Shown piece after piece: positions 1-64,000 of a DNA stretch of 64,000 bases. This DNA is from Pontibacter sp. Tf4 (GTDB lineage: Bacteria; Bacteroidota; Bacteroidia; Cytophagales; Hymenobacteraceae). Position 1 is the first letter of the stretch; every line of letters begins with the position of its first letter. The stretch covers positions 124,001 through 188,000 of the forward strand of contig NZ_JACKZC010000010.1 of assembly GCF_014212495.1 (NCBI RefSeq), given 5' to 3'. The position numbers were made by a program, and so were the translations under genes. A model generated the notes under the pieces. The model made no database searches. It saw nothing but the letters and a program-made list of their open reading frames with translations, and was not told the origin of the DNA.

Positions 1-329
1 TGCTGCTCATGAACGTGCTCATCTTTATCGGGGCAACATCGCGTATGGTGTCTGCTTCTGCTTTGATGAGTGCCATCCCCGAGCCCGCCGACCGTGGCGC
101 TTACATGAGCGTGCAGTCGTCAGTGCAGCAGGTGTCAGGTGGTCTGGCTTCGGTGCTGGCGGGGCTTATAGTGGTACAAACACCAAGTGGTACACTGCAA
201 CACTACGACCTGATCGGTTACCTGGTGGTGCTTACCACGCTGATTACCATGGGCACGATGTATTACATTAACAGAGCCGTTAACCAGAAAGCAAAGCAGA
301 CGGCTGCCACCACAGTAGTACCTGCCTAA
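1..329 (+). CDS. MFS transporter, C-terminal fragment (5' end outside window)
   Basis: The reading frame is open from base 3 and ends in TAA at 327-329, so only about the last 108 residues are present. The visible part holds two hydrophobic helices separated by a polar stretch with SAIPEPADRGAYMS, the kind of cytoplasmic loop found in drug/sugar efflux members of the major facilitator superfamily. The second helix is followed by a short basic cytoplasmic tail. By family, it would be a proton-driven inner-membrane exporter; the substrate cannot be told from this fragment. It ends at a shared terminator facing the convergent regulator gene. The superfamily is fairly sure, the subfamily is not. 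Confidence 0.75.
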   Translation, partial: LLMNVLIFIGATSRMVSASALMSAIPEPADRGAYMSVQSSVQQVSGGLASVLAGLIVVQTPSGTLQHYDLIGYLVVLTTLITMGTMYYINRAVNQKAKQTAATTVVPA

Positions 330-346
330 ACTATAGTTTATACATG

Positions 347-376
347 AAAAAAAGCCGGGTTAAGCCCGGCTTTTTT
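347..376. terminator. Bidirectional rho-independent terminator
   Basis: AAGCCGGG and CCCGGCTT form a GC-rich stem with a 4-5 base loop, with A-run on the left and T-run on the right. It lies between two convergent genes and can serve both. Confidence 0.85.
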
Positions 377-379
377 GTG

Positions 380-949
380 TTATATCACCTTGTCTATCGT
401 TTTGCGTTTACTGGTTTTTATCTCTTTAAAATGGCTGGCGGTCAGGCCGGTTACTTTCTTAAACTGATTGGATAAATGCGCCACGCTACTATAGCCCAGT
501 TCATAAGCAATCTCTTTCAGGCTCAGCTCATTGTACACCAGCAGTTCCTTCACCTTCTCAATGCGCTGCAGGATCACGTACTTTTCTATCGTAATACCTT
601 CGGTAGCCGAGAACAGCGTGCTCAGCGTGTGGTAATCCACACCCAGTTTCCGGGCCAGGTACTCCGACATGTTCAGGTGCATACCTGCTTCGCCCTGCTG
701 GTGTATCAGTTCTATCACGGCCAGTTTTATCTGTTCTATCAGGCGCACTTTGCGGTCGTCGAGCAGCTCAAATCCATTTTCGGCCAGCACCTGCCGTATC
801 GTTTCCAAATCGGTTATGTCGCCGGTAATTTCTGCTTCGCCTAACTCCACCTGCTGCACCGTATAGCCCAGCTTTGACAGTTCTTCTTCTACCACACGCC
901 GGCAGCGGTCGCATACCATGTTTTTGATGTAGATCTTTGTCGTCTCCAT
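380..949 (-). CDS. HMA-like domain fused to an AraC-type DNA-binding domain
   Basis: 189 residues. Residues 1-65 look like a heavy-metal-associated (HMA) ferredoxin-like fold with MVCDRC, metal-ligand candidates C13 and C16. Residues 75-185 are an AraC-type double helix-turn-helix (LSLKEIAYELGYSS, then HLSNQFKKVTGLT). No signal peptide, so cytoplasmic. Inference: a metal-sensing transcriptional regulator in which the HMA part binds a soft metal such as copper. This fusion is known across Bacteroidetes, often beside copper ATPases, but no metal pump gene is visible in this window, so the target is unknown. ATG start; a TAnnTTTG box lies about 20 bp upstream. Confidence 0.82.
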   Translation of the reverse strand: METTKIYIKNMVCDRCRRVVEEELSKLGYTVQQVELGEAEITGDITDLETIRQVLAENGFELLDDRKVRLIEQIKLAVIELIHQQGEAGMHLNMSEYLARKLGVDYHTLSTLFSATEGITIEKYVILQRIEKVKELLVYNELSLKEIAYELGYSSVAHLSNQFKKVTGLTASHFKEIKTSKRKTIDKVI

Positions 950-966
950 AGTTTTAGTTTGTACGG

Positions 967-974
967 CAAAAGTA
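967..974 (-). promoter_or_regulatory. Candidate -7 box (TACTTTTG) for the HMA-AraC regulator
   Basis: Read on the minus strand the bases are TACTTTTG, matching the Bacteroidetes -7 consensus TAnnTTTG, 17 bases before the ATG. No good -33 TTTG was seen at the usual spacing. The rest of the 311-bp gap up to 1261 holds only AT-rich bases and nothing else recognisable. Confidence 0.4.
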
Positions 975-1260
975 GCACTTCCCCCTCGCCAGACTTTTAC
1001 ATTGTTTTACCAAAGATTTACAGATTTTCTTTCCGGTAAAAACCTTTCAGACCAGCGTGCACAATTGTGCAGGAGATGCGCCGGTTTGTCTATTTTGCCC
1101 CCGTAAAAAGTGCCGCAACTTTGTACCGCAATAAAACATGCACATGCGGCATTGCACCAGCTGCATATAGGGCAATCGCAGAAATCTATAGTTCGCTTTG
1201 CAGCCTTAGGCAACCAACTTTAACCTGTTTTCATCTATCATCAAAACGAACCTAACCACT

Positions 1261-2121
1261 ATGAAAAAATTAGTACTCGCCGCTTTGCTGCTGGCAGGAA
1301 GTTACATTACACCTGCCGAGGCGCAAAAATCAGCTCAGAAAGAGAAACGCGCACAGGTCATGTTGCTGGGCACTTTCCATTTCTCGCACCGTAACCTCGA
1401 TGTCATCAAAACTGAAAAGGAAGATCAGCTGGACGTGATGACACCCGAAAGTCAGCAGGACATACAGAAAATTACGGGCAAGCTGGCTAAGTTCACGCCC
1501 ACCAAAATTGCCATCGAAACCTTCCCGGAAGAGCAGGCAAAAGTAGACTCACTATACCAGGCCTACCTGGATGGCCGCTACGAACTGAAAGCAGATGAGA
1601 TAGACCAACTGGCGTTCCGGCTGGCAAAACAACTGGGGCACAAGCGCGTGTACTGCATCAACGCCTGGGGCGATCTGGATACGTTTGTGAAGCCAGGAGC
1701 CAAAAATTTTGATGTGCGTGACTATAAGAAAGAGCGCCTCGAAAAGTTCTGGACCTACATGCAGGCCAAAACGAAAGAGCGCGGCAAAATTGATGATGCT
1801 ATTTACAACCAGAAAGGCACGCTATACCAGGTGCTCCTGAAATACAACAATCCTGAAAACATCCGTCGCAAGCACGAGAACTATTTCCGGGATGCGTTTC
1901 AGTATGAAGAGCAGGAATACGACTACACCGGTGTGGACTGGTACAATGCCAGCTGGTTCAGCCGCAACCTGCGCATTTTCCGCAACATCCAGCGCATCAC
2001 CGAAAGCCCCGACGACCGCATCCTGGTCATTTACGGAGCGGGACATTTAGCAACTATCCAGCAGGCTGTAGATAGTTCTCCTACCCACAAGCTGGTATCG
2101 GCTTATAAGTTGCTGAAGTAA
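1261..2121 (+). CDS. Secreted DUF5694 (TraB-like) protein
   Basis: 286 residues with a signal peptide (residues 1-21, cut after PAEA). The mature part begins with VMLLGTFHFSHRNLD, a glycine-histidine motif at the start of the domain, has TKIAIETFPEE in the middle, and ends with ILVIYGAGH followed by a helix. This GTFHF ... GxGH layout is that of the DUF5694 family, related to TraB/PrgY and erythromycin-esterase-like folds. Its reaction is not established; a metal-dependent hydrolase acting in the periplasm is an inference from the fold relatives. It is a single gene with its own promoter region and a terminator after it. Confidence 0.8.
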   Translation: MKKLVLAALLLAGSYITPAEAQKSAQKEKRAQVMLLGTFHFSHRNLDVIKTEKEDQLDVMTPESQQDIQKITGKLAKFTPTKIAIETFPEEQAKVDSLYQAYLDGRYELKADEIDQLAFRLAKQLGHKRVYCINAWGDLDTFVKPGAKNFDVRDYKKERLEKFWTYMQAKTKERGKIDDAIYNQKGTLYQVLLKYNNPENIRRKHENYFRDAFQYEEQEYDYTGVDWYNASWFSRNLRIFRNIQRITESPDDRILVIYGAGHLATIQQAVDSSPTHKLVSAYKLLK

Positions 2122-2146
2122 CTATAGCTATAGTTTGCGGAAAATT

Positions 2147-2187
2147 AAAAACGGTAAACTGGCCTGCTCTGCTGGTTTACCGTTTTG
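2147..2187. terminator. Bidirectional terminator between convergent genes
   Basis: AAAACGGTAAAC at 2148-2159 pairs perfectly with GTTTACCGTTTT at 2175-2186, a 12-bp stem with A and T flanks. Confidence 0.8.
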
Positions 2188-2201
2188 CTTTTTCAGGCCA
2201 C

Positions 2202-2783
2202 CTAATTCAGGTCTGCTTTTACTTTTATTTTTACTTTCTCCCCTATCCAGTATTTTTCGAGTTCCCTGTGTTTGCCGAGCCGGGTAGCGAGCCATGCCAG
2301 AAAACCGAAGATCTTTTTCTGTAAGAGCAGCGGTATACCGGGCAGGTACGACTCCCCGTAAGTAAACAGCAACGCCATGTGCCATATACTGGCAGGAATT
2401 CCCTTGTTGTTGGTTTTGCCATCATTTACCAGCCCATAGGCAATGCGCAGTGTCTTTTCAAAGTTACGGGCCGGCCTTATGTAGGTCCGGAACAGGATCG
2501 TTTCAGTCGGGCTGGGGTTGTAAAAGCGGTGCAGGGAATTCACAGGAGCTACAGCCATTTGCCCGGGATGCACCTGTAGTTGTCTGCCATCCAGTTCAAT
2601 GCCCAGTATTCCTCTAACAGGCTCAAACTCTTCGGCAAGGTTGGTATGGTAGTGCAGCCCCACGCCGCCACCCGGCGCCAGTTCAACTTCCACCAGTTCG
2701 TAAGCACCACCGGTTTCCTCCCCTGAGGCCAGGAAAGTTACCTTATCTTTTGCGAGCGGATTGTATATGGTTTTGGGTAACAT
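2202..2783 (-). CDS. Cupin-domain protein
   Basis: 193 residues, no signal peptide. Residues 30-105 form a cupin barrel: GVGLHYHTNLAEEFEPVRG gives metal-ligand candidates H44, H46 and E51/E52, and PVNSLHRFYN gives the second-motif histidine near 85. The C-terminal half is predicted to be helical, with hydrophobic stretches that could contact the membrane. The substrate is unknown. The ATG shares a base with the stop codon of the cytochrome c gene upstream (TAATG), so the two are probably translationally coupled, and their products may act together in an oxidation whose electrons go to the cytochrome; that last point is inference. Confidence 0.8.
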   Translation of the reverse strand: MLPKTIYNPLAKDKVTFLASGEETGGAYELVEVELAPGGGVGLHYHTNLAEEFEPVRGILGIELDGRQLQVHPGQMAVAPVNSLHRFYNPSPTETILFRTYIRPARNFEKTLRIAYGLVNDGKTNNKGIPASIWHMALLFTYGESYLPGIPLLLQKKIFGFLAWLATRLGKHRELEKYWIGEKVKIKVKADLN

Positions 2784-3658
2784 TACTTTAACGATCTTAA
2801 ATACAGGTAAATAGATTCCACTTCTTCATCGGTATAGTATGCGGTCATTTTCCAGGGCATATCCTCGTTCCGCATCACACGGCCGTCCGGCAACTGCCCC
2901 GATCTGAGCACAGTGGCAAACTGGGCTTTGCTCCATTGCCCCACCCTTCCGGTGGAAGAAATATCCGGGATGGGCGGGAAGCCCGGTACAGGTGAAGGCC
3001 CGCCTTTATAGTTTGCTTTATGACACCCGGAGCAGGACACGGCCAGGTATTCCCCGTACTCAAGCGATACTTCTTTCAGCATTTCTTTGGGTTGGAGGTA
3101 CGTGTGGTCTACTGCCTCTGCAGCAAAGGCCGGCACTACGCCAAACATAGTGAGCGCTTTTCCCATCACGTTGAACTCGCTGGCAGGTAATGTTCTGTTC
3201 ACAGGCGGCAACTGCATGCAGTATGCCACCAGCGCCGCTACGTCCTCATCCGACAGCTTTGAAGTTTCGTGGGCGGGCATTACCAGCAGGCTTCTGTTGT
3301 TCGTGCCCAGGCCATGGCGCAAAGCCCGGATGTAATCAGTTGCTGCATAGCTGGCCGGTAAGCCACCGGTCCCTTTGGTAATATTAGGCGCAGTTACCAA
3401 TCCAACAGCAGGATCATCAATCATGATCTTTCCGCCCATGTCTTTGCCGTGGCAATCGTTGCAGCCTTTAACTATAGCCAGGTGCCGCCCGTTCTGCAGC
3501 GCCTCCGGTGTAAAAGCAATTTCAACCGGCCGTGGCTGCACGTTGTAGGTTTTCTGTGAACGCAGGTAAAAGTCAGCCTGGAAGGCAACTATGGCCCCCA
3601 GCAGCACGACCAGCACCCCGATGCTCACATACAGGAGTACTTTCTTTAATTTTTTCAT
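2783..3658 (-). CDS. Membrane-anchored diheme cytochrome c
   Basis: 291 residues. An N-terminal membrane helix (about 7-26) anchors two c-type heme domains in the periplasm: CNDCH at 66-70 and CSGCH at 209-213. MPAH near 128-131 offers an axial methionine for the first heme. Layout and length fit the diheme cytochromes paired with periplasmic or membrane dehydrogenases in Proteobacteria and Bacteroidetes. First gene of a two-gene operon with the cupin protein; a divergent AraC-type gene starts 140 bp away and is the likely regulator. A TAnnTTTG box lies 27 bp before its ATG. Confidence 0.9.
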   Translation of the reverse strand: MKKLKKVLLYVSIGVLVVLLGAIVAFQADFYLRSQKTYNVQPRPVEIAFTPEALQNGRHLAIVKGCNDCHGKDMGGKIMIDDPAVGLVTAPNITKGTGGLPASYAATDYIRALRHGLGTNNRSLLVMPAHETSKLSDEDVAALVAYCMQLPPVNRTLPASEFNVMGKALTMFGVVPAFAAEAVDHTYLQPKEMLKEVSLEYGEYLAVSCSGCHKANYKGGPSPVPGFPPIPDISSTGRVGQWSKAQFATVLRSGQLPDGRVMRNEDMPWKMTAYYTDEEVESIYLYLRSLK

Positions 3659-3684
3659 AGTTCAGTCAGCTTAGGATATCACTG

Positions 3685-3692
3685 CAAAACTA
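3685..3692 (-). promoter_or_regulatory. Candidate -7 box (TAGTTTTG) for the cytochrome c/cupin operon
   Basis: On the minus strand TAGTTTTG matches TAnnTTTG and overlaps a CTATAG palindrome. It lies in the 139-bp divergent region shared with the AraC gene. A -33 element at standard spacing was not found. Confidence 0.4.
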
Positions 3693-3797
3693 TAGCACCC
3701 CGAAAAGAAAGCCTCTACGCAAAAAGGAGCATCTTCTACGCGAAAAGTAATTTCTGAAAAGATATTTTTTATAGATTTGTTTGTCTTTTACCAAAGC

Positions 3798-4787
3798 ATG
3801 AAAGGGTTAAGCTTCATAGATCTACAGGAACAGATTTTACAGGGGCAGGCCGGGCACTATACCAGCCGGGAGGAATCGGGTGTGCAAACCGCACTGATAG
3901 AAGCTGCGAAAGGAGAACTTGGGCTATGGCATAAAACCATACAGCTGCCGGGCATCCTGGTAGACCATTTAAAGATAGATGCACCCGGCCCTATAGTTAT
4001 TCAGACGTTAGAGCACATGCCTTCTGCTGTTAATCTCAGCTTTACGCTGCAAGGGTCCAGCGAGTCGGTTTTTGAAGATCTGGCCCACCCGATCCGAAAC
4101 GATCAACAGAAGCATAACCTGTTATACCTGGCCAACGCGGCCGGGCACCATACGCTAAAACCCGGCAGGCATATCGAGAACATTCACATTGCTTTTCAGC
4201 CGGAATACTTCCGGAACATGACCGGTACCGACGAGGCAACCTTTGCGGGGCTAAAAGATAGCATGGAGAAAAAGCGATCGGCACTTTTTACACCGGACCA
4301 TGGCCTGATAGACCTGCGCATTCAACAGACCCTGTCGGATATCTGTAACTGCGTGATGACGGGAAGCATTAAGAGACTGTACCTGGAAGCAAAGCTGATG
4401 GAACTCCTGGCCCTTCAGGTAGACGCACTTGGCAGCACCACACGAGCGCAAGATCCGGCTGAAAACGAGCTGTTCAGGGAGATAAAAGCATACCTTACGG
4501 CGCATTACCTCGAAGAGATCACCCTGAACAGCGTGTGCAGGCACTTCGGAATAAATGAGTTCAAACTGAAAAGAGGCTTTCAGCAGCACTTCCGGACCAG
4601 TGTTATCCGGTACCTGACCAGCCTGCGCATGCAACAGGCCAGGCAGTTGCTGGAGAGCGGCCAGTGCACCATACAACAGGTTACTGACCTGCTCAACTAT
4701 AGCCATGCCAACCATTTCTCCATCGCCTTCAAAAAATACTTTGGCATAGTTCCTTCCCAGATCAGCAGGGTAAAAAAGGTATATTAA
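3798..4787 (+). CDS. AraC-family transcriptional regulator
   Basis: 329 residues from the ATG at 3798; an in-frame TTG at 3777 would add seven residues but ATG is preferred. The N-terminal 220 residues are a ligand-sensing region without a clear family. Residues 230-325 are the AraC double helix-turn-helix: LNSVCRHFGINEFKLKRGFQ and then IQQVTDLLNYSHANHFSIAFKKYFG. It is cytoplasmic. Being divergent from the cytochrome c/cupin operon, it probably controls that operon and itself from the shared 139-bp gap. The inducer is unknown. Confidence 0.88.
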   Translation: MKGLSFIDLQEQILQGQAGHYTSREESGVQTALIEAAKGELGLWHKTIQLPGILVDHLKIDAPGPIVIQTLEHMPSAVNLSFTLQGSSESVFEDLAHPIRNDQQKHNLLYLANAAGHHTLKPGRHIENIHIAFQPEYFRNMTGTDEATFAGLKDSMEKKRSALFTPDHGLIDLRIQQTLSDICNCVMTGSIKRLYLEAKLMELLALQVDALGSTTRAQDPAENELFREIKAYLTAHYLEEITLNSVCRHFGINEFKLKRGFQQHFRTSVIRYLTSLRMQQARQLLESGQCTIQQVTDLLNYSHANHFSIAFKKYFGIVPSQISRVKKVY

Positions 4788-4915
4788 GCCAGGAGGTTAG
4801 CTATACTTTGGCTTCGTTTGTGGTTGGTTGATTTCTATAGTTGTCTCATCCTTAATCCTGAATTACAGCGGTTATAGTTTTCGAGTAGCTATAGTTTATT
4901 ACAGATAGCTATAGT

Positions 4916-4951
4916 TTAAAAGCCGTTCCACGGAATGTGAAACGGCTTTTA
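4916..4951. terminator. Terminator between the AraC gene and the T9SS cargo gene
   Basis: AAAGCCGTT and AACGGCTTT arms with one mismatch enclose a short loop; A-run and T-run flank the stem. The genes are convergent so both may use it. CTATAG motifs crowd the bases just before it. Confidence 0.7.
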
Positions 4952-4993
4952 TAGTTTGGTAAGACCGCTTTTATGTTTGCTTTTTTCTTAATC

Positions 4994-7207
4994 CTATCTT
5001 CTTAAAATCAGTTTTATAATTTTGCTGCCGGAGTCGCTCACGATACGGGCTACATACAAGCCGCTGAAAAGCTGGCGCGCATCAATTTCTACTTTCACCA
5101 CTTCATTAGCCTGTGCCCTGCCTGTCTTTACTTCTCTTACCAGGTTGCCTTTCAGGTCGTGGAGGGTTACCGTATATTTTTCGGAGGTAGCCAGTTTAAA
5201 TTCGATCATGGCTTTCTCTGTCACCGGGTTCGGGTGTGCCGTTAACTGACTGATAGCTTCTGTAGCTGCCGGTGCCTGTTTTTCATCCACGCAAAAAGCA
5301 ATGTCGTCTATGGCAGCAGAACCCACCAACGCAGCGCCTATACCACCCAATGCAATGCGCATCCTGGCCACGCCTTTTGTATTGCCCAGGTTTACGGTTT
5401 GCGTGCTGTTGTTACCAATTGGCTGCAAGTGGGTTTTATAGAGCTCCTTGCCGGCTGCATCATACAGGTATACCCAGGAATCGTTCTCATAGGTATCAAT
5501 GTCCAGTGCTTTCAGCGATGCTATAGTTACAGTGCCTATTGCTGAAAAATCCAGAAGCAGTTCTCCGCCCCACTGGTTATCATTAGGCACGCTTGTCAGG
5601 TCCTGGTTAATGATCAGCACTTTGCCCCAGTCCGGAGCATGCAGGTCTTCGTCGTCGCCGGTAGGTATGCCGGCATCAAAAATAGCAGCGTGGCTTTCAG
5701 GGGCATAAGAGCCATCGGGGTTGCGTTTGCGGCCTGTTATAGTTACCTCGCCGGCTGTTGTTGCTGTACTGGATATAAGTCCGGTATTTTCCCCGTTAAA
5801 AGAAATATACTGGCAGGCCTCTCCGGTGGGTGGCGCCGCTTCTCCGCTTAACTTCAGTACCCAGAAGTCTTCGTAGCCACGGCTCGGTTCACTTTTATCC
5901 CCTTCTGCGCCAGACCTGGAATAACCTCCCAGCAAATAACCGCCGTCAGCTGTCTGGAAAATATCTTCCACATAATCTGTATTACTGCCGCCAATGGTTC
6001 GCTGCCACTGTATCGTTCCGTTCTTGCTTAAGCTAACGATCCAGATATCTTCAAGTCCTTTCGATCCTTCTGTTTTGTCGCCGCTTATGCCGGAAAAAGA
6101 AATGCCTCCTATCAGGTAATTACCTTCCATCGTTTCATAAGCAGCTGTTAAAAATTCACGTGTGCTGCCGCCAATGGTTTTATCCCATAGTTTGTTGCCG
6201 TTTGCGTCGGTTTTTATCACCCAGTAATCTTCCCCGCCCCGCGAGGGCTGGCTCTTATCCTCGCTCACACCGGAACTGGTCATGCCTGTCAGCAAATAGC
6301 CGCCTTCTTCCGTTTCCAGGATCGCGGAGAACCAGTCCGCGGAATTGCCTCCATAGGCTTTGTCCCATAGTTTATTTCCGTTCTGGTCCAGCTTCACGAT
6401 CCAGTAATCGGATTCTCCTGCTGACTCCTCGCTTCGGTCGCCGCTTTTACCCGAATGCGATTCGCCGGCAGCTACATAGGCCCCGTCGCTGGTCTGTATC
6501 AGCGATCTTATGTAATCCTGGCTGCTTCCGCCAAGGGTGCGGTCCCACTGTTTGTTTCCTGCGGCATCCAGTTTCACGATCCAGTAATCCACACTCCCGT
6601 TAGAGGCTTCGGTTTTATCCCCGCCGATCCCGGAAAAAGACATGCCTCCCAGTACATAACCGCCATCAGCTGTCTGTAGCAGGGCAGTCAGGGTTTCGTC
6701 ATTGCTGCCTCCTATTGTTTTATCCCATAGTTTGTTTCCGGCGGCGTCCAGCTTTATGATCCAGTAGTCTGGTTTGCCTCTGGAGGGTTCTGTCTTATCG
6801 CCACTGATGCCATTATGAGAGCTTCCGCCAACTATATAGCCGCCATCCGTGGTTTGCTGCACAGAAGTAAAATAATCCGCATCTAATCCACCAAAAGCCT
6901 TGTCCCATTCCTTGTTGCCGGCAGCATCCAGCTTTACGATCCAGTAATCTGTACCACCGCGTGAGGGCGCCGTTTTATCCCCGCTAATACCTGAACCGGT
7001 TGAACCACCCACAATATAGCCGCCATCGCTGGTCGGGTTGGCACTGTAGAGTAAGTCTGTGCTACTACCGCCGTATGTTCTATCCCATAGTATCTGCTGG
7101 GCAAAAGCCGGCGAAGTGAGCAGTATAAGGACTTGGATCAGTAACAGGAATGGCCCCTGAAAACCGTGTTGTAGCTGGAAATTGAATAATGCGTAGTTGT
7201 TTTTCAT
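4994..7207 (-). CDS. T9SS-secreted protein with WDxxxGG/TxDGGYxxGG repeats
   Basis: 737 residues from the ATG at 7207 (a TTG eight codons earlier is less likely). A signal peptide ends near SPAFAQQ. About seven tandem repeats of roughly 58-60 residues follow, each with W-D-x-x-x-G-G, TADGGYxxGG, SGxxGDK and DYWIVKLDxxGN, as in propeller-like surface proteins of Bacteroidetes. A jelly-roll-like region (about 490-650) comes next, and the last 75 residues are a type A T9SS sorting domain (HPNPVTEKAMIEF ... IIKLILRR). Expected to be exported by T9SS and fixed to or released from the cell surface. Binding target unknown; repeats of this kind often have calcium-binding or adhesive roles. Confidence 0.88.
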   Translation of the reverse strand: MKNNYALFNFQLQHGFQGPFLLLIQVLILLTSPAFAQQILWDRTYGGSSTDLLYSANPTSDGGYIVGGSTGSGISGDKTAPSRGGTDYWIVKLDAAGNKEWDKAFGGLDADYFTSVQQTTDGGYIVGGSSHNGISGDKTEPSRGKPDYWIIKLDAAGNKLWDKTIGGSNDETLTALLQTADGGYVLGGMSFSGIGGDKTEASNGSVDYWIVKLDAAGNKQWDRTLGGSSQDYIRSLIQTSDGAYVAAGESHSGKSGDRSEESAGESDYWIVKLDQNGNKLWDKAYGGNSADWFSAILETEEGGYLLTGMTSSGVSEDKSQPSRGGEDYWVIKTDANGNKLWDKTIGGSTREFLTAAYETMEGNYLIGGISFSGISGDKTEGSKGLEDIWIVSLSKNGTIQWQRTIGGSNTDYVEDIFQTADGGYLLGGYSRSGAEGDKSEPSRGYEDFWVLKLSGEAAPPTGEACQYISFNGENTGLISSTATTAGEVTITGRKRNPDGSYAPESHAAIFDAGIPTGDDEDLHAPDWGKVLIINQDLTSVPNDNQWGGELLLDFSAIGTVTIASLKALDIDTYENDSWVYLYDAAGKELYKTHLQPIGNNSTQTVNLGNTKGVARMRIALGGIGAALVGSAAIDDIAFCVDEKQAPAATEAISQLTAHPNPVTEKAMIEFKLATSEKYTVTLHDLKGNLVREVKTGRAQANEVVKVEIDARQLFSGLYVARIVSDSGSKIIKLILRR

Positions 7208-7466
7208 AGTGAAGTAGTTAAGTTGAGGCAAGTGGATCTTACCTGTTAAAATTTTAATATTTTATTGAATTCTGTAAAACCTGTATACCCTTTCTATTTG
7301 TTAAGTGTTAGCCCCTCCCGGCCTGGAAACCGCAGGCTTTGGTGAAAGATTATTTTTGCCGGGTAACCGATACTTGCAGGTGGGTGAAGGGAAGCTATGG
7401 ACCAACTTTAGGAGGAACTACAGCTATACTATGCTTGAGCCACCAGCTATAGTTTGAGAAACTATA

Positions 7467-7507
7467 AAACAACCGGAGGCAGCTACTGAGGCTGCCTCCG
7501 GTTGTTT
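7467..7507 (-). terminator. Strong terminator of the giant surface-protein gene
   Basis: A perfect 17-bp stem: 7467-7483 pairs with 7491-7507 around a 7-base loop, with core CCGGAGGCAGC. It lies just downstream of the 9.6-kb gene. Confidence 0.85.
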
Positions 7508-7528
7508 AAACCAATCTTCTAAAAACAA

Positions 7529-10500
7529 TTACTTCTCAATCAGCAGTTTGACGGTGCTATTCTCAGACTTACTTTCCAGCCTGATGAAGTACAGGCCTTT
7601 GGCAAGTCCGGTGCCGTTAATCATCACTGTCTGCTGCTCTCCTGCGTCGGCTTTTCCGGTTTTCAGTTCCCGAACCAGCACTCCCCTTTCATCATACAGG
7701 TTCAGTGTATAGTCACCTGCCTCAGCCAGGGTAAAGTTTACGGTACTGAAGTCAGCGGCCGGGTTAGGGTACACGGTTAACCCAGACTGTATTTCCACGT
7801 CAGTGGCCTGCAGCACCGACCTTGATGAGGAAGCATAGGACAGCTCCAGGATCGTGAACCAGTCTTTGCTTGTATAGCTGCCGGCCGGCGAAGTAACTTT
7901 AATTTTTACGTTAGCTGGCAATCTGCCCAGCACTTTAGGAACTATAGCTTCCAGGTTGCCTTTGCCATCGTGCGAGAAAGTCGCGCTGTTTGAGCCGAAG
8001 CTCACTTTGGTTACTGTCGTCAGGTTTGATCCGCTGATCAGTACTTTGGCACCTGCAGCTCCTCTGGTAGGGCTGAACTTTGTTATGACAGGTGCAGCGG
8101 TGGGTTTGGTAACGATAAAGCTGGTGCTGCTCACGGCTGTACCACCGGCGGCGCTGACACTTATTTTACCTGTAGTGGCTCCGGCCGGAACAGTGGCAAC
8201 TATATACGTAGGGCTTAATGCGGCATACACTGCTGCCACGTTATTGAAATACACTGCCTTCACGTCGTTAAAGTTACTTCCGTAGATAGATACCCGTTGA
8301 CCCACATTACCCATAGTTGGTGTAAACCTGGTAATAACAGGTTTTGCTATAGTAACAGGTCTGGTGACTTCTATAGTTACGTTTTGTGTGGCCTGCGCAA
8401 TGCCATCACTCACCTTGAAATTGATCTTATAGCTGCCAGCCTGGTCTGCTCCAGGTTTCCACTGGAATATCCCGGTTACTGCATTCAGCGTAGCACCTGC
8501 TGGCAGTTTATTGGCACTGTAGGTAAGTTTCTGTGCCGGCAGGTCCTTATCGCTTCCGGATAAGGTAAAGCTAAGTGTCTGGCCAACAACGACTTCTTTC
8601 GGACCGATGGCAGCCAGCAAAGGCGCCTGGTTAACCTCGCTCACCTGCACCTGAATGGTTTCTTCGTCTCTCAGGGCTCCGTCCGAAACGCTGATCGTGA
8701 ACGAAAACTTTCCAGGTCCGTGGGCTTCTGATGGCGTCCAGGTGAATACCCCGGTTGCAGGATCTATCTTCGCTTCCGGTACTGTTCCTTCCAACGCATA
8801 CGTGAGCTTGTCGGCTGGCAGGTCTGCATCGGTCGCAGTGGCTTTAAAGGTCAGCAAGTTGCCTTCCGGAGCCGTTTTGTTACCGATTGCAGCTAAAACC
8901 GGCGCCGTGTTCTGTTGGGTTACCGTTACTGTTATGCTTTCGGCATCTGTTAACGCACCATCCGACACTTTAACCGAGAAGGTGTAGCTGCCCGACTGAT
9001 CGGCGGCCGGAGCCCACGAGAAAGCACCCGTTGCACTGTTAATAGTTGCCCCAGCCGGCGCATTGACTAACGAATATACCAAGTTGTTGGCCGGAATATC
9101 CGCATCGGTCGCCCTGGCAGTAAAGGTCAGTGTGTTGGGTTTAACTACTGTTTTAGAACCTATAGCTGCCAGCACTGGTGCCACGTTCACCTCCTCCACT
9201 TTCAGTGTAAAGGATTTCGAATCTGTCAGCGCTCCGTCTGATACCTGCACTGTAAAATTGTAGGTATTGCCATTTCCCTGTGCTTCTGTCGGTGTCCAGC
9301 TGATCAGGCCTGAGGTAGCATTTATTATGGCACCCTCCGGCGCAGCTGTCAGGGAGAAAGTCAGGGTATTGGCCGGCTTGTCCGGGTCGGTGGCAGAAGC
9401 CTGCAAAGTGAAGGCGGTCAGTTCCTGCACTGCAGCCGGCACAGACGCTAAGGTTAACACTGGTGCCGAATTGCCTTCCGTTACGGTTACAGTGATCTCT
9501 TCCGAATCAGAAAGTATTGGCGTGCCGTTATCTGTTACTTTCACCGTAAAGGTGTGCGTGCCATTCTGCTCTTCTGTCGGTGTCCAGGCAAAGGCGCCGC
9601 TTTCAGGGTTGATTGCGGCACCGGTCGGCGCACCCACCAGACTATAGCTCAGTCGGTTGGCCGGCACATCCGCATCGGTGGCAGACGCTGTAAATGTAAG
9701 CACGCTTCCTTCTGCTACTGTTTTATTGTTGATAGCTGCTAAAACAGGAGCCCGGTTCACTTCAGTAACAGTTACCTTAACGATAGCTTCATCAGTTAAG
9801 CTTCCGTCCGATACTTTTACCTTGATACTGTGTTCTCCGTCCTGGTTTTCGGCAGGTGTCCAGGTGAAGGCGCCATTGGCTGTAATGGCTGCACCTGTTG
9901 GCGCATTCTCCAGCGTAAATATCAGGATATTACCTTCGTCCGCATCTGTAGCACTCGCCTGGAAACTAAGCTGGCTGCCTTCTGCTATCGTCTTATCGGC
10001 TATAGTTGCCAGCACTGGTGCCCGGTTAGCCGGTTTGCTGATGGTTAGCCTGAACTCATCGCTTGCAGATCCGCCTTTACCATCTGCTGCTGTAACGCTG
10101 ATGTCCAGGGCAGCAGGGCTGTCGGTTGGCGGCGTGCCGCTGAAGGCAGTTCCGGTAAAGCTTAACCAGGCAGGCAGCGCCTCGTTATTCGCCATTTTAG
10201 CGGTGTAAGTCAGGGCGTCCTTATCTGCATCCGAGAAAGTATTGTCCGGCAAACTATAGCTGAACTGAGTACCGATAACAGCCTGCTGGTCCGGGATAGG
10301 GTTGCTTACAACAGGAGCCGCGTTAACCGGAGGAGCTGCAGAAACCGATACTGCGACCAGCGCAGATGTTGTGCTACCGCCTGTTTTATCAGTGGCGATA
10401 GCTTTTAAACTATAAGTGCCTGCCCCTACACCTGTCCACGCATAAGACCAGGTCTTGTCTGCATTCAGGGTAGCATCTCCTATCTTCGTGGTGCCGTTAT

Positions 10501-13500
10501 AAAATTCTACCTTATCAATTTCACCGTCAGCATCTGTGGCCGAAGCTGTTATGGCTATAGTTGCCGGCGCTGTATAGGTTGCACCATCCGCGGGAGCCGT
10601 GATGCTTACTACTGGCAGTTTGTTCTCAGGCGCATTCACTGTGATACTCACCACTTCCGAAGTTGTAACTGCATCCTTGTTGTCGGTGGCTTTGGCAGTT
10701 AAACTATAGGTGCCCGTTGCCACGTTGTTCCAGGTGTAGGCCCATTTGCCATCAGCAAGTACGCCATCCCCTATTTTATTTTCACCACTATAGAATGCCA
10801 CTGATTTTACTTCGCCGTCAGCATCTGCAGCAGTGGCGGCTATAGTTACAGAAGCCGGCGCTGTGAAGGTGGCATTATTGGCCGGCGCTATAATAGCTAT
10901 AGTTGGTGCCGTATTGGCAGGAGTTGCTATGGTTGTATTAAACACCACATCTACCCAGTAATTGGATGCCTTGTAACTGTTTGTAGGGAATGCAGGGACG
11001 CCCGATACGGCATACACCCCGTTACCACCACTTTCAGCACTCGACAACACCCGCAGCGGATTACGGTCTATCGTGCGGCCAAAAGCTGAGTTGCTAGCTG
11101 AATAGGTACCGTTACTGCTGTGGTACGAGATGATATAGGTTGTGCCAGCTTTAACCTCAACCGGGGTAGTGAAGGCAGCTTCCTGCCAGCCTGTGGCTGT
11201 TTCGTTGGCAAACGTTACACCTGCCAGCAAGGCACCAGTGCTGCTATACAGTTGCCCCGTGTGTGTACCTGTGTTCTGACTATGTTTGTAAAACCGCACG
11301 CCGGTCACATAGCCGTCGACAGCCGACGTGAATTTCATACCCAACTGTATACCGCCGTTCTCTGTAAACAACGAATCGTTTGGTACATCGCCGGTATTGA
11401 AAACGGTGCACGGACATACAGCTTTTACTGTAACTATAGTTGCCTCCGAAACCGTGATCGCACCGGCATTATCTGTCGCTTTTGCTGTTAAACTATAGTT
11501 TCCGGCCGAAACGTTGCTCCAACTATAGTTCCAGCCATCTGTGCCATCAGTATCGGTGCCCAGGCTTTTGGTGCCGTTAAAGAACTCTACCTGTTGCACA
11601 GTTCCATCTGTATCCGTAGCATTGGCGGTGATGGCTATAGTGGCAGGTGCCTGAAGCTGCGTATTGTTGACCGGTGAGGTTATCGTTACTGCTGGCGGCG
11701 TGTTGCCTGCCGGGACTGTTGTGTTAAATACTACATCCACAAAATAGCTTGCTTCGTTAAAGCTCACGGTCGGGAAAGTGGCTGTGCTGGTGTATTTAAA
11801 CAGACCGTTACCCGCATCTGTTGTGCTGGCCGGCGCTATCAATGGAGTTCTGACTACATCTGTCACAAACGCATCTCCTTTTGCAGAATAATAACCTGCA
11901 CTACTAAAATAAGAGATCACATACACAGTGTTTGCCTTGATAGCTACCGGATTAGCAAAGGTAGCCTCCTGCCAGCCTGCTGCTGTTTCGTTCTGAAAGG
12001 TTACCTCGGCGAGTGCTGTACCTCCAGTGCTGTTATACAACTGGCCGATATGCGTACCGCTGTTACCTTCCTGCTTGTAGAACCGCACACCTGTTACGTA
12101 ACCATCCACGGTAGCTTTAAAGCGCATGCCCAATTGTATACCGTTTGCTCCTTCCGGATCTCGTTGTAAAACTAATGCCGGCGCATCGGTTGGCTGAAAA
12201 ATACTGCAAGGGCAGGCAATGGCTCCTGGTTCACCTATTGTTACCTGCAGGGTAACCGGCGCGCTCATGTTTCCTGAATCGTCGAAGGAGCGGCTTTGTA
12301 TAGTTGCCGGGCCCTGTGTAGTCGGTGTCCAGGCAAAAGTCCAGTTGGTTGTACCGGTCGCGGTTTTCCAGGTAGTACCGCCGTCTGTAGAGATTTCCAC
12401 ACCTGCTACCGTGGCAGCATCTGTAGCCGTACCACTCAGGATAACTTCTTTGCCGGCAGGCAGGGTAGCATTGTTTGCAGGACTGGTGAAGACGGTTATC
12501 GGTGCCTGGGTGTCGGTTGAAGCGGTGGCCGGAACCAGGCCAGACTGCAGGCTGGCTGGCTGCACGCCCATATCGGCAAACAGGTTAACAGTTGCCTGCT
12601 GCATATCCGGGCTGGCCGCTGCACTGCCACGGTCGTGGTTGCTATCCAGGCCCCAGGACCACTGCACGGTGCCTGCCCCGAAAACCCACGCGCCACTGCT
12701 GTGCCTGTAAAGCGACAGGTGATGTACTTTACCGTCAACTATAGTTTTGGAAAGTATAATTCTGCCCTTCGGATAGGTGGCCCGGTACTGTTCCTGTTCC
12801 GGGTTCCATTCGTACCCGATGGTGCCCTGGGTCAGGGTAGCAGACTGGCCGTTACCCAGCGAGGCTATCGATGTGTTGCGCCAGAAACGCAGGTTCTTAT
12901 AATCACTCGGCACCTGGATCGGAGCTGTATTTTCGGCCCAGCTTATCTGGCCGCTCAGCTCATTTTCAGGGTTACATGCCAGCGGGTCTCCGGCTTTGTA
13001 CTCGCATCCGGTACGCCATAATCCGGTCCATTCCGAGCTTGGGTCGCATTTACCGTTGCAGGTATTCTCGCCGGCTGCGCCCTCTTTGTAACACACCAGC
13101 GTACGATGCGATACACCGTTGCCGTCGATACTGTTCTCCCAGCGGGTTTTCCAGTATACTTCGTTGCCACTGAAGAAAGCGAGATTGGTGCCGGAATTAC
13201 GTGCATTTGTGACGTGCGTACGCTGTGCTCCGGACCAGTATTCGTCGTGGCCTACTGATAGAAAGACCCTGTGGTTGGCAATAAGATTTCCGCGTCGGTC
13301 GCTGTCTACGTTGGTAGTATAGGTAACATTATAGCCGTTTGCTTCCAGCCAGCGGATCATCGGATACTCGGCATTGAACAGCCAATCCTCTTCGGCGCCA
13401 CCGCCTCCCCCTCCATCACGGGTCACAAACGGACGGTTATAGCTCACTTTTACTGCTTTTCCGCCCGCACCGGTATACAGGCTTCGGCCGTTATTGTTAT

Positions 13501-16500
13501 CACCATACACATTATAGGCCTGCCAGGTAGCATCCGAGGTCTGGAAAAGCAGATCGGACGTACTCGCATCGTCTCTTACGATGAACACAATATGGCTCGA
13601 GCCACCACCAGTCTTAGTCAGTTTTGCAATATAAATCCCTGAAACAGCATCAGCAGGAATTGCCCAGCTGGCAGACTCGCTCCAGTTTCCGCAATCGAGC
13701 AGGCCGGTTGCGGAGTTAGTGATACAGGCTGGCTGCGTTTGCGGCAAGGTGGCAGTTACGGTAGCATTGCCCTTAAATCTGGCACCATTGCCCTGGTAAT
13801 AGCCAAGCCGGTAAATCTTTATTGTATAGGCGCTGGCATCTGTCTTGATCTTGAACCGCGCGGTCTCCCCCCGGTTATAGCTTATATCGGTGGCAAAACC
13901 CTGTATGGTCCGGTCACCGGCACCTGATATCTGCCACTCTGCTTCCGGATTACCAGGCAATTCATTCTCGGCTTTTATGCTGACCGGGCTGCCAGGTGTG
14001 GTTGTGCCGGTCACTTGTACGGTTACAGCATTGGAAGTAGTGGTTTTGTTGTCGCTGGTGATCGCCTTTGCTATTAGCTGATAAGTTCCTGTCATCACAT
14101 TGGTCCAGGTATAGGAATACGGGCTTTCAAGGTCCTCGCCAAGCAGAGTTGTACCATTGTAAAATTCTACCTTCGCTATTGTACCACCTGAAACAGCGGC
14201 ATTTGCAGCGATGGTTATAGTAGCCGGCGCTGTAAAAGAGGCATTAGCTGCCGGAGACGTGATGGCTATAGTTGGAGATGTGTTACCGGGCTCAGTCGTT
14301 GCGGTAGTGAAAACGGCATCTACCCAATAGTTAGCCTTTCTGCCAGCATTTACCGGCAAGGCTGGGCTTGCTGTATATAAATAAACGCCATTAGCGCCTT
14401 CTGCTCCATCTGCAAGTGCCAGTAAGGGTGTTTTGTCTACCTGGCTTGTAAAGTAGTCGTTCGTAGCCGAATAATATCCCGAGCCACTATGGTAAGAAAT
14501 AACATAAGTTGTGCCGGCTGTAACGGCTACAGGTTCAGCAAAACTGGCTTCCTGCCAACCGGACTCTGTTTCGTTTTTAAATTCTACTTGTGCCAGCCGG
14601 GTGCCGGTGCTGCTGTAAAGTTCGCCCGTATGGGTGCCTGTATTTCCGGCCTGTTTGTAAAAGCGAACGCCTGTTACAGACCCGTTTACAGTAGCCTTAA
14701 ATTTCATACCCAGTTGTATGCCGGTTGTGTTATCCCGGAAAAGCTGTGCTGTAGGTGCCGGACCTTCTGTAGAACTGAAAACGGTGCAGGGACAGGTGGC
14801 AGCTACCGTTATCGTTACCGGCTCCGAGGTGGTGACAGCGCCTTCGTTATCTGTAGCTTTGGCGGTTAAACTATAGGAACCTGCTGCCACATTGCTCCAG
14901 TTATAGGTGTAAGGAGCAGTCAGGGCTTCGCCTAAGCGCTGGGTGCCGTTAAAGAACTCTACTTTGGCAACAGAGCCTCCTGCATCAGACGCTTCGGCAG
15001 TAATGGTAACAGAAGCAGGAGCCTGCAGTTTGGTACCGCTTACCGGCGCTGTAATGGCAACACTTGGTGCCTGGTTTGGCAACGCATTCTTGTCATAGGT
15101 AGCTACATAGGTTCCTGAGTTGATGTTGAAAATGGCGTACTCTACGCCTTTTATAGTTTCTGTGCGGTAACCAACAGCAGCGCCATTGGTTGTCAGGCTG
15201 ACCAGTTTGCCGGTGCGCTCTGTCATGGGTAGCATGCCTTCAATATTCCGTGCGCCGCTGGCTATGCTGGCTGTAAAGTTCAGCGTATTTCCACTCCAGG
15301 TCATGCTATTGAAAGAAGAACCATTGCGACCCTCCAGCCAGGTAAGTAATTGCTTTGATGAAATTACCGGAACATTACGGGCTTTAGCGGCAGCAATGAT
15401 CGCATCCGAGCCTTCGGAAGTGATGTTGTCGGTGTGCATGTTTGCGCAGAAAGTGCCATAATAGCCGGGCGCACCAATTGCATTATCAAGCAGCTGTGAG
15501 ATATGTTTACTGTAGCTAATTCCGGATTCGTCGGTCATCTGGGTAGTTACCTGGTAACAGTTTATCGTTTGGCCGTTCATGCTGGCAAACCGCATCGGCA
15601 TACCAGACCCGGTAAACAATCCTGGTCTGTCCTGTAGCCAGGCTTCCGGCCAGTAATAGTAATTTGCGTCAAGCCGTATGTTATTATTTGCTTCAATCTT
15701 TGGTTGCGAATCCCAGTCGCTCCAGGCAATGCAGTGGGTGCGGTTAGTAGCCGGTGCTGCCAGGCTTGTATACTTTGCCTTGAAATCGCCTAACTGGTCT
15801 GCATAGAACTGGGTTAATGACGAGCTGGTATAGTTGCCGCAATTGGTGTTCAGGTGCAATGCAATTTCAAAACCCTGGTCTTCCAGCGCCTTGGCTTCCG
15901 CATTAGTTATAGGCGTACCCGGGTAAATATACGATGTACCCCTTATGGCTTTCCAGTCTGCTACCGCTTCTGTACTGTTATCATCGCTTAGCTTCAGGTA
16001 TTGTTCAAAGCGGCCTTTAGTGCCTCCGTTTCCGTGGTCGTCCCCTGTCATCACTACAGCAGCTTTCAGGCCTCTTGGCAGGTACCAAAAACGGGGCAAG
16101 GGCTTTTCAGAATTCTGCAGGATGATATTGGCGAGCAAACGCTGCTGCTCATCAGCCTGCGGAATGGCTACTTTATTCAGGTCTACCCAATCCGGGTAAA
16201 ACAGATCGTTGGCACGTATCGGTCCTGACTGGCCATCCCGTTCCTGCCCTGCCCACTCCGGATTTCCCTGGCGTAAATACACCACAGACTTAGCCAGGTC
16301 ATACGTAAAGGCCACGGCTTTCCCTCCTAAAGTGCCTACAGAATGCGTGGTTACGGCCGGATAGTTGGTGGAAGTAGAAGCCCCGGAATATAAGGTTGCG
16401 ATAGCTGTCGCGCCGTTTAAGGTGTACAGATCGGAGGAGCCTTTGTACTGGATAGTCTGATTGACGATACCTTTACCAGGACCAGAAGAAGTATTTACCA

Positions 16501-17089
16501 GTAAGTAACTGTTAGCCATGGTGCCCCCGTTCGGACTAAGTCCTAAAAGCGGTGCCAGTTTTGCATCGGGGCTCAATGCAACCAGCGTGCCACCTTCATT
16601 GGTCCAGTTGGTCAGTACGTTCACCTGCGCATCAGGTAAGGCAATATCTCCAACTATAACAGCCTCATAGTTGGCAAGCAGATCAGCGGTAACTTCTGAA
16701 ATATCTGCAACCCTGAACCCGTTAAAACCTTCTGCTGTCAGGATCTCAGCGGTATACTGGCTAAACGGGTTGGCAGCTGATGTTACCAGCAGGATCGAGC
16801 CATCGGCAACGGCGGCCGGAGCAGCTGCACTGGCTACATCCGCTGTTATAAACGCCGAAAGGTTAGGACGAACCTTGCTATTTTCAGGGGCAACATGCCC
16901 TTTTCCTGGTAGTGCTGCTTGTTTTTGTTTACCAGGTGTAACAGTTGGTATAATCAGTTCAGCGAGCACAGCCGCCCTCGGGATCAGTAACTGTAACTGG
17001 GCAAATGTGCCGTAAAACAGGAACAGTAAAGGAATCAGCGTTAAAAGAATCCGTTTCCAGGAAGATGTTAAAGTAATTTTCGTGTACAT
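7529..17089 (-). CDS. Giant multidomain T9SS surface protein (DMFase-like, DUF4082 x3, Ig/cadherin-like, IPT/TIG)
   Basis: 3186 residues in one open frame. In order (approximate residues): signal/hydrophobic segment 14-31; alpha/beta ThuA-like domain 90-330; polysaccharide-deacetylase-like segment with GDDHGNGG near 348 and EIALHLNTNCGNY near 408; Ig-like 670-757; DUF4082 765-930; Ig 933-1027; region like the N,N-dimethylformamidase large subunit 1033-1515 (LSVGHDEYWSGAQR, FFSGNEVYWKTRW); Ig 1530-1616; DUF4082 1626-1790; Ig 1796-1888; DUF4082 1890-2055; two Ig; one dystroglycan/cadherin-like and six cadherin-like (APVLAAIGxKT) repeats 2260-2910; two IPT/TIG 2915-3085; T9SS sorting domain 3105-3186. 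Inference: a surface-displayed hydrolase or adhesin acting on polymer. Catalysis is not shown. At least 19 CTATAG palindromes lie inside the frame. Confidence 0.85.
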   Translation of the reverse strand: MYTKITLTSSWKRILLTLIPLLFLFYGTFAQLQLLIPRAAVLAELIIPTVTPGKQKQAALPGKGHVAPENSKVRPNLSAFITADVASAAAPAAVADGSILLVTSAANPFSQYTAEILTAEGFNGFRVADISEVTADLLANYEAVIVGDIALPDAQVNVLTNWTNEGGTLVALSPDAKLAPLLGLSPNGGTMANSYLLVNTSSGPGKGIVNQTIQYKGSSDLYTLNGATAIATLYSGASTSTNYPAVTTHSVGTLGGKAVAFTYDLAKSVVYLRQGNPEWAGQERDGQSGPIRANDLFYPDWVDLNKVAIPQADEQQRLLANIILQNSEKPLPRFWYLPRGLKAAVVMTGDDHGNGGTKGRFEQYLKLSDDNSTEAVADWKAIRGTSYIYPGTPITNAEAKALEDQGFEIALHLNTNCGNYTSSSLTQFYADQLGDFKAKYTSLAAPATNRTHCIAWSDWDSQPKIEANNNIRLDANYYYWPEAWLQDRPGLFTGSGMPMRFASMNGQTINCYQVTTQMTDESGISYSKHISQLLDNAIGAPGYYGTFCANMHTDNITSEGSDAIIAAAKARNVPVISSKQLLTWLEGRNGSSFNSMTWSGNTLNFTASIASGARNIEGMLPMTERTGKLVSLTTNGAAVGYRTETIKGVEYAIFNINSGTYVATYDKNALPNQAPSVAITAPVSGTKLQAPASVTITAEASDAGGSVAKVEFFNGTQRLGEALTAPYTYNWSNVAAGSYSLTAKATDNEGAVTTSEPVTITVAATCPCTVFSSTEGPAPTAQLFRDNTTGIQLGMKFKATVNGSVTGVRFYKQAGNTGTHTGELYSSTGTRLAQVEFKNETESGWQEASFAEPVAVTAGTTYVISYHSGSGYYSATNDYFTSQVDKTPLLALADGAEGANGVYLYTASPALPVNAGRKANYWVDAVFTTATTEPGNTSPTIAITSPAANASFTAPATITIAANAAVSGGTIAKVEFYNGTTLLGEDLESPYSYTWTNVMTGTYQLIAKAITSDNKTTTSNAVTVQVTGTTTPGSPVSIKAENELPGNPEAEWQISGAGDRTIQGFATDISYNRGETARFKIKTDASAYTIKIYRLGYYQGNGARFKGNATVTATLPQTQPACITNSATGLLDCGNWSESASWAIPADAVSGIYIAKLTKTGGGSSHIVFIVRDDASTSDLLFQTSDATWQAYNVYGDNNNGRSLYTGAGGKAVKVSYNRPFVTRDGGGGGGAEEDWLFNAEYPMIRWLEANGYNVTYTTNVDSDRRGNLIANHRVFLSVGHDEYWSGAQRTHVTNARNSGTNLAFFSGNEVYWKTRWENSIDGNGVSHRTLVCYKEGAAGENTCNGKCDPSSEWTGLWRTGCEYKAGDPLACNPENELSGQISWAENTAPIQVPSDYKNLRFWRNTSIASLGNGQSATLTQGTIGYEWNPEQEQYRATYPKGRIILSKTIVDGKVHHLSLYRHSSGAWVFGAGTVQWSWGLDSNHDRGSAAASPDMQQATVNLFADMGVQPASLQSGLVPATASTDTQAPITVFTSPANNATLPAGKEVILSGTATDAATVAGVEISTDGGTTWKTATGTTNWTFAWTPTTQGPATIQSRSFDDSGNMSAPVTLQVTIGEPGAIACPCSIFQPTDAPALVLQRDPEGANGIQLGMRFKATVDGYVTGVRFYKQEGNSGTHIGQLYNSTGGTALAEVTFQNETAAGWQEATFANPVAIKANTVYVISYFSSAGYYSAKGDAFVTDVVRTPLIAPASTTDAGNGLFKYTSTATFPTVSFNEASYFVDVVFNTTVPAGNTPPAVTITSPVNNTQLQAPATIAITANATDTDGTVQQVEFFNGTKSLGTDTDGTDGWNYSWSNVSAGNYSLTAKATDNAGAITVSEATIVTVKAVCPCTVFNTGDVPNDSLFTENGGIQLGMKFTSAVDGYVTGVRFYKHSQNTGTHTGQLYSSTGALLAGVTFANETATGWQEAAFTTPVEVKAGTTYIISYHSSNGTYSASNSAFGRTIDRNPLRVLSSAESGGNGVYAVSGVPAFPTNSYKASNYWVDVVFNTTIATPANTAPTIAIIAPANNATFTAPASVTIAATAADADGEVKSVAFYSGENKIGDGVLADGKWAYTWNNVATGTYSLTAKATDNKDAVTTSEVVSITVNAPENKLPVVSITAPADGATYTAPATIAITASATDADGEIDKVEFYNGTTKIGDATLNADKTWSYAWTGVGAGTYSLKAIATDKTGGSTTSALVAVSVSAAPPVNAAPVVSNPIPDQQAVIGTQFSYSLPDNTFSDADKDALTYTAKMANNEALPAWLSFTGTAFSGTPPTDSPAALDISVTAADGKGGSASDEFRLTISKPANRAPVLATIADKTIAEGSQLSFQASATDADEGNILIFTLENAPTGAAITANGAFTWTPAENQDGEHSIKVKVSDGSLTDEAIVKVTVTEVNRAPVLAAINNKTVAEGSVLTFTASATDADVPANRLSYSLVGAPTGAAINPESGAFAWTPTEEQNGTHTFTVKVTDNGTPILSDSEEITVTVTEGNSAPVLTLASVPAAVQELTAFTLQASATDPDKPANTLTFSLTAAPEGAIINATSGLISWTPTEAQGNGNTYNFTVQVSDGALTDSKSFTLKVEEVNVAPVLAAIGSKTVVKPNTLTFTARATDADIPANNLVYSLVNAPAGATINSATGAFSWAPAADQSGSYTFSVKVSDGALTDAESITVTVTQQNTAPVLAAIGNKTAPEGNLLTFKATATDADLPADKLTYALEGTVPEAKIDPATGVFTWTPSEAHGPGKFSFTISVSDGALRDEETIQVQVSEVNQAPLLAAIGPKEVVVGQTLSFTLSGSDKDLPAQKLTYSANKLPAGATLNAVTGIFQWKPGADQAGSYKINFKVSDGIAQATQNVTIEVTRPVTIAKPVITRFTPTMGNVGQRVSIYGSNFNDVKAVYFNNVAAVYAALSPTYIVATVPAGATTGKISVSAAGGTAVSSTSFIVTKPTAAPVITKFSPTRGAAGAKVLISGSNLTTVTKVSFGSNSATFSHDGKGNLEAIVPKVLGRLPANVKIKVTSPAGSYTSKDWFTILELSYASSSRSVLQATDVEIQSGLTVYPNPAADFSTVNFTLAEAGDYTLNLYDERGVLVRELKTGKADAGEQQTVMINGTGLAKGLYFIRLESKSENSTVKLLIEK

Positions 17090-17764
17090 CGTTCTGATTG
17101 GTTTGGGTGACCAGGGTTAAAGCAAGCCATAAGTACACTTAGCAGATTGCCAAGCAAAAGTGTGTAGCATCCTGCACCAACCGGACGGTTGGATACAATT
17201 GTTTAAACTGAAAAGGGGTATGGTATTAACTTACCTGTTTATGCAGGACATGTAGTTGAGGTGTTGCAGTATCATTTGTGTACAACCTCTGGAGTATAAG
17301 GCAAACTGTCCATAATATAGTAGAATTATATATATTTTATCAATATTTATTATAATATTTTTTATAATGACAGCATACGGGCATCTCCAGACACAGATTA
17401 CATGCCGGCACAATTTGATGTTGAACAGCCTCTATTGTTTGATGAAAGCCCGACTTTTATGAGTTAAGATTCTACCTCGCCTTTACCCAAGATTCGGACC
17501 TTTTACACATTGCCTGAAACAGCCCTACGTATTTAAACGGAGCCTTTACGTAGTAAACAGAATGTCCGGTTTATGCAACCAGCACGTAGCTACCGCTCCT
17601 TTTTTGCTGACCTGCCACCAATTCCTTAACTTAGCCAACTGCAACCTCCACCTGATTTAAGATCCGGGATCACGTGTATCTTGTCTGAATACCTTCTAAC
17701 TTTGATCCCGAATTAGCATTTGTGCCGGGTTGCAGCAAACCCTGGTTATTTACCCTGTATCATC
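17090..17764. other. 675-bp intergenic region, AT-rich core
   Basis: It separates the giant gene (minus) from the Rrf2 gene (plus). Bases 17315-17375 are almost pure A/T. Apart from the candidate promoter at 17697-17704, no conserved RNA, ORF or repeat was recognised. It contains few or no CTATAG motifs, unlike other gaps. Confidence 0.6.
17697..17704 (+). promoter_or_regulatory. Candidate -7 box (TAACTTTG) upstream of the Rrf2 gene
   Basis: TAACTTTG fits TAnnTTTG exactly, 60 bp before the ATG at 17765. A TTG at 17681 is closer than the usual -33 spacing, so only the -7 element is supported. Confidence 0.4.
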
Positions 17765-18181
17765 ATGTTGTCGAAAAAGACAAAATACGCGTTCCATGCC
17801 CTGAGCTACCTGGCCGAAAACCAGCACAAGGGCGCTATCCTTATCCAGGAGATCGCATCCAGTAAAAAGATTTCCCAGAAGTTTCTGGAGAGCATTCTGC
17901 TGGATCTGAAAAAAGCGGGCATACTGGGCAGTAAAAAAGGCAAAGGCGGCGGCTACTACCTGTTAAAGCAGCCCGAAGAAATTACCCTTGCCCGGGTAAT
18001 CCGGTTACTGAACGGACCCATTGCCTGGCTCCCCTGTGTAAGCCTTAACTTTTATGAGAAATGCTCTGATTGCGTAAGCGAGGCCACCTGCAACATGCAC
18101 CTGATCATGTGCCAGGTACGCGACCAGACGCTGAGTGTGGTTGAAAATAAAACGGTGCGCGACCTGATAAGCTCAAATTAA
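17765..18181 (+). CDS. Rrf2-family regulator with cysteine cluster
   Basis: 138 residues from the ATG at 17765; the frame is open 15 codons further upstream but homologues begin near MLSKKTKYAFHAL. A winged helix-turn-helix occupies residues 1-75 (ISQKFLESILLDLKKAGIL, then KKGKGGGYYL). C91, C100, C103, C109 and C116 make a cysteine-rich segment like that of Fe-S-sensing Rrf2 proteins (IscR, NsrR), though spacing differs from IscR. It stands 110 bp before the sulfate-assimilation genes in the same direction, so it most likely controls them in response to sulfur or Fe-S status, as CymR and related Rrf2 proteins do elsewhere. That role is inference. Confidence 0.87.
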   Translation: MLSKKTKYAFHALSYLAENQHKGAILIQEIASSKKISQKFLESILLDLKKAGILGSKKGKGGGYYLLKQPEEITLARVIRLLNGPIAWLPCVSLNFYEKCSDCVSEATCNMHLIMCQVRDQTLSVVENKTVRDLISSN

Positions 18182-18228
18182 CTGGTTACCAGCCGGTTAA
18201 AATTAAAAATAGCAGATATTCTGTTTTT

Positions 18229-18273
18229 TTTGCCCTATTACTCTACTAAGTATATAGACTTTGTGTATTTTTG
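18229..18273 (+). promoter_or_regulatory. Candidate promoter of the sulfate-assimilation operon
   Basis: TTTG at 18229-18232 is followed 20 bases later by TATAGACTTTG (an imperfect -7 box); a perfect TATTTTTG lies at 18266-18273. Either could start transcription of the DUF2061-cysHDN genes. It may be the site where the Rrf2 protein acts. Confidence 0.35.
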
Positions 18274-18290
18274 GGCATCAAAACAGAGCT

Positions 18291-18581
18291 ATGCTATTCG
18301 ACCAATACCTCAAAAAAGCTTTCTACGGCAAGCGTAAACCAGGCACAGACAGCAAGCTGAAAAGCGTAGGAAAAGCCATTTCCTGGCGCGTTTTAGGCAC
18401 CTTCGATACCATCCTGATCTCCTATATTATTACAGGCGAACTGAAAATGGCCTTCTCGATAGGCTCCATCGAAGTATTCAGCAAAATAGGGCTATACTAT
18501 GTGCACGAGCGGGTTTGGGAACGATTTACAATTAAAAAAGATACTCATGAGCTTAAAAGACCAGATACCATCGCTGCTTAG
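18291..18581 (+). CDS. DUF2061 small membrane protein
   Basis: 96 residues from the ATG at 18291. Residues 25-72 carry KAISWRVLGTFDTILISYIITG and a second hydrophobic helix ending in KIGLYYVHERVWERF, the DUF2061 signature, giving two membrane helices. The family has no proven function; it is often found beside or fused to sulfate-activation genes, and here its 3' end overlaps cysH by 35 bp, suggesting coupled translation. An inferred role is support of sulfate uptake or a membrane partner of the assimilation enzymes. Confidence 0.85.
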   Translation: MLFDQYLKKAFYGKRKPGTDSKLKSVGKAISWRVLGTFDTILISYIITGELKMAFSIGSIEVFSKIGLYYVHERVWERFTIKKDTHELKRPDTIAA

Positions 18582-19263
18582 CAAGATCACAGATCTATCG
18601 CTGCCCGAGGCGCTGGCTTATATGGCGCAGGCTTTTCCGGGTAAGGTCGCATTTTCGTCGGCACTGGGCCAGGAAGACCAGGTGATCACCGATGCCATTT
18701 TTACCAATAACCTGCCTGTCCGGATTTTCTCGCTGGACACGGGCCGCCTGTTCCAGGAAACCTACGAACTATGGGCGGAGACCGAGCAGAAATATAATAG
18801 CAAAATAGTGCCTTACTTTCCCGATGCGCAGGAAGTGGAACAACTGGTAAGCCAGAACGGCATCAACGGATTTTATAACTCCGTGGAGAACCGAAAGGCC
18901 TGCTGCCAGGTGCGCAAGGTGGTACCGCTACGCCGGGCACTGCAAAACACCGATATATGGGTAACCGGCCTCCGGGCTGGGCAAAGCGAGAACCGCAGCA
19001 GTTTCAGTATGCTGGAGTGGGACGAAGCTTTCCAGGTCATCAAGTTCAATCCTATCATCAACTGGTCCTATGATGAAATGCTTGCCTATCTGCAGCAAAA
19101 CCAGGTGCCTTATAACAAGCTGCACGACCAGGGCTTTATAAGCATTGGCTGCGCCCCTTGCACACGTGCTATAGTTGCGGGCGAAGAACCACGTGCCGGC
19201 CGCTGGTGGTGGGAGCAATCCAAAAAAGAGTGCGGACTACATGCAAATTACTTTAACAAATAA
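18547..19263 (+). CDS. cysH: Assimilatory adenylyl-sulfate (APS/PAPS) reductase
   Basis: 238 residues. It reduces activated sulfate to sulfite using thioredoxin. Cysteines C119-C120 (KACCQVRK) and C202/C205 (CAPCTR) are the four [4Fe-4S] ligands of the APS-reducing type, and C229 in ECGLH is the catalytic cysteine of the C-terminal tail. The PP-loop-like region is near VAFSSALGQEDQ. The four cluster cysteines favour APS rather than PAPS as substrate, which fits the absence of an APS kinase (CysC) in this cluster. The ATG at 18547 lies inside the DUF2061 gene; cysD follows within a few bases. Confidence 0.93.
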   Translation: MSLKDQIPSLLSKITDLSLPEALAYMAQAFPGKVAFSSALGQEDQVITDAIFTNNLPVRIFSLDTGRLFQETYELWAETEQKYNSKIVPYFPDAQEVEQLVSQNGINGFYNSVENRKACCQVRKVVPLRRALQNTDIWVTGLRAGQSENRSSFSMLEWDEAFQVIKFNPIINWSYDEMLAYLQQNQVPYNKLHDQGFISIGCAPCTRAIVAGEEPRAGRWWWEQSKKECGLHANYFNK

Positions 19264-19270
19264 TACAGAT

Positions 19271-20176
19271 ATGGCTGATCACGCTACTGTTTTTCCGAGA
19301 GAATTAGAAGACGAAGCGATCTATATATTACGCGAGGTGGCAGCACAGTTCGAAAAACCTGTGCTCCTGTTCTCTGGCGGAAAAGACTCTATTACCCTGG
19401 TGCGCCTTGCTCAGAAAGCATTTTACCCGGGCAAAATTCCGTTTCCGCTGCTACATGTGGATACCGGGCACAACTTTGAGGAAACGATAAGGTTCCGCGA
19501 TGAACTGGTGGAAGAACTGGGCCTTGAACTGATCGTGCGCTATGTGCAGGACAGCATAGACCAGCAACGCGTGGTGGAAGAAACCGGCAAATACGCCAGT
19601 CGCAACGTACTGCAAACGGTTACACTGCTCGACGCGATTGAAGAATTTAAGTTTGACGCCTGCATTGGAGGCGCCCGCCGCGACGAAGAAAAGGCCCGCG
19701 CCAAGGAAAGGATCTTCTCTGTCAGAAACGACTTTGGCGAGTGGGACTCCAAAAAGCAGCGCCCGGAGCTGTTTGATATGCTGAACGGCAAAATAAACCT
19801 TGACGAGAACGTGCGTGTATTCCCGATCAGTAACTGGACGGAGCTGGATGTGTGGAATTACATTAAAGAGGAAGAACTGGCGATACCGTCGATTTACTAC
19901 GCACACGAGCGTGAGACCTTTGAGCGCGATGGCCTGATCCTCCCCTACTCTTCGTTTATGACCGTTTCGGAAGACGAAACTATAGTTACCCGGCAGGTAC
20001 GCTTCCGCACCGTAGGCGACATGACCTGTACAGCGGCAGTAGAATCTTCCGCCGTAGAGATCGATCACATCATCGAAGAGATTTTAAGTGCCACGGTATC
20101 GGAGCGAGGTGCCCGCATAGACGACAAGCGCTCGGAAGCAGCCATGGAAAAAAGAAAACAATCCGGATATTTTTAA
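19271..20176 (+). CDS. cysD: Sulfate adenylyltransferase subunit 2
   Basis: 301 residues, the usual CysD length. The PP-loop ATP pyrophosphatase motif LLFSGGKDSITLVRLA lies near residues 30-45 and RRDEEKARAKERIFS is the family's conserved central motif. With CysN it adenylates sulfate to APS. An alternative ATG at 19241 would overlap cysH by 23 bp and add ten residues; 19271 was chosen because it matches the usual CysD N-terminus. Third gene of the operon; cysN begins three bases after its stop. Confidence 0.95.
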   Translation: MADHATVFPRELEDEAIYILREVAAQFEKPVLLFSGGKDSITLVRLAQKAFYPGKIPFPLLHVDTGHNFEETIRFRDELVEELGLELIVRYVQDSIDQQRVVEETGKYASRNVLQTVTLLDAIEEFKFDACIGGARRDEEKARAKERIFSVRNDFGEWDSKKQRPELFDMLNGKINLDENVRVFPISNWTELDVWNYIKEEELAIPSIYYAHERETFERDGLILPYSSFMTVSEDETIVTRQVRFRTVGDMTCTAAVESSAVEIDHIIEEILSATVSERGARIDDKRSEAAMEKRKQSGYF

Positions 20177-20179
20177 GGT

Positions 20180-21427
20180 ATGGACGTTCTGAAAATAGCA
20201 ACCGCAGGCAGCGTAGACGATGGGAAAAGCACCCTGATCGGCCGCCTGCTGTACGAAACAAATTCAATTACTACCGATAAACTACAGGCCATAGAAGCCA
20301 GCAGCAAAAAGAAAGGCCTGGACTATGTAGACCTGTCGCTGCTGACTGATGGGCTGATCGCTGAGCGGGAACAAGGAATAACGATCGATGTAGCGCACAT
20401 TTATTTCTCAACGCCGCGTCGTAAATTCATCATCGCTGATACGCCGGGCCACTTTGAGTATACCCGCAACATGGTAACCGGTGCCTCTACGGCCAATGTG
20501 TCTATGATTCTGGTGGATGCCCGCAATGGTGTGGTGGAGCAGACCTACCGCCATTTTTACATTTCATGCCTGCTGCGCATACCAAATGTTATTGTGTGTG
20601 TGAACAAAATGGACCTGGTTAACTATAGCCAGCTTACGTTCGAAGAGATACGGGAGCAGTTCATGGCCTTCGCCGAAAAAGTAAAATTTAGTGGCCAGCA
20701 GATCAGCTTTATTCCGGTATCATCCCTCTATGGCGAGAACCTGACCGGGCCATCTGAAAACATGCCGTGGTATACCAGTGCTCCCCTGCTTACCTTGCTC
20801 GAAAATGTGCCCCTGGATGAGCATTTGTCTGAAGAGCCGAGCCGTTTTCCGGTGCAGTATGTGGTAAGGCCTAAATCAGAAGAATTTCATGATTACCGCG
20901 CCTATGCCGGCAAAGTAACCAGCGGGCTGCTGCGCAAAGGTGAGCGCGTGGTGGTACTGCCAAGCGGCCAGGAAACAACTATAGCCCGGATCGAGAAATT
21001 TGGTCGGGAGATAGAAGCGGCGCAGGCCAAGGAATCCATCAGTATACTGCTGGAAGATGACGTGGACATCAGCCGTGGCGACATGATCGTGCCGGTTAGT
21101 CAGCTGCCACAGCAGGGCCGCCAGTTGGAGGCTACTATTTGCTGGATGGATAAAAAACCGTTGCGCGCAGGCGGAAGCTACCTGGTGCAACATGGTATCA
21201 ATGTGTCGCGGGCCAAAGTAAGTGCCCTGTCAAACCTGGTAGACGTGGTATCGGTGGAGGCTGCTGAAACGGTAAACGAACTGAAGCTGAATGAGATTGC
21301 CGACGTGCAGCTCCGCACAGCCAAAGAAATCTTCTACGACCCATTTACGGAAAACAGAGCCAACGGCGCCTTCATCGTTATTGACGAACAGACCAATAAC
21401 ACGGTTGGCGTCGGGCTGATAAAATAA
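20180..21427 (+). CDS. cysN: Sulfate adenylyltransferase subunit 1 (GTPase)
   Basis: 415 residues. An EF-Tu-like GTPase domain with P-loop GSVDDGKS (10-17), DTPGH near 92 and NKMD near 147, followed by two beta-barrel domains. It drives APS synthesis by CysD through GTP hydrolysis. There is no fused APS kinase domain, consistent with an APS-type CysH. Last gene of the operon, followed by a hairpin terminator; sulfite reductase, siroheme and transporter genes are not in this window. Confidence 0.95.
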   Translation: MDVLKIATAGSVDDGKSTLIGRLLYETNSITTDKLQAIEASSKKKGLDYVDLSLLTDGLIAEREQGITIDVAHIYFSTPRRKFIIADTPGHFEYTRNMVTGASTANVSMILVDARNGVVEQTYRHFYISCLLRIPNVIVCVNKMDLVNYSQLTFEEIREQFMAFAEKVKFSGQQISFIPVSSLYGENLTGPSENMPWYTSAPLLTLLENVPLDEHLSEEPSRFPVQYVVRPKSEEFHDYRAYAGKVTSGLLRKGERVVVLPSGQETTIARIEKFGREIEAAQAKESISILLEDDVDISRGDMIVPVSQLPQQGRQLEATICWMDKKPLRAGGSYLVQHGINVSRAKVSALSNLVDVVSVEAAETVNELKLNEIADVQLRTAKEIFYDPFTENRANGAFIVIDEQTNNTVGVGLIK

Positions 21428-21458
21428 GTCCCGGCTTCATGCTGAAGTATAGTTGCAG

Positions 21459-21488
21459 GATCGCTCCATGAAAGTGGGGCGATCTTTT
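21459..21488 (+). terminator. Terminator of the cys operon
   Basis: GATCGCTCCA pairs with TGGGGCGATC (one G-T pair) around a 6-base loop, followed by TTTT. Confidence 0.75.
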
Positions 21489-21493
21489 GCGTT

Positions 21494-22294
21494 TTATATC
21501 TGTGTGTCTGGTTGGGCAGGAAGCTTAAACGAGATATCCGATATGTTTGCCTGTATGTACAGCAGCAGCGCGCGGATAAGCAATACAAGGCCGGCCATTT
21601 CCAGGGCTTCTTCAAGGGTCGTGAGCACTTCATAGGTAATATTGGCTTCGCCGTGCATGGAAGCATAAGCGCCGCTAATCATCTCCATCCCTATTAACCC
21701 GCACATATAAACGATAGCCGGAGCCATAAAACGGGCCTTAAACGTATTGTTGAGCGCAAAAAAGAACCTTGCAAAATAGACCAGCACAACAAATATTACC
21801 GCCATGCCGGGTATTACCCACGAGAAATGAAAAGCGCCGCTGAAGCTGTAGAACTCATTTAAAGGCCGCATAACAAGTCCGTGAATCTCGCAGGCTTCGT
21901 CTACGGCCATGTACATAAACATACATGCCAGCAGGAACCACTGCTGCACAAAAGCATCTTTTACCGACCGCTTGTATAGCGCGATCAGTAAAAACAAGAA
22001 CCCGGATGCCATCAGCAGCAATGCCGCGAAAAAGGTGGGGATATTGCCTTCGGTATCTAAATTGAACTGTGGTATAAAACCGTAGACTGAGTCGTAGTGG
22101 AGAGTATACTTTATGAAAGACCCTATCAGGCTAAGCGAGATAAAAACTACAGTGGCGGCCGCCAAAACAGATACAACTGCCTGTATGCGCAGGCTTACAA
22201 CCAAAGATTTAGCTTTTGCTCTGCCCGCAGTTACAGGCCTGCCCTGCGCATCGTACGTAATGCCCGCGCCCGGTATAGTATTATAGTGTGCCAT
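21494..22294 (-). CDS. Polytopic membrane protein of unknown function
   Basis: 266 residues from the ATG at 22294; the frame extends 14 codons upstream without support. About six hydrophobic helices follow a polar 30-residue N-terminus. Two charged motifs sit within or next to helices: AVDEACEIHG near residue 130 and TLEEALEMAGLVLLIRALL near residue 235. Acidic and histidine residues at helix borders suggest a metal site or proton path, but I do not recognise a named family. It converges on cysN; no linked function is evident. Confidence 0.75.
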   Translation of the reverse strand: MAHYNTIPGAGITYDAQGRPVTAGRAKAKSLVVSLRIQAVVSVLAAATVVFISLSLIGSFIKYTLHYDSVYGFIPQFNLDTEGNIPTFFAALLLMASGFLFLLIALYKRSVKDAFVQQWFLLACMFMYMAVDEACEIHGLVMRPLNEFYSFSGAFHFSWVIPGMAVIFVVLVYFARFFFALNNTFKARFMAPAIVYMCGLIGMEMISGAYASMHGEANITYEVLTTLEEALEMAGLVLLIRALLLYIQANISDISFKLPAQPDTQI

Positions 22295-22701
22295 CTTATT
22301 TATATTAAAACAACCTATAACGGGTTTAAGGCCCAATTTAATAGTTTATATCACATTTTATATTTATATATTTATATTATACGCACCATGTTGTTTTATG
22401 TTATAACTATAGCTATAGTTTATCTTCCGTTGCTTTTGCCTTAGGTCTGTTCTTCAGGAACCTGTAATTGTGCAGATAATCTGAAGTGCGCCATTCTCGC
22501 AGTAATTGATATCGTCGGGTATTTCACTCAGATGAGACATTTACATTTTTAAGATACCGCTCCTGCTCTGCCTGGTGCTGAGGCTGGTATAGTTTCAGAA
22601 GTTACCTGACATGTTGATGAACGGGTTAAATTATGGGGCCGGAAGGGCGCCATCTACTTATAATTGACTATATTTACTGCAAACATCAACTAAACTAAAG
22701 C
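22295..22701. other. 407-bp divergent intergenic region
   Basis: Bases 22335-22385 are very AT-rich. A double CTATAG (CTATAGCTATAG) lies near 22409. No RNA or ORF was recognised. It must carry the promoters of the two divergent membrane-protein genes. Confidence 0.5.
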
Positions 22702-23139
22702 ATGTATACAGGAATACAGCATTTGCATTCTTATCTCAGCTACCTGGTACTACTAGGTCTGCTTGTTAGCTTTTTGGCTGCCCTGATGGGTTGGCTGGGC
22801 AATAAAAACTTCACTGACAAAGACCGTAAGCTTGGTCTGCTGGGACTTATCCCGGTGCACCTGCAGTGGGTGATCGGCGTGATTCTGTACTTCGTATCGC
22901 CGCTGGGAATGGAAAACTTTTCCGGCGAAGCCATGGGCGACTCAACCTCAAGGCTATACATTCTGGAGCACCCGCTTACCATGATCATTGCCGTGATCCT
23001 AATCACAGTGGGTTATTCGCGCGCCAAGCGCCAGATCGGTATGGGTAACAAAGGCTTTAAGAGCATCGCCATTTTCTACGGCATCGGCCTGATCCTTATT
23101 CTGAGCCGCATTCCGTGGGGTGCCTGGCCAGGAAACTAA
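22702..23139 (+). CDS. Small four-helix membrane protein (cytochrome b-like hypothetical)
   Basis: 145 residues with four membrane helices. HLHSYLSYLVLLGL opens the first, HLQWVIGVILYFVSP lies in the second, EHPLTMIIAVILITVGY in the third and ILILSRIPWGAW closes the protein. Conserved histidines at helix ends explain why relatives in Bacteroidetes are often called cytochrome b, but heme binding is unproven. Single gene with its own promoter and a downstream terminator. Confidence 0.75.
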   Translation: MYTGIQHLHSYLSYLVLLGLLVSFLAALMGWLGNKNFTDKDRKLGLLGLIPVHLQWVIGVILYFVSPLGMENFSGEAMGDSTSRLYILEHPLTMIIAVILITVGYSRAKRQIGMGNKGFKSIAIFYGIGLILILSRIPWGAWPGN

Positions 23140-23160
23140 TCCGCCACTGTTCCGAAATGA

Positions 23161-23199
23161 AAACAGCCGCTCTCACTTTACATGGTGGAGCGGCTGTTT
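23161..23199. terminator. Terminator hairpin (plus-strand gene)
   Basis: AAACAGCCGCTC at 23161-23172 pairs with GAGCGGCTGTTT at 23188-23199, a perfect 12-bp stem, followed by TCTTT. Confidence 0.8.
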
Positions 23200-23220
23200 C
23201 TTTATGGCCACTGTAGCAAA

Positions 23221-23260
23221 CAACAACGCCACGCAGTTTAAATCCTGCGTGGCGTTGTTG
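23221..23260. terminator. Second terminator hairpin (minus-strand gene)
   Basis: A 16-bp perfect stem: 23221-23236 pairs with 23245-23260, core ACGCCACGCAG, 8-base loop. Two back-to-back hairpins insulate convergent genes. Confidence 0.75.
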
Positions 23261-23326
23261 TTTGCTTCCAACTATTACTCATTCAAACTATAGCCGGCTA
23301 TAGTTTCCAGGTCATAACCCGAAGGT

Positions 23327-26278
23327 TTACATGTGTAGTTTCACAAATTTCCGGGTCACACGCTCTTTGCCTATCTGGAACACCAGCACATAAATGCCCT
23401 GTGGCAAATTGCCGATGTAAAGCGTTCCTTCATTTGCTGCCGCGGCTCCAAAGTTATACTGCCTGCCCTGCATATCCAGCACCGAAACGTGTTCTACCTT
23501 TTCTCTTTTTACTGTCTCAAACCTATAGTTGATGTGCGTAGTAGCCGGGTTCGGGAAAACTAACAGGTTTTTGTCCAGCAGGTCGTCATTAACACCGGTT
23601 ACCTTACCATCCGATAGTACCCAAAGCTGCCTGCCTGCATCCGCAGAATTTGCCATAAAATACAGCTTACCGTTTACCAGTAGCAGGTTGGTTGGGTCGG
23701 AGTGGTTGGCGCCAGGAACCATTTCTGCTGCCAGCGTAGCTGTTTGGCCATCTGTTACCCATAGTTCGCTTCCTGTATCCGGGGTGGTAGCGTTAAAGTA
23801 CAGTTTGTCGCCGGCTGGCGTTAAGTGTTGTGGCATAGCCGGGCTTGCCCCTGCCGCAATGTTGGCTACCAGGCGGGTGTTTCCGGCGGTACCGTCGGTT
23901 TGCCATAGCTCTGTACCATAGGTGCCATCATCTGCTGCAAAGTATAGTTTGTCCTGCCATACCGCAAAGTGTGGCTTGCTGATGGCCGACAAAGCGCCCG
24001 GAGCAATATCTTTCACCATGGCGGTACCGGCTGCTGTGCCATCTGTTCTCCATAGTTCGGCGCCGGCGGCATTGGTATGGGCTACAAAATAAAGGGCATC
24101 CTTGTACGCAAACAGGCTGGCCGCATTCGCGAACGGCTCGGTCGCTGCCCCGAATACCGGCACGGTGCCGTCTATTGTTCCGTCAGATTTCCATAAGTTG
24201 GTTTTACCGTTGCAATCTCCCTCCCTGCTGGCTGTAAAGTATAAGTTGCCGTTGCTATAGGTCATATTCCGGATGTTGCAGAAATCCTTTAGTTTGAACG
24301 TGCCGGCATCGGTTCCATTGCTTACCCAAAGGTCTGTTCCGTCTCCCTCAGTCGTGAAAAAAAGGTTGCTGCCGGCGGCGTTTATGGCTGTAATTGTAAA
24401 TGGCGAATTGTACTTGTTCACCCCAATATCCTTCACGGTTGTGGTAGTTGTACCATCCGTTTTCATTAGGAAACAACGGTAAACATCATTATAGATCACA
24501 TAGTACAGGTTTTGGTCGGCGTGGTTGGTTAACAAATCCGGCGACTGGGACCGGGAATCCCTCGAATAGTCGCTGAGCAGGACGGTTCCGGAGGTGGTGC
24601 CATCGGTTGCCCATAGTTCACGGCCGGTTTCCTGCTGCAACGCAATAAAGTACAGCTTATCCCTGAACCTGACAAACTGATGTGGACCCGATGATGCAGT
24701 ACCCGGGTTTATGTCGGCTAATAACGCGGTGGTTTGTGGGCCGGTATTATAATGCCATAGTTCCCTGCCTGCACCGGACTCCCTGTGGGTTGCATCGAAA
24801 ATAATATGATCACCAAAACTGACTACTTCCTGTGTATACAGCCCTGTTTTTCCCTGGTTTATATTTTTCACCAGGCCATAGTTGTCCAGGCTTTCATTGG
24901 ACGACCACAGCTCCAACCCCGAATCGGTTGCCAGGCCTGGAAAGTAAAAGCGGTCGTTAAATGGGTAGAAGGTTTTGGCATAGGTTAAGGCCGGTGCTTT
25001 TATACTGCCTCCGTTCACAATGTCAAGAACAACGTAATCCCGCACATCCAGGTAGTTGGGCTTGCTTAACCCCAGCACTACTTTGCCAGGCTTTAAACTG
25101 AAAAGCTTGTTAGTGTTCATATCCAGTGAGCCGTAGATGTTATACGGCTTTACTGTATTAGCCTCTACCTGCGCAATGTGTGTTACCTGGCTGGTTTGCG
25201 GGTTGTAACTGAGCAGTGAGGTGCCGCTGCCGTTATCGCCGGGGCCGGTAAACAGTAGTTTGCCCTCCTGCACCAGCAAATCCGAGGGGCTGAAATAAAG
25301 CGTTGCCTTGTTGTCGTAAATTTTAACCGTGCCGGCGGGCGTACCATCCGTCTCCCAGATAAAAAGTCTTTGCTGGTCTGCTTCGAAAAATGAGAAATAG
25401 AGCTTCTGTCCCAGCCTGGCAACCGACCCGAAACTGATGAATCCTTCGTGCACTGTTGCAAGGGGTACATTCGTGTTGGGGTTGCCGTCTGTTTTCATGA
25501 TCCCGATGCTTAAGGATGAACCAAAAACATGACCGCGGCCCACAAAATACAATTGGTTATTAAACAGGATGTGTTGTGAGAACATAAAGGAACCCCCACC
25601 TCCAAACCCATCAAAACCGCTGCCGCTGCCATCCAGCTGTGCTGTTACAGGGTACGTTCCTGCTGCGGTACCGTCGCTTCTCCACATTAAATTATCGCTC
25701 ACATACGACTCGAACAGGAACAGGCCGTTACAGGAGCCTTCATAAGAAGTAACGTTGCTATAAGTAGTGATTTTGTCCTTAACCAGCAGCGTGCCGGAAC
25801 GGGTGCCATCTGTTTTCCAGACAGAGAGGTTACCATTATCAGTTATCGTGAAAAAGAGGTGGTTACCTACCTGCGTTAGCCGTGGTATTGTTTTATCTGT
25901 AAAGCTGGTCAGTTTCTGTATCTGGGCAGGGTTGCCGTTTGTTTTGAACACCTGCTGCCCACTGATGCCGTCGTCGGCAATAAAATATAGTTCGCTGTTA
26001 AACACCAGCAGGTTTTTAGGAGAAGCATTTCCGGATCCTGGGTGCAGGTCTGTAAACTGTTGCGTACCCGATCCGGTACCGTCGCTCACCCATAGTTCTT
26101 CGCCATAGTTATCGCCGGCGGCTGCAAAAAACAGTTTGCCATTGTACTCTATAAAGTTTTTGGGCATCGAGCTCAACTCACTGTTCGACCATTGTATGTT
26201 GGTGAGTTTGGTCTGGGCCTGTAGCTGCGATGAAAACAGCAAACTGCTGAAAAGAAGGAGTATAAGTTTATTTTGCAT
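23327..26278 (-). CDS. T9SS-secreted ELWxxDGTxxGT-repeat protein
   Basis: 983 residues from the ATG at 26278 (signal peptide ends after SQLQAQ). The body is built of repeats of about 45-50 residues with ELWVSDGTGSGT, ELWATDGTTSGT, ELWRTDGTAAGT and ELWQTDGT, each followed by LYFxAxD, the pattern named ELWxxDGT and probably forming beta-propellers. The last 80 residues are a T9SS sorting domain (VFPNPATTHINYRF ... VTRKFVKLHM). Expected on the cell surface or in the medium; ligand unknown. Transcription runs towards the twin terminators. Confidence 0.9.
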   Translation of the reverse strand: MQNKLILLLFSSLLFSSQLQAQTKLTNIQWSNSELSSMPKNFIEYNGKLFFAAAGDNYGEELWVSDGTGSGTQQFTDLHPGSGNASPKNLLVFNSELYFIADDGISGQQVFKTNGNPAQIQKLTSFTDKTIPRLTQVGNHLFFTITDNGNLSVWKTDGTRSGTLLVKDKITTYSNVTSYEGSCNGLFLFESYVSDNLMWRSDGTAAGTYPVTAQLDGSGSGFDGFGGGGSFMFSQHILFNNQLYFVGRGHVFGSSLSIGIMKTDGNPNTNVPLATVHEGFISFGSVARLGQKLYFSFFEADQQRLFIWETDGTPAGTVKIYDNKATLYFSPSDLLVQEGKLLFTGPGDNGSGTSLLSYNPQTSQVTHIAQVEANTVKPYNIYGSLDMNTNKLFSLKPGKVVLGLSKPNYLDVRDYVVLDIVNGGSIKAPALTYAKTFYPFNDRFYFPGLATDSGLELWSSNESLDNYGLVKNINQGKTGLYTQEVVSFGDHIIFDATHRESGAGRELWHYNTGPQTTALLADINPGTASSGPHQFVRFRDKLYFIALQQETGRELWATDGTTSGTVLLSDYSRDSRSQSPDLLTNHADQNLYYVIYNDVYRCFLMKTDGTTTTTVKDIGVNKYNSPFTITAINAAGSNLFFTTEGDGTDLWVSNGTDAGTFKLKDFCNIRNMTYSNGNLYFTASREGDCNGKTNLWKSDGTIDGTVPVFGAATEPFANAASLFAYKDALYFVAHTNAAGAELWRTDGTAAGTAMVKDIAPGALSAISKPHFAVWQDKLYFAADDGTYGTELWQTDGTAGNTRLVANIAAGASPAMPQHLTPAGDKLYFNATTPDTGSELWVTDGQTATLAAEMVPGANHSDPTNLLLVNGKLYFMANSADAGRQLWVLSDGKVTGVNDDLLDKNLLVFPNPATTHINYRFETVKREKVEHVSVLDMQGRQYNFGAAAANEGTLYIGNLPQGIYVLVFQIGKERVTRKFVKLHM

Positions 26279-26469
26279 AGGATATCGTTGAAAAGAATAC
26301 AAAAAGCTAAATATAGGAAACTTTGAATTCTAAACTATAGACAGCGCCTCTCCCCTTTACCGTTATATCAACTGAACCGGTGACTTCTGATGACGTGCAG
26401 ATACAGTACTGCCAACAAACTATAGGTATGCCTCTTTAAGATAGTGGATTAAACTATAGCAGTTCACAA

Positions 26470-26503
26470 AACAGCCGCCCTGAGGATTCCCAAAGCGGCT
26501 GTT
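26470..26503 (-). terminator. Terminator downstream of the 26574-27182 gene
   Basis: AACAGCCGC at 26470-26478 pairs with GCGGCTGTT at 26495-26503; on the minus strand it is followed by TTTGTG. Confidence 0.65.
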
Positions 26504-26573
26504 CTTATCTGTTGTTTTTATCAGGAAAACGATATCCCGAACTATAGCTGGCAGTTTAAAATCCTACTTTCAA

Positions 26574-27182
26574 CTACTTCTTATTGCTTGCTGACGCCGG
26601 TGGTGCCGGGGTGATCATGATGTGGGCGCCATGAGTGCCAGGGTGCATGATCCAGGGCATGGCTGGGCTTTCAGGTTTCAGGGGCAGGCCGGTGCTCTCG
26701 GCTGTGGCATACGGAATGTAGACCACGTAACGCATGTACCCGTCTTTCACTTCGCCGTTTGTCAGGTTCACGTTCTCATCGGTGGCCATAAAAACGAAGA
26801 GCGATGTAGGTTGTTTAGGCATTTTCAGTTTGCCGCTTTTAACTTCCTGCTCGCGCATGTCAAATATCTCCTGCCCTGCTTTGCCGGATTTTCTCAGCTC
26901 GCGGCCGCGGGCCATAAACGGTTCCAGGTCTTTGTGGTAGCAGGATACCGAAAAGCCTTTCTGTTTCGGGTCGTCGGCGAGGCAAACCATTTCGTTGGTG
27001 CCTTTGCGCAACTGCACCAGTTCGCCTTTCTGGTTGTAGCCCAGCACAGTGGCGCCATCCCGCTTGTCAGCCGGAGCGGCCAGTACGGCTGTTTTTATTT
27101 GTACTTCAGAGGTGGGTATGGTTTGTGCCGATGCAAACAACGCCATCATTAAACCAAAAGTAGTTGCTGTAATTCTTTTCAT
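26574..27182 (-). CDS. Secreted protein of unknown function
   Basis: 202 residues with a signal peptide (MALFASAQ, cut near 20). The mature protein has two cysteines (MVCLADD, VSCYHKD) about 14 residues apart that could form a disulfide, GATVLGYNQKGELVQLRKGTNEMVCLADD as its best conserved-looking segment, and a C-terminus rich in proline, histidine and methionine (PAMPWIMHPGTHGAHIMI) which could bind metal. No family is recognised with certainty. Single gene with a terminator. Confidence 0.75.
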   Translation of the reverse strand: MKRITATTFGLMMALFASAQTIPTSEVQIKTAVLAAPADKRDGATVLGYNQKGELVQLRKGTNEMVCLADDPKQKGFSVSCYHKDLEPFMARGRELRKSGKAGQEIFDMREQEVKSGKLKMPKQPTSLFVFMATDENVNLTNGEVKDGYMRYVVYIPYATAESTGLPLKPESPAMPWIMHPGTHGAHIMITPAPPASASNKK

Positions 27183-27593
27183 GTGCTGGTCCCGTTTATA
27201 GTCTGTTTCAGAAATACTCCTGTTTACGCATTAGGTTTTACCACAAGCCCCTGAATGACCCTACACTCCTTCAACCAACTATAGCATAGCTGATTACTTC
27301 CCTGTTACCGGGCCGAGATTCAGAAATGCAAACTATAGCTATAGTTCTGCCTGTAGTTTGTTGCCCCTTCAGCTTCCTGCTGCAAATTAAACTATAGTTA
27401 AAGGAGAACTTCCGACCCCGCAAGGCAGATTGAACAGTTATTTTACACCTGCTGCCGGGGTGTTATACAAACAAATTTAAGAATGTTCGTAAATTGTTCA
27501 CGGCTTAGGGTTGTCGGTTTGTGGCAGCCTACGCCCGGCAGCTTTGTTTTGGTTGCCGGCTACCCGTTTTCTTTTCAGGCTTAAACTATAAAA
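27183..27593. other. 411-bp divergent intergenic region rich in CTATAG
   Basis: Four CTATAG sites lie at about 27279, 27333, 27339 and 27392. No hairpin terminator, RNA or ORF was recognised. It contains the promoters of two divergent genes. Confidence 0.6.
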
Positions 27594-28532
27594 ATGGCTT
27601 CAGGATTACTCGCTTTATTGGATGACGTGTCTGCACTTGTGAAAGTGAGCGCAGCAAGTCTGGATGATGTACCGGCACAGGTTTCGAAAACAACAAGTAA
27701 GGTTTCAGGCATCGTGATAGATGACACGGCCGTTACCCCTAAATACGTGGTGGGCCTCGACCCGTCGCGCGAGCTTTCCATCATTTACCAGATCGCTAAA
27801 AAATCACTGATCAATAAGTTGTTTCTGATCAGCCCGGCGGCGCTTATCCTTGGCTTTTTTGCCCCCTGGGCCATCACCCCGATCCTGATGATGGGTGGCG
27901 CTTTCCTGTGTTTCGAAGGGTATGAAAAAGTACACTCCATGTTCGGCGGCCACGCCAGTGAGGCAGAAAATACCGAAGAAATGGAGACCATTACCCCGGA
28001 AGAGCTGGAAAAAGAGCGGATACAGGGAGCCGTGCGCACCGACCTGATCCTGTCCTCTGAGATCGTGGCCATTACCTATGCCACCGTAGCCGACAAACCC
28101 CTGATGAACCAGATACTGGTAATGCTGGCTGTAGGTGTTTTTATTACGATAGCTGTGTACGGTTTTGTGGGCCTGATCGTGAAAGCCGACGATATAGGTG
28201 TACACATGGCCAAAGAAAAGCATCACCCAACCATCCGGAAGATGGGATATGGCATTGTAAAGTTCATGCCAAAATTCTTAAAGATACTGAGCTACGTGGG
28301 TACGGCCGCTATGCTGTGGGTCGGTGCCGAGATCATTGCACATGGTATTCCGTTTACCGCCCACGCGCTGCATGACCTCGAAGTATCGCTGGCAGATACA
28401 CCTGCCCTGGCTTGGTTTGCCAAAGCGCTCATCTGCGCCATTGGTGGTCTCATCCTGGGCTTCTTCATTGAAAAAATAGTAACGCTGGTGCGCGGACTTA
28501 TAAAGAAAAAGCCAGCCAATAAAGAACTATAG
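27594..28532 (+). CDS. DUF808 family inner-membrane protein (YedI-like)
   Basis: 312 residues. The N-terminus MASGLLALLDDVSALVKVSAASLDD is diagnostic of DUF808. Then come AVTPKYVVGLDPSRELSI, which precedes the first membrane helices, and about six or seven membrane helices, with a short basic tail (IKKKPANKEL). E. coli YedI is a homologue without an assigned function. Length is typical. Single gene with a strong terminator. Confidence 0.93.
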   Translation: MASGLLALLDDVSALVKVSAASLDDVPAQVSKTTSKVSGIVIDDTAVTPKYVVGLDPSRELSIIYQIAKKSLINKLFLISPAALILGFFAPWAITPILMMGGAFLCFEGYEKVHSMFGGHASEAENTEEMETITPEELEKERIQGAVRTDLILSSEIVAITYATVADKPLMNQILVMLAVGVFITIAVYGFVGLIVKADDIGVHMAKEKHHPTIRKMGYGIVKFMPKFLKILSYVGTAAMLWVGAEIIAHGIPFTAHALHDLEVSLADTPALAWFAKALICAIGGLILGFFIEKIVTLVRGLIKKKPANKEL

Positions 28533-28560
28533 TTTAGCATCGAAACAGAAATAAATAAGA

Positions 28561-28592
28561 AAACCGCGCCAGCTACACTGGCGCGGTTTTTT
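28561..28592 (+). terminator. Terminator of the DUF808 gene
   Basis: AAACCGCGCCAG at 28561-28572 pairs perfectly with CTGGCGCGGTTT at 28578-28589, followed by TTT. Confidence 0.88.
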
Positions 28593-28613
28593 GTTGCTGT
28601 TCACCCAACTCAG

Positions 28614-28713
28614 GGCCTTCGCTAGTATCCTGCGAGTGTGAGTTACCGGTGGCGTCCTACCACGTTTGGAGCAGCTATAGTTTCAGAACCATAATCCGAT
28701 CAAACTATAGTTT
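28614..28713 (+). repeat. Truncated copy of the 155-bp MITE-like element
   Basis: Bases 28632-28670 (GCGAGTGTGAG, then GGTGGCGTCCTACCACGTTT) match the left arm and inner hairpin of the full element at 43632-43786, and 28675-28711 match its middle (CTATAGTTTCAGAAC ... CTATAGTTTA). The right arm is missing and the copy stops at the stop codon of the DUF2236 gene. Confidence 0.65.
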
Positions 28714-29479
28714 ACGAAGCGGGTACGCTGTCGAGTTCTTTTATCTGGTGCATGTACGCGGATGGCAGTATGATGGCTTTCAGGAGCCAGTCGGCGTTGA
28801 TCATTCGGCTAAGTTTGTAGAGGCCCAGCACAGGACTAAGTAACGAAACGGGCCGGAACCCAAGCAGATGGCGCACGCGTGGCGGTACTACCAGCATCTG
28901 GGCTTCCAGCAGCAGGCGGTAGCGCACCAGGCCCAAGTGTTTGCGGTACTGGCGGAACAGGTCGGAGGTATAATGACTGTACTGCAGGTTTTGCTGCAGG
29001 TGTTCGGACCGCATCTGCTCCCACGCGGCAAAAGTATCGGGCAGCCCTGTGAGGCCCATACGGTCGCCTACGCGGTAAAAAACATCGAACACTTCTTCTT
29101 TCTCTTCAAGGGTCAGCCGGCGTTCCAGTACTTCAAACGAACGGATGGAGTAATCGATGAGCATGAACAGAACATCGCGGTAAGCCCAGTCAGGAATGCG
29201 CGCGCCGCGCTTTGCTTCCACTCCGGCATGAATGGCCGCCATGGAATCGATGGCACGCAGGGCACCGGCCATATCCGAGAAAACAATGCGGCGGGCATAG
29301 GCTACCGTAGAGAATAACCTGCCCAACGGATCGGCGGGAAGGCGGCCGGTAAAGTACAGCCAGTCCACCGCTTTGTTCAAGGCAAACTCGGCAGAAGCTC
29401 CCGCAAAAATAAACAGGATCGTATCGCCTTTGCCCCAGATCTGGCGCACGACCGAGCCCGGTCTCACAAAATATTCCAT
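28712..29479 (-). CDS. DUF2236 / MpaB-like oxygenase-family protein
   Basis: 255 residues from the ATG at 29479, beginning MEYFVRPGSVVRQIWGKGD, the usual N-terminus of the family. A GTG at 29587 would add 36 residues, but that stretch contains a CTATAG pair and is probably untranslated. GDTILFIFAGASAEFALNKAVDW and AVAYARR/VFSDMAG-type segments fit DUF2236, the family of the latex-clearing protein and fungal MpaB, which are b-type heme oxygenases. All-helical, cytoplasmic. The substrate is unknown. Histidines of the mid-region are candidate heme ligands. Confidence 0.82.
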   Translation of the reverse strand: MEYFVRPGSVVRQIWGKGDTILFIFAGASAEFALNKAVDWLYFTGRLPADPLGRLFSTVAYARRIVFSDMAGALRAIDSMAAIHAGVEAKRGARIPDWAYRDVLFMLIDYSIRSFEVLERRLTLEEKEEVFDVFYRVGDRMGLTGLPDTFAAWEQMRSEHLQQNLQYSHYTSDLFRQYRKHLGLVRYRLLLEAQMLVVPPRVRHLLGFRPVSLLSPVLGLYKLSRMINADWLLKAIILPSAYMHQIKELDSVPAS

Positions 29480-30027
29480 GTCTTTATAACACTGCAAAGG
29501 CTGTAAATGTGCGAAGAATTCTGATATAAAAAGAGGAATTTCAGTGAGGGCTATAGTTCTATAGTTGCCTTTCGCTGTTTCGGACACAGATGTCTGAAAC
29601 TAAACTGCTTCGGATGTCTGGGTCCTTGTTATGCGTATTACGGGGACATGGATGTCCCCTTCAGTGTGCATCCGGACAGAGATGCCCGGATGAGCTTATT
29701 CATAAGACTATAGCTATTGTTTCTGCTTTATCCTACGGACTGTGCTGTGTATTACAGGTTTCTTTGCCCTCGCTCGCGTCCCGCGAGTGTGCACTATTTG
29801 GTGGCGGCCCGCCACGTTCAGGTTAGCGTCTGATTTTTAAACTATAGCTGTAAATTATAACCCATAGTTTAACGCGGCCAGAGTCCGCTGAATAACTCAC
29901 ACTCGCCAGAGGCGAGCGAGGGAGTTACTTATGATCTTAACAGGCTGAAGGGCTAAATAATCAAGCTCTCATTTAATGCATCACAACTATAGTTTCAGGC
30001 AACTATACACTGGAATAAAAATCCTTC
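29480..30027. other. 548-bp gene-free stretch with palindromes and a MITE-like element
   Basis: Bases 29584-29692 hold several short palindromes (GGACATGGATGTCC, ATCCGGACAGAGATGCCCGGAT); 29766-29922 is a MITE-like element listed separately; CTATAG occurs near 29707 and 29843 and close to 29985. A short open frame at 29590-29826 is not considered a gene. Confidence 0.65.
29766..29922 (+). repeat. MITE-like element, copy B (157 bp)
   Basis: Left arm 29766-29791 (GCCCTCGCTCGCGTCCCGCG...) and right arm 29898-29922 (CACACTCGCCAGAGGCGAGC...) are inverted copies with a few mismatches. Between them lie GGTGGCGGCCCGCCACGTT and ACGCGGCCAGAGTCCGCT, both also present in the copy at 43632-43786. Confidence 0.75.
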
Positions 30028-31077
30028 TTACTCCCCGGATCTGCGCGCCTTGTTAAATGTGCCGGTAGCATGCGTGGCGGGGTAGGTATAGCTTTCCTGC
30101 AGGTATAGTTTGCCTTCATCTCCGCGCACCTGCATGGTAACGGTGGTACCGGCGCCGGTCCAGGCAATGTGCAGTACACCAAAGTTTAGCGCTCCAACCT
30201 GCTCGCCTACCCGGTAGCGGTTACCATCTTTCTTGGCTTCGCGGTAGTGGGTCATGCCACTGGAGGTAAGTTCGTAAAGCGGGTAAGGATAGCCTTTGAT
30301 CTCAGTTTTGGAGAGTTCGCCAACGTGCCGGTCGCCGGAAATGAGGAGTGGAATGGCAGGCTGTGTGCGGGCAAGTAGCTGCAGCAGACGCTTGCGGGCA
30401 GCCGGATAAGCCGACCAGTTGGTGTACGAATTGGAAGTAGGCAGCACCTGCAGGTCAGTGGCGATAATGTGGACGGCGGCATCGCTGTTGGTAAGCTCCT
30501 GTTCCAGCCACTGCCATTGTGCTTCGCCCAACACATCGGCGTGGCTGTTGGGGACATACAGGCCAAAAAGCGTGGTCAGTGGGTCGCGGTGGTACAGGCC
30601 GTCGAGCAGCAGGATTTTTACTTTGTGGTTGCCCTGGCCCAGCGTATAACTGCGGTAAATGCCCTCCTGCTGCCGGAGCGGATGCTGCGCCGGAATGCCC
30701 ATAAAATTCAGGAAAAGCTGCTGGCTCTGCTTTTTGTAGGCGGAGTTCTTGTCGGCGTTGTCGTTGGCGTAATCGTGGTCGCTCCAGATACCAGTTACCG
30801 GGCAGATCTGCAGCAGTTGCTGGTAGCCGGGCACCTGTAACTGGCGGGCATAAGAGTGTTCCATCAGCTGCATGTCGTCGGTATCAGCATAAATATTATC
30901 GCCCAGCCACACCCACAGATCGGGCTTTGCCTGCACAATGTCGTCCCAGAGCGGCTGGGGCTGCGACTGGTTGTTACAGGAGCCGAAAGCAATGGTGGTG
31001 TTGCCGGTGGGTTGGGCTGCCGCGGGCAACCCAGCCAGCCCCAGCAAGCAAAAACAGCAAAACAGGGAAAAGCGCAT
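30028..31077 (-). CDS. Secreted PhoD-like metallophosphatase
   Basis: 349 residues with a signal peptide (LPAAAQ, cut near 21). Motifs of the PhoD alkaline phosphatase family are visible in order: IAFGSCN near 28-35, WVWLGDNIYADTDD near 55-68 with metal-binding aspartates, WSDHDYANDN near 98, and LLISGDRHVGELS near 245. It lacks the N-terminal Fn3-like domain of classical PhoD. Expected to cleave phosphate esters or diesters in the periplasm or outside. No phosphate-regulation site was seen. The SdiA-regulated-like gene upstream runs the same way, 108 bp apart. Confidence 0.88.
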   Translation of the reverse strand: MRFSLFCCFCLLGLAGLPAAAQPTGNTTIAFGSCNNQSQPQPLWDDIVQAKPDLWVWLGDNIYADTDDMQLMEHSYARQLQVPGYQQLLQICPVTGIWSDHDYANDNADKNSAYKKQSQQLFLNFMGIPAQHPLRQQEGIYRSYTLGQGNHKVKILLLDGLYHRDPLTTLFGLYVPNSHADVLGEAQWQWLEQELTNSDAAVHIIATDLQVLPTSNSYTNWSAYPAARKRLLQLLARTQPAIPLLISGDRHVGELSKTEIKGYPYPLYELTSSGMTHYREAKKDGNRYRVGEQVGALNFGVLHIAWTGAGTTVTMQVRGDEGKLYLQESYTYPATHATGTFNKARRSGE

Positions 31078-31185
31078 ACGTTACGGTAAGGTACAGCTAC
31101 ACAAGCAGGTTAGCCACGGTTTAAGTTTCGTTTTTACAGCATAAGGTAAAAATTTTGCCTCATACTATAGTTACCCACGAGCCGG

Positions 31186-32070
31186 CTAAATTCCCTTCCC
31201 GTACTTCACGATCACGCCGCTGCCTTTTTTACTGCCTTCGCTGGCAATATACATTTCGCCGTTCGGTCCGAAGCTCAGGCCTTCCGCCTGTCGGAACAGG
31301 TCCTTATCCAGTTCCACGGTTTTCTGGATGGTGCCCTGTTCGTTTATAACCAGCAGTCGGTGGTTCACGGCATCAAGCAGGTACAACTCGCCCGTCTGCG
31401 GGTGTATTTCCAGCGACGATGGCTGCAGCACGGCGTAAGGATCTTTCTTTTTGCCTGAGGTGGTCTTCAGTTGTTCCTGCGCCAGCGGAATAATAATGGC
31501 CGGTGTTTCCTGCATCTGTTTGCTATCAAGCGGAAGCGCGAAAATGGTCTTTACGGGGCCAAACTTTTCGTCGTAGCCTTTGCAGGCAATCAGCAGGCGG
31601 TTATTTTTCTCGTCCAGGGCCAGGCCTTCGGTGTTCTGGCTGATGGGCAGTATGGAGGCGTGCTCGGTAACGGCAGGCTTACCACTTCTGAAATCCTTTA
31701 CTTCCAGCACCGCACCATCCGAGCGCAGAATGTAAGCGGTATTCTGGTGCAGCACAATGCCTTCGTAGTCGCCGGGGCCGGCAAACGGAATTTTACCGGT
31801 TACCGCTTTCTGCTCCAGGTCATATAAATAAATGGCCCCTTCCTCGTCCTGCACGCAGGCCATCAAACCGTCGTCCAGCAGGGCAATGCCCGATACTTCG
31901 CGCAGTTCGGCTGGCAGGGTCCAGCTGGCCATTACGCGTGCCAGGTCGTCGGTAGAGGCTGCTATAGTTGGTCTGTCGTCGGAGCTATAGTTCTGGGCGG
32001 TGGTAAAGGTAACAACTCCGGCACCCAGCAGGGCGCAAAGGCTTATCGTTTTAAAAAGTCTGTTTTTCAT
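31186..32070 (-). CDS. SdiA-regulated-like beta-propeller protein
   Basis: 294 residues with a signal peptide ending near TFTTAQN. LREVSGIALLDDGLMACVQDEEGAIYLYDLE begins a series of about 40-residue beta blades, ending with QAEGLSFGPNGEMYIASEG; this fits the SdiA-regulated / NHL-like six-bladed propeller family. Function in the family is unproven. Probably soluble in the periplasm or attached outside. It is third in line behind the two-component system and PepSY-like genes, all on the minus strand, so may share their control. Confidence 0.85.
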   Translation of the reverse strand: MKNRLFKTISLCALLGAGVVTFTTAQNYSSDDRPTIAASTDDLARVMASWTLPAELREVSGIALLDDGLMACVQDEEGAIYLYDLEQKAVTGKIPFAGPGDYEGIVLHQNTAYILRSDGAVLEVKDFRSGKPAVTEHASILPISQNTEGLALDEKNNRLLIACKGYDEKFGPVKTIFALPLDSKQMQETPAIIIPLAQEQLKTTSGKKKDPYAVLQPSSLEIHPQTGELYLLDAVNHRLLVINEQGTIQKTVELDKDLFRQAEGLSFGPNGEMYIASEGSKKGSGVIVKYGKGI

Positions 32071-32112
32071 AGTGTGTTATCGTTAGGCTTATAGTTGTTT
32101 GTAACAGAAATT

Positions 32113-32137
32113 CCTGCCGGCTTGTGCGGCCGGCAGG
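32113..32137 (-). terminator. Hairpin downstream of the PepSY-like gene
   Basis: CCTGCCGG at 32113-32120 pairs with CCGGCAGG at 32130-32137. The T-run is weak, so termination is uncertain. Confidence 0.45.
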
Positions 32138-32172
32138 TATCTCTTCTTACAGTTTAAGGCTGTAATCAGAAA

Positions 32173-32631
32173 TTAATCCCAGTAGCTTACGCCGCTGGCT
32201 TCTTTACCGGTTTCATCAAACACCAGTTTTGTGTCTTTCAGTTTGCCATCCAGCTCCACCTGGTAGTAGGTGCGGCCATTTTTCTCCACCACATCCACAT
32301 CGTCTATCTTCTGGTTGGCGTAAGCCGAGCTGATGGCGCTTTTAACGGTAGCCGGCAGTTCTGCTTCGGTTGCATCAATTTTGGTCTGTACAATAGTGCC
32401 TGATGCGTTCAGCTGCACAGTATACTCTTTGGTATCCTTGTCGAACTCGGCTTCATACAGGTCTTTGGTTTTTTCCCACTCAATATTAGCTACCCCCGGG
32501 TGCGCAGTGGTTACGGCGTTCAGCACTACCGATGGTACTTCGCTCTGTTTCAGATCTTTGTCAGTATCCAGGCCCAGGAACGAAAGCGAAAAAGCGGAAG
32601 CCGCTACAAAGGATAAGGTCATTAGTTTCAT
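32173..32631 (-). CDS. Periplasmic PepSY-like (DUF2874) protein
   Basis: 152 residues with a signal-like N-terminus (FVAASAFSLSFLG). Two PepSY-like repeats follow: VPSVVLNAVTTAHPGVANIEWEKTKDLYEAEF (about 32-63) and LPATVKSAISSAYANQKIDDVDVVEKNGRTYYQVEL (about 92-128). Proteins of this type are the usual targets of envelope two-component systems in Bacteroidetes and may inhibit proteases or bind metals. It lies 97 bp downstream of the histidine kinase gene, so it is probably the output gene of that system; this is inference. Confidence 0.85.
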   Translation of the reverse strand: MKLMTLSFVAASAFSLSFLGLDTDKDLKQSEVPSVVLNAVTTAHPGVANIEWEKTKDLYEAEFDKDTKEYTVQLNASGTIVQTKIDATEAELPATVKSAISSAYANQKIDDVDVVEKNGRTYYQVELDGKLKDTKLVFDETGKEASGVSYWD

Positions 32632-32727
32632 GTCAGTACTTTTTTAATGAACAATCAAATTATAGCACTAAAGTACAGGGCGAATCTGGAAAGAATTGGG
32701 AATCAAGGGGTGTTGCGCAAAAAAAAT

Positions 32728-34023
32728 TTACTTTTTTTCAGGCACGCGGCGGCTTCTCCCGAACACGATGGTAAGCAGGTGCTGCCCGCTGTAACTATAG
32801 TTTACCTGGAAGTTGTAGATATTGGCAATGGCCTTAACGATAGGTAGGCCAAGGCCGGTTGATGTCGGGCTGCCGCTGTCGTGGTGGAAACGGGAGAAAA
32901 TGTGCTGTGCATTAAGCGGCTCCGCTTTTTTGCCACTGTTGGCTACGGTTAGCTGCTGCGGCTGTATGGTTATAGTTACGGTGCCCTGCTGGTGGTTGTG
33001 TACCAGCGCGTTCTTCAGCAGGTTGGTGAGCAGTACGGTAGCCAGGTCGGGGTTCATGTGCAGGCGGCACTCTCCTTCTTCGTGCAGGTGTATCGTAATG
33101 GCTTTGTAGTGTATCTGTTCTTCAAAATCGTTCAGCAGTTGCTTTACCAGCGCGTTCAGGTCTACGGTCTCCTCGGCTACAAACTGCTTGTTCTCTATTT
33201 TGCTCAGCAGCAGCAACGATCTGTTCAGGCGGGCCATGCGCTCCAGGTTCTGTATGGCGCCCGACAGCAGGCGCAGCTGTTCCTCGTTCAGGTTGTTTTC
33301 TTCTACCAGCAGCTCCAGTTTGTTCAGGCTGATGGCCAGGGGCGTTTGCAGCTCATGCGAGGCATTCTCGATAAACTGTTTCTGGCTGACGTAAGTGTCG
33401 GTGCTGTTCTGGATGAGCTTGCCTACGGCCTGGTTCAGGGCTTTGAACTCTTCTACATTGGTTGCCTCGTAGGTAATGGGCTCCTGCTTTTCGAGGCGGA
33501 AGGTGCGGAGCTGATTGATGAGCCGGTAAAAGGGTTTCCAGGTTTTTTTGAGCAGGAAGTTGTTCACCACCAATATGCTGGCCAGCAAACCAAGGTAAAG
33601 CCACACAATGGAGTACAGCAGGTCCATGATCAGGTCGTCGGTCTCGACCATGGTATTGATGACGCGGAGCTGGTAATAGGCATCCTGGTGGCGGAAAACG
33701 GTTTTAAGCATGCGCACCGGCTCCAGGTCCTGCTCGTATTCCATGTACATCAGGGTATCGGTGTAGCTATCGGTGTGTGCAAGGGCGCCGGGACCCGAAA
33801 TTGGTTTGATGGCATAGTTAAACTCCCCGAACTGGTGGTGCTGCAGCAAGGTGCTGTCCTGCTCCACGCGCTGCAGGATCAGCAGTTTATAGTTGGCCAG
33901 ACCATCGTCCAGGCTGTCGTAAATTTCGTCCAGCATGTTATAGTACAGCAGCGCCGACCAACCCGTGATCACGATGAACAGAATGGCGGCCAGGTACGAG
34001 ATGGTATGGTTCAGGAGTTTCAT
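32728..34023 (-). CDS. Sensor histidine kinase
   Basis: 431 residues. Two membrane helices (about 9-29 and 132-155) frame a 100-residue periplasmic sensor. The phospho-accepting histidine is in ENASHELQTPLA (about residue 223), followed by an N-box (LLTNLLKNALVHN) and a G-box (GLGLPIVKAIA). Its ATG overlaps the response regulator stop by 4 bp. With that partner it forms an OmpR-type two-component system, typical of metal or envelope-stress sensing. The signal is unknown; the adjacent PepSY-like gene suggests an envelope cue. Confidence 0.93.
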   Translation of the reverse strand: MKLLNHTISYLAAILFIVITGWSALLYYNMLDEIYDSLDDGLANYKLLILQRVEQDSTLLQHHQFGEFNYAIKPISGPGALAHTDSYTDTLMYMEYEQDLEPVRMLKTVFRHQDAYYQLRVINTMVETDDLIMDLLYSIVWLYLGLLASILVVNNFLLKKTWKPFYRLINQLRTFRLEKQEPITYEATNVEEFKALNQAVGKLIQNSTDTYVSQKQFIENASHELQTPLAISLNKLELLVEENNLNEEQLRLLSGAIQNLERMARLNRSLLLLSKIENKQFVAEETVDLNALVKQLLNDFEEQIHYKAITIHLHEEGECRLHMNPDLATVLLTNLLKNALVHNHQQGTVTITIQPQQLTVANSGKKAEPLNAQHIFSRFHHDSGSPTSTGLGLPIVKAIANIYNFQVNYSYSGQHLLTIVFGRSRRVPEKK

Positions 34024-34697
34024 GAGTGCGTTAGTTTGTACCCGATGCCGTAAATGGCCTGTATCTCGAGCTGGGCACCGTGCTCTTTTAGTTTTTTGCG
34101 CAGGTTCTTTATCTGGGAATAAATAAAATCAAAGCTGTCGGCCTCGTCTATCTGGTCGCCCCACACGTGCTCGCCCAGCGCGGTTTTGCTTACCAGCCTG
34201 TTTTTGTTGGCTATAAAATAGAGCAGGATGTCGTACTCTTTCCGGTTCAGGGTAAGTTCCCGGCCATCTACAAACACGGCGCGCTCGTCGGGGTCTATGG
34301 TCAGGTTGTTGAGGCCGATGGTCTGGCTCCCCTCGAAGTGGCGGCGGCGCAGCACCGATTTTACGCGGGCATGCAGCTCGGCCATATGAAAAGGTTTGGG
34401 CAGGTAATCGTCGGCGCCCAGGTTAAGGCCGGCTACTTTATCGTCTACTGCGTTTTTGGCTGATACGATGATAACGCCCTGCGCCGGGTTCAGCTGCTTC
34501 AGCTCTTCGAGCAGGGTAAGGCCGCTGCCACCGGGCAGGCCAATATCCAGCAGGATGCAGTCGTACTGGTAGAGGTTTATTTTCTCGGAAGCGGCATCGT
34601 ACGTATCGGCGGTCTCTACCACATATTGCTCTTCCTGCAGCGACCGGACCATGTTATCCAGCATTTCGGGCTCATCTTCTACTACCAGTATCTTCAT
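34020..34697 (-). CDS. OmpR-type response regulator
   Basis: 225 residues. Receiver domain 1-120 with acidic pocket EDE at 7-9, phospho-acceptor D51 (CILLDIGLPGG), and K near 101 (LPKPFH). The C-terminal winged helix (about 130-222) has LTLNRKEYDILLYF and VSKTALGEHVWGD. First gene of the operon with the kinase; it likely activates the PepSY-like gene downstream. Confidence 0.94.
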   Translation of the reverse strand: MKILVVEDEPEMLDNMVRSLQEEQYVVETADTYDAASEKINLYQYDCILLDIGLPGGSGLTLLEELKQLNPAQGVIIVSAKNAVDDKVAGLNLGADDYLPKPFHMAELHARVKSVLRRRHFEGSQTIGLNNLTIDPDERAVFVDGRELTLNRKEYDILLYFIANKNRLVSKTALGEHVWGDQIDEADSFDFIYSQIKNLRKKLKEHGAQLEIQAIYGIGYKLTHS

Positions 34698-35151
34698 GGG
34701 TTTTAAAGCTAAAGCGCAATTCTGTAAAGTTTCTGGAAATACGGGGAGGAAGGTGGGAGGTTAGGTAAGTTAGAAGTCGGAAGTTAGAGGTCGGAAGTTA
34801 GAAAGTTAGAAAGTTAGAAAGTTGCTATAGTTTAGAAATGTAGAGACGTGCTACGTTGCGTCTTTTTGTCTGAATCAAGATTTACAGGATTTTTGGATTT
34901 TCAGGATTTGGTTTGTAGGGACAGGTCGCGACCTGTCCGCCGGCAGACTGTAACTATAAAACTATAGTTGTTGAGCTGGTAAAAGCAGAAGGTCCCCCTT
35001 TGAAGGGGGCAGGGGGATGACTTTCGGCAACTATAGCACTATACCCCAAACTATAACTATAGCAGAAATTGTCATGATGACGGCTGTTTAATTCTAATTT
35101 CCTGTGTGTTACCTGCGGAGGCTGGCTGCTTAAAACTGTACCTTGGGCACA

Positions 35152-35205
35152 GGTGGCGGGACGCCACCAGGTAGCGCACACTCGCCCGAGGCGAGCGAGG
35201 GCGTT
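35152..35205 (-). repeat. Half copy of the MITE-like element
   Basis: Read on the minus strand it gives TAACGCCCTCGCTCGCC ... GAGTGTG, then GGTGGCGTCCCGCCACC, matching the left half of the element at 43632-43786. Confidence 0.65.
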
Positions 35206-35324
35206 AGATCGGTTATCGTGCTATAGCTATAGTTGGTCATCCCCCTGCCCCCTTCAAAGGGGGACTATTGGCTACTACTATAGTTTGGGCCATAGTGCTA
35301 TAGTTGCCTTCACACAAGTAAAAC

Positions 35325-35390
35325 TGGCGCGAGTCTCCAGACTCGTGACTTATTATTGGGTTGAGTCTCCTGACTCAACTGGCCCGGCAG
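35325..35390 (+). repeat. Two-hairpin element, copy 1
   Basis: Flank GGCGC, hairpin 1 GAGTCTCCAGACTC (35331-35344), linker GTGACTTATTATTGG, hairpin 2 GTTGAGTC-TCCT-GACTCAAC (35360-35379), flank TGGCCCGGC. The flanks recur at 41070, 43300 and 59925 while the stems differ. Confidence 0.75.
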
Positions 35391-35651
35391 GGGCAGGTAA
35401 TTGCGATGGCTATAGTTAACACACCCCTGCCCCTCCTTATCTAAGGAGGGGAGCTTTTCCACCATCTTAATGCAACAGTTATAGTGCTATAGTTCAGCCT
35501 ATCGCGCGGACAGGTCGCGACCTGTCCCTACCAGCCCAATCCTGCAGCCCCTATTTGAAATACCGTTAATCCACCAATCCTGCAAATCCTTCCTGAGATG
35601 CCGTTAATCCTACCGCATGCAAATCAGCTAATCCAGAGGTTCCTTTCATTT

Positions 35652-35760
35652 TAATCCTGTAAATCCTTTAATCCTGAGAATCCTGATTCAGACATAAAAA
35701 AGACGCAACGTATTGCGTCTCTACATTCCCTAAACACTCCAACTTTCTAACTTCTAACCT
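35652..35760. repeat. Direct repeat flanking the R-M locus, left copy
   Basis: AATCCTGTAAATCCTTTAAT, then TCCTGATTCAGAC, AAAAGACGCAA, GTATTGCGTCTCTACATTCC and TTTCTAAC. Nearly identical to 41226-41335, in the same orientation. Confidence 0.75.
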
Positions 35761-35776
35761 CTGACTTCTGACTTTC

Positions 35777-36199
35777 CTACCTTTCCTTACTATAGAGCCA
35801 TTCTGCGGCGCTTTGCTCGGATATGAAGTTGCGGACCTCGCAGGGCAGGGGCGTTTCGGCGGCTATGTCGTAGATGGTTTCGAGGGCGATCTGGCCGAAA
35901 ATGTCGGAGCTGGTGAGGTTGGCTACTTTGCGGAGCTTGCTGTGTTGTAAAATACGGGCTCCTGTACGGGCTATCCACACCTGGTCCTCGCGCGAGGGGG
36001 CGTGCATGCGGCTAAAGTCTGCCAAAATGAGCTCGATGTTGTTGGCTGCCACGTACTCGCTGGCGAAACGGACGGCGGCCCGCAATTTGCCCGACGGTAT
36101 GGCGCCTTTCCACTCGTTCCAGAGCAAGCGCTCATCGGGGCAATGACGTATGGTAACGTATTCGGAATCCAGTACTTTTTCGAAGGTTTTGGTTCTCAT
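35777..36199 (-). CDS. STAS/SpoIIAA-like small protein
   Basis: 140 residues from the ATG at 36199 (a TTG two codons before is not needed). No signal peptide. Pattern of alternating strands and helices: VTIRHCPDERLLWNEWKG, ELILADFSRM, KLRKVANLTSSDIFGQIALE, then a final helix AAEWLYS. This resembles the SpoIIAA/STAS-like proteins common in Bacteroidetes; the gene at 44554-44982 has the same plan and is probably a distant paralogue. Function unknown. It lies between repeat island 1 and the R-M gene. Confidence 0.7.
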   Translation of the reverse strand: MRTKTFEKVLDSEYVTIRHCPDERLLWNEWKGAIPSGKLRAAVRFASEYVAANNIELILADFSRMHAPSREDQVWIARTGARILQHSKLRKVANLTSSDIFGQIALETIYDIAAETPLPCEVRNFISEQSAAEWLYSKER

Positions 36200-36311
36200 A
36201 CGCAAAAAGTTTTTTTGTACTTTTTACTATACGCAGCAATTTACATGGCAACTATAAAATTACCATATAACTACATAAAACCAAATAAGTTACGCATTTT
36301 TAAACTATAGT

Positions 36312-39300
36312 TTACACCTGCGCCGCAACAGTCCGCTGGTTGTACTCTTCTTCGGAAAGGGCAAAGGCAGGGTCTACGAGCAGTACTTCCTGGTAGGTCA
36401 GGTTATACAAACGGTACACCAGCACATCTATCTCCGCCTCCAGCCCCGACGTATCGGCAGCCGCATCGGCCTGTTTTATAGTTAAGATCTGCTCTACCAG
36501 CGAGGTTATAGTTGCGGTAACTTCATTGTCTACATTTGGTACAGCAAACTGAAGAATATCCCTAATCATTATCTGTGGGAAAGTATCTTCATTACTGATT
36601 TGGAATTTCTTTCTGAAATACCAGCCAATGAAGTTTGAATTGATAATACCCAATAATGGCTTATACTTTATTTCAGCCTTATCTGGAATTAACTTTAGCA
36701 CAAACAGAAGTGTGTTGCAATAAGAAGTATAAGGTATATAGTTTGCAATTAAAGTTCTGCCAACAATTTTCCTTATCAATATTTTTTCATCTTCGAATTT
36801 TTCAGGAACTCTTGGTTCAGCCAACCAAGGTCCATAGTTTAACCAATTGTTTTCTTTCCAATTAAGAATGTATTTACCAACATCCTTACCATCAAAGAAT
36901 GGCTTCCATACTTCATTTATCTGATTAGACGAAGTGAAAGGTTTACTGTCCCTAATTTCTGCTGTCTGCGCAGGCTTACCTTTTCCAACTTGGTATACTT
37001 TTATACCATAAAACATTGTAGTGAATTCTTCTAATTTGGTAAATTCAGAATCAACTTTGTTAATGATACTGAGATCTTCAGAATTACTCTGAACATTGAA
37101 TGCCTTCTGCTCAAACCACAAAGCTGTAGAAGCAATAAACTTGTTCTCAGGCATGTCTATAGTTGTAATCAGATCTTTTTTATTGAAAGTCTTAACTGTT
37201 ACCTGAGCTTCATTATAGTTTTCAGATTCTGTAGTTTTCCTAAAAAATAACAAAATCGTATCAACCGTAGCTTCATCAAAAATTTTGGAAGGCAATAAAA
37301 CCACTTCTTCCAAAATTGTAGCCTTTAATATAAGTTCTCTAATAGCCTGTGTAAATCCTAAATTGAGAATAGTATCAGGAATTATAAAACCGAACTCACC
37401 CTGCTGCTTTAAGATATTGATGGCCTTCTCGATAAATAGAGCATAGCTCTCGCCACGTAAAGCAAAAGAAGTATATGATTTCTTGTAAAGATTACTCTCA
37501 CTTTCTGTAAAACTCACACCATACGGCGGGTTTCCGATCACCACGTCAAAGCCTTTATAGTTGCCGGCTTCGTCGAGCACTTCCGGAAACTCGAACCGCC
37601 ACTCAAAAGCGCCTTCATATAGTTTGTTGGCTTCAATGTCGGCCCGCTCCTGCTCCAGTTTCTGTAGCTGGGCCTGTAGTTTCTGCAGCTGTTTTTTGTC
37701 TACTTTTTTAGCGCCAAACAGGTCGGGGTCCTGCATTACGGCAATGGCGCCGCGCAGTTTGGCCATGTCGCGTCGCAGGGGGTCGTTGTTGGCCAGCGTG
37801 GTTCTAAAGCCCTGCTTTATCTCGTCCAGGAAAGCGACAAGCTGCTTTTTAACCTCTTTGGAGTTGGTGTGCTTATAGTTGGCAACAGCGGTGCGGTAAG
37901 CCTGCAAACTATGGCCTTTCTTGCCAAAGGCCTCGTGCAGGTCGGCGGTAAGCGGGTAGCGGCTCAGCAGCGAGTTGCCCTGCTTTATGTTTATATCAAT
38001 GTTGGGCAGCGTCTGCAGCTGCGAAAATTTGTCGGAACCTTTAAGAGGGCTCTTACCCGCAGTATTTAAGGATGAACTGGATCTTTCATCAGTAAACCCA
38101 TCGCGCAGCCCTGCAGCGTTGGCATAACATACCGGCGAACTATAGTTGTCTGCATCAGCTTGCATATCCTGCTCCTGGCAGTAGTAGGCGTTCTTCAGCA
38201 GTTCTATCCAGAGGCGCAGGCGGCAAATCTTTACCGAGTTGGGGTTTATATCCACGCCAAACAAACAGTTCTCGATAATGGTCTGCTTCTCATGGAAAAG
38301 CGCTTCCTGCAGCTCCTGCACCTGCGGGTTAATGGTGCGGTGGCCGTCGGGGTGCTGGTGCACCACATAACTGAACAGCTCGCCATGGTGGTCGGTCACG
38401 ATCAGCTCGTCGTTCTGCACCTCAATGCTGCCGTAATGCAGCGGTTTGCCCTGGCGGTTCAGCAGCAGGCGCAGCTCGGCTTTTATAACGATAAGCTCGT
38501 TCAGGGCGCTTACCAGGTAGTGCCCCGAGCCCACGGCCGGGTCGCAGATGCGCAGGCTGTTTATGAGCTGGTTGTACTCCTTCAGGTGCTCTATACTATA
38601 GTTTCTGCTGATGTGCAGCTGCAGCGCTTCAAAGGCCTGGTCGGTTGAACTATAGCCTGCCTGCTCCGCCCCTGTTTTTGTGATCCCAGCTGGACCTGAA
38701 CCGAGCACCCAGCCATATTTCTCTGAAAAGCGCTGCACAACGGCCCGCCGGATGGCTTCGCGGCTCATGTACATGGTTATAAAACCGGGCGTGTAAAAAG
38801 AGCCGTCGCGGTAGCCGTTTATCTTTTCAAAAATAAGTCCCAGTACCGATGCCGTTATCAGCGTTTTGTTTTCTTCCTGTATCTCCTCCTTGCCCTCGGC
38901 GCCGAAGTCGTAGCTGCCCAAAAAGCGCAGCAAATACTCCAGGGTGCGCATGTCGGGCTGGGTTTTGCCAAGGGGTTTGCCGGTTTCGTCGCGCAGCACG
39001 GTTTTGGGGTACAGCGGCAGGCGGCTGGTGTCTTTCAGGTTAGAGATGCGCAGCGTGCGTTTCTCCAGGGCTGTGGTCTCGAACAACGACGAGTTGAGGT
39101 ACGGGATGTGGCCGTATTTCTGGCGCACGTTTTCGGAGCGGAGATGCGGGCGCTCGGCCAGCACATCAAAAAAGAGCTCGTTCAGGTCATCAAACTCCAC
39201 CAGCTTTTCGGGACGCATAAACACGTAGGCCTTGTCGCCGTGGTGGTAACTGGCCAGTTGCGCCTCCAGCAGCTTCAGGAACAGGATGCGGTTCATCCAG

Positions 39301-40271
39301 GTAATGCACAGCTCCAGGGCCACGTTAAACAATTGCTCTTCGCGGGTGCTGCCGTAACTATAGGCATTGTCCAGCCCGCTGATCAGGTCTTCGGATTTCA
39401 GTTTCTGGTACGCCGCCTCCAGCAACGAGCCACTGTCGGGTTTTGCTTTGCGCTGTATCAGTTTGCGGCCTCCCTCCTTCACTTCCTCCAGGCCAATCAG
39501 GTGCAGCAGTTCCAGGTAAAAGCCGGGGTCCAGGGAGTTGGCATCGTTGGCAAAAGGCTCTTTCAGCAAATGCGCCGGCGACAGCAGTTTGTAGAGCTGC
39601 ACCAGTTTCACATCGTCTTTCAGGTCCTGGTTGCGCAGCGGCTTTTCGTATTCTTTTAAGTTGAAGTAGGTGTAAACTATAGTTCCGTCGGCGAGGCCGG
39701 CAATAAAAGGCGCTACAATTTCCTTGTAAAAAAACTCGGTGCTGTTCCCCGATTTCTTGCCCTGGCTCCAGTCGGTAAAGTCTTTGCGCAGCTGGCCGTT
39801 GCGGTAAAACAGGCGGTCAAATTCCAGGGCATCAAACACAAACCACTCGTGCACGCTGGTAATGATGAGCTGTTTCAGGTCGTTGTTCTTGTGCTCTATC
39901 CGTTCGCGCAGGTAATACAGCACCAGCTCGTGCATGGCCTTGTAGTTCAGGCTGTCGGCAGTGGGCATGTCGGCTTTGTTGGTTGGCCGTTTTACCTCCA
40001 GCAGCACGCCGGCGGGGCTTTTGGTATCGGTGCCGGTATGTATCACCAGGTCAGTCTTGCCTTTGGTGTTCAGGCCATAGCGGTCGTAAAAGGTCGCCTT
40101 CAGGAAATCGCGCAGGTGGTTCTTTACATGCTCTTCGCTCTCGTTCAGGTCGATGCTGTCGAGCAGGGTACGCAGCGCATTTTTAAAGCCCTCGATGTGG
40201 GTGCGGGTGGTTTTGCTGCGCAGGTAAGCCTTGTTCAGCGCCTGTTTCGGCCGAAGGATCGTTTGTTGCAT
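36312..40271 (-). CDS. Type IIG restriction-modification enzyme (Eco57I/class I MTase fusion)
   Basis: 1319 residues from the ATG at 40271 (a TTG 15 codons earlier is less likely). A PD-(D/E)xK nuclease motif sits at the N-terminus: D74 (KTDLVIH) and EVK 92-94 (GVLLEVKRP). The N6-adenine methyltransferase motif I DPAVGSGHYL is near 575 and motif IV NPPY near 912, with a coiled insertion between. The C-terminal 400 residues hold the TaqI-C-like target recognition region. One polypeptide thus cuts and modifies, as in type IIG/IIS enzymes. Bases 36540-37510 (end of MTase plus specificity region) are clearly more AT-rich than the rest, suggesting exchange of the specificity part. Recognition sequence unknown. 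Confidence 0.88.
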   Translation of the reverse strand: MQQTILRPKQALNKAYLRSKTTRTHIEGFKNALRTLLDSIDLNESEEHVKNHLRDFLKATFYDRYGLNTKGKTDLVIHTGTDTKSPAGVLLEVKRPTNKADMPTADSLNYKAMHELVLYYLRERIEHKNNDLKQLIITSVHEWFVFDALEFDRLFYRNGQLRKDFTDWSQGKKSGNSTEFFYKEIVAPFIAGLADGTIVYTYFNLKEYEKPLRNQDLKDDVKLVQLYKLLSPAHLLKEPFANDANSLDPGFYLELLHLIGLEEVKEGGRKLIQRKAKPDSGSLLEAAYQKLKSEDLISGLDNAYSYGSTREEQLFNVALELCITWMNRILFLKLLEAQLASYHHGDKAYVFMRPEKLVEFDDLNELFFDVLAERPHLRSENVRQKYGHIPYLNSSLFETTALEKRTLRISNLKDTSRLPLYPKTVLRDETGKPLGKTQPDMRTLEYLLRFLGSYDFGAEGKEEIQEENKTLITASVLGLIFEKINGYRDGSFYTPGFITMYMSREAIRRAVVQRFSEKYGWVLGSGPAGITKTGAEQAGYSSTDQAFEALQLHISRNYSIEHLKEYNQLINSLRICDPAVGSGHYLVSALNELIVIKAELRLLLNRQGKPLHYGSIEVQNDELIVTDHHGELFSYVVHQHPDGHRTINPQVQELQEALFHEKQTIIENCLFGVDINPNSVKICRLRLWIELLKNAYYCQEQDMQADADNYSSPVCYANAAGLRDGFTDERSSSSLNTAGKSPLKGSDKFSQLQTLPNIDINIKQGNSLLSRYPLTADLHEAFGKKGHSLQAYRTAVANYKHTNSKEVKKQLVAFLDEIKQGFRTTLANNDPLRRDMAKLRGAIAVMQDPDLFGAKKVDKKQLQKLQAQLQKLEQERADIEANKLYEGAFEWRFEFPEVLDEAGNYKGFDVVIGNPPYGVSFTESESNLYKKSYTSFALRGESYALFIEKAINILKQQGEFGFIIPDTILNLGFTQAIRELILKATILEEVVLLPSKIFDEATVDTILLFFRKTTESENYNEAQVTVKTFNKKDLITTIDMPENKFIASTALWFEQKAFNVQSNSEDLSIINKVDSEFTKLEEFTTMFYGIKVYQVGKGKPAQTAEIRDSKPFTSSNQINEVWKPFFDGKDVGKYILNWKENNWLNYGPWLAEPRVPEKFEDEKILIRKIVGRTLIANYIPYTSYCNTLLFVLKLIPDKAEIKYKPLLGIINSNFIGWYFRKKFQISNEDTFPQIMIRDILQFAVPNVDNEVTATITSLVEQILTIKQADAAADTSGLEAEIDVLVYRLYNLTYQEVLLVDPAFALSEEEYNQRTVAAQV

Positions 40272-40393
40272 GGCGTGGTTTGTTTTCTTAGGCAAAATAG
40301 GGAAATTAATTTTCAATTATGAATTAAGAAGTTAGAAGTTAGAAGTTAGAAGTTAGAAGTTAGAAAGTTGGGAAGCTGCTATAGTTTGGGAGT

Positions 40394-40540
40394 TGTCATG
40401 TCGAGCGTCCGCCGAGACATCTTATATGTTCTATAGTTCATTTCCACTCTTTTGTCATTTCGAGTGTAGCGAGAAATCTATCTCAGCCTATAGTTCCTTC
40501 TATTGTCATCCCGAGCATAGCCGAGAAATCTTATATGTCC
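40394..40540 (+). repeat. Three tandem variants of TGTCATnnCGAGnnTAGCnGAGAnATCT
   Basis: Copies begin near 40396 (TGTCATGTCGAGCG), 40452 (TGTCATTTCGAGTG) and 40505 (TGTCATCCCGAGCA), spaced about 54 bp. Dispersed repeats of this type are familiar in Bacteroidetes intergenic DNA. Confidence 0.65.
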
Positions 40541-41069
40541 TTTAGTCCTATAGCTGACTTTGCCTGCCATCCGAACCAAGCCTTCTTTCTATAGCTTCTA
40601 CTAATCCTGGGAGCTCTAATAGCCTATAGTTTTATAGTTTAGTTGGCTCCCTCCCGGGCCGGGAGGCCCCGTCTTCGGGCATCGCGCGGTGTACATTTCC
40701 TTTGCTCGTACCTCGCAATGCCTTCGGCACCGGAAATCTACAAGGCGCTCAACCCAAAGACTGAAATCATACTCGATAGCTGCTGCTTTAGCTATAGTTG
40801 CTGTATTGTCTCTTGGCTGTAGCAGATCGGTTACTTTCTCGTGGCTATAGTTACGTAGGGACAGGTAAACCTGTCCTGCTCACGGTCTGTAACTATAGAA
40901 CTATATGTCAAACTATAGCAAGACAGAAAGCTCCCCTCCTTGGATAAGGAGGGGTTAGGGGTGGTTGGACCAGCAGCAACTATGAAGCTATAACTCAAAC
41001 TATAGCAGAGGCCCAAATCCTGAAAATCCTTTAATCACCATTAGTCCCGGTTCAGATATGCCTGTCCCT

Positions 41070-41132
41070 GCCGGGCCAGTTGAGTTACAAACTCAACCCT
41101 ATAAGTAGACACGGGTTACAAACCCGCGCCAG
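41070..41132 (-). repeat. Two-hairpin element, copy 2
   Basis: Same flanks as copy 1, inverted. Hairpin 2 is GTTGAGTTACAAACTCAAC (41079-41097) and hairpin 1 is GGGTTACAAACCC (41113-41125): both differ from copy 1 in loop and stem but remain self-complementary. Confidence 0.75.
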
Positions 41133-41225
41133 CGAAATGTAGTACTCCAGAAACTATAGCACTGTAGCTTCCAACTATAGCAAACCCATATCCTGTAAAT
41201 CCTTCCTGAGGTACCCTCCGTTTTC

Positions 41226-41335
41226 AATCCTGTAAATCCTTTAATCCTGATTCAGACAAAAAAGACGCAAAGTATTGCGTCTCTACATTCCCAAACTTCC
41301 CAACTTTCTAACTTTCTAACTTTCTAACTTTCTAA
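41226..41335. repeat. Direct repeat flanking the R-M locus, right copy
   Basis: Nearly identical to 35652-35760, same orientation, 5.5 kb away. The pair encloses the STAS-like and R-M genes. Confidence 0.75.
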
Positions 41336-41380
41336 CTTCCAAGCTTTCTAACTTCTGACTTCTAACTTCTAACTTCTAAC

Positions 41381-41893
41381 TTAAATGGCTTTCTGCTCCA
41401 GGTAGGCAGACGTGAACGGGTGTTCGGTGGCGACGCCTTCTTTGAGAATGTGCATCACCTGCCAGCCGCGCTCTTTCAGGTAATCGGAGATGATGGCCCG
41501 GTGACAGCGCCACCATACGGCTTCGGAGCACATGTAGGCAGTATGCTTTTGAGTGGCAAGATTGGTCAGGTTGGCGATGGCTGCTTCAAATTCTTTGGTC
41601 TCGGCATAATCGGCATAGCCCCGGAACGACTCGCTGCGCCAGACGGTGTTCGTGGAATCGGGACGGGGTTTGCGACGGCCACCTAAGTCGGTCATGGGTT
41701 GGTAGGCAATGCCGGCGGCGGGCAGAAATTCCTGCAGCGCCTCTACGTTAAAATGCGGATATTTCCTGGAACCCGGGTAACGGCGCACATCCACCAGTAC
41801 TTCTATTTCGAAGGAGTTAAGGGCTGCTACAACTTCGTCGGTGGTACGGGTAGAGTGCCCGAAGGTCCAGATCGTGGGAATGTTCTCTTGCAT
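41381..41893 (-). CDS. DUF488 domain protein
   Basis: 170 residues from the ATG at 41893. IWTFGHSTRTTDEVVAALN opens the domain, VLVDVRRYPGSRKYPHFN follows, then LGGRRKPRPDS and the cysteine/arginine motif YMCSEAVWWRCHRAIISDYL; these are DUF488 hallmarks. The function is unproven; a nucleic-acid or small-molecule enzyme is suspected. The DUF2945 gene is 24 bp upstream on the same strand, and the two form a likely operon. Confidence 0.92.
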   Translation of the reverse strand: MQENIPTIWTFGHSTRTTDEVVAALNSFEIEVLVDVRRYPGSRKYPHFNVEALQEFLPAAGIAYQPMTDLGGRRKPRPDSTNTVWRSESFRGYADYAETKEFEAAIANLTNLATQKHTAYMCSEAVWWRCHRAIISDYLKERGWQVMHILKEGVATEHPFTSAYLEQKAI

Positions 41894-41917
41894 GGCGGTA
41901 TCGGGGTGTGCGGCCAA

Positions 41918-42127
41918 CTATAGTTTGGTGAGCGCAGAGCCTTTGTGGGCAGCAATGTGGTCTGTTTTATCGCTTTTTATTTCGTATTGCGGCTCGTCTT
42001 TGCTGGCATGGTGCGTGTAACCTTTATAGTCGAAATCGGTGGTATGCACTTTTACAATGGTGCCGGTAACGTGGCCGGCTTCGGAGTTCCAGCGCACATG
42101 GTCGCCTTTCTTAAACTGCTGTTTCAT
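41918..42127 (-). CDS. DUF2945 (HVA1 family, TUDOR-like) small protein
   Basis: 69 residues. FKKGDHVRWNSEAGHVTGTIVKVHT with YKGYTHHASKDEPQYEIKSDKTDHIAAHKGSALTKL is the complete DUF2945 small barrel. Related to hypervirulence-associated and TUDOR-like domains; the role is unknown. First gene of a pair with DUF488. Confidence 0.92.
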   Translation of the reverse strand: MKQQFKKGDHVRWNSEAGHVTGTIVKVHTTDFDYKGYTHHASKDEPQYEIKSDKTDHIAAHKGSALTKL

Positions 42128-42359
42128 AGTTGCTCTTCTGATGGTTCAAACGGTTCCGGTAGCGGCCTTGCTCAGGCCACACCTCCCCTCCTGTATTCGG
42201 CAACCTTCCCGAAAGGTTTTTACCAACCTGCCGGTTTGCTTTGTTCAGACTATAGTTCCGGAATAGCCTGTAGCCAACTCCTCGCCGATAAACGCACAAC
42301 GATTACCTGAATTCCGGGTAAAATAAGCAACTTGCCACCCCATTTACCTGCGCCTTTAC

Positions 42360-43160
42360 ATGAACAGACTCTTACCCACCAATGCCGCCCTGCAGCTGCT
42401 GCGCTACCTCAGCCAACAGCTCGGGCAGTTAGAATACGATGCCGAAAAGCACCGCCTGCTGCTGCCCCACGAAGCCGGTGATGCCACGCTTTACTTCCGG
42501 TTACCGCTAACTATAGCATCGCCCGTGCAGGGAAAGTTTGCTATGCAGCAGCCAGTAAACTATATCATCCTGCTCATACAATCGGGTAACTGTGCGCTGG
42601 GTTATTTCGAGAACGGCCGCAACCTGAACCACAAAGTATTCCGCTCGTACATGGTGCGCAAAAAGCAGGGCAAAAGCCAGGTAAAGTATCTCAAAACCAA
42701 AGGAAAGTCGCGCGCCGGTTCGCGTGTTCGTTTAGGTGAAACACTGGAGTTTTTCGAGAACATAAACGGCCGCCTGCAGGAGTATTTTGAACACCATACC
42801 ATCGACCGCATTGCTATCAGCTGCTCTAAAACACTCCTGCCTTACCTGTACAGTTCCAAAACCGAAACACCTTTCACCAAATCAGACCCGCGCCTGCTGA
42901 AGATACCACGCCACGTGCATACCCCCATCTACGAGGTGCTGCTCGATACCAACCGTTACCTGCTGCGCGGCGAACTGGTGTTCGACGAACAGGGCCGGGA
43001 ACGCGCCACCCAACTGCTGGAAGCAGCCGGCATTACTGGTTTACAACACACCCCGGAAGAAGATTCTGACAGCTGGGAGGAAGACCAAGAAGATGAGAGC
43101 GCGGACGAGGATGTTTTTTATGATGAAGAAGATGAGGAAGAGGATGAAATGGAGTGGTAA
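42360..43160 (+). CDS. Predicted Vms1/ANKZF1-like release factor (VLRF1 family)
   Basis: 266 residues, cytoplasmic. FRSYMVRKKQGKSQVKY (95-110) followed by KSRAGSRVRLGETLEFFENI (116-135) matches the core of the VLRF1 domain, whose eukaryotic members (Vms1, ANKZF1) cleave peptidyl-tRNA on stalled 60S subunits. Q107 in GKSQ stands where the catalytic glutamine of Vms1 is. A central strand-helix follows (IDRIAISCSKTLLPYLY), and residues 230-266 are an almost pure Asp/Glu tail. No zinc finger or ankyrin repeats. Expected role: release of nascent chains from stalled ribosomes; inferred from motif similarity. Alone in its transcription unit. Confidence 0.72.
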   Translation: MNRLLPTNAALQLLRYLSQQLGQLEYDAEKHRLLLPHEAGDATLYFRLPLTIASPVQGKFAMQQPVNYIILLIQSGNCALGYFENGRNLNHKVFRSYMVRKKQGKSQVKYLKTKGKSRAGSRVRLGETLEFFENINGRLQEYFEHHTIDRIAISCSKTLLPYLYSSKTETPFTKSDPRLLKIPRHVHTPIYEVLLDTNRYLLRGELVFDEQGRERATQLLEAAGITGLQHTPEEDSDSWEEDQEDESADEDVFYDEEDEEEDEMEW

Positions 43161-43299
43161 TTCTACTTCTGATGCCGCCAGATTGAGTGTAGCGGTAACT
43201 GGCGGTTAACTATGGTTCCAGTTTGTAACTGGCGCTGCTTTGTAAAAGCAGGAAACTATAGCTTCCACTATAGAACTATAGTTTGCCTCATTCATTGCT

Positions 43300-43360
43300 G
43301 GAGCGGATCTGCGATCCGTGACTTATTTATAAAGTCGGATTTGTAATCCGACTGGGCCGG
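43300..43360 (+). repeat. Two-hairpin element, copy 3
   Basis: Hairpin 1 CGGATCTGCGATCCG (43304-43318), linker TGACTTATTTATAA, hairpin 2 AGTCGGATT-TGT-AATCCGACT (43333-43353), flank GGGCCGG. Linker and flanks match copy 1; stems are different but fully paired. Confidence 0.72.
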
Positions 43361-43631
43361 AGGCCCAAACTATAGTTCGACACGAGCGAAGACGCTCGCG
43401 CCATTGATAATCAAACATGCCGCAAGTTTGCAACTTGTGGCTGCACAAGGCAGCAAGTTTGTAACTTGCTTTGCTTTGAAAAAGCAACAAAACCAGTAGC
43501 CGCAACTATAGAACTATAGTTTTTTCCATTCGAATCTACCCGCAAACTATAGTTTCTGCTCGCGCAGAAAGCCAGTTACAAACTGCCGCCAAACTCAGCC
43601 ACAAGTTGCGCTGACGCTAAACTTGCGTTAA

Positions 43632-43786
43632 CGCCCTCGCTCGCGTCCCGCGAGTGTGAGGTACCGGTGGCGTCCCGCCACGTTTCATAGCAACTATAGT
43701 TTCAGAACTATAAACGGAGCAACCTATAGTTTAACGCGGCCAGAGTCCGCTAAATAGCTCACACTCGCGGGACGCGAGCGAGGGCG
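43632..43786 (+). repeat. MITE-like element, complete copy (155 bp)
   Basis: Perfect 28-bp terminal inverted repeats (43632-43659 and 43759-43786; starts CGCCCTCGCTCGCG) enclose 99 bp containing the hairpin GTGGCGTCCCGCCAC and ACGCGGCCAGAGTCCGCT. No coding capacity. Related copies: 29766-29922, 28614-28713, 35152-35205. Confidence 0.8.
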
Positions 43787-43866
43787 AAGGGGATGCGAAC
43801 GAGGTTGAAGCAGCGTTTTCTATTGCGCCGAACTATAGCTGTGCATTACTCAGCGCAAACTATAGT

Positions 43867-44418
43867 TTAACCTTGCTTTTGGTACAGGCTTTCGTTCCGG
43901 AACCTGACGAGGGCTAATACTACGGCCTGTTCGTATAGTTGCATGCGGTCTACGGCGTTGTGGGTCAGCAGGCCGATGGCGCCGGTGGTTTGCTTGGAGT
44001 TGCTTTTCTGAAAGACAATGTCGTCGGCGTGGCCCAGTTCCATGCCCTGCGCTACCAGGTTTGCCACAGCAGGCGGAAGGAAAAAGGCGCCGGAACGTGC
44101 TTTGCCTGTGGCGTGCCGGGTGCGCACCACCACCCACGCAAACGAAGCCAGCTCCTCTTCCTGCAGCTCAACCCCGCCTTCTATCCCGATCCAGTAATCT
44201 GCGTCAGGTTGTTTGGCAAAGGCATTGTTTACCCTGTTCAGGGCACCGGCCAGGGTTTCGGCATCGCTCATAGGCTGATCTGCCACCCCCGATGGTACCT
44301 GCACCTGCACGGCCTCAAAAGCAAGCTCCGGAAACATCTTCCGGAAACCGCGCAGAGCTGCCTCTGTTTTAACCGGGTTGTGGGAAGCCACTGCTATCGT
44401 TCGTGTTGAATCAGACAT
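43867..44418 (-). CDS. yjjX: Inosine/xanthosine triphosphatase (YjjX family)
   Basis: 183 residues from the ATG at 44418 (the frame is open 26 codons upstream). IAVASHNPVKTEAALRGF binds the substrate phosphate, VPSGVADQPMSDAETLAGALNRV and YWIGIEGGVELQ are the family motifs, and GRARSGAF-like and FQKSNSKQTTGAIGLLTH complete it. It removes ITP and XTP, or other non-canonical nucleotides, from the pool. Length is normal. Preceded by repeat island 3 on its downstream side. Confidence 0.9.
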   Translation of the reverse strand: MSDSTRTIAVASHNPVKTEAALRGFRKMFPELAFEAVQVQVPSGVADQPMSDAETLAGALNRVNNAFAKQPDADYWIGIEGGVELQEEELASFAWVVVRTRHATGKARSGAFFLPPAVANLVAQGMELGHADDIVFQKSNSKQTTGAIGLLTHNAVDRMQLYEQAVVLALVRFRNESLYQKQG

Positions 44419-44553
44419 AAAAAGGAAAACATTTATTTTTGTAGCTGGTTTATGTAACCGGTTCCGGATTGGAATGTACTGCTCCGCACGTTGCAACGCT
44501 GCCGGCTACCAGACTATTTTTTACAAATTTAGAAACAGAAGTACCGCTTACCA

Positions 44554-44982
44554 ATGAAACAGGAGTTAATTAACCCCTTCGGCCGTGTTTACCTTACCAT
44601 TGAAGAAGATACCACTAACAAATGGATACACGTAAACTGGATGGGCCACTTAACAGAAGATAACATTAAAAATGGTGCACGAGCCTACACCGACGTGCTT
44701 GCCAGGTCCGGATACCGCTGCATACTGAACGATACCCGCCTGATACTCGGCAGCTGGGGGCACTCCATTGATTGGGTACTGCACAAATGGGCTCCGGACG
44801 CCGCCAAAGCCGGGCTGCAGTATTTTGCCATGATCACCACCCCCGAAACCTTTGGCAGCTCTACTGCTTCGGAGTTTTATGACAAAATAAAAGAATTTAC
44901 GGTAGCAGTTTTTGAGGAACGACGCGAGGCCGAAGACTGGCTGCGCCAACACTCCCTGCCTAAGCTGCAGGAATCAGAATAA
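44554..44982 (+). CDS. STAS/SpoIIAA-like small protein (second copy)
   Basis: 142 residues, no signal peptide. Pattern matches the gene at 35777-36199: strand (KWIHVNWMGHL), helix (IKNGARAYTDVL), strand (CILNDTRLILG), helix, strand (YFAMITTPETF), helix (FYDKIKEFTVAVF) and a final helix (AEDWLRQH). Member of the SpoIIAA/STAS-like group in Bacteroidetes; role unknown, perhaps a regulatory or anti-factor-binding module. Ends before a strong terminator. Confidence 0.72.
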   Translation: MKQELINPFGRVYLTIEEDTTNKWIHVNWMGHLTEDNIKNGARAYTDVLARSGYRCILNDTRLILGSWGHSIDWVLHKWAPDAAKAGLQYFAMITTPETFGSSTASEFYDKIKEFTVAVFEERREAEDWLRQHSLPKLQESE

Positions 44983-45056
44983 CAGCAAAAACGCTGTGCC
45001 CGGATTTTGAAGCCAGTACACAGCCATAGTACTATAACTAAGGCCTTGTACAAAAC

Positions 45057-45097
45057 AAACGCAGCCCCGAAACCGTGCTGGCTTCGGGGCTGCGTTT
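45057..45097. terminator. Bidirectional terminator
   Basis: GCAGCCCCGAA pairs with TTCGGGGCTGC; flanked by AAAC and GTTTGTT. Convergent genes on both sides. Confidence 0.85.
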
Positions 45098-45124
45098 GTT
45101 ATAATCTATAGTTGTTACCTGCTG

Positions 45125-45640
45125 CTAATCGTCGTCAGAGTCGCGGGTGAGCATGTAAACGGCGCCGGCGGTAATGGCCGCAAAAATAGCTACCCTTGCC
45201 AGTAAGCCCGTTTTGTTGTGTTTCAGATCTGCCTGGTATCCTTTCTCCGACAGGATGTTCGGGAAAGTACCCTGCACAAAGTCATCGATAATGCCTTCCA
45301 CCACGTTCACGCGGTCGGCAATGATCAGGGGAAGCCAGTGGCTGTACTCGTTCTCGCTTCGCTTAAAAGCCATCCTGCGGATCATGCCGCTCAGGCCGCT
45401 TGGTGGTACCGCCGTACCAAACACCGCCGTTACATTGGGCCTCTCAATCGAGTGATGTATCTCGATGTTGATGGGCTGCTGTGTGGGCCGTTCCCAGGTG
45501 TAGCCTTTGTGCTCTTCGTTGGTACGCTTTTTCATGGGGTAGGTCGGGTCGTTTTTCGGATCCGCATCTATCCCCCAGCCAATGATATGCGAATGGTCGG
45601 CCGGGCCCCTGTTATTTTCAAATGGTCTGTTATCTTCCAT
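45125..45640 (-). CDS. Conserved hypothetical protein paired with alcohol dehydrogenase
   Basis: 171 residues. The N-terminal half is polar (IIGWGIDADPKNDPTYPMKKR), the centre has TAVFGTAVPPSGLSGMIRRMAF, then HWLPLIIADRVNVVEGIIDDF, and the C-terminus is a single membrane helix (VAIFAAITAGAVYML) followed by acidic residues. This family is widespread and usually lies next to zinc alcohol dehydrogenases of the formaldehyde-dehydrogenase type, as here (10 bp downstream of it). Function unknown; a tail-anchored membrane partner is plausible. Confidence 0.85.
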   Translation of the reverse strand: MEDNRPFENNRGPADHSHIIGWGIDADPKNDPTYPMKKRTNEEHKGYTWERPTQQPINIEIHHSIERPNVTAVFGTAVPPSGLSGMIRRMAFKRSENEYSHWLPLIIADRVNVVEGIIDDFVQGTFPNILSEKGYQADLKHNKTGLLARVAIFAAITAGAVYMLTRDSDDD

Positions 45641-45650
45641 GGTATTTTAA

Positions 45651-46805
45651 TTAAGATCTTGCAGTTGGTGGAATAAGGACAGGCTTGATGCAGTTGTCAA
45701 GTTTCTCGGAGAACATGCGGTACCCTTCGGCCACTTCTTCCAGCGGAATGCGGTGCGTGATCAGGGCTTTCGGGTTGATGATGCCGTTCTGCACATGCTC
45801 TATCAGGCGGGGCAGCAGGCGTTTTACCGATGCCTGGTTTGCCCGTATGGTCAGGCCTTTGTTAAGCACGTTGCCGATCGGCACGAGGTTATCCGTAGGT
45901 CCGTACACCCCAACTATAGATACGATACCTCCTTTTTTAACGCAGTTGATGGCCCAGTGCAAGGCGGTGGCAGAACCGGCCTGCAACAACATTTTACGGC
46001 CTGTGATGGTCTGCATCAGGTTACCGGTAGCCTCTGCTCCTACGGCATCAATGCACACGTCCACGCCCAGCGAGTCTGTCTGTTTTTTGGCAAATACGGC
46101 CGGGTCGCCTATCTCCTCATAGTTAAAGGCTTCGCACTGCGCATAGTTGCGGGCAAACTCCAGGCGGTAATCCAGCTTATCGATAATGATGACACGGCCC
46201 GCACCAAACAGCCACGAGCATTTGGCCGCCATAATACCGATTGGCCCTGCACCAAACACCATCACCGTATCCCCTTTCTGAATACCTGCCATTTCAGCGG
46301 CCTGGTAGCCCGTAGGCACTACGTCAGTCAGCAATACGGCATCGTCCAAATCCATGCCTTCGGGTATAATAGTGGGGCCTACGTTAGCATAGGGTACGCG
46401 CACATATTCTGCCTGGCCGCCGTTGTAACCGCCCGCTGTGTGCGAGTATCCGAAAATAGCACCTACCGCTGTTGCCTGCGAGTTGGCCTCGTGGCAGTTG
46501 CCGTATAGTTCCTGCCGGCAGAAGGCGCACCTGCCGCACGAAATATTGAACGGCACCAGCACATTATCCCCTACTTTCAGTTTGGTAACTTCAGTGCCTA
46601 TTTCCACTACTTCGCCTGTAAATTCATGCCCGAAGGTGGTGCCTACGCGTGTATCGGGCACGTTGCCGTTGTAGAGGTGCAGGTCGGAGCCGCAGATACA
46701 CGAGCGCGTTACCCGTACAATAGCATCTTCGGGGTGCAGGATTTCGGGCATAGGTTTCTGGTCGATCCGGACACGTTTTGGTCCGCGGTAGTTCATTGCC
46801 AGCAT
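45651..46805 (-). CDS. Zinc-dependent alcohol dehydrogenase (formaldehyde-dehydrogenase-like)
   Basis: 384 residues. Catalytic zinc ligands C (CICGSDLHLYNG, near 38) and GHEFTG (near 62), structural zinc cysteines CGRCAFCRQELYGNC (near 95-108), and Rossmann motif GAGPIGIMAAKC (near 186-195). Length and motifs fit the glutathione-independent formaldehyde dehydrogenase/threonine dehydrogenase-like group (S-hydroxymethyl or alcohol substrate). Alternative start MNYRG at 46796 differs by three codons. Forms an operon with the conserved hypothetical gene 10 bp downstream. Confidence 0.9.
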   Translation of the reverse strand: MLAMNYRGPKRVRIDQKPMPEILHPEDAIVRVTRSCICGSDLHLYNGNVPDTRVGTTFGHEFTGEVVEIGTEVTKLKVGDNVLVPFNISCGRCAFCRQELYGNCHEANSQATAVGAIFGYSHTAGGYNGGQAEYVRVPYANVGPTIIPEGMDLDDAVLLTDVVPTGYQAAEMAGIQKGDTVMVFGAGPIGIMAAKCSWLFGAGRVIIIDKLDYRLEFARNYAQCEAFNYEEIGDPAVFAKKQTDSLGVDVCIDAVGAEATGNLMQTITGRKMLLQAGSATALHWAINCVKKGGIVSIVGVYGPTDNLVPIGNVLNKGLTIRANQASVKRLLPRLIEHVQNGIINPKALITHRIPLEEVAEGYRMFSEKLDNCIKPVLIPPTARS

Positions 46806-47023
46806 AAGTTTGTTTTGAGTTTAGTTATACATCCGTAAAACACACAGCGGCTTTTGCATCAGTACCGTGCTTTGCGGCAGGCTCGGAATAGCATCTGTAT
46901 GGTAGCATATAATTACTGATATAAGCTTACATAGTTGCAAAAATTGTACTTATACCAGTTACCACTATATTTATATAGTACTATAGTCAGGCTGCGATAT
47001 GCGAGCAAAGCCGGGAGAGTTGG

Positions 47024-47464
47024 CTATAGTTTGGTTAAGCAGACAGAGTTGATGCAGTAGCGCAGGCCATAGGGTTCCGGCCCATCCTGAAACACGTGCC
47101 CCAGGTGGCTGTCGCATACATTGCAGCAGGCTTCGATGCGCTGCATGTGGTGGCTGTCATCAAAACTATACTTTATAGCTGCTTTGGTGGCTGGTTGGGT
47201 AAAGCTGGGCCACCCCGAAATGGCCCTGTATTTTTCGCTGGCATTGAACAACAGGCTGCCACAGGCGGCACACAGATATGTACCAGGCTCAAACACCTTA
47301 CAGTACGCATTGCGGTAGGGTGGCTCGGTACCCTTTTGTCGCATTACGGTATATTGCGCCGGGCTTAGTTTCTGTGCCCACTCCTGCTCGGTAAAGTCCA
47401 CCCGGTGGTACGGTTCCGGGTTGCCATACTTGGCGTAATAAATGATGTCTTTCCAGCGGAGCAT
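47024..47464 (-). CDS. msrB: Peptide-methionine (R)-S-oxide reductase
   Basis: 146 residues. Reduces methionine-R-sulfoxide in oxidised proteins. Zinc ligands C65/C68 (CAAC) and C114/C117 (CNVCDSHLGHVF); catalytic C137 in RYCINS; SGWPSF is near 83-88. No signal peptide, so cytoplasmic. Single gene. The 218-bp gap before the upstream dehydrogenase gene holds no recognisable feature beyond AT-rich bases. Confidence 0.95.
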   Translation of the reverse strand: MLRWKDIIYYAKYGNPEPYHRVDFTEQEWAQKLSPAQYTVMRQKGTEPPYRNAYCKVFEPGTYLCAACGSLLFNASEKYRAISGWPSFTQPATKAAIKYSFDDSHHMQRIEACCNVCDSHLGHVFQDGPEPYGLRYCINSVCLTKL

Positions 47465-47546
47465 AGTAATCTGAGAAATAAAATTACCAGAACGGCTTCT
47501 TAAACTATAGGTTAATCGTCAGTACCAATCCGCGCTGTATAAAAGC

Positions 47547-47585
47547 AAAAAGGGCAACGATCTGTTACAGCCGTTGCCCTTTTAC
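47547..47585 (-). terminator. Terminator of the 47602-48216 lipoprotein gene
   Basis: AAAGGGCAACG pairs with CGTTGCCCTTT, around a 12-base loop; on the minus strand followed by TTTTTGC. Confidence 0.75.
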
Positions 47586-47601
47586 GTGGTTTTAAACCTT
47601 A

Positions 47602-48216
47602 TTATTTTATTTCGTAGGAAAGCAGCTTTACCTGCCCCTGGGCTCCAAAATCGCTCAAAATCAGGCCTACACCTTTTGCGTAGTAGTAGTTTGCTACTAT
47701 TTCCGTTCCCAAATCCTGGCCCATGTACGAGTAAGTGTAAATGGCTTTCACATTCACTACGTCATCAAATGTCTTGTCGCCCACGGTCTTGGTTATTCCT
47801 TTCTGCTCTACCGACATGGTCAGGGTGGTAAGAACCCCGTTTATGGTAAATTCCTGCACCCATGGCTTGCCCGCAATGCTCTCTTCCTTTAAAATAAAGA
47901 TTTCCATCTGGCCGGTGTTGGGCATAAAACCTACTGCCGAATAATTGCCGTTTTCTTTCAGCAAATACGATTTGTTACTGGTGCTGCCCTGCTGCGTTTC
48001 GTACTCGAAGTAGGTTTTACCATTTATTTCTTTGGTATTGCCTGTTACGCGGGCGGTGTACTGTATGGCCCCACCATAGGTCCAGTTAGAACCAGCCGTA
48101 GTCGGGAAATAATCCTCTGCAGCTTCAAGGTTGGGGGTGGTGTCGTCTTCTTTGGTACAAGAAGCAAGGGCGCCAACTACAAGGCACCACAACAGGATGA
48201 GTTTAAGTTTGTTCAT
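47602..48216 (-). CDS. Lipoprotein of unknown function
   Basis: 204 residues from the ATG at 48216 (an upstream extension of 30 codons is hydrophobic but not supported). Lipobox LASC at 17-20 predicts a lipid-modified cysteine. The rest is beta-rich with no strong family match (TAGSNWTYGGAIQYTARVT, KTYFEYETQQGSTSN, GKTYFEYETQ). Anchored to outer or inner membrane, facing the periplasm. Single gene. Confidence 0.75.
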   Translation of the reverse strand: MNKLKLILLWCLVVGALASCTKEDDTTPNLEAAEDYFPTTAGSNWTYGGAIQYTARVTGNTKEINGKTYFEYETQQGSTSNKSYLLKENGNYSAVGFMPNTGQMEIFILKEESIAGKPWVQEFTINGVLTTLTMSVEQKGITKTVGDKTFDDVVNVKAIYTYSYMGQDLGTEIVANYYYAKGVGLILSDFGAQGQVKLLSYEIK

Positions 48217-48293
48217 AACTATATAGATAATCCTGTGCAATTTAAGATAATTATCAGAGGCTGCCATACTTATTAAAAACAAAAGCAATGCAT

Positions 48294-48333
48294 ACAAAAA
48301 AGCCACCCCGCAGCAGGCAGGGTGACTTTTTGT
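48294..48333 (-). terminator. Terminator of the aldo/keto reductase gene
   Basis: AAAAGCCACCC and GGGTGACTTTT (one wobble) form the stem; A and T runs flank it. Confidence 0.6.
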
Positions 48334-48350
48334 GGTGATGTAAAGTACAA

Positions 48351-49220
48351 TTATTTTTCCGACTGCCTGATGTTGTTCAGTGTTTCGATGTCTTCTGAAG
48401 ATAGTTTGATAGCTGCTGCTTTATAGTTCTCTTCGAGGTGCTTTACCTTAGAGGTACCCGGAATGAGCAGGATGTTGGGGGCATGGTGCAGCAGCCAGGC
48501 CAGGGCGATCTGGTGTGCTGTGGCATCGTACTTCGCTCCTACCTCCTGCAGGGTATTAATGGCACCCACGTTGCCGGCATTGATCGGATTCCACGGGATA
48601 AAGGCAATATCGTTCTGGCGGCAGAACTGCAGTTCGTCTTCCCACTTGGTCCTGAAATCGACGCTGTACTTGTTCTGCACCGATACGACCGGGAAGTACT
48701 CCTGCGCTTTCTTTATCTGCTCTACCGACACTTCAGATAAGCCGATGTGCTTTACCAGGCCTTCTTCCTGCACGCGCTGCAAAAACTCCAGCGTTTTTTC
48801 GTAGGGCACCTCCGGATCAATGCGGTGCAGCTGGTACAGGTCGATGCGGTCTTGTTTCAGGCGTTTCAGGCTGCCTTCGAGGGCGCGCTGCAAGTAATCG
48901 GGATCGGCGTTGATGGGCCATACGTTGGGGCCGGTGCGGGTAAGGCCCCCTTTGGTAGCAATAACCAGGTCTTTGGGGTACGGATACAGGGCCTCGGCTA
49001 TCAGCTCTTCCGATACGTTGGGGCCGTAACTGTCGGCGGTATCAATAAAGTTAATACCCAGCTCCACGGTGCGCTGCAGCACCCGGATGGCTTCGTCGTG
49101 GTCTTTTGGTGGCCCCCAGATGCCTTCGCCGGTAATGCGCATTGCGCCAAAACCCATGCGGTTAACGGTAAGGTCGTTGCCAATAGTAAAGGTCTGGGAC
49201 ACTTCTTTTGTTTCTGCCAT
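48351..49220 (-). CDS. Aldo/keto reductase
   Basis: 289 residues from the ATG at 49220. TIM-barrel oxidoreductase using NADPH. Catalytic tetrad candidates: D (INFIDTADSYG), Y in the same segment, K (VIATKGGLTRTG) and H (YQLHRIDP). ILLIPGTSKVKHLEENYKAAAIKLSSED is the usual C-terminal cofactor loop. Substrate unknown. The DoxX-type gene starts 105 bp upstream on the same strand. Confidence 0.93.
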   Translation of the reverse strand: MAETKEVSQTFTIGNDLTVNRMGFGAMRITGEGIWGPPKDHDEAIRVLQRTVELGINFIDTADSYGPNVSEELIAEALYPYPKDLVIATKGGLTRTGPNVWPINADPDYLQRALEGSLKRLKQDRIDLYQLHRIDPEVPYEKTLEFLQRVQEEGLVKHIGLSEVSVEQIKKAQEYFPVVSVQNKYSVDFRTKWEDELQFCRQNDIAFIPWNPINAGNVGAINTLQEVGAKYDATAHQIALAWLLHHAPNILLIPGTSKVKHLEENYKAAAIKLSSEDIETLNNIRQSEK

Positions 49221-49324
49221 AGTTTGTTTGTTTAAGATAACATGTACGGCCGGAGCACTTGCCTGTTGAGGCAAATACTACGGCCGTGCAGTAAACAACT
49301 ATACAGCAGTAAAAAAGTTTAGGT

Positions 49325-49741
49325 TTAGTAACGGGTATCGGCGTGGGCAACAGTGCCACCGCGACGGGCAGCATCTACACTCCAGATACCCGAGCCGCGC
49401 GCTGCCATGTACAGGAACAGGAAGCAGTAAAGCAAGGCCAGTTCGCCCTGGTTTTGGATGGGGAAGGCTGCCTGCGGGGCATGCGCCATAAAATAAGCAA
49501 CAGCCATTTCGATGGCAGCAATAAGCGCAACCCAGCTTGTCAGAAAACCGATAGCGATCATCAGCCCGCCTACCAGCTCAATGATACCGGCAACACCCAT
49601 CAGGGAGGCAATCTCTACGGTGCTGCCGTCGCCGGGCCAGCCAAATAGTTTCTGGGTGCCGTGCATGGCAAACAGCAGACCCGCCACAATGCGCAGTAAG
49701 GCATACAAGTGGGGCGCATAATTTCCTAAAAATCCGTTCAT
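49325..49741 (-). CDS. DoxX family membrane protein
   Basis: 138 residues with four membrane helices (AGLLFAMHGTQKLFGWPGDG ... IIELVGGLMIAIGF ... AAIEMAVAYFMAHAP ... ALLYCFLFLYMAARG). The GTQKLFGW motif is typical of the DoxX/DoxD family, implicated in redox or quinone chemistry. Function in this organism unknown. Own promoter region, next to the aldo/keto reductase. Confidence 0.92.
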   Translation of the reverse strand: MNGFLGNYAPHLYALLRIVAGLLFAMHGTQKLFGWPGDGSTVEIASLMGVAGIIELVGGLMIAIGFLTSWVALIAAIEMAVAYFMAHAPQAAFPIQNQGELALLYCFLFLYMAARGSGIWSVDAARRGGTVAHADTRY

Positions 49742-49892
49742 ACCTGTTTTTTTATAGTTTAAGATGAGAGTAAAGCCACTGATGATATTAGCATAACGCT
49801 ATAGACGAATATGTTACAAATAAAGTTGGAATAGTATATAGTTTACAACACGACAACTATAGTAAACCCGGCACCATTTGCCCTGAACACAT

Positions 49893-49926
49893 AAAACCTG
49901 CCTGCAATAATGTACAGGCGGGTTTT
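49893..49926 (-). terminator. Terminator of the YD-type lipoprotein gene
   Basis: AAAACCTGCCTG and CAGGCGGGTTTT (one G-T pair) with A and T flanks. Confidence 0.75.
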
Positions 49927-49948
49927 GGTGGTCTTTAACCGGAAGCAC

Positions 49949-50791
49949 TTAGTAGGTAAACTGCTCCCGAAACGGTTGGGCATTCGGGTAGGCTTCCAGG
50001 GTGGTGACGCGCAGTTGGGGCATGCCCGAAGCATGGTAACTATAGCTATAGTACTCTTTGCCCTGGCCGGCATCGCGGTAGCCTGGGTTGTTTACAAATA
50101 ACTTTACACCTGGCAGGTAAAAATCCGAGTAAGCAAACGGCAACGGGTTTGGGTTGCTGTCGTAGCCGCCCCAGCGGATGTAGGTGGGTGCGCTCAGGTC
50201 TTCTTCCCTATCGCTTGTACTCCAGCTCACCGCAGACGTTGTCAGGTTTCCGTTGGTATCATAGCTGTATTCGGTTACGCCAAGCCTGCCGGTATTTGAT
50301 GTGGCATAACTCATGGTGGTCTGTTTCACCAGCTTATCGCCTTCGTACTCAAATGTGTAGCGGTAGTTTACCAGGCCTTCGCCATAGTAACGTGTTGCAG
50401 CCACTACTTTGTCGCCTTCATAAGTATACTCCAGCCAATTGTTGCCTGATACATAGTTTAAACGCACCGGCTTGTTGCCTTCATACACTATCGTGTAGCC
50501 CTGGTAGGTCAGGTCGGTGTAGCCGATGCCGGATAAGCGGCCCTGGGTATCCCAGGTGAAGGTGCGGGTGCCCATGCCTTTGAGTAAACTATTGGCAGTT
50601 ACAGGTGGTAGCGTGTTGGTTGGTGGTGTTGTGTTAGGTGGTGTGGTGTTAGGCGGCGTACCTACCGGTGGCTGTTTGGGCGGGTTGGTGGATGGAGGCA
50701 CCGGCATCGGGAGGTCGTACTCTTTTTCGCAGGAGGTTAGCACAACCGACAGGCCCAGCCCGGCAAGCAGCATTAACTGATGTACTTTCAT
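49949..50791 (-). CDS. Lipoprotein with proline-rich linker and YD-like beta repeats
   Basis: 280 residues. Lipobox LTSC at 18-21. A low-complexity linker rich in P, N and T (TPPNTTPPNTTPPTN) spans about residues 33-68, then about ten short beta repeats of the form YEGDKLVxxxxY(T/S)Y (TYEGDKVVAATRYYGEG, FEYEGDKLVKQTT). These resemble YD/RHS-type or DUF4595-like repeats. No catalytic motif. Probably surface- or periplasm-exposed. Single gene with its own terminator. Confidence 0.78.
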   Translation of the reverse strand: MKVHQLMLLAGLGLSVVLTSCEKEYDLPMPVPPSTNPPKQPPVGTPPNTTPPNTTPPTNTLPPVTANSLLKGMGTRTFTWDTQGRLSGIGYTDLTYQGYTIVYEGNKPVRLNYVSGNNWLEYTYEGDKVVAATRYYGEGLVNYRYTFEYEGDKLVKQTTMSYATSNTGRLGVTEYSYDTNGNLTTSAVSWSTSDREEDLSAPTYIRWGGYDSNPNPLPFAYSDFYLPGVKLFVNNPGYRDAGQGKEYYSYSYHASGMPQLRVTTLEAYPNAQPFREQFTY

Positions 50792-50903
50792 AGTTTTATG
50801 GAGGTTAAGATTGAATTGGTTATTCTATATTGGCAAGACAGGAGCCCCTGCCAAACCGTTGCCCGGAGATCAGAAAAATTTTAAAATATTTTTCCCATGA
50901 AAA

Positions 50904-50932
50904 AACGCCATCGCTTTTGAGGCCATGGCGTT
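50904..50932 (-). terminator. Terminator of the sigma/barrel operon
   Basis: AACGCCAT and ATGGCGTT arms, followed on the minus strand by TTTTTTCATG. Confidence 0.6.
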
Positions 50933-50954
50933 GATTTCCGGGCTATAGTTTTGC

Positions 50955-52403
50955 CTAATAAAAACGGCGGCGCAGCTGTATGCTTAGCCCCAGCGAGTAA
51001 GGTTTAATGCCGAAGGGTTCCCGTTTGGTATAGGTGGAGCCTAAAAAGTAATTCAGGTTTGGCATCAGCATCAGTTCATACTTATTGTGCAGCGTTGTGT
51101 TGTAGCCGGCTCCAACCATCAGGTTATAGTTGGTTTGCTCCAGCAGGTTGTCTTCCGACGGAAAATCAATGGTCTCTGTCAGGGTGCCGTTGCTGTAGGT
51201 ACTGGTGCGGCCTTTCACGAGTAGGTTCGCGCCGCCCGCCATGGTCAGGTTAAACCGGCGTTGTGCCTGCTCCCAGAAAAAGTAGGTTACGCCCAGCCGC
51301 AGGCCGCCATACATGAATGAGCTTTTCAGTTGTCGCTCGCCGGTAGCATACACAGGTGTTGCCTTGTAAGACCCATCAGCCAGGCGCACCTGTAACAGGG
51401 TATCAACTTTGCCATTGGTAAAACTATAGCTTACATCTTCGCGCAGCTGCATCACCGACAGGCCTGCTTCTAAGTAGAGTTGTTTCTTTAGTTGCCGGCC
51501 CACCTGTATGCCAAACTCGTAACCCATGCGCTCGGGGTCCAGTTTGCTGTTGGTGCGCAGGCTGGTAATGTAAACATCATCAGAAGTGGCCGGCGTAACT
51601 GCTTTAAAACTATAGCGTGGCGCAAATGCCAGGCTAATGTACCACTCCTTCCGTTGTTTCTCATCAAGGGTATCGCGGTCAGTTTCGGTCTGCTTTGGTA
51701 CAGACGGGTCGTGGGCAAATATGAAAGGCACTCGTGCCGGTGCTGATAAAACAGAGTCGCCGAGTTGGGTTTCCCGCATCGTTAAATAGGAAGCTGTCAG
51801 TTCTGCGGATATATTAACTGTAGCAGTGTTGTTCGTATCTTTGTCTATAGTTCTGGCTGGTTCTATGGTTTCCTGATTTTCCTGTGCAGCTATAGTTCGT
51901 GGCTTTTTGTGAGGCGCTGCCGTTACTAACACAGGCACTTTTACAGGAGCTGGTCTATAGTTTGGTTTTGGCACATTTGCAGTCTCCGTTGTATTTGTCT
52001 GTTCAGTAATGGCAGGTTTATCAGCAGGTTTTTCCGGCTGTTCTATCTCTTTGTTGGTTTTGTTATCAATTTTTGTGGCTGGCTGTGTTACAGTTATTTG
52101 TGTCTTACCATCAGCAAATCCTGTATTTTCTTCAACCGTGGCGCCAACTATAGGTGCAGGTTGTACAGCTATAGTTTCCGGTTGCTTAGCCAGTTGAGTT
52201 TCTGATTTTTTAGTTTGCAAAATGTACACGCCGGCACCTGTTAATAGCAGAAACAGGCCAGTTAACCAAAGCCACCACAAGGGGCGTTTGGGAGCCGGTG
52301 GCCGGATCTCGGCGGCGATCTTTTTCCAACCATCGGCAGGAGGCTCTTCTTCCAGCCCCAGCAGTTTGCGCCGTATTTCTTCCTGTTCTTTATCAGTCAG
52401 CAT
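50955..52403 (-). CDS. Inner-membrane helix fused through a long linker to a predicted outer-membrane barrel
   Basis: 482 residues. Residues 1-45 are polar and cytoplasmic (MLTDKEQEEIRRKLLGLEEE), residues 43-61 a membrane helix (LWWLWLTGLFLLLTGAGVY), 62-235 a long Gln/Thr/Lys-rich periplasmic linker, and 235-482 a series of amphipathic strands ending in SLGLSIQLRRRFY with a C-terminal aromatic, as in barrel proteins. The start overlaps the sigma-factor gene by 11 bp. Such N-termini resemble anti-sigma proteins. Inference: a trans-envelope regulator of the adjacent sigma factor in which the barrel senses the outer membrane. The barrel prediction is by eye only. Confidence 0.72.
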   Translation of the reverse strand: MLTDKEQEEIRRKLLGLEEEPPADGWKKIAAEIRPPAPKRPLWWLWLTGLFLLLTGAGVYILQTKKSETQLAKQPETIAVQPAPIVGATVEENTGFADGKTQITVTQPATKIDNKTNKEIEQPEKPADKPAITEQTNTTETANVPKPNYRPAPVKVPVLVTAAPHKKPRTIAAQENQETIEPARTIDKDTNNTATVNISAELTASYLTMRETQLGDSVLSAPARVPFIFAHDPSVPKQTETDRDTLDEKQRKEWYISLAFAPRYSFKAVTPATSDDVYITSLRTNSKLDPERMGYEFGIQVGRQLKKQLYLEAGLSVMQLREDVSYSFTNGKVDTLLQVRLADGSYKATPVYATGERQLKSSFMYGGLRLGVTYFFWEQAQRRFNLTMAGGANLLVKGRTSTYSNGTLTETIDFPSEDNLLEQTNYNLMVGAGYNTTLHNKYELMLMPNLNYFLGSTYTKREPFGIKPYSLGLSIQLRRRFY

Positions 52404-52938
52404 GTTCAGAAATTGAAAGTTGTTGGAGCATTTTTTTCAGGTAAGCTTTGGCCTTGGCCAGCTGCGATTTAGAGGTTCCTTCCGCAATCTGTAGCAGCTC
52501 GGCTATTTCGCGGTGGTTGTAGCCTTCTACCACATACAGGTTAAAGATCAGGTTATAGCCCTGTGGCAGCTGGTCAATAATGGCCAGTAACTCCTGCCCC
52601 GAAATCGAACTGATGATGTCGTCGGAGGCAGGCACAATTTCTTCCACTACACTATAGTCCAGTTGCTCCTGGTAGCGGTGGTTTTTATGGTAATGGTTAA
52701 TGGCAGTATTCACAAAAATGCGGCGCATCCAGCCTTCAAAGCTGCCGCCACTATAGCTGTCCAGGTGTTTGAATACCTTCACAAACGCTTCATGAAAAAT
52801 ATCTTCGGCCTCGAACCTGGACCTGGTATAGCGTGAGCAAACCGCCATCATACGCCTGGAGTATAGCTGGTACAGCTTTTCCTGCGCCGATGCCTTGCCC
52901 TGCCTGCATCCTGCTATAATCTCCTCTTCAGTTGTCAC
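52393..52938 (-). CDS. ECF (sigma-70 family) RNA polymerase sigma factor
   Basis: 181 residues with a GTG start at 52938. Region 2 (LYQLYSRRMMAVCSRYTRSRFEAEDIFHEAFVKVF, about 22-58) and region 4 (LLAIIDQLPQGYNLIFNLYVVEGYNHREIAELL with helix-turn-helix TSKSQLAKAKAYLKKML, about 118-170). Fits the large Bacteroidetes ECF group. Its 3' end overlaps the downstream barrel/anti-sigma-like gene, pointing to translational coupling and a partnership. Target promoters unknown. Confidence 0.92.
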   Translation of the reverse strand: MTTEEEIIAGCRQGKASAQEKLYQLYSRRMMAVCSRYTRSRFEAEDIFHEAFVKVFKHLDSYSGGSFEGWMRRIFVNTAINHYHKNHRYQEQLDYSVVEEIVPASDDIISSISGQELLAIIDQLPQGYNLIFNLYVVEGYNHREIAELLQIAEGTSKSQLAKAKAYLKKMLQQLSISEHAD

Positions 52939-52986
52939 GGGGCCGGCTTAAATGTGTGCAGAGAAACTATAGGTCGCAGAAACACC

Positions 52987-53016
52987 AAAAGCCCCGGGTT
53001 TGCACCTGCGGCTTTT
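52987..53016 (-). terminator. Weak terminator of the 53062-53745 gene
   Basis: AAAAGCC pairs with GGCTTTT; inner pairing is poor, so termination strength is uncertain. Confidence 0.4.
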
Positions 53017-53061
53017 GCAGCAAAAACAGTGGCGTGGCAGCTAGCCCTACTCCGCTTCATG

Positions 53062-53745
53062 TTACTCGGTTACGGTTACGGTAACTATAACTTCTTCGTA
53101 AGTAGAGCGGTCGCGGCTGGTATACACCCTGTACCGGAAAGAGTCCTGCCCCACATAATCCTTCGGCGGGTAATACACATAAATGGTGTTCTTGTAACTA
53201 CCGGAATATTCTATTGTCTCGAAGGTACCCAGCCTTGGGCTCTCGATAGAGTTGCCGCCATAGTTCTCGCCAAAGCAGATCGTGTCGTTCAGGAAAATCC
53301 TTACCTGGCCCGGCGTGTTTTTCTTTGTGGTCAGCGAGTCCTGGCCCAATACGGTTTTGCATTCGTTCGGGTCGCCTGGCTTCTCCACAATCAGGCGCAC
53401 TTTTTCGGTCTGGCAATCCTTGCCCACACAAACGGTATAGTACAGGCTGTCGAGGCCTGCAAAGTCGGTGTGCGGTTTGTAGCCCATGGTGCCCGGGCCG
53501 TCAAACTCGGGGTGCAGGTCGCCGTGGAGTGGCTCGGTGTAGGTCACATCTACCTGTACTTTCACACTGTCGTTTGCCAGCACATCCAGCCGGTTAATCC
53601 AGTCGGAGTTAGCGTTGATGATGTAGATATCGTCCGGGTAGAGCTGAAACTGCTTAAAGGAAGCAGGCAGCACATCGTCGGTGGTTTTATCGCAGCTCCA
53701 GAGCAGCAGCAACAGCATGGCCAGCAGGGGTATATGTTTTTTCAT
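53062..53745 (-). CDS. Ig-like lipoprotein
   Basis: 227 residues. Lipobox LLWSC (about 14-18). Two cadherin/Ig-like (Bacterial Ig 17-type) beta-sandwich domains: INRLDVLANDSVKVQVDVTYTEPLHGDL ... DSLYYTVCVGKDCQTEK and GQVRIFLNDTICFG ... GQDSFRYRVYTSRDRST. Cysteines in VCVGKDCQ and ECK could form disulfides. Outward-facing lipoprotein with probable adhesion or scaffold role. Transcribed towards the sigma-factor gene, from which it is separated by 123 bp with a weak terminator. Confidence 0.82.
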   Translation of the reverse strand: MKKHIPLLAMLLLLLWSCDKTTDDVLPASFKQFQLYPDDIYIINANSDWINRLDVLANDSVKVQVDVTYTEPLHGDLHPEFDGPGTMGYKPHTDFAGLDSLYYTVCVGKDCQTEKVRLIVEKPGDPNECKTVLGQDSLTTKKNTPGQVRIFLNDTICFGENYGGNSIESPRLGTFETIEYSGSYKNTIYVYYPPKDYVGQDSFRYRVYTSRDRSTYEEVIVTVTVTE

Positions 53746-54025
53746 ACGAATGGATGCTCGGGTTATACCGCTAAGACAGGGCCGTTTATAAAAGGGTTGC
53801 CTGCGCTAAAAAAGTATTTTAACAATCTTATCACCCAGCACAGGCAGGCTACTTTCCGTCCTTCAAACTCACCAAAAGAGCACACAAATTAACGTAAAAA
53901 TACTATAGTCTGCTACAGCCTGCTATCTATAGTTTAGCCCCAGAGCCAGCTATTTGCGTAGAACAACAACTGCAGGTCAGGCCTGCGGCAAACAAATTGA
54001 TCTTAAACCTAACTGAAAACAAACC

Positions 54026-54361
54026 ATGAGCAGTAATAACAGAAACGTGTCAGAAGATCCGAACTCAAGAAAAGGACAAGGTGTAAGCGGCTTAGGCCAG
54101 GGTACTCAAACCAGAGGCGTAGCAGGCGGTGCCGATAACACCCGCGGCGAGAACAAGCCAAGCCGGGAGGGCAGCAGCGGTGGTGCCAAAGCCGGAAAAA
54201 ACACCCCGAACACCGACAGCCCGCAGGGAGCTAACCAGAACCCTACCACTACCACCCGCGGCGCCGACAGCACCGACAAGGAGTTCCGCAATAACCAGCC
54301 AAATGCCAGTACACTGCAAGGCAAGAAAGGCCGCGCCGACGAAGACATCGCACATAAGTAA
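54026..54361 (+). CDS. Small disordered hydrophilic protein
   Basis: 111 residues, no signal or membrane segment. Very rich in G, N, S, T, K (GQGVSGLGQGTQTRG, TTTTRGADSTDKEF) and without hydrophobic core, so intrinsically disordered; resembles stress- or desiccation-type hydrophilins but no family is recognised. Supported by ATG after a clean 5' gap, codon use like its neighbours and a downstream hairpin terminator. Function unknown. Confidence 0.65.
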   Translation: MSSNNRNVSEDPNSRKGQGVSGLGQGTQTRGVAGGADNTRGENKPSREGSSGGAKAGKNTPNTDSPQGANQNPTTTTRGADSTDKEFRNNQPNASTLQGKKGRADEDIAHK

Positions 54362-54385
54362 ATCAACAGGCTATTTGACAGACAA

Positions 54386-54411
54386 GAGACCCGGCCAATG
54401 TCGGGTCTTTT
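54386..54411 (+). terminator. Terminator of the disordered-protein gene
   Basis: AGACCCG pairs with CGGGTCT around an 8-base loop, followed by TTTT. Confidence 0.75.
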
Positions 54412-54488
54412 CGCATAGAGTGGTTTATAGTTCTTATCTTCGCGGTGTAAACTATAGCTGGTTTATACCTACAGCCAACATAGCAACC

Positions 54489-54911
54489 ATGAAACTGACA
54501 GGCAACCTACAGGATATTAAAACCAAACGCGACAGCGCCAACAAGCACATTGAACTGCACATAGACCGTGTAGAGTACATCACGCTGAAAAAAGACGGCA
54601 AATATTACCAGCCCTTCGACCTGGTAGTGGAACCTGAAACGCCCGTTGTGATTACCGGCGACTGCCTGGCCCGCATACCAAACAAGCAGCTGGAAGAAGG
54701 CGAATACGAATTTGAAGTATATGACAAGGTTGGCGAAGACGAATACGAGCTGAACCCCAATAAAGAACTGGCCCTGACGGTTACGTATGATTTTGATGCC
54801 GACCTGAACATCCTGACCGAACTATATTATACCGTTACGGTGGACAACGAGGAATTTAAAGAGCTGAAAGCCGCACAGAACAAAGCAAAAAAAGGAAAAG
54901 GCAGAAAATAA
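54489..54911 (+). CDS. Small beta-rich protein of unknown function
   Basis: 140 residues from the ATG at 54489. Acidic, alternating strand pattern (KHIELHIDRVEYITLKKDGKYYQP, YEFEVYDKVGEDEYELNP, ELYYTVTVDNEEF) with a basic lysine-rich tail (AAQNKAKKGKGRK). No signal peptide or membrane helix. No family recognised. The frame extends upstream over the preceding gene, but the first credible start is here. Confidence 0.7.
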   Translation: MKLTGNLQDIKTKRDSANKHIELHIDRVEYITLKKDGKYYQPFDLVVEPETPVVITGDCLARIPNKQLEEGEYEFEVYDKVGEDEYELNPNKELALTVTYDFDADLNILTELYYTVTVDNEEFKELKAAQNKAKKGKGRK

Positions 54912-54914
54912 AAA

Positions 54915-54941
54915 AAGGTATGAGTGTTCTGCTCATACCTT
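54915..54941. terminator. Terminator between convergent genes
   Basis: AAGGTATGAG pairs with CTCATACCTT around a 7-base loop; A-run before it. Confidence 0.75.
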
Positions 54942-54954
54942 CTGAAGGGGCTTA

Positions 54955-55155
54955 TCAGCCGTCCTGGCGCCCCAGGTAAATGGCGTACCCGATGAGGCCT
55001 GCAGCAGCAGCAAACAATAAATACTGCTTTTCCTTTACCGACAGACCGTTATAAAAATCCAGCCCCGATTTAGAAGGGTCTTTCATGATATCAGCCAGTC
55101 GGGAAGGGTCTTGTATCAGGCTTTTCAGCGATGTATTCTGAAGGTTATTTTCCAT
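54955..55155 (-). CDS. Small single-pass membrane protein
   Basis: 66 residues: polar N-terminal helix (LKSLIQDPSRLADIMKDPSKSGLDF), then one membrane helix (YLLFAAAAGLIGYAIYL) and a short tail. Possibly a small membrane-associated stress or structural protein; no family recognised. ATG start; a terminator hairpin lies just downstream. Confidence 0.62.
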   Translation of the reverse strand: MENNLQNTSLKSLIQDPSRLADIMKDPSKSGLDFYNGLSVKEKQYLLFAAAAGLIGYAIYLGRQDG

Positions 55156-55346
55156 GTTTCGTAGCGTTTTAATTCAGTTCCTACTACATACGTCAGGTTC
55201 CGCTTATTGGATATAACAAAGTATACGCGGCCAGCTATAGTTTAAATGGCTCCGGCACAACTATTTCAGGCACAGGATTGTTACCATTAGCTGCCTGTAT
55301 TGCAACTACAGACCGGCAGCTTATTTACCACTAAAAAGAGAGAACA

Positions 55347-56903
55347 ATGGAGAGCCTCCGCTCAAAAAAATATAAGCAGGAATTTGTAAGCACTTTTCCG
55401 GGCGACGATAGCGGCAACCTGACACCCCGCCAGACCCCGGGCAAACTATACAGCAAAGCCATCCCAACGCCTGTAGAGAAAGTAAGTCTGCTGGCATGGT
55501 CTGATGAACTGGCTGAGGAACTGGGCATACAAAAACCTGCCGACCAGCAGGAACTGGATATACTGGGTGGCAACCTGGTGACTGATACCATGTACCCTTA
55601 TGCGGCCTGCTATGCCGGCCACCAGTTTGGCAGCTGGGCCGGGCAGTTAGGCGATGGCCGCGCTATAACCTTAGGCGAATGGGAAACCACAGCTGGCAAA
55701 ACCTATGAGCTGCAACTGAAAGGTGCCGGGCCAACCGCTTACTCGCGCCGTGCCGATGGCCGTGCCGTGCTGCGATCGAGCGTGCGCGAGTACCTGATGA
55801 GCGAAGCCATGCATTATTTAGGTGTACCCACTACGCGTGCGCTTAGCCTGGTAGCAACCGGTGAGCCTGTTCTGCGCGATATGTTTTACAATGGTAACGC
55901 CGCCTACGAGCCGGGGGCCATTGTGATGCGCGTGGCGCCCAGCTTTTTAAGGTTCGGTAATTTTGAAATGCTGAATGCCCGCAAGGAAACCGAAAACCTG
56001 ACCAACCTGGTAAACTGGACCATTGACCGTTACTACCCACACCTGCAGGGCGAAGACCGCGTGCTGGATTGGTTTAAGGAGATAGTAGAGCGCACCGCCC
56101 GCCTGATGGTGGAGTGGCAGCGCGTCGGGTTTGTGCATGGTGTAATGAACACCGATAACATGTCGGTGCTTGGGCTGACGATAGATTATGGCCCCTACTC
56201 GTTTGTAGATGACTACGACCCTGATTTTACACCCAATACTACCGACCTGCCGGGCCGCCGCTATGCCTTTGGTAAACAGCCCGGCATTGCCTACTGGAAC
56301 TTAGGTTGCCTGGCCGCTGCCCTGCTGCCACTGGTAGCAAAAGATAAACTACTGCCTGCTCTGGAAAGCTATAAGGAACTGTACTGGCAGAAATATTACC
56401 AGATGATGGGCAACAAACTGGGACTGGACAAGACCACGAACGAAGACACAACCCTGGTAACACAGTTTGAGGAGACGCTGGCTACTATAAAGCCGGATAT
56501 GACGATCTTTTTCCAGCTGCTGATCGACCTGCCGCTTTGCATGGAAAATGCAGAAGCGGTAGCCGAACATTTTAAAGACAGCCTGTACAACGACCTGACA
56601 CCGGAGCAAAGCGAGCAACTTTATAGTTTAATAACAAGTTACCTGCAGCGCCTCAACCGGAACACGATCACACGTGCCGCCTCGCAGGCACTGATGCGCA
56701 AAACCAACCCACGGTTTGTGCTGCGCAATTACCTCCTGCACCAGGCCATTGAAGAACTGGAACGCGGCGATAACACTTTGTTCCGGAAACTACAGCAAGC
56801 TATAAAAGAACCATACAGCACTAAGTACGACGAGTTCTTCCAGACGCGTCCGGAATGGGCCTCGCAAAAAGCCGGATGCTCCATGCTGTCGTGCAGCTCA
56901 TAA
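55347..56903 (+). CDS. selO: Protein adenylyltransferase SelO
   Basis: 518 residues, the usual length. Members of this pseudokinase-like family transfer AMP from ATP to protein hydroxyls; in bacteria and mitochondria they regulate redox proteins. Conserved family segments: NLTPRQTPGKLYSKAIPTPV, FGSWAGQLGDGRAITLGE, ELQLKGAGPTAYSRRADGRAVLRSSVREYLMSEA, GFVHGVMNTDNMSVLGLTIDYGPY and a C-terminal GCSMLSCSS with cysteines where selenocysteine occurs in animal SelO. Single gene with a strong terminator. Confidence 0.95.
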   Translation: MESLRSKKYKQEFVSTFPGDDSGNLTPRQTPGKLYSKAIPTPVEKVSLLAWSDELAEELGIQKPADQQELDILGGNLVTDTMYPYAACYAGHQFGSWAGQLGDGRAITLGEWETTAGKTYELQLKGAGPTAYSRRADGRAVLRSSVREYLMSEAMHYLGVPTTRALSLVATGEPVLRDMFYNGNAAYEPGAIVMRVAPSFLRFGNFEMLNARKETENLTNLVNWTIDRYYPHLQGEDRVLDWFKEIVERTARLMVEWQRVGFVHGVMNTDNMSVLGLTIDYGPYSFVDDYDPDFTPNTTDLPGRRYAFGKQPGIAYWNLGCLAAALLPLVAKDKLLPALESYKELYWQKYYQMMGNKLGLDKTTNEDTTLVTQFEETLATIKPDMTIFFQLLIDLPLCMENAEAVAEHFKDSLYNDLTPEQSEQLYSLITSYLQRLNRNTITRAASQALMRKTNPRFVLRNYLLHQAIEELERGDNTLFRKLQQAIKEPYSTKYDEFFQTRPEWASQKAGCSMLSCSS

Positions 56904-56927
56904 ACTATAGTTGCTTCCAGATGTTAC

Positions 56928-56960
56928 AGCCGCTCCTGTTTTGCAGGAGCGGCTTTTTTA
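56928..56960 (+). terminator. Terminator of selO
   Basis: AGCCGCTCCTG pairs with CAGGAGCGGCT around a short loop, followed by TTTTTT. Confidence 0.85.
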
Positions 56961-57296
56961 TGGTTCAGGCTACACAGCCCGGGGCAACTTTAGTTAAAGT
57001 TTTGTTAAAGTACCTGCAGCGGTGCAACCTCTCTCCCAACTTTTACTCTTTCTTCAGCAGGCAACTATAAACCGGGCGGCATTGTCCATTTTCAGACGAA
57101 TTGCTGTCCGTTTTCATACACAATACACCTGTTACAGATAAGAACAAAACTATAAAATAAATTACAAAACACTGTAATACAACAACTTATAAAACTGGCA
57201 CAAGAGTTGAAAAGGCGGATTTCTAAAAACTATAGATGAGCTGTCTTTTAAATCTATCCCAGACAAATAAAACTATAACCAAACACATCTGAAACT
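56961..57296. other. 336-bp intergenic region before the receptor gene
   Basis: Contains AT-rich bases and one or more CTATAG sites. No RNA, repeat or ORF was recognised; it must hold the promoter of the receptor gene. Confidence 0.5.
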
Positions 57297-59768
57297 ATGA
57301 AGAAATTATTACTCCCGCTCCTGCTGCTGGTATTTACCAACCTGAGCGCACAGCAGGCAAGCATTAAGGGCAAAGTGCTCGACGGCGCTAAAAATCCGGT
57401 AGGGTATGCCAACGTGCTGCTATTACATGCTGCAGATTCATCGCTGGTAAAAGGCGCACTCTCCGAAGAATCGGGGTCCTTTATGTTTGATGGCATTGCC
57501 GCCGGAAAATACCGGGTAGTGGCCAGCATGGTGGGCTATGCCCGCATCATGACGCCCGTACTGAACATTACCGAAACCTCCGGCACAGTGCAACTGGATA
57601 ACCTTGTGCTGCAGCAGAACAGCACCGCCCTGAGCGAAGTGGTTGTGGAAGGCCAGCGCCCGCTGATAGAGCAGCACCTGGACAAAACCGTACTGAACGT
57701 GGAGAACAGCATTGCAGCGGCCGGCAACACGGCCCTGGAAGTGCTGGAAAAAGCGCCCGGCGTAACTATAGACCAGAACGACAACATTGCTATGCGCGGC
57801 CGCAGCGGTGTAATTGTAATGATAGATGGCAAGCAGGTGCCGATGACAGGCGCCGAACTGGCCAACGTGTTGCGTGGTTTATCAGCCAACTCAGTAGAAA
57901 AGATCGAACTGATCACCAACCCGTCTTCCAAGTACGATGCGGCAGGTAATTCAGGCATCATCGATATAAAACTGAAACGCGACAAAAGCCTGGGCACCAA
58001 CGGAAGTGTTAGCTCTTCGTTTGGATATGGCGAGAAGTTTAAGACCAACCAAGGCCTGCAGCTGAACCACCGCGCAAAAAAACTGAACGTATTTGGCAGC
58101 TATAACTACGTGTACCGCGATGATTTTACGCGCCTGGATATTTACCGCAACTTCCTGGACAACGACAAAAACATAACCGGCACCTACGACCAGCGCAACC
58201 GCTTCGACTTCCAGTTCAGCACCCACAACATACGCGCCGGCGCCGATTACTTTATCTCTCCTAAAACTATAGTTGGCCTGGTTGCCAGCGGCTATTACAC
58301 AGGCATTGACCGTACAAACCTTAACCACGGCGACGGCCTTGACCGCCAGGGGAACATCGACTCAACCTTTATAACTACTGCCGATGCCGGCCACGACCGG
58401 CAGAACCAGGGCATTAACCTGAACCTGAAACACACCATTGACACAACAGGCCGTGAGATAAGCGCCGACATTGACTACATTGTGTACCAGAACGTTGATT
58501 TCCAGGACTTCGATACCAGAACTTATACCCCGGAAGGTACCCTGAAGCGCAGCCCTGATCTGCTGTACGGCACCCTGGATGGTAAACTGACCATACAATC
58601 GGCCAAAGCAGATTATGCCCAGCCACTCAACAGTATAAATGGTCGTCTGGAAGCAGGTTTAAAAAGCAGCCTGGTACGCGCCGACAATAACCTGGAATTT
58701 TATGACCGCAGCAATGGTGGCAACGTGTTCGATACGGATAAGAGCAACCACTTTTTGTATGACGAAAACATAAATGCCGCTTACCTGAACGCTTCCGGCA
58801 AATGGGATAAAGTGAGCCTGCAACTGGGCCTGCGCGTAGAGAATACCATTGCCGAAGGCGAGCAACTGGCCGAAGTGGTAGATGAAGTTGAGCGCAACCT
58901 GGACCGCAACTATACGCAGCTTTTCCCGAGTGCATTTTTGGGCTATAATGTCAGCAAGAAGCATGACCTGGGCGTTTCGCTGAGCCGCCGCATCAACAGG
59001 CCGTCGTATAACCAGCTGAATCCGTTCAAGAACTACCTGGACCCAAGCACATACTCGTCTGGCAACCCGTACCTTGACCCCGAAACATCCTACAACTTTG
59101 AGCTGACCCATACCTTTGACCAGCGTATTGTTACCAAGCTCAGCTACAGCTACACCACCGATGCCATTGTGCAGGTACTGCAGCCTGTTGAGGAAACGAA
59201 CGCAGAGGATCCGGAGAAGAGCAGCAAGATCGTGAAGCAATCGTTCGAGAACCTGCCCCGCTTTGACTACTATGCCCTTTCGGTGACGCTTCCTTTTTCG
59301 GTGGGCAACTGGTTTAACAGCGTAAACAATGGTACCGTTTTCTATAGTTTGTACCGCGGCAACTTAGCCAACACCGAGCTGCGCAACGGGCAACCAAGCT
59401 TCAGCATCAACTCCAACAACAACTTTACCATGGGCAAAGGCTGGTCTGCTGAGCTGGTTGGGGTGTACCGAACAGCGGAAGCTTATGCCTTTATGGACAT
59501 AGAACCGATCTGGTTTGCCTCGGCGGGTGTTCAGAAGCAGTTCTGGGATAAAAAAGCCAGCCTGAAACTGAACGTAAGCGACATCTTTTACACCAACAAA
59601 ACTATAGGGCACACCTTTACCGAGTCCTACACCGAAACCTTTCATCAAAGCCGCGACTCGCGGGTAGCCACTCTGAGCTTCAGTTACCGGTTCGGTAAAT
59701 CGCAGGTAGCTCCGTCGCGTCGCAGAACCGGTGGCGCCGAAGATGAAAAGAACCGCGCCGGCAGTTAA
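57297..59768 (+). CDS. Outer-membrane receptor with carboxypeptidase-regulatory-like and TonB-type plug domains
   Basis: 823 residues with signal peptide (LLLVFTNLSAQ). Residues 22-105 form a CarboxypepD_reg-like beta domain (SIKGKVLDGAKNPVGYANVLLL), residues 130-215 the TonB plug (VLEKAPGVTIDQNDNIAMRGRSGVIVMIDGKQV), and the rest a beta-barrel with aromatic ends (LSRRINRPSYNQLNPFKN) finishing in a basic tail. Belongs to the outer-membrane beta-barrel receptor family of Bacteroidetes, which often import or signal about iron or glycan ligands. No SusD partner is next to it, so it is not a canonical SusCD pair. Substrate unknown. Confidence 0.9.
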   Translation: MKKLLLPLLLLVFTNLSAQQASIKGKVLDGAKNPVGYANVLLLHAADSSLVKGALSEESGSFMFDGIAAGKYRVVASMVGYARIMTPVLNITETSGTVQLDNLVLQQNSTALSEVVVEGQRPLIEQHLDKTVLNVENSIAAAGNTALEVLEKAPGVTIDQNDNIAMRGRSGVIVMIDGKQVPMTGAELANVLRGLSANSVEKIELITNPSSKYDAAGNSGIIDIKLKRDKSLGTNGSVSSSFGYGEKFKTNQGLQLNHRAKKLNVFGSYNYVYRDDFTRLDIYRNFLDNDKNITGTYDQRNRFDFQFSTHNIRAGADYFISPKTIVGLVASGYYTGIDRTNLNHGDGLDRQGNIDSTFITTADAGHDRQNQGINLNLKHTIDTTGREISADIDYIVYQNVDFQDFDTRTYTPEGTLKRSPDLLYGTLDGKLTIQSAKADYAQPLNSINGRLEAGLKSSLVRADNNLEFYDRSNGGNVFDTDKSNHFLYDENINAAYLNASGKWDKVSLQLGLRVENTIAEGEQLAEVVDEVERNLDRNYTQLFPSAFLGYNVSKKHDLGVSLSRRINRPSYNQLNPFKNYLDPSTYSSGNPYLDPETSYNFELTHTFDQRIVTKLSYSYTTDAIVQVLQPVEETNAEDPEKSSKIVKQSFENLPRFDYYALSVTLPFSVGNWFNSVNNGTVFYSLYRGNLANTELRNGQPSFSINSNNNFTMGKGWSAELVGVYRTAEAYAFMDIEPIWFASAGVQKQFWDKKASLKLNVSDIFYTNKTIGHTFTESYTETFHQSRDSRVATLSFSYRFGKSQVAPSRRRTGGAEDEKNRAGS

Positions 59769-59800
59769 TATGTATAGTTTGTTTTAGTTTGTAATACAAA

Positions 59801-59830
59801 AGAGCCGCCCCTACTCAGGAGCGGCTTCTT
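59801..59830 (+). terminator. Terminator of the receptor gene
   Basis: AGCCGC and GCGGCT arms with inner CCTA-type pairing; TTCTTTG follows. Confidence 0.65.
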
Positions 59831-59924
59831 TGTTTTAGAATTTATATGCAAACTATAGCACGGGTGTACTCGTCCAGTAATATGTCCGGGATCTGCACCC
59901 CGTATCCAACTATAGTTGGTTTCT

Positions 59925-59985
59925 GGCACAGTTGAATCTGAGATTCGATCTTATAGTTCGTCACGGAAATAATTTCCCGCGCCAG
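59925..59985 (-). repeat. Two-hairpin element, copy 4
   Basis: On the minus strand: GCTGGCGC flank, hairpin 1 GGAAATTATTTCC (59965-59977), linker GTGACGAACTATAAGAT, hairpin 2 GAATCTCAGATTC (59934-59946), flank AACTGTGCC. The stems differ from all other copies, and the flanks match. Confidence 0.7.
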
Positions 59986-60017
59986 CAATAAGGGGTTGAC
60001 ATTGCCTGAACTATAGT

Positions 60018-60401
60018 TTACAGAACCAGTTGCCGGAAAAGTTTGTGCAGAGTTTCGTTGGCGTCAGTGCACAGGCCGGGGTGTACCGGCGATGTTTGTA
60101 CAATGGTGCTGCGTGCTGCTGTAAGCCACCTAAAGCGCTCGGCTATGCCCAGCTCCCCTATTCTGCCACCCTCTCTGCGGCCACAGCAGATCCGCTCAAA
60201 TGCCTGTAGCCGGTCCTGTAGTTCCTGCATGTCCAGGTGCGGAGCGAAGGCCAGTAGCCGGCTTTCGTTTAAGGTGTACAGTGTGTGCAGAAAACCCTGG
60301 TCGCGGCAATACAGGATAACGCCTACATTCAGGAACTCTTCCCGCTCTACCCGGGGCACTACCCGGATAACAGCATACTCAAATAAGTGCTTTCCTTGCA
60401 T
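60018..60401 (-). CDS. DUF3037 domain protein
   Basis: 127 residues. FEYAVIRVVPRVEREEFLNVGVILYC opens the DUF3037 domain, followed by LAFAPHLDMQELQDRLQAFERIC and FRWLTAARSTIVQTSPVHPGL. Length is typical. The gene overlaps the upstream HipA-like kinase gene by 23 bp, and the DUF3037-HipA pair recurs in many bacteria. Function unknown. Inference: partner or regulator of the kinase. Confidence 0.93.
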   Translation of the reverse strand: MQGKHLFEYAVIRVVPRVEREEFLNVGVILYCRDQGFLHTLYTLNESRLLAFAPHLDMQELQDRLQAFERICCGRREGGRIGELGIAERFRWLTAARSTIVQTSPVHPGLCTDANETLHKLFRQLVL

Positions 60402-61179
60402 GTTGGGCCTCCGTGGTAAATATTTCTGAATTTGCGATGCGGGTATTCAAAAACTGTACATACGCCTGCCTGTGCTCCGCTGCACTCTCAAACGGCGATT
60501 CTACCTGGTCCAGCCACTCATCGGGTACCAGGTCAACTATAGCCTGCACCACAGCCGGGGTAAGTAGCGCTTTAAAGGCAGCATTGGTAGCTTCCAGTTC
60601 TCCGGCCTGCGGCAGCAGTACATGGTCTTTTATCTGGGCGAAGGGGCGTTTAGCCTGCTCTTCCCAGTTCTGCCAGGCATGATGGAAAAACAATGAAGCG
60701 CCGTGGTCGATCAGCCATAGTTCTTTGTGCCACATCAGCATATTGGTGTTGCGCGGAGTGCGGTCTACGTTGGTGATCAGACTATCGAGCCATACAATTT
60801 TAGAAGCCAGTTCGGGCTCTATTGTGGTGACCAGCGCATCGAATGTAATGGCCCCGGACAGGTAATGCAGCCCCAGGTTCAGGCCTTCGCTGGCGCGCAG
60901 CAGGTCCTGTATTTCTTCGTCGGGCTCGGTGCGGCCAAAAGCTTCGTCCAGCCCAACAAAAACAATTTCGGGTACCCGGAAACCAAGCCGGCGGGCAATC
61001 TCCCCGGAGATCAGTTCGGCGATCAGCGCTTTTATGCCCTGCCCTGCTCCCCGGAATTTAAGGACGTACATAAACTCGTCGTCGGCCTCCACGATGGCTG
61101 GCAGTGAGCCCCCTTCGCGCAGCGGCGTAACGTAGCGGGTTACCTGCACTTTCCGTATCTGTGATTCTTTGTTCATCAT
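60379..61179 (-). CDS. HipA-like kinase family protein
   Basis: 266 residues, no signal peptide. Kinase-like core: K41 in MYVLKFRG, E55 (ALIAELISG), catalytic loop NVDRTPRNTNML with D139, N144 and N146, and metal-binding D158 in LIDHGASL. This matches HipA-family serine/threonine kinases, whose best known member inactivates glutamyl-tRNA synthetase. It lacks the N-terminal HipA subdomain seen in full-length toxins. No HipB-type antitoxin is adjacent; DUF3037 takes the neighbouring position. Target unknown. Confidence 0.85.
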   Translation of the reverse strand: MMNKESQIRKVQVTRYVTPLREGGSLPAIVEADDEFMYVLKFRGAGQGIKALIAELISGEIARRLGFRVPEIVFVGLDEAFGRTEPDEEIQDLLRASEGLNLGLHYLSGAITFDALVTTIEPELASKIVWLDSLITNVDRTPRNTNMLMWHKELWLIDHGASLFFHHAWQNWEEQAKRPFAQIKDHVLLPQAGELEATNAAFKALLTPAVVQAIVDLVPDEWLDQVESPFESAAEHRQAYVQFLNTRIANSEIFTTEAQHARKALI

Positions 61180-61345
61180 GGCTTTTACGCACTTCCCTCT
61201 TCAAACAGAAACTATAGGTACGTGCCGTGCGTGTGTTTGCCCGAAGTTAAAGCGATTTTCTGAAAATAAACTATAGTTGCGCTTCCAGGGCCGGCAACTT
61301 GCATGCGCATTTAGCAGTTTCAGGAGGTAATCAGTTGAATAATGT

Positions 61346-61918
61346 ATGCCACACATCGCCATTATCTCCGCCAGCGTGCGCACCGGCCGCACCTCGCACC
61401 GCGTTGCGTTGTTCTTTCAGCAATTTATAAAAAACAACAACCTGGGCACCGCCGAAATGCTGGACCTGCAACAGTACAATTTCCCGGTTTTTGAAGAGCG
61501 CCTGCAATACCAGGAGAACCCCGCTGCGCAAACCCTTGATTTTGCAGAAAAGATACGGAGAGCGGATGGGGTGCTTATAGTTACGCCGGAATACAACGGC
61601 GGCTACCCTGCCAGCCTGAAAAATGTGATTGACCTGCTCTACGAGGAATGGCATCGCAAACCTGTCGCGATTGCTACTGTTTCGGATGGGGTGTTTGGTG
61701 GCACACAGGTCATCATGTCGCTTCAGTTTTCGCTCTGGAAAATACGGGCGTGGGTAGTACCTGCCAGGTTTCCGGTGCCAGAAGCACAAACTAATTACGA
61801 CGAGCACGGCACCCCGACAGACAGAGCCACCACCGAGAAAAGGGCCAGGCACTTTATAGAAGAACTGCTGTGGTGTATCGAAGCCAGAAGCCGTATGGAG
61901 GCAAAGCCACAACTATAG
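61346..61918 (+). CDS. NAD(P)H-dependent FMN reductase
   Basis: 190 residues, flavodoxin-like fold. HIAIISASVRTGRTSHRVALFF binds the FMN phosphate and GVLIVTPEYNGGYPASLKNVIDLL is the family signature; FGGTQVIMSLQFSLW completes it. Uses NAD(P)H to reduce flavin, quinones or azo compounds. Single gene; 167 bp of divergent DNA separates it from the HipA-like gene. Confidence 0.93.
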   Translation: MPHIAIISASVRTGRTSHRVALFFQQFIKNNNLGTAEMLDLQQYNFPVFEERLQYQENPAAQTLDFAEKIRRADGVLIVTPEYNGGYPASLKNVIDLLYEEWHRKPVAIATVSDGVFGGTQVIMSLQFSLWKIRAWVVPARFPVPEAQTNYDEHGTPTDRATTEKRARHFIEELLWCIEARSRMEAKPQL

Positions 61919-62089
61919 CTTTTAAACTATAGCCAACTTAAACTATAGTTAGAGTGGATGTTTTGCAGCGTATCAAGGGGCGGTCTGGTGGCAGACTATA
62001 AATCATTTACTGCCTTAATATCGTACAAACTATAAAGCACGTACAGGTATACCCTGCGGATGCTGTATGTTTAAAGTATAAAATAAACT

Positions 62090-62350
62090 ATGAAAGCAAT
62101 GAAAAAGATAATAGCTGCAGGTCTGTTCATGATTGGCTCCGTCGGAATGATGGCCTGCGAAAGAAGCAACCATAACGATACCAGCCTGGAAGCCGAGGAC
62201 AACAAAGTAGTAGTAGACCGCGACTCGGTACCGACTGAATATGAAGTAACGGAAACAGTTGTGGAATACGACACCACTACCCACACCAAGACCGTGGATG
62301 CTGATGCCGATAAAGACCACGACAAAGACAGAGATAAAGACAGACATTAA
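62090..62350 (+). CDS. Small secreted or lipid-anchored protein with Asp/His/Lys-rich tail
   Basis: 86 residues. Signal-like N-terminus (KIIAAGLFMIGSVGMMAC) with a cysteine at the position of a lipobox (MMAC). A short acidic region (TSLEAEDNKVVVDRDS) and a terminal run of DKDHDKDRDKD repeats, which could bind metals. No family recognised. The 171-bp gap before it is rich in CTATAG. Terminator follows. Confidence 0.6.
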   Translation: MKAMKKIIAAGLFMIGSVGMMACERSNHNDTSLEAEDNKVVVDRDSVPTEYEVTETVVEYDTTTHTKTVDADADKDHDKDRDKDRH

Positions 62351-62370
62351 GTAGCACCAGCTACCTGAAG

Positions 62371-62407
62371 CAAAAAGCGCTGCCTATAGTTTAGGCAGCG
62401 CTTTTTG
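62371..62407 (+). terminator. Terminator with CTATAG in its loop
   Basis: AAAAAGCGCTGCCT pairs with AGGCAGCGCTTTTT; the loop contains the palindrome CTATAG. Confidence 0.85.
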
Positions 62408-62426
62408 TTTAGAGTGGCAACTATAG

Positions 62427-64000
62427 TTACCTGGTTACGGTTCGCTCTATTTCACGCAGGTTCTCCATCTTTTTGTTGCGCAGGAAACCGTTGATATCCT
62501 CGAAGTGTTCGCGGATGCGCTTGTTGCCAAACTCAAACACCTTGGTAGCCAGGCCATCCAGAAAATCTCGGTCATGCGATACCAGTATCAGCGTTCCATC
62601 AAACGCTTTCAGGGCGTCTTTCAGGATATCTTTGGTATTAATATCGAGGTGGTTGGTTGGTTCGTCCAGTATGAGCAGGTTAACCGGTTGCAGCAACAGC
62701 TTTATCATTGCCAATCGCGTCTTCTCCCCTCCCGATAGTACTTTTACTTTCTTCTCGATCGTATCGCCACTGAACATGAAAGCGCCCAGCAGGTCTTTTA
62801 CACGCGTGCGCGCATCACCCACAGCAATCTCATCTATCGTCTGGAAAACGGTCAGGCTCTCATCCAGCAACGATGCTTGGTTCTGGGCAAAATACCCGAT
62901 CATGCAGTTATGGCCCAGTTGCAGGTTTCCTTCAAAATCGATCTCCCCCATAATGGCTTTCACCAGCGTGGATTTACCTTCGCCGTTTTTGCCTACAAAA
63001 GCAATCTTCTCGCCCCGGTTAATCGTCAGAGATGCATCTTTAAAAACCGTATAGTCACCATATTTTTTGGTCAGGCCTTCAGCAATTACCGGGTAATTAC
63101 CGGAGCGCGGCGCCGGCGGGAATTTCAGGTTCAGTGCCGAAGTATCTACTTCATCCACTTCCACCAGTTCCATCTTCTCCAGCATCTTCACCCTGGACTG
63201 TACCTGCAGCGTTTTAGAGTAAGTGCCTTTAAAGCGCTCGATAAAGGCCGTAATTTCCGCAATCTCTTTCTGTTGGTCGTCGTACTGTTTCTGCTGCTGC
63301 TCGCGTCGTTCTTTGCGTAACTGTAAATACTGGCTATAGTTTACCTTGTAGTCGTAGATACGGCCCATGGTAACTTCTATAGTTCGGTTGGTAATGTTGT
63401 CTACAAAGGTCTTGTCGTGCGAGATCACGATCACCGCCTTCGCGTTGTTCACCAGGAAATCCTCCAGCCACTGTATCGATTCAATATCCAGGTGGTTGGT
63501 CGGCTCATCCAGCAGGATCAGGTCCGGTTTCTGCAGCAGTATCTTTGCCAGCTCAATACGCATTCGCCAGCCCCCACTAAACTCATTGGTCGACCGGTTA
63601 AAATCTTCACGGCTAAAGCCAAGGCCTTTAAGTGTTTTCTCAACTTCGGCGTCGTAGTTAATCTCTTCAATCGAGTAGTACTTCTCCCCCAGTTCCGACA
63701 CCTGCTCAATCAGCTTATAGTAGTCATCCGAGTCGTAATCGGTACGGGTTTCCAGCTGACGGTTCAACTCATCCATCTGCGCCTTCATCTCCAGCACTTT
63801 CCCAAACGCTTTGGAAGCTTCCTCAAAAACGGTGCAGTTGTCTTCTGTAAGCAAATGCTGTGGCAGGTAGGCAATCACCGCATCCTTCGGCGCCGAGATC
63901 TTACCACGAGTAGGTTTCCCCACCCCTGCAATAATTTTAAGCAGTGTCGATTTACCGGCACCGTTCTTCCCCATCAGGGCAATCCGGTCGTTTTCGTTGA
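62427..64000 (-). CDS. ABC-F family ATPase (5' end outside window)
   Basis: About 520 residues visible, cut at the window end before the first Walker A motif (GKNGAGKST). First ABC signature FSGGWRMRIELAKIL, second Walker A GKNGEGKST, second signature LSGGEKTRLAMIKLLL, and two DEPTNHLD Walker B motifs; the linker and C-terminal helices follow. No membrane segments. This is the tandem-ABC layout of ABC-F proteins, which bind the ribosome and help with stalled translation or antibiotic resistance. Closest group cannot be told from this part. Confidence 0.93.
   Translation of the reverse strand, partial: NENDRIALMGKNGAGKSTLLKIIAGVGKPTRGKISAPKDAVIAYLPQHLLTEDNCTVFEEASKAFGKVLEMKAQMDELNRQLETRTDYDSDDYYKLIEQVSELGEKYYSIEEINYDAEVEKTLKGLGFSREDFNRSTNEFSGGWRMRIELAKILLQKPDLILLDEPTNHLDIESIQWLEDFLVNNAKAVIVISHDKTFVDNITNRTIEVTMGRIYDYKVNYSQYLQLRKERREQQQKQYDDQQKEIAEITAFIERFKGTYSKTLQVQSRVKMLEKMELVEVDEVDTSALNLKFPPAPRSGNYPVIAEGLTKKYGDYTVFKDASLTINRGEKIAFVGKNGEGKSTLVKAIMGEIDFEGNLQLGHNCMIGYFAQNQASLLDESLTVFQTIDEIAVGDARTRVKDLLGAFMFSGDTIEKKVKVLSGGEKTRLAMIKLLLQPVNLLILDEPTNHLDINTKDILKDALKAFDGTLILVSHDRDFLDGLATKVFEFGNKRIREHFEDINGFLRNKKMENLREIERTVTR

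Follow-up and report, generated by a model that had tools for sequence, protein, structure and literature searches.

The closest described relatives of the protein considered here form the VLRF1 clade, whose bacterial family was first named bVLRF-1 by Burroughs and Aravind in 2019; the passages of that paper (PMC6514570) that deal with the clade also place acVLRF1 and aVLRF-1 in it and give them the catalytic glutamine. Vms1/ANKZF1 (eVLRF-1) has in common with bVLRF1 a release-factor domain with a KQG(G/K)SQ loop and an N-terminal extension, whereas its zinc finger and ankyrin repeats are absent from bVLRF1. According to part of PMC5989216, release by Vms1 is strongly impaired in the mutants Q295L and G292A and when S294 is deleted, and R288A and G292A/G293A give no release. 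More distantly, the middle domain of eRF1/aRF1 shares the RNase H fold with a glutamine loop (Z about 11), but the stop-codon and Pelota domains of these factors are absent from bVLRF1. For bacteria, the relevant section of a 2021 review (PMC8012679) calls the release step of ribosome-associated quality control (RQC) unknown, and a passage of PMC11317155 reports Pth as the RQC release factor of B. subtilis; Pth, for which the same job is thus proposed, belongs to an unrelated protein family and is also encoded in the genome studied here. No experiment on a bacterial VLRF1 was found among the papers listed from the open-licence literature of PubMed Central, where the portion of PMC10934728 that carries the bVLRF1 domain name gives it as an entry in a soybean table.

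The gene examined here lies at 42360-43160 on the forward strand of the window, by which we mean the whole 64,000-nucleotide stretch of Pontibacter sp. Tf4 DNA that was analysed; the window belongs to contig C2, and the genome measures 4.45 Mb. It runs from an ATG to a stop codon included in these coordinates and encodes 266 amino acids, and a search of the genome with the protein returns the protein itself alone. Against Pfam-A it matches PF18826 (bVLRF1) with E 1.3e-28 and 100.2 bits, for a cut-off of 27, and this is the sole Pfam family matched up to E 10; NCBIfam holds no model that matches it. Among PDB sequences Vms1 came top even with a single-sequence query (E 0.0089), and a profile of 71 aligned sequences reached yeast Vms1 at E 2.7e-9, with three Vms1 sequences at about 3e-9 and, apart from these, no match up to E 10. 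The first-pass annotation had called the protein a VLRF1 homologue, and these matches, together with the top rank of Vms1 in the fold search, confirm it as a member of the known family bVLRF-1/PF18826. Each of the 71 aligned sequences, window protein included, matches PF18826 individually, and cross-matches at a limit of E 0.1 are weak, namely to baeRF_family10 in 20 (best E 2.5e-5) and, as the one sign of likeness to acVLRF1, to that family in 12 (best E 0.0044). A P. burrus protein with 71% identity is among the nearest named relatives, all within Pontibacter. Domain, catalytic loop, phylum and the compact standalone gene are those of bVLRF-1, and no difference removes the protein from that family; what is new is the co-occurrence test described below and a recurrent acidic C-terminus with a terminal tryptophan.

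The protein begins with a fast-evolving N-terminal extension (residues 1-64; 42360-42551, forward strand, as are all parts of the gene), followed by a release-factor domain of RNase H fold (residues 65-210; 42552-42989) that is supported by AlphaFold2, Foldseek and nonsynonymous divergence. Within this domain lie the catalytic loop VRKKQGKSQ (residues 99-107; 42654-42680), the last residue of which is Q107, and a basic segment, KGKSRAGSRVRL (residues 114-125; 42699-42734), defined by conservation across the 71 sequences and by a helix in the AlphaFold2 model. The two stretches that had been singled out before, VRKKQGKSQ and KSRAGSRVRLGETL, are found at residues 99-107, as claimed, and 116-129. 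The protein ends in an acidic tail (residues 230-266; 43047-43157) that finishes in EMEW and is marked by low model confidence and by the tryptophan count given below. With just two cysteines, C78 and C155, it has no zinc finger, as the first-pass annotation had stated.

The AlphaFold2 model has a mean pLDDT of 85.2 and a pTM of 0.80 for the whole protein, with lower confidence around the catalytic loop (blocks of 71 and 63) and, from residue 231, values of 49-55 per block in the acidic tail. Foldseek ranks yeast Vms1 first (6r84_R, E 4.1e-6). Structural alignment of the predicted model with VIA-align gave Z 11.5 for Vms1 (6r86_R; rmsd 4.5, 169 residues aligned, spanning residues 5-209) and Z 11.6 for eRF1 (9i2d_CR; 128 aligned, residues about 64-202 only), so that the Z scores tie and coverage of the model differs. 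Since the Vms1 alignment starts at residue 5 and those of eRF1 structures at residues 62-65, the N-terminal extension goes with Vms1, which is where a passage of PMC6514570 had put the extension of the bVLRF-1 family from sequence. The basic segment leads into a long predicted helix (residues 119-145) and is expected to face rRNA.

In the profile alignment KQGKSQ falls on KQGGSQ of Vms1, which places the glutamine in the catalytic position as had been proposed. R100, G104, S106 and Q107 are thereby equivalent to Vms1 R288, G292, S294 and Q295, and K105 replaces G293 (Vms1 numbering as in the part of PMC5989216 that describes these residues). R100, G104 and Q107 are invariant in the 71 aligned sequences, of which the other 70 are 32-70% identical to the window protein, S106 is kept in at least 90% of them, and G115, K116, S117, G120, S121, R122, R124 and L125 of the basic segment and helix are likewise invariant. 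In a wider set of 133 distinct sequences, the window's own included, all 133 have glutamine at position 107, so that its conservation among close homologues held on checking; in 131 it was established by pattern and in the remaining two (L207, L208) by reading, and five sequences missed by a pattern and recovered by coordinates also carry it. Some of these loci come from a genome-contig scan with motif patterns that omit Q107 itself, which leans towards close relatives, and the rest from profile searches. The 131 pattern sequences divide into 104 with QGKSQ, 12 with QGKAQ, six with QGTSQ, three with QGKFQ and six singletons; position 105 is K, T, V or R among relatives and the second glycine of GGSQ is not kept. 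The lysine in place of G293 is a real departure from Vms1 and counts against reading the protein as a release factor.

Divergence was estimated between the window gene and eight Pontibacter relatives, comparisons in which dS is often saturated. In the six of eight with computable dS, the dN of the release-factor domain (residues 65-210) was 0.11-0.15 against a dS of 1.1-1.7, a difference large enough to indicate purifying selection on the gene. Of the regions compared, the loop region (residues 97-128) has the lowest dN, at 0.014-0.063, and the first 64 residues and the tail have 0.46-0.66 and 0.41-0.87.

The acidic tail is 37 residues long, as had been described, with 23 Asp/Glu. Such a long acidic tail is, within bVLRF-1, best developed in the window's own family and in Pontibacter above all. 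Over the last 20 residues the net charge averages about -10 in family f1 and between +2 and -5 in other families. Of the 133 distinct sequences, 66 have a tryptophan among their three final residues, where composition alone would predict 2.5%, although these tails are related and the count is not one of independent events. By family it occurs in 36/62 sequences of f1, 20/36 of f2 and unassigned relatives taken together, 8/8 of f44, 2/11 of f55 and 0/16 of the rest. The recurrence of this tryptophan in at least four families suggests, from sequence, a docking tip that has been kept or regained, and our guess is that the acidic tail is a lineage-specific element for docking or self-shielding. 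Self-stalling of the tail during its own translation was also considered, as a possible form of regulation.

The distribution of bVLRF1 is patchy. In samples that each include the window's own genome, it was found in 4/247 genomes of the phylum (an even draw), 8/295 of the class, 47/194 of the order and 74/150 of the family, where four of six sampled genera have it and two are without. The 74 comprise 49 genomes of the window's own genus, with one match per genome, and 25 of three other genera; among the misses listed, two fall in these carrier genera (87% and 78% complete), the 87% one in the window's own genus, and 56 further misses lie beyond that list. Of 209 relatives from the genome-contig scan, 80 were kept as named loci, and their names read as Bacteroidota. 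A tree of 68 sequences, from which close copies and named loci without a family label were excluded, sorts 11 family groups with 10 label changes, the minimum possible and what mostly vertical inheritance would give; the members of f1, of f2 and of f55 do not form one clade each (2, 3 and 2 changes). No relative was found in the viral contigs, plasmids and phages searched, nor a match in the PADLOC defence set, and on these absences a phage, plasmid or defence origin was rejected.

The first-pass annotation had raised the question of partner rescue factors, and RqcH, tmRNA, ArfB and also Pth are present in the same genome. The RqcH homologue is a 531-residue frame (L191:1250-2842, contig C23) with NFACT_N at 96.4 bits and NFACT-R_1 at 67.6 bits, unlinked to bVLRF1 on C2. 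It has an N-E-R triplet, which we take to be the tRNA-binding DR motif, and the arginine of this triplet is invariant in 22/22 aligned sequences of the order. Three frames with an RF-1 domain (342, 363 and 134 aa) were found, of which the shortest is ArfB (NF006718, 130.5 bits, cut-off 100) and the other two are taken, by size, as RF1 and RF2. A full-length tmRNA match scores 110.8 bits (gathering score 47). Across relatives tmRNA is above cut-off in 25/25 genomes tested, the same model having been positive, at a looser E limit, in 14/14 control genomes as well, archaea included, so that above-cut-off matches alone were used; Pth is present in 28/28. PF00472 gives three matches in 37 of 38 genomes of the family and two in G252. 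Compensation by other rescue factors within the family was not seen in these surveys of PF00472, tmRNA and Pth, the other carriers having a third, shorter RF-1-domain frame just as non-carriers do. The carrier genus g123 (G247, G252) has no RF-1-domain frame of ArfB size in either genome and may lack ArfB; the third PF00472 frame of G247, at 208 aa, is perhaps PrfH.

Co-occurrence with RqcH was examined at several depths. In the phylum sample NFACT_N is found in all four bVLRF1 carriers, but also in 190 of the 247 genomes overall. In the order sample it is present in 42/47 carriers against 105/147 non-carriers (p = 0.011), three of the 147 NFACT_N matches in carriers and non-carriers together lying below the curated cut-off. 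This raw excess is due to reduced genomes (<2 Mb), for among genomes of at least 2 Mb RqcH occurs in 42/47 carriers and 103/117 non-carriers (p = 1.0; one of the 194, which could not be matched to a genome, is counted as at least 2 Mb and without either gene). An order-specific RqcH profile, which recovered both of two positive controls, was run on 46 of the 47 RqcH-negative genomes and yielded one new fragment, in a non-carrier. Outside the order, where the 78 class genomes tested are the four carriers and 74 others drawn from the class sample by order of label, RqcH is found in 3/4 carriers against 10/74 non-carriers (p = 0.014), the three RqcH-bearing carriers being one family and thus one event. 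RqcH itself is general in the order (147/194) but present in 13 of the 78 other class genomes, and for the FCB group a passage of PMC11633108 gives rqcH in 404 of the 1,956 genomes surveyed. The RqcH match of one bVLRF1 carrier (G249:C1:3409794-3410429) holds two internal TAA stops, which may point to decay of rqcH or to a match-extension artefact.

Carriers without RqcH include near-complete genomes (G497 and G553, 99%; G593, 100%) as well as less complete ones (G517, 95%; G528, 86%; G543, 79%), and in the other direction genus g2, which belongs to the window's family, has RqcH in 12/12 order-sample genomes and bVLRF1 in none. There is therefore no obligate coupling, in agreement with the part of PMC6514570 that bears on this, where the VLRF-1 proteins of bacteria are said to occur irrespective of the other RQC components. 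Dependence on RqcH as a rule was rejected on the near-complete carriers that lack it and on the missing excess at 2 Mb and above.

On this evidence we consider it probable that the gene encodes a catalytically competent bVLRF1 that would act in the 50S A site by Q107-dependent release and would serve RQC without depending on RqcH. Once a stalled ribosome had been split, the protein would enter the A site of the 50S subunit still holding peptidyl-tRNA, the basic segment after the loop would grip 23S rRNA, the loop would reach the peptidyl transferase centre, and Q107 would promote release of the nascent chain. Lacking zinc finger and ankyrin repeats, and with no room for most other parts of Vms1, the protein is probably recruited by the 50S-peptidyl-tRNA itself. 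Such complexes are expected in this genome since it encodes an RqcH homologue with NFACT_N and NFACT-R, and bVLRF1 would serve RQC wherever RqcH is present, as here. The retention of Vms1 on the 60S subunit in the absence of Rqc2, reported in a section of PMC5989216, fits the existence of bVLRF1 carriers without RqcH. The most likely function is accordingly worded as nascent-chain release from 50S-peptidyl-tRNA with or without RqcH, and the protein is probably a real and active rescue factor. Against a release role in RQC stand the patchy distribution and the lack of association with RqcH at 2 Mb and above, as well as the presence of Pth in 28/28 genomes, with which a second release factor is not obviously needed.

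The residues on which the release reading depends are also those on which its nearest rival would depend. Passages of PMC11317155 and PMC12868832 describe Vms1/ANKZF1 as an endonuclease that cuts tRNA at its CCA end, and, the loop residues being common to both proteins, bVLRF1 might cut there and not at the ester, leaving a tRNA in need of 3' end repair. The relevant part of PMC5989216, however, reads the same Vms1 residues as hydrolysing the peptidyl-tRNA ester, and we hold cutting of the tRNA to be somewhat doubtful; site and substrate are those of the release reading and only the bond is another, so that the confidences placed in the two overlap. A general rescue factor working on the whole 70S ribosome with an empty A site, as a backup to tmRNA and ArfB unrelated to RQC, would account for G497, G553 and G593, the near-complete carriers without RqcH, and single-component use was also considered by Burroughs and Aravind in a passage of PMC6514570. 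Since the stop-codon and mRNA-channel domains are absent, the release-factor domain and N-terminal extension are common to Vms1, which works on the 60S subunit, and tmRNA and ArfB are already in the genome, this seems unlikely. We think it very improbable that bVLRF1 resembles Balon, or the baeRF proteins without glutamine, in being a non-catalytic A-site binder or hibernation factor. According to the portion of PMC6514570 that describes the baeRF families, the glutamine is missing from most of them and their loop varies in length, whereas here glutamine is found in 133/133 sequences and the loop has the lowest dN of the regions compared; nor was there a hibernation-factor gene among the eight neighbour clusters examined. 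The fold searches do turn up Balon structures (8v9l_z, E 1.8e-4, Foldseek; 8rdv_B, Z 9.9, VIA-align), and 20 of the 71 sequences show a weak match to baeRF_family10 (best E 2.5e-5), a family that keeps the glutamine in the same source's account.

The reading of bVLRF1 as a Q107-dependent release factor can be taken further, although with somewhat less than even confidence. It is possible that bVLRF1 is the dedicated 50S-peptidyl-tRNA release factor of Cytophagales and a few other Bacteroidia, acting at the peptidyl transferase centre, as opposed to Pth, which would act from outside, with or without RqcH, and that it represents a minimal, ancestral state of Vms1 whose tryptophan-ended C-terminus docks a partner. 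In Cytophagales bVLRF1 is in any case a candidate for the release step, as a compact Vms1 core without the eukaryotic additions; it opens a new lineage to tests of the release step in bacterial RQC, and such tests could show how 50S complexes are cleared in bacteria and what the core of Vms1 does by itself.

Genomic context was compared over 123 loci of 3.4-18 kb each, in which open reading frames were called and clustered by a custom script. No neighbour cluster occurs in more than 25 of them, the bVLRF1 gene being standalone, and no operon or partner was identified by neighbourhood in these loci. The commonest neighbour is present in 25/123 loci, next to an alcohol dehydrogenase present in 23, and the eight recurrent clusters examined follow lineages. 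In the window, a DUF488 protein and a small Hva1_TUDOR protein are the divergent upstream neighbours (41381-42127, reverse strand), and both are absent from the recurrent clusters listed for the 123 loci. At the window end an ABC-F ATPase of a ribosomal-protection-like group (62427-63974, reverse strand; NCBIfam NF000355, 429.6 bits, cut-off 380) lies 19 kb from bVLRF1 with nothing to link the two, in line with the earlier remark that it shows no positional link; as its frame reaches the end of the window, the protein is probably truncated at the N-terminus. A passage of the review PMC8012679 names the ABC-F protein Arb1 as a possible helper of Vms1.

Other features of the window include a type IIG-like restriction enzyme-methyltransferase of 1334 aa (36312-40316, reverse strand; DUF7149, DUF7814, Eco57I and TaqI_C), the gene of which is two kilobases from bVLRF1, and a 3186-aa protein (7529-17089, reverse strand) with an N,N-dimethylformamidase-like C-terminal domain, three DUF4082 stretches, many Ig/cadherin domains and a type IX secretion sorting tail. 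The octamer AACTATAG, the core of the palindrome AACTATAGTT, occurs 161 times in the window (1-64000) against 1.7 expected. Loci of P. burrus, P. populi and P. fetidus carry it at 2.0-2.2 per kb, near the window density, and the other 35 Pontibacter loci at 0-0.3 per kb, which gives it the look of a highly iterated palindrome that has recently been amplified in one Pontibacter clade.
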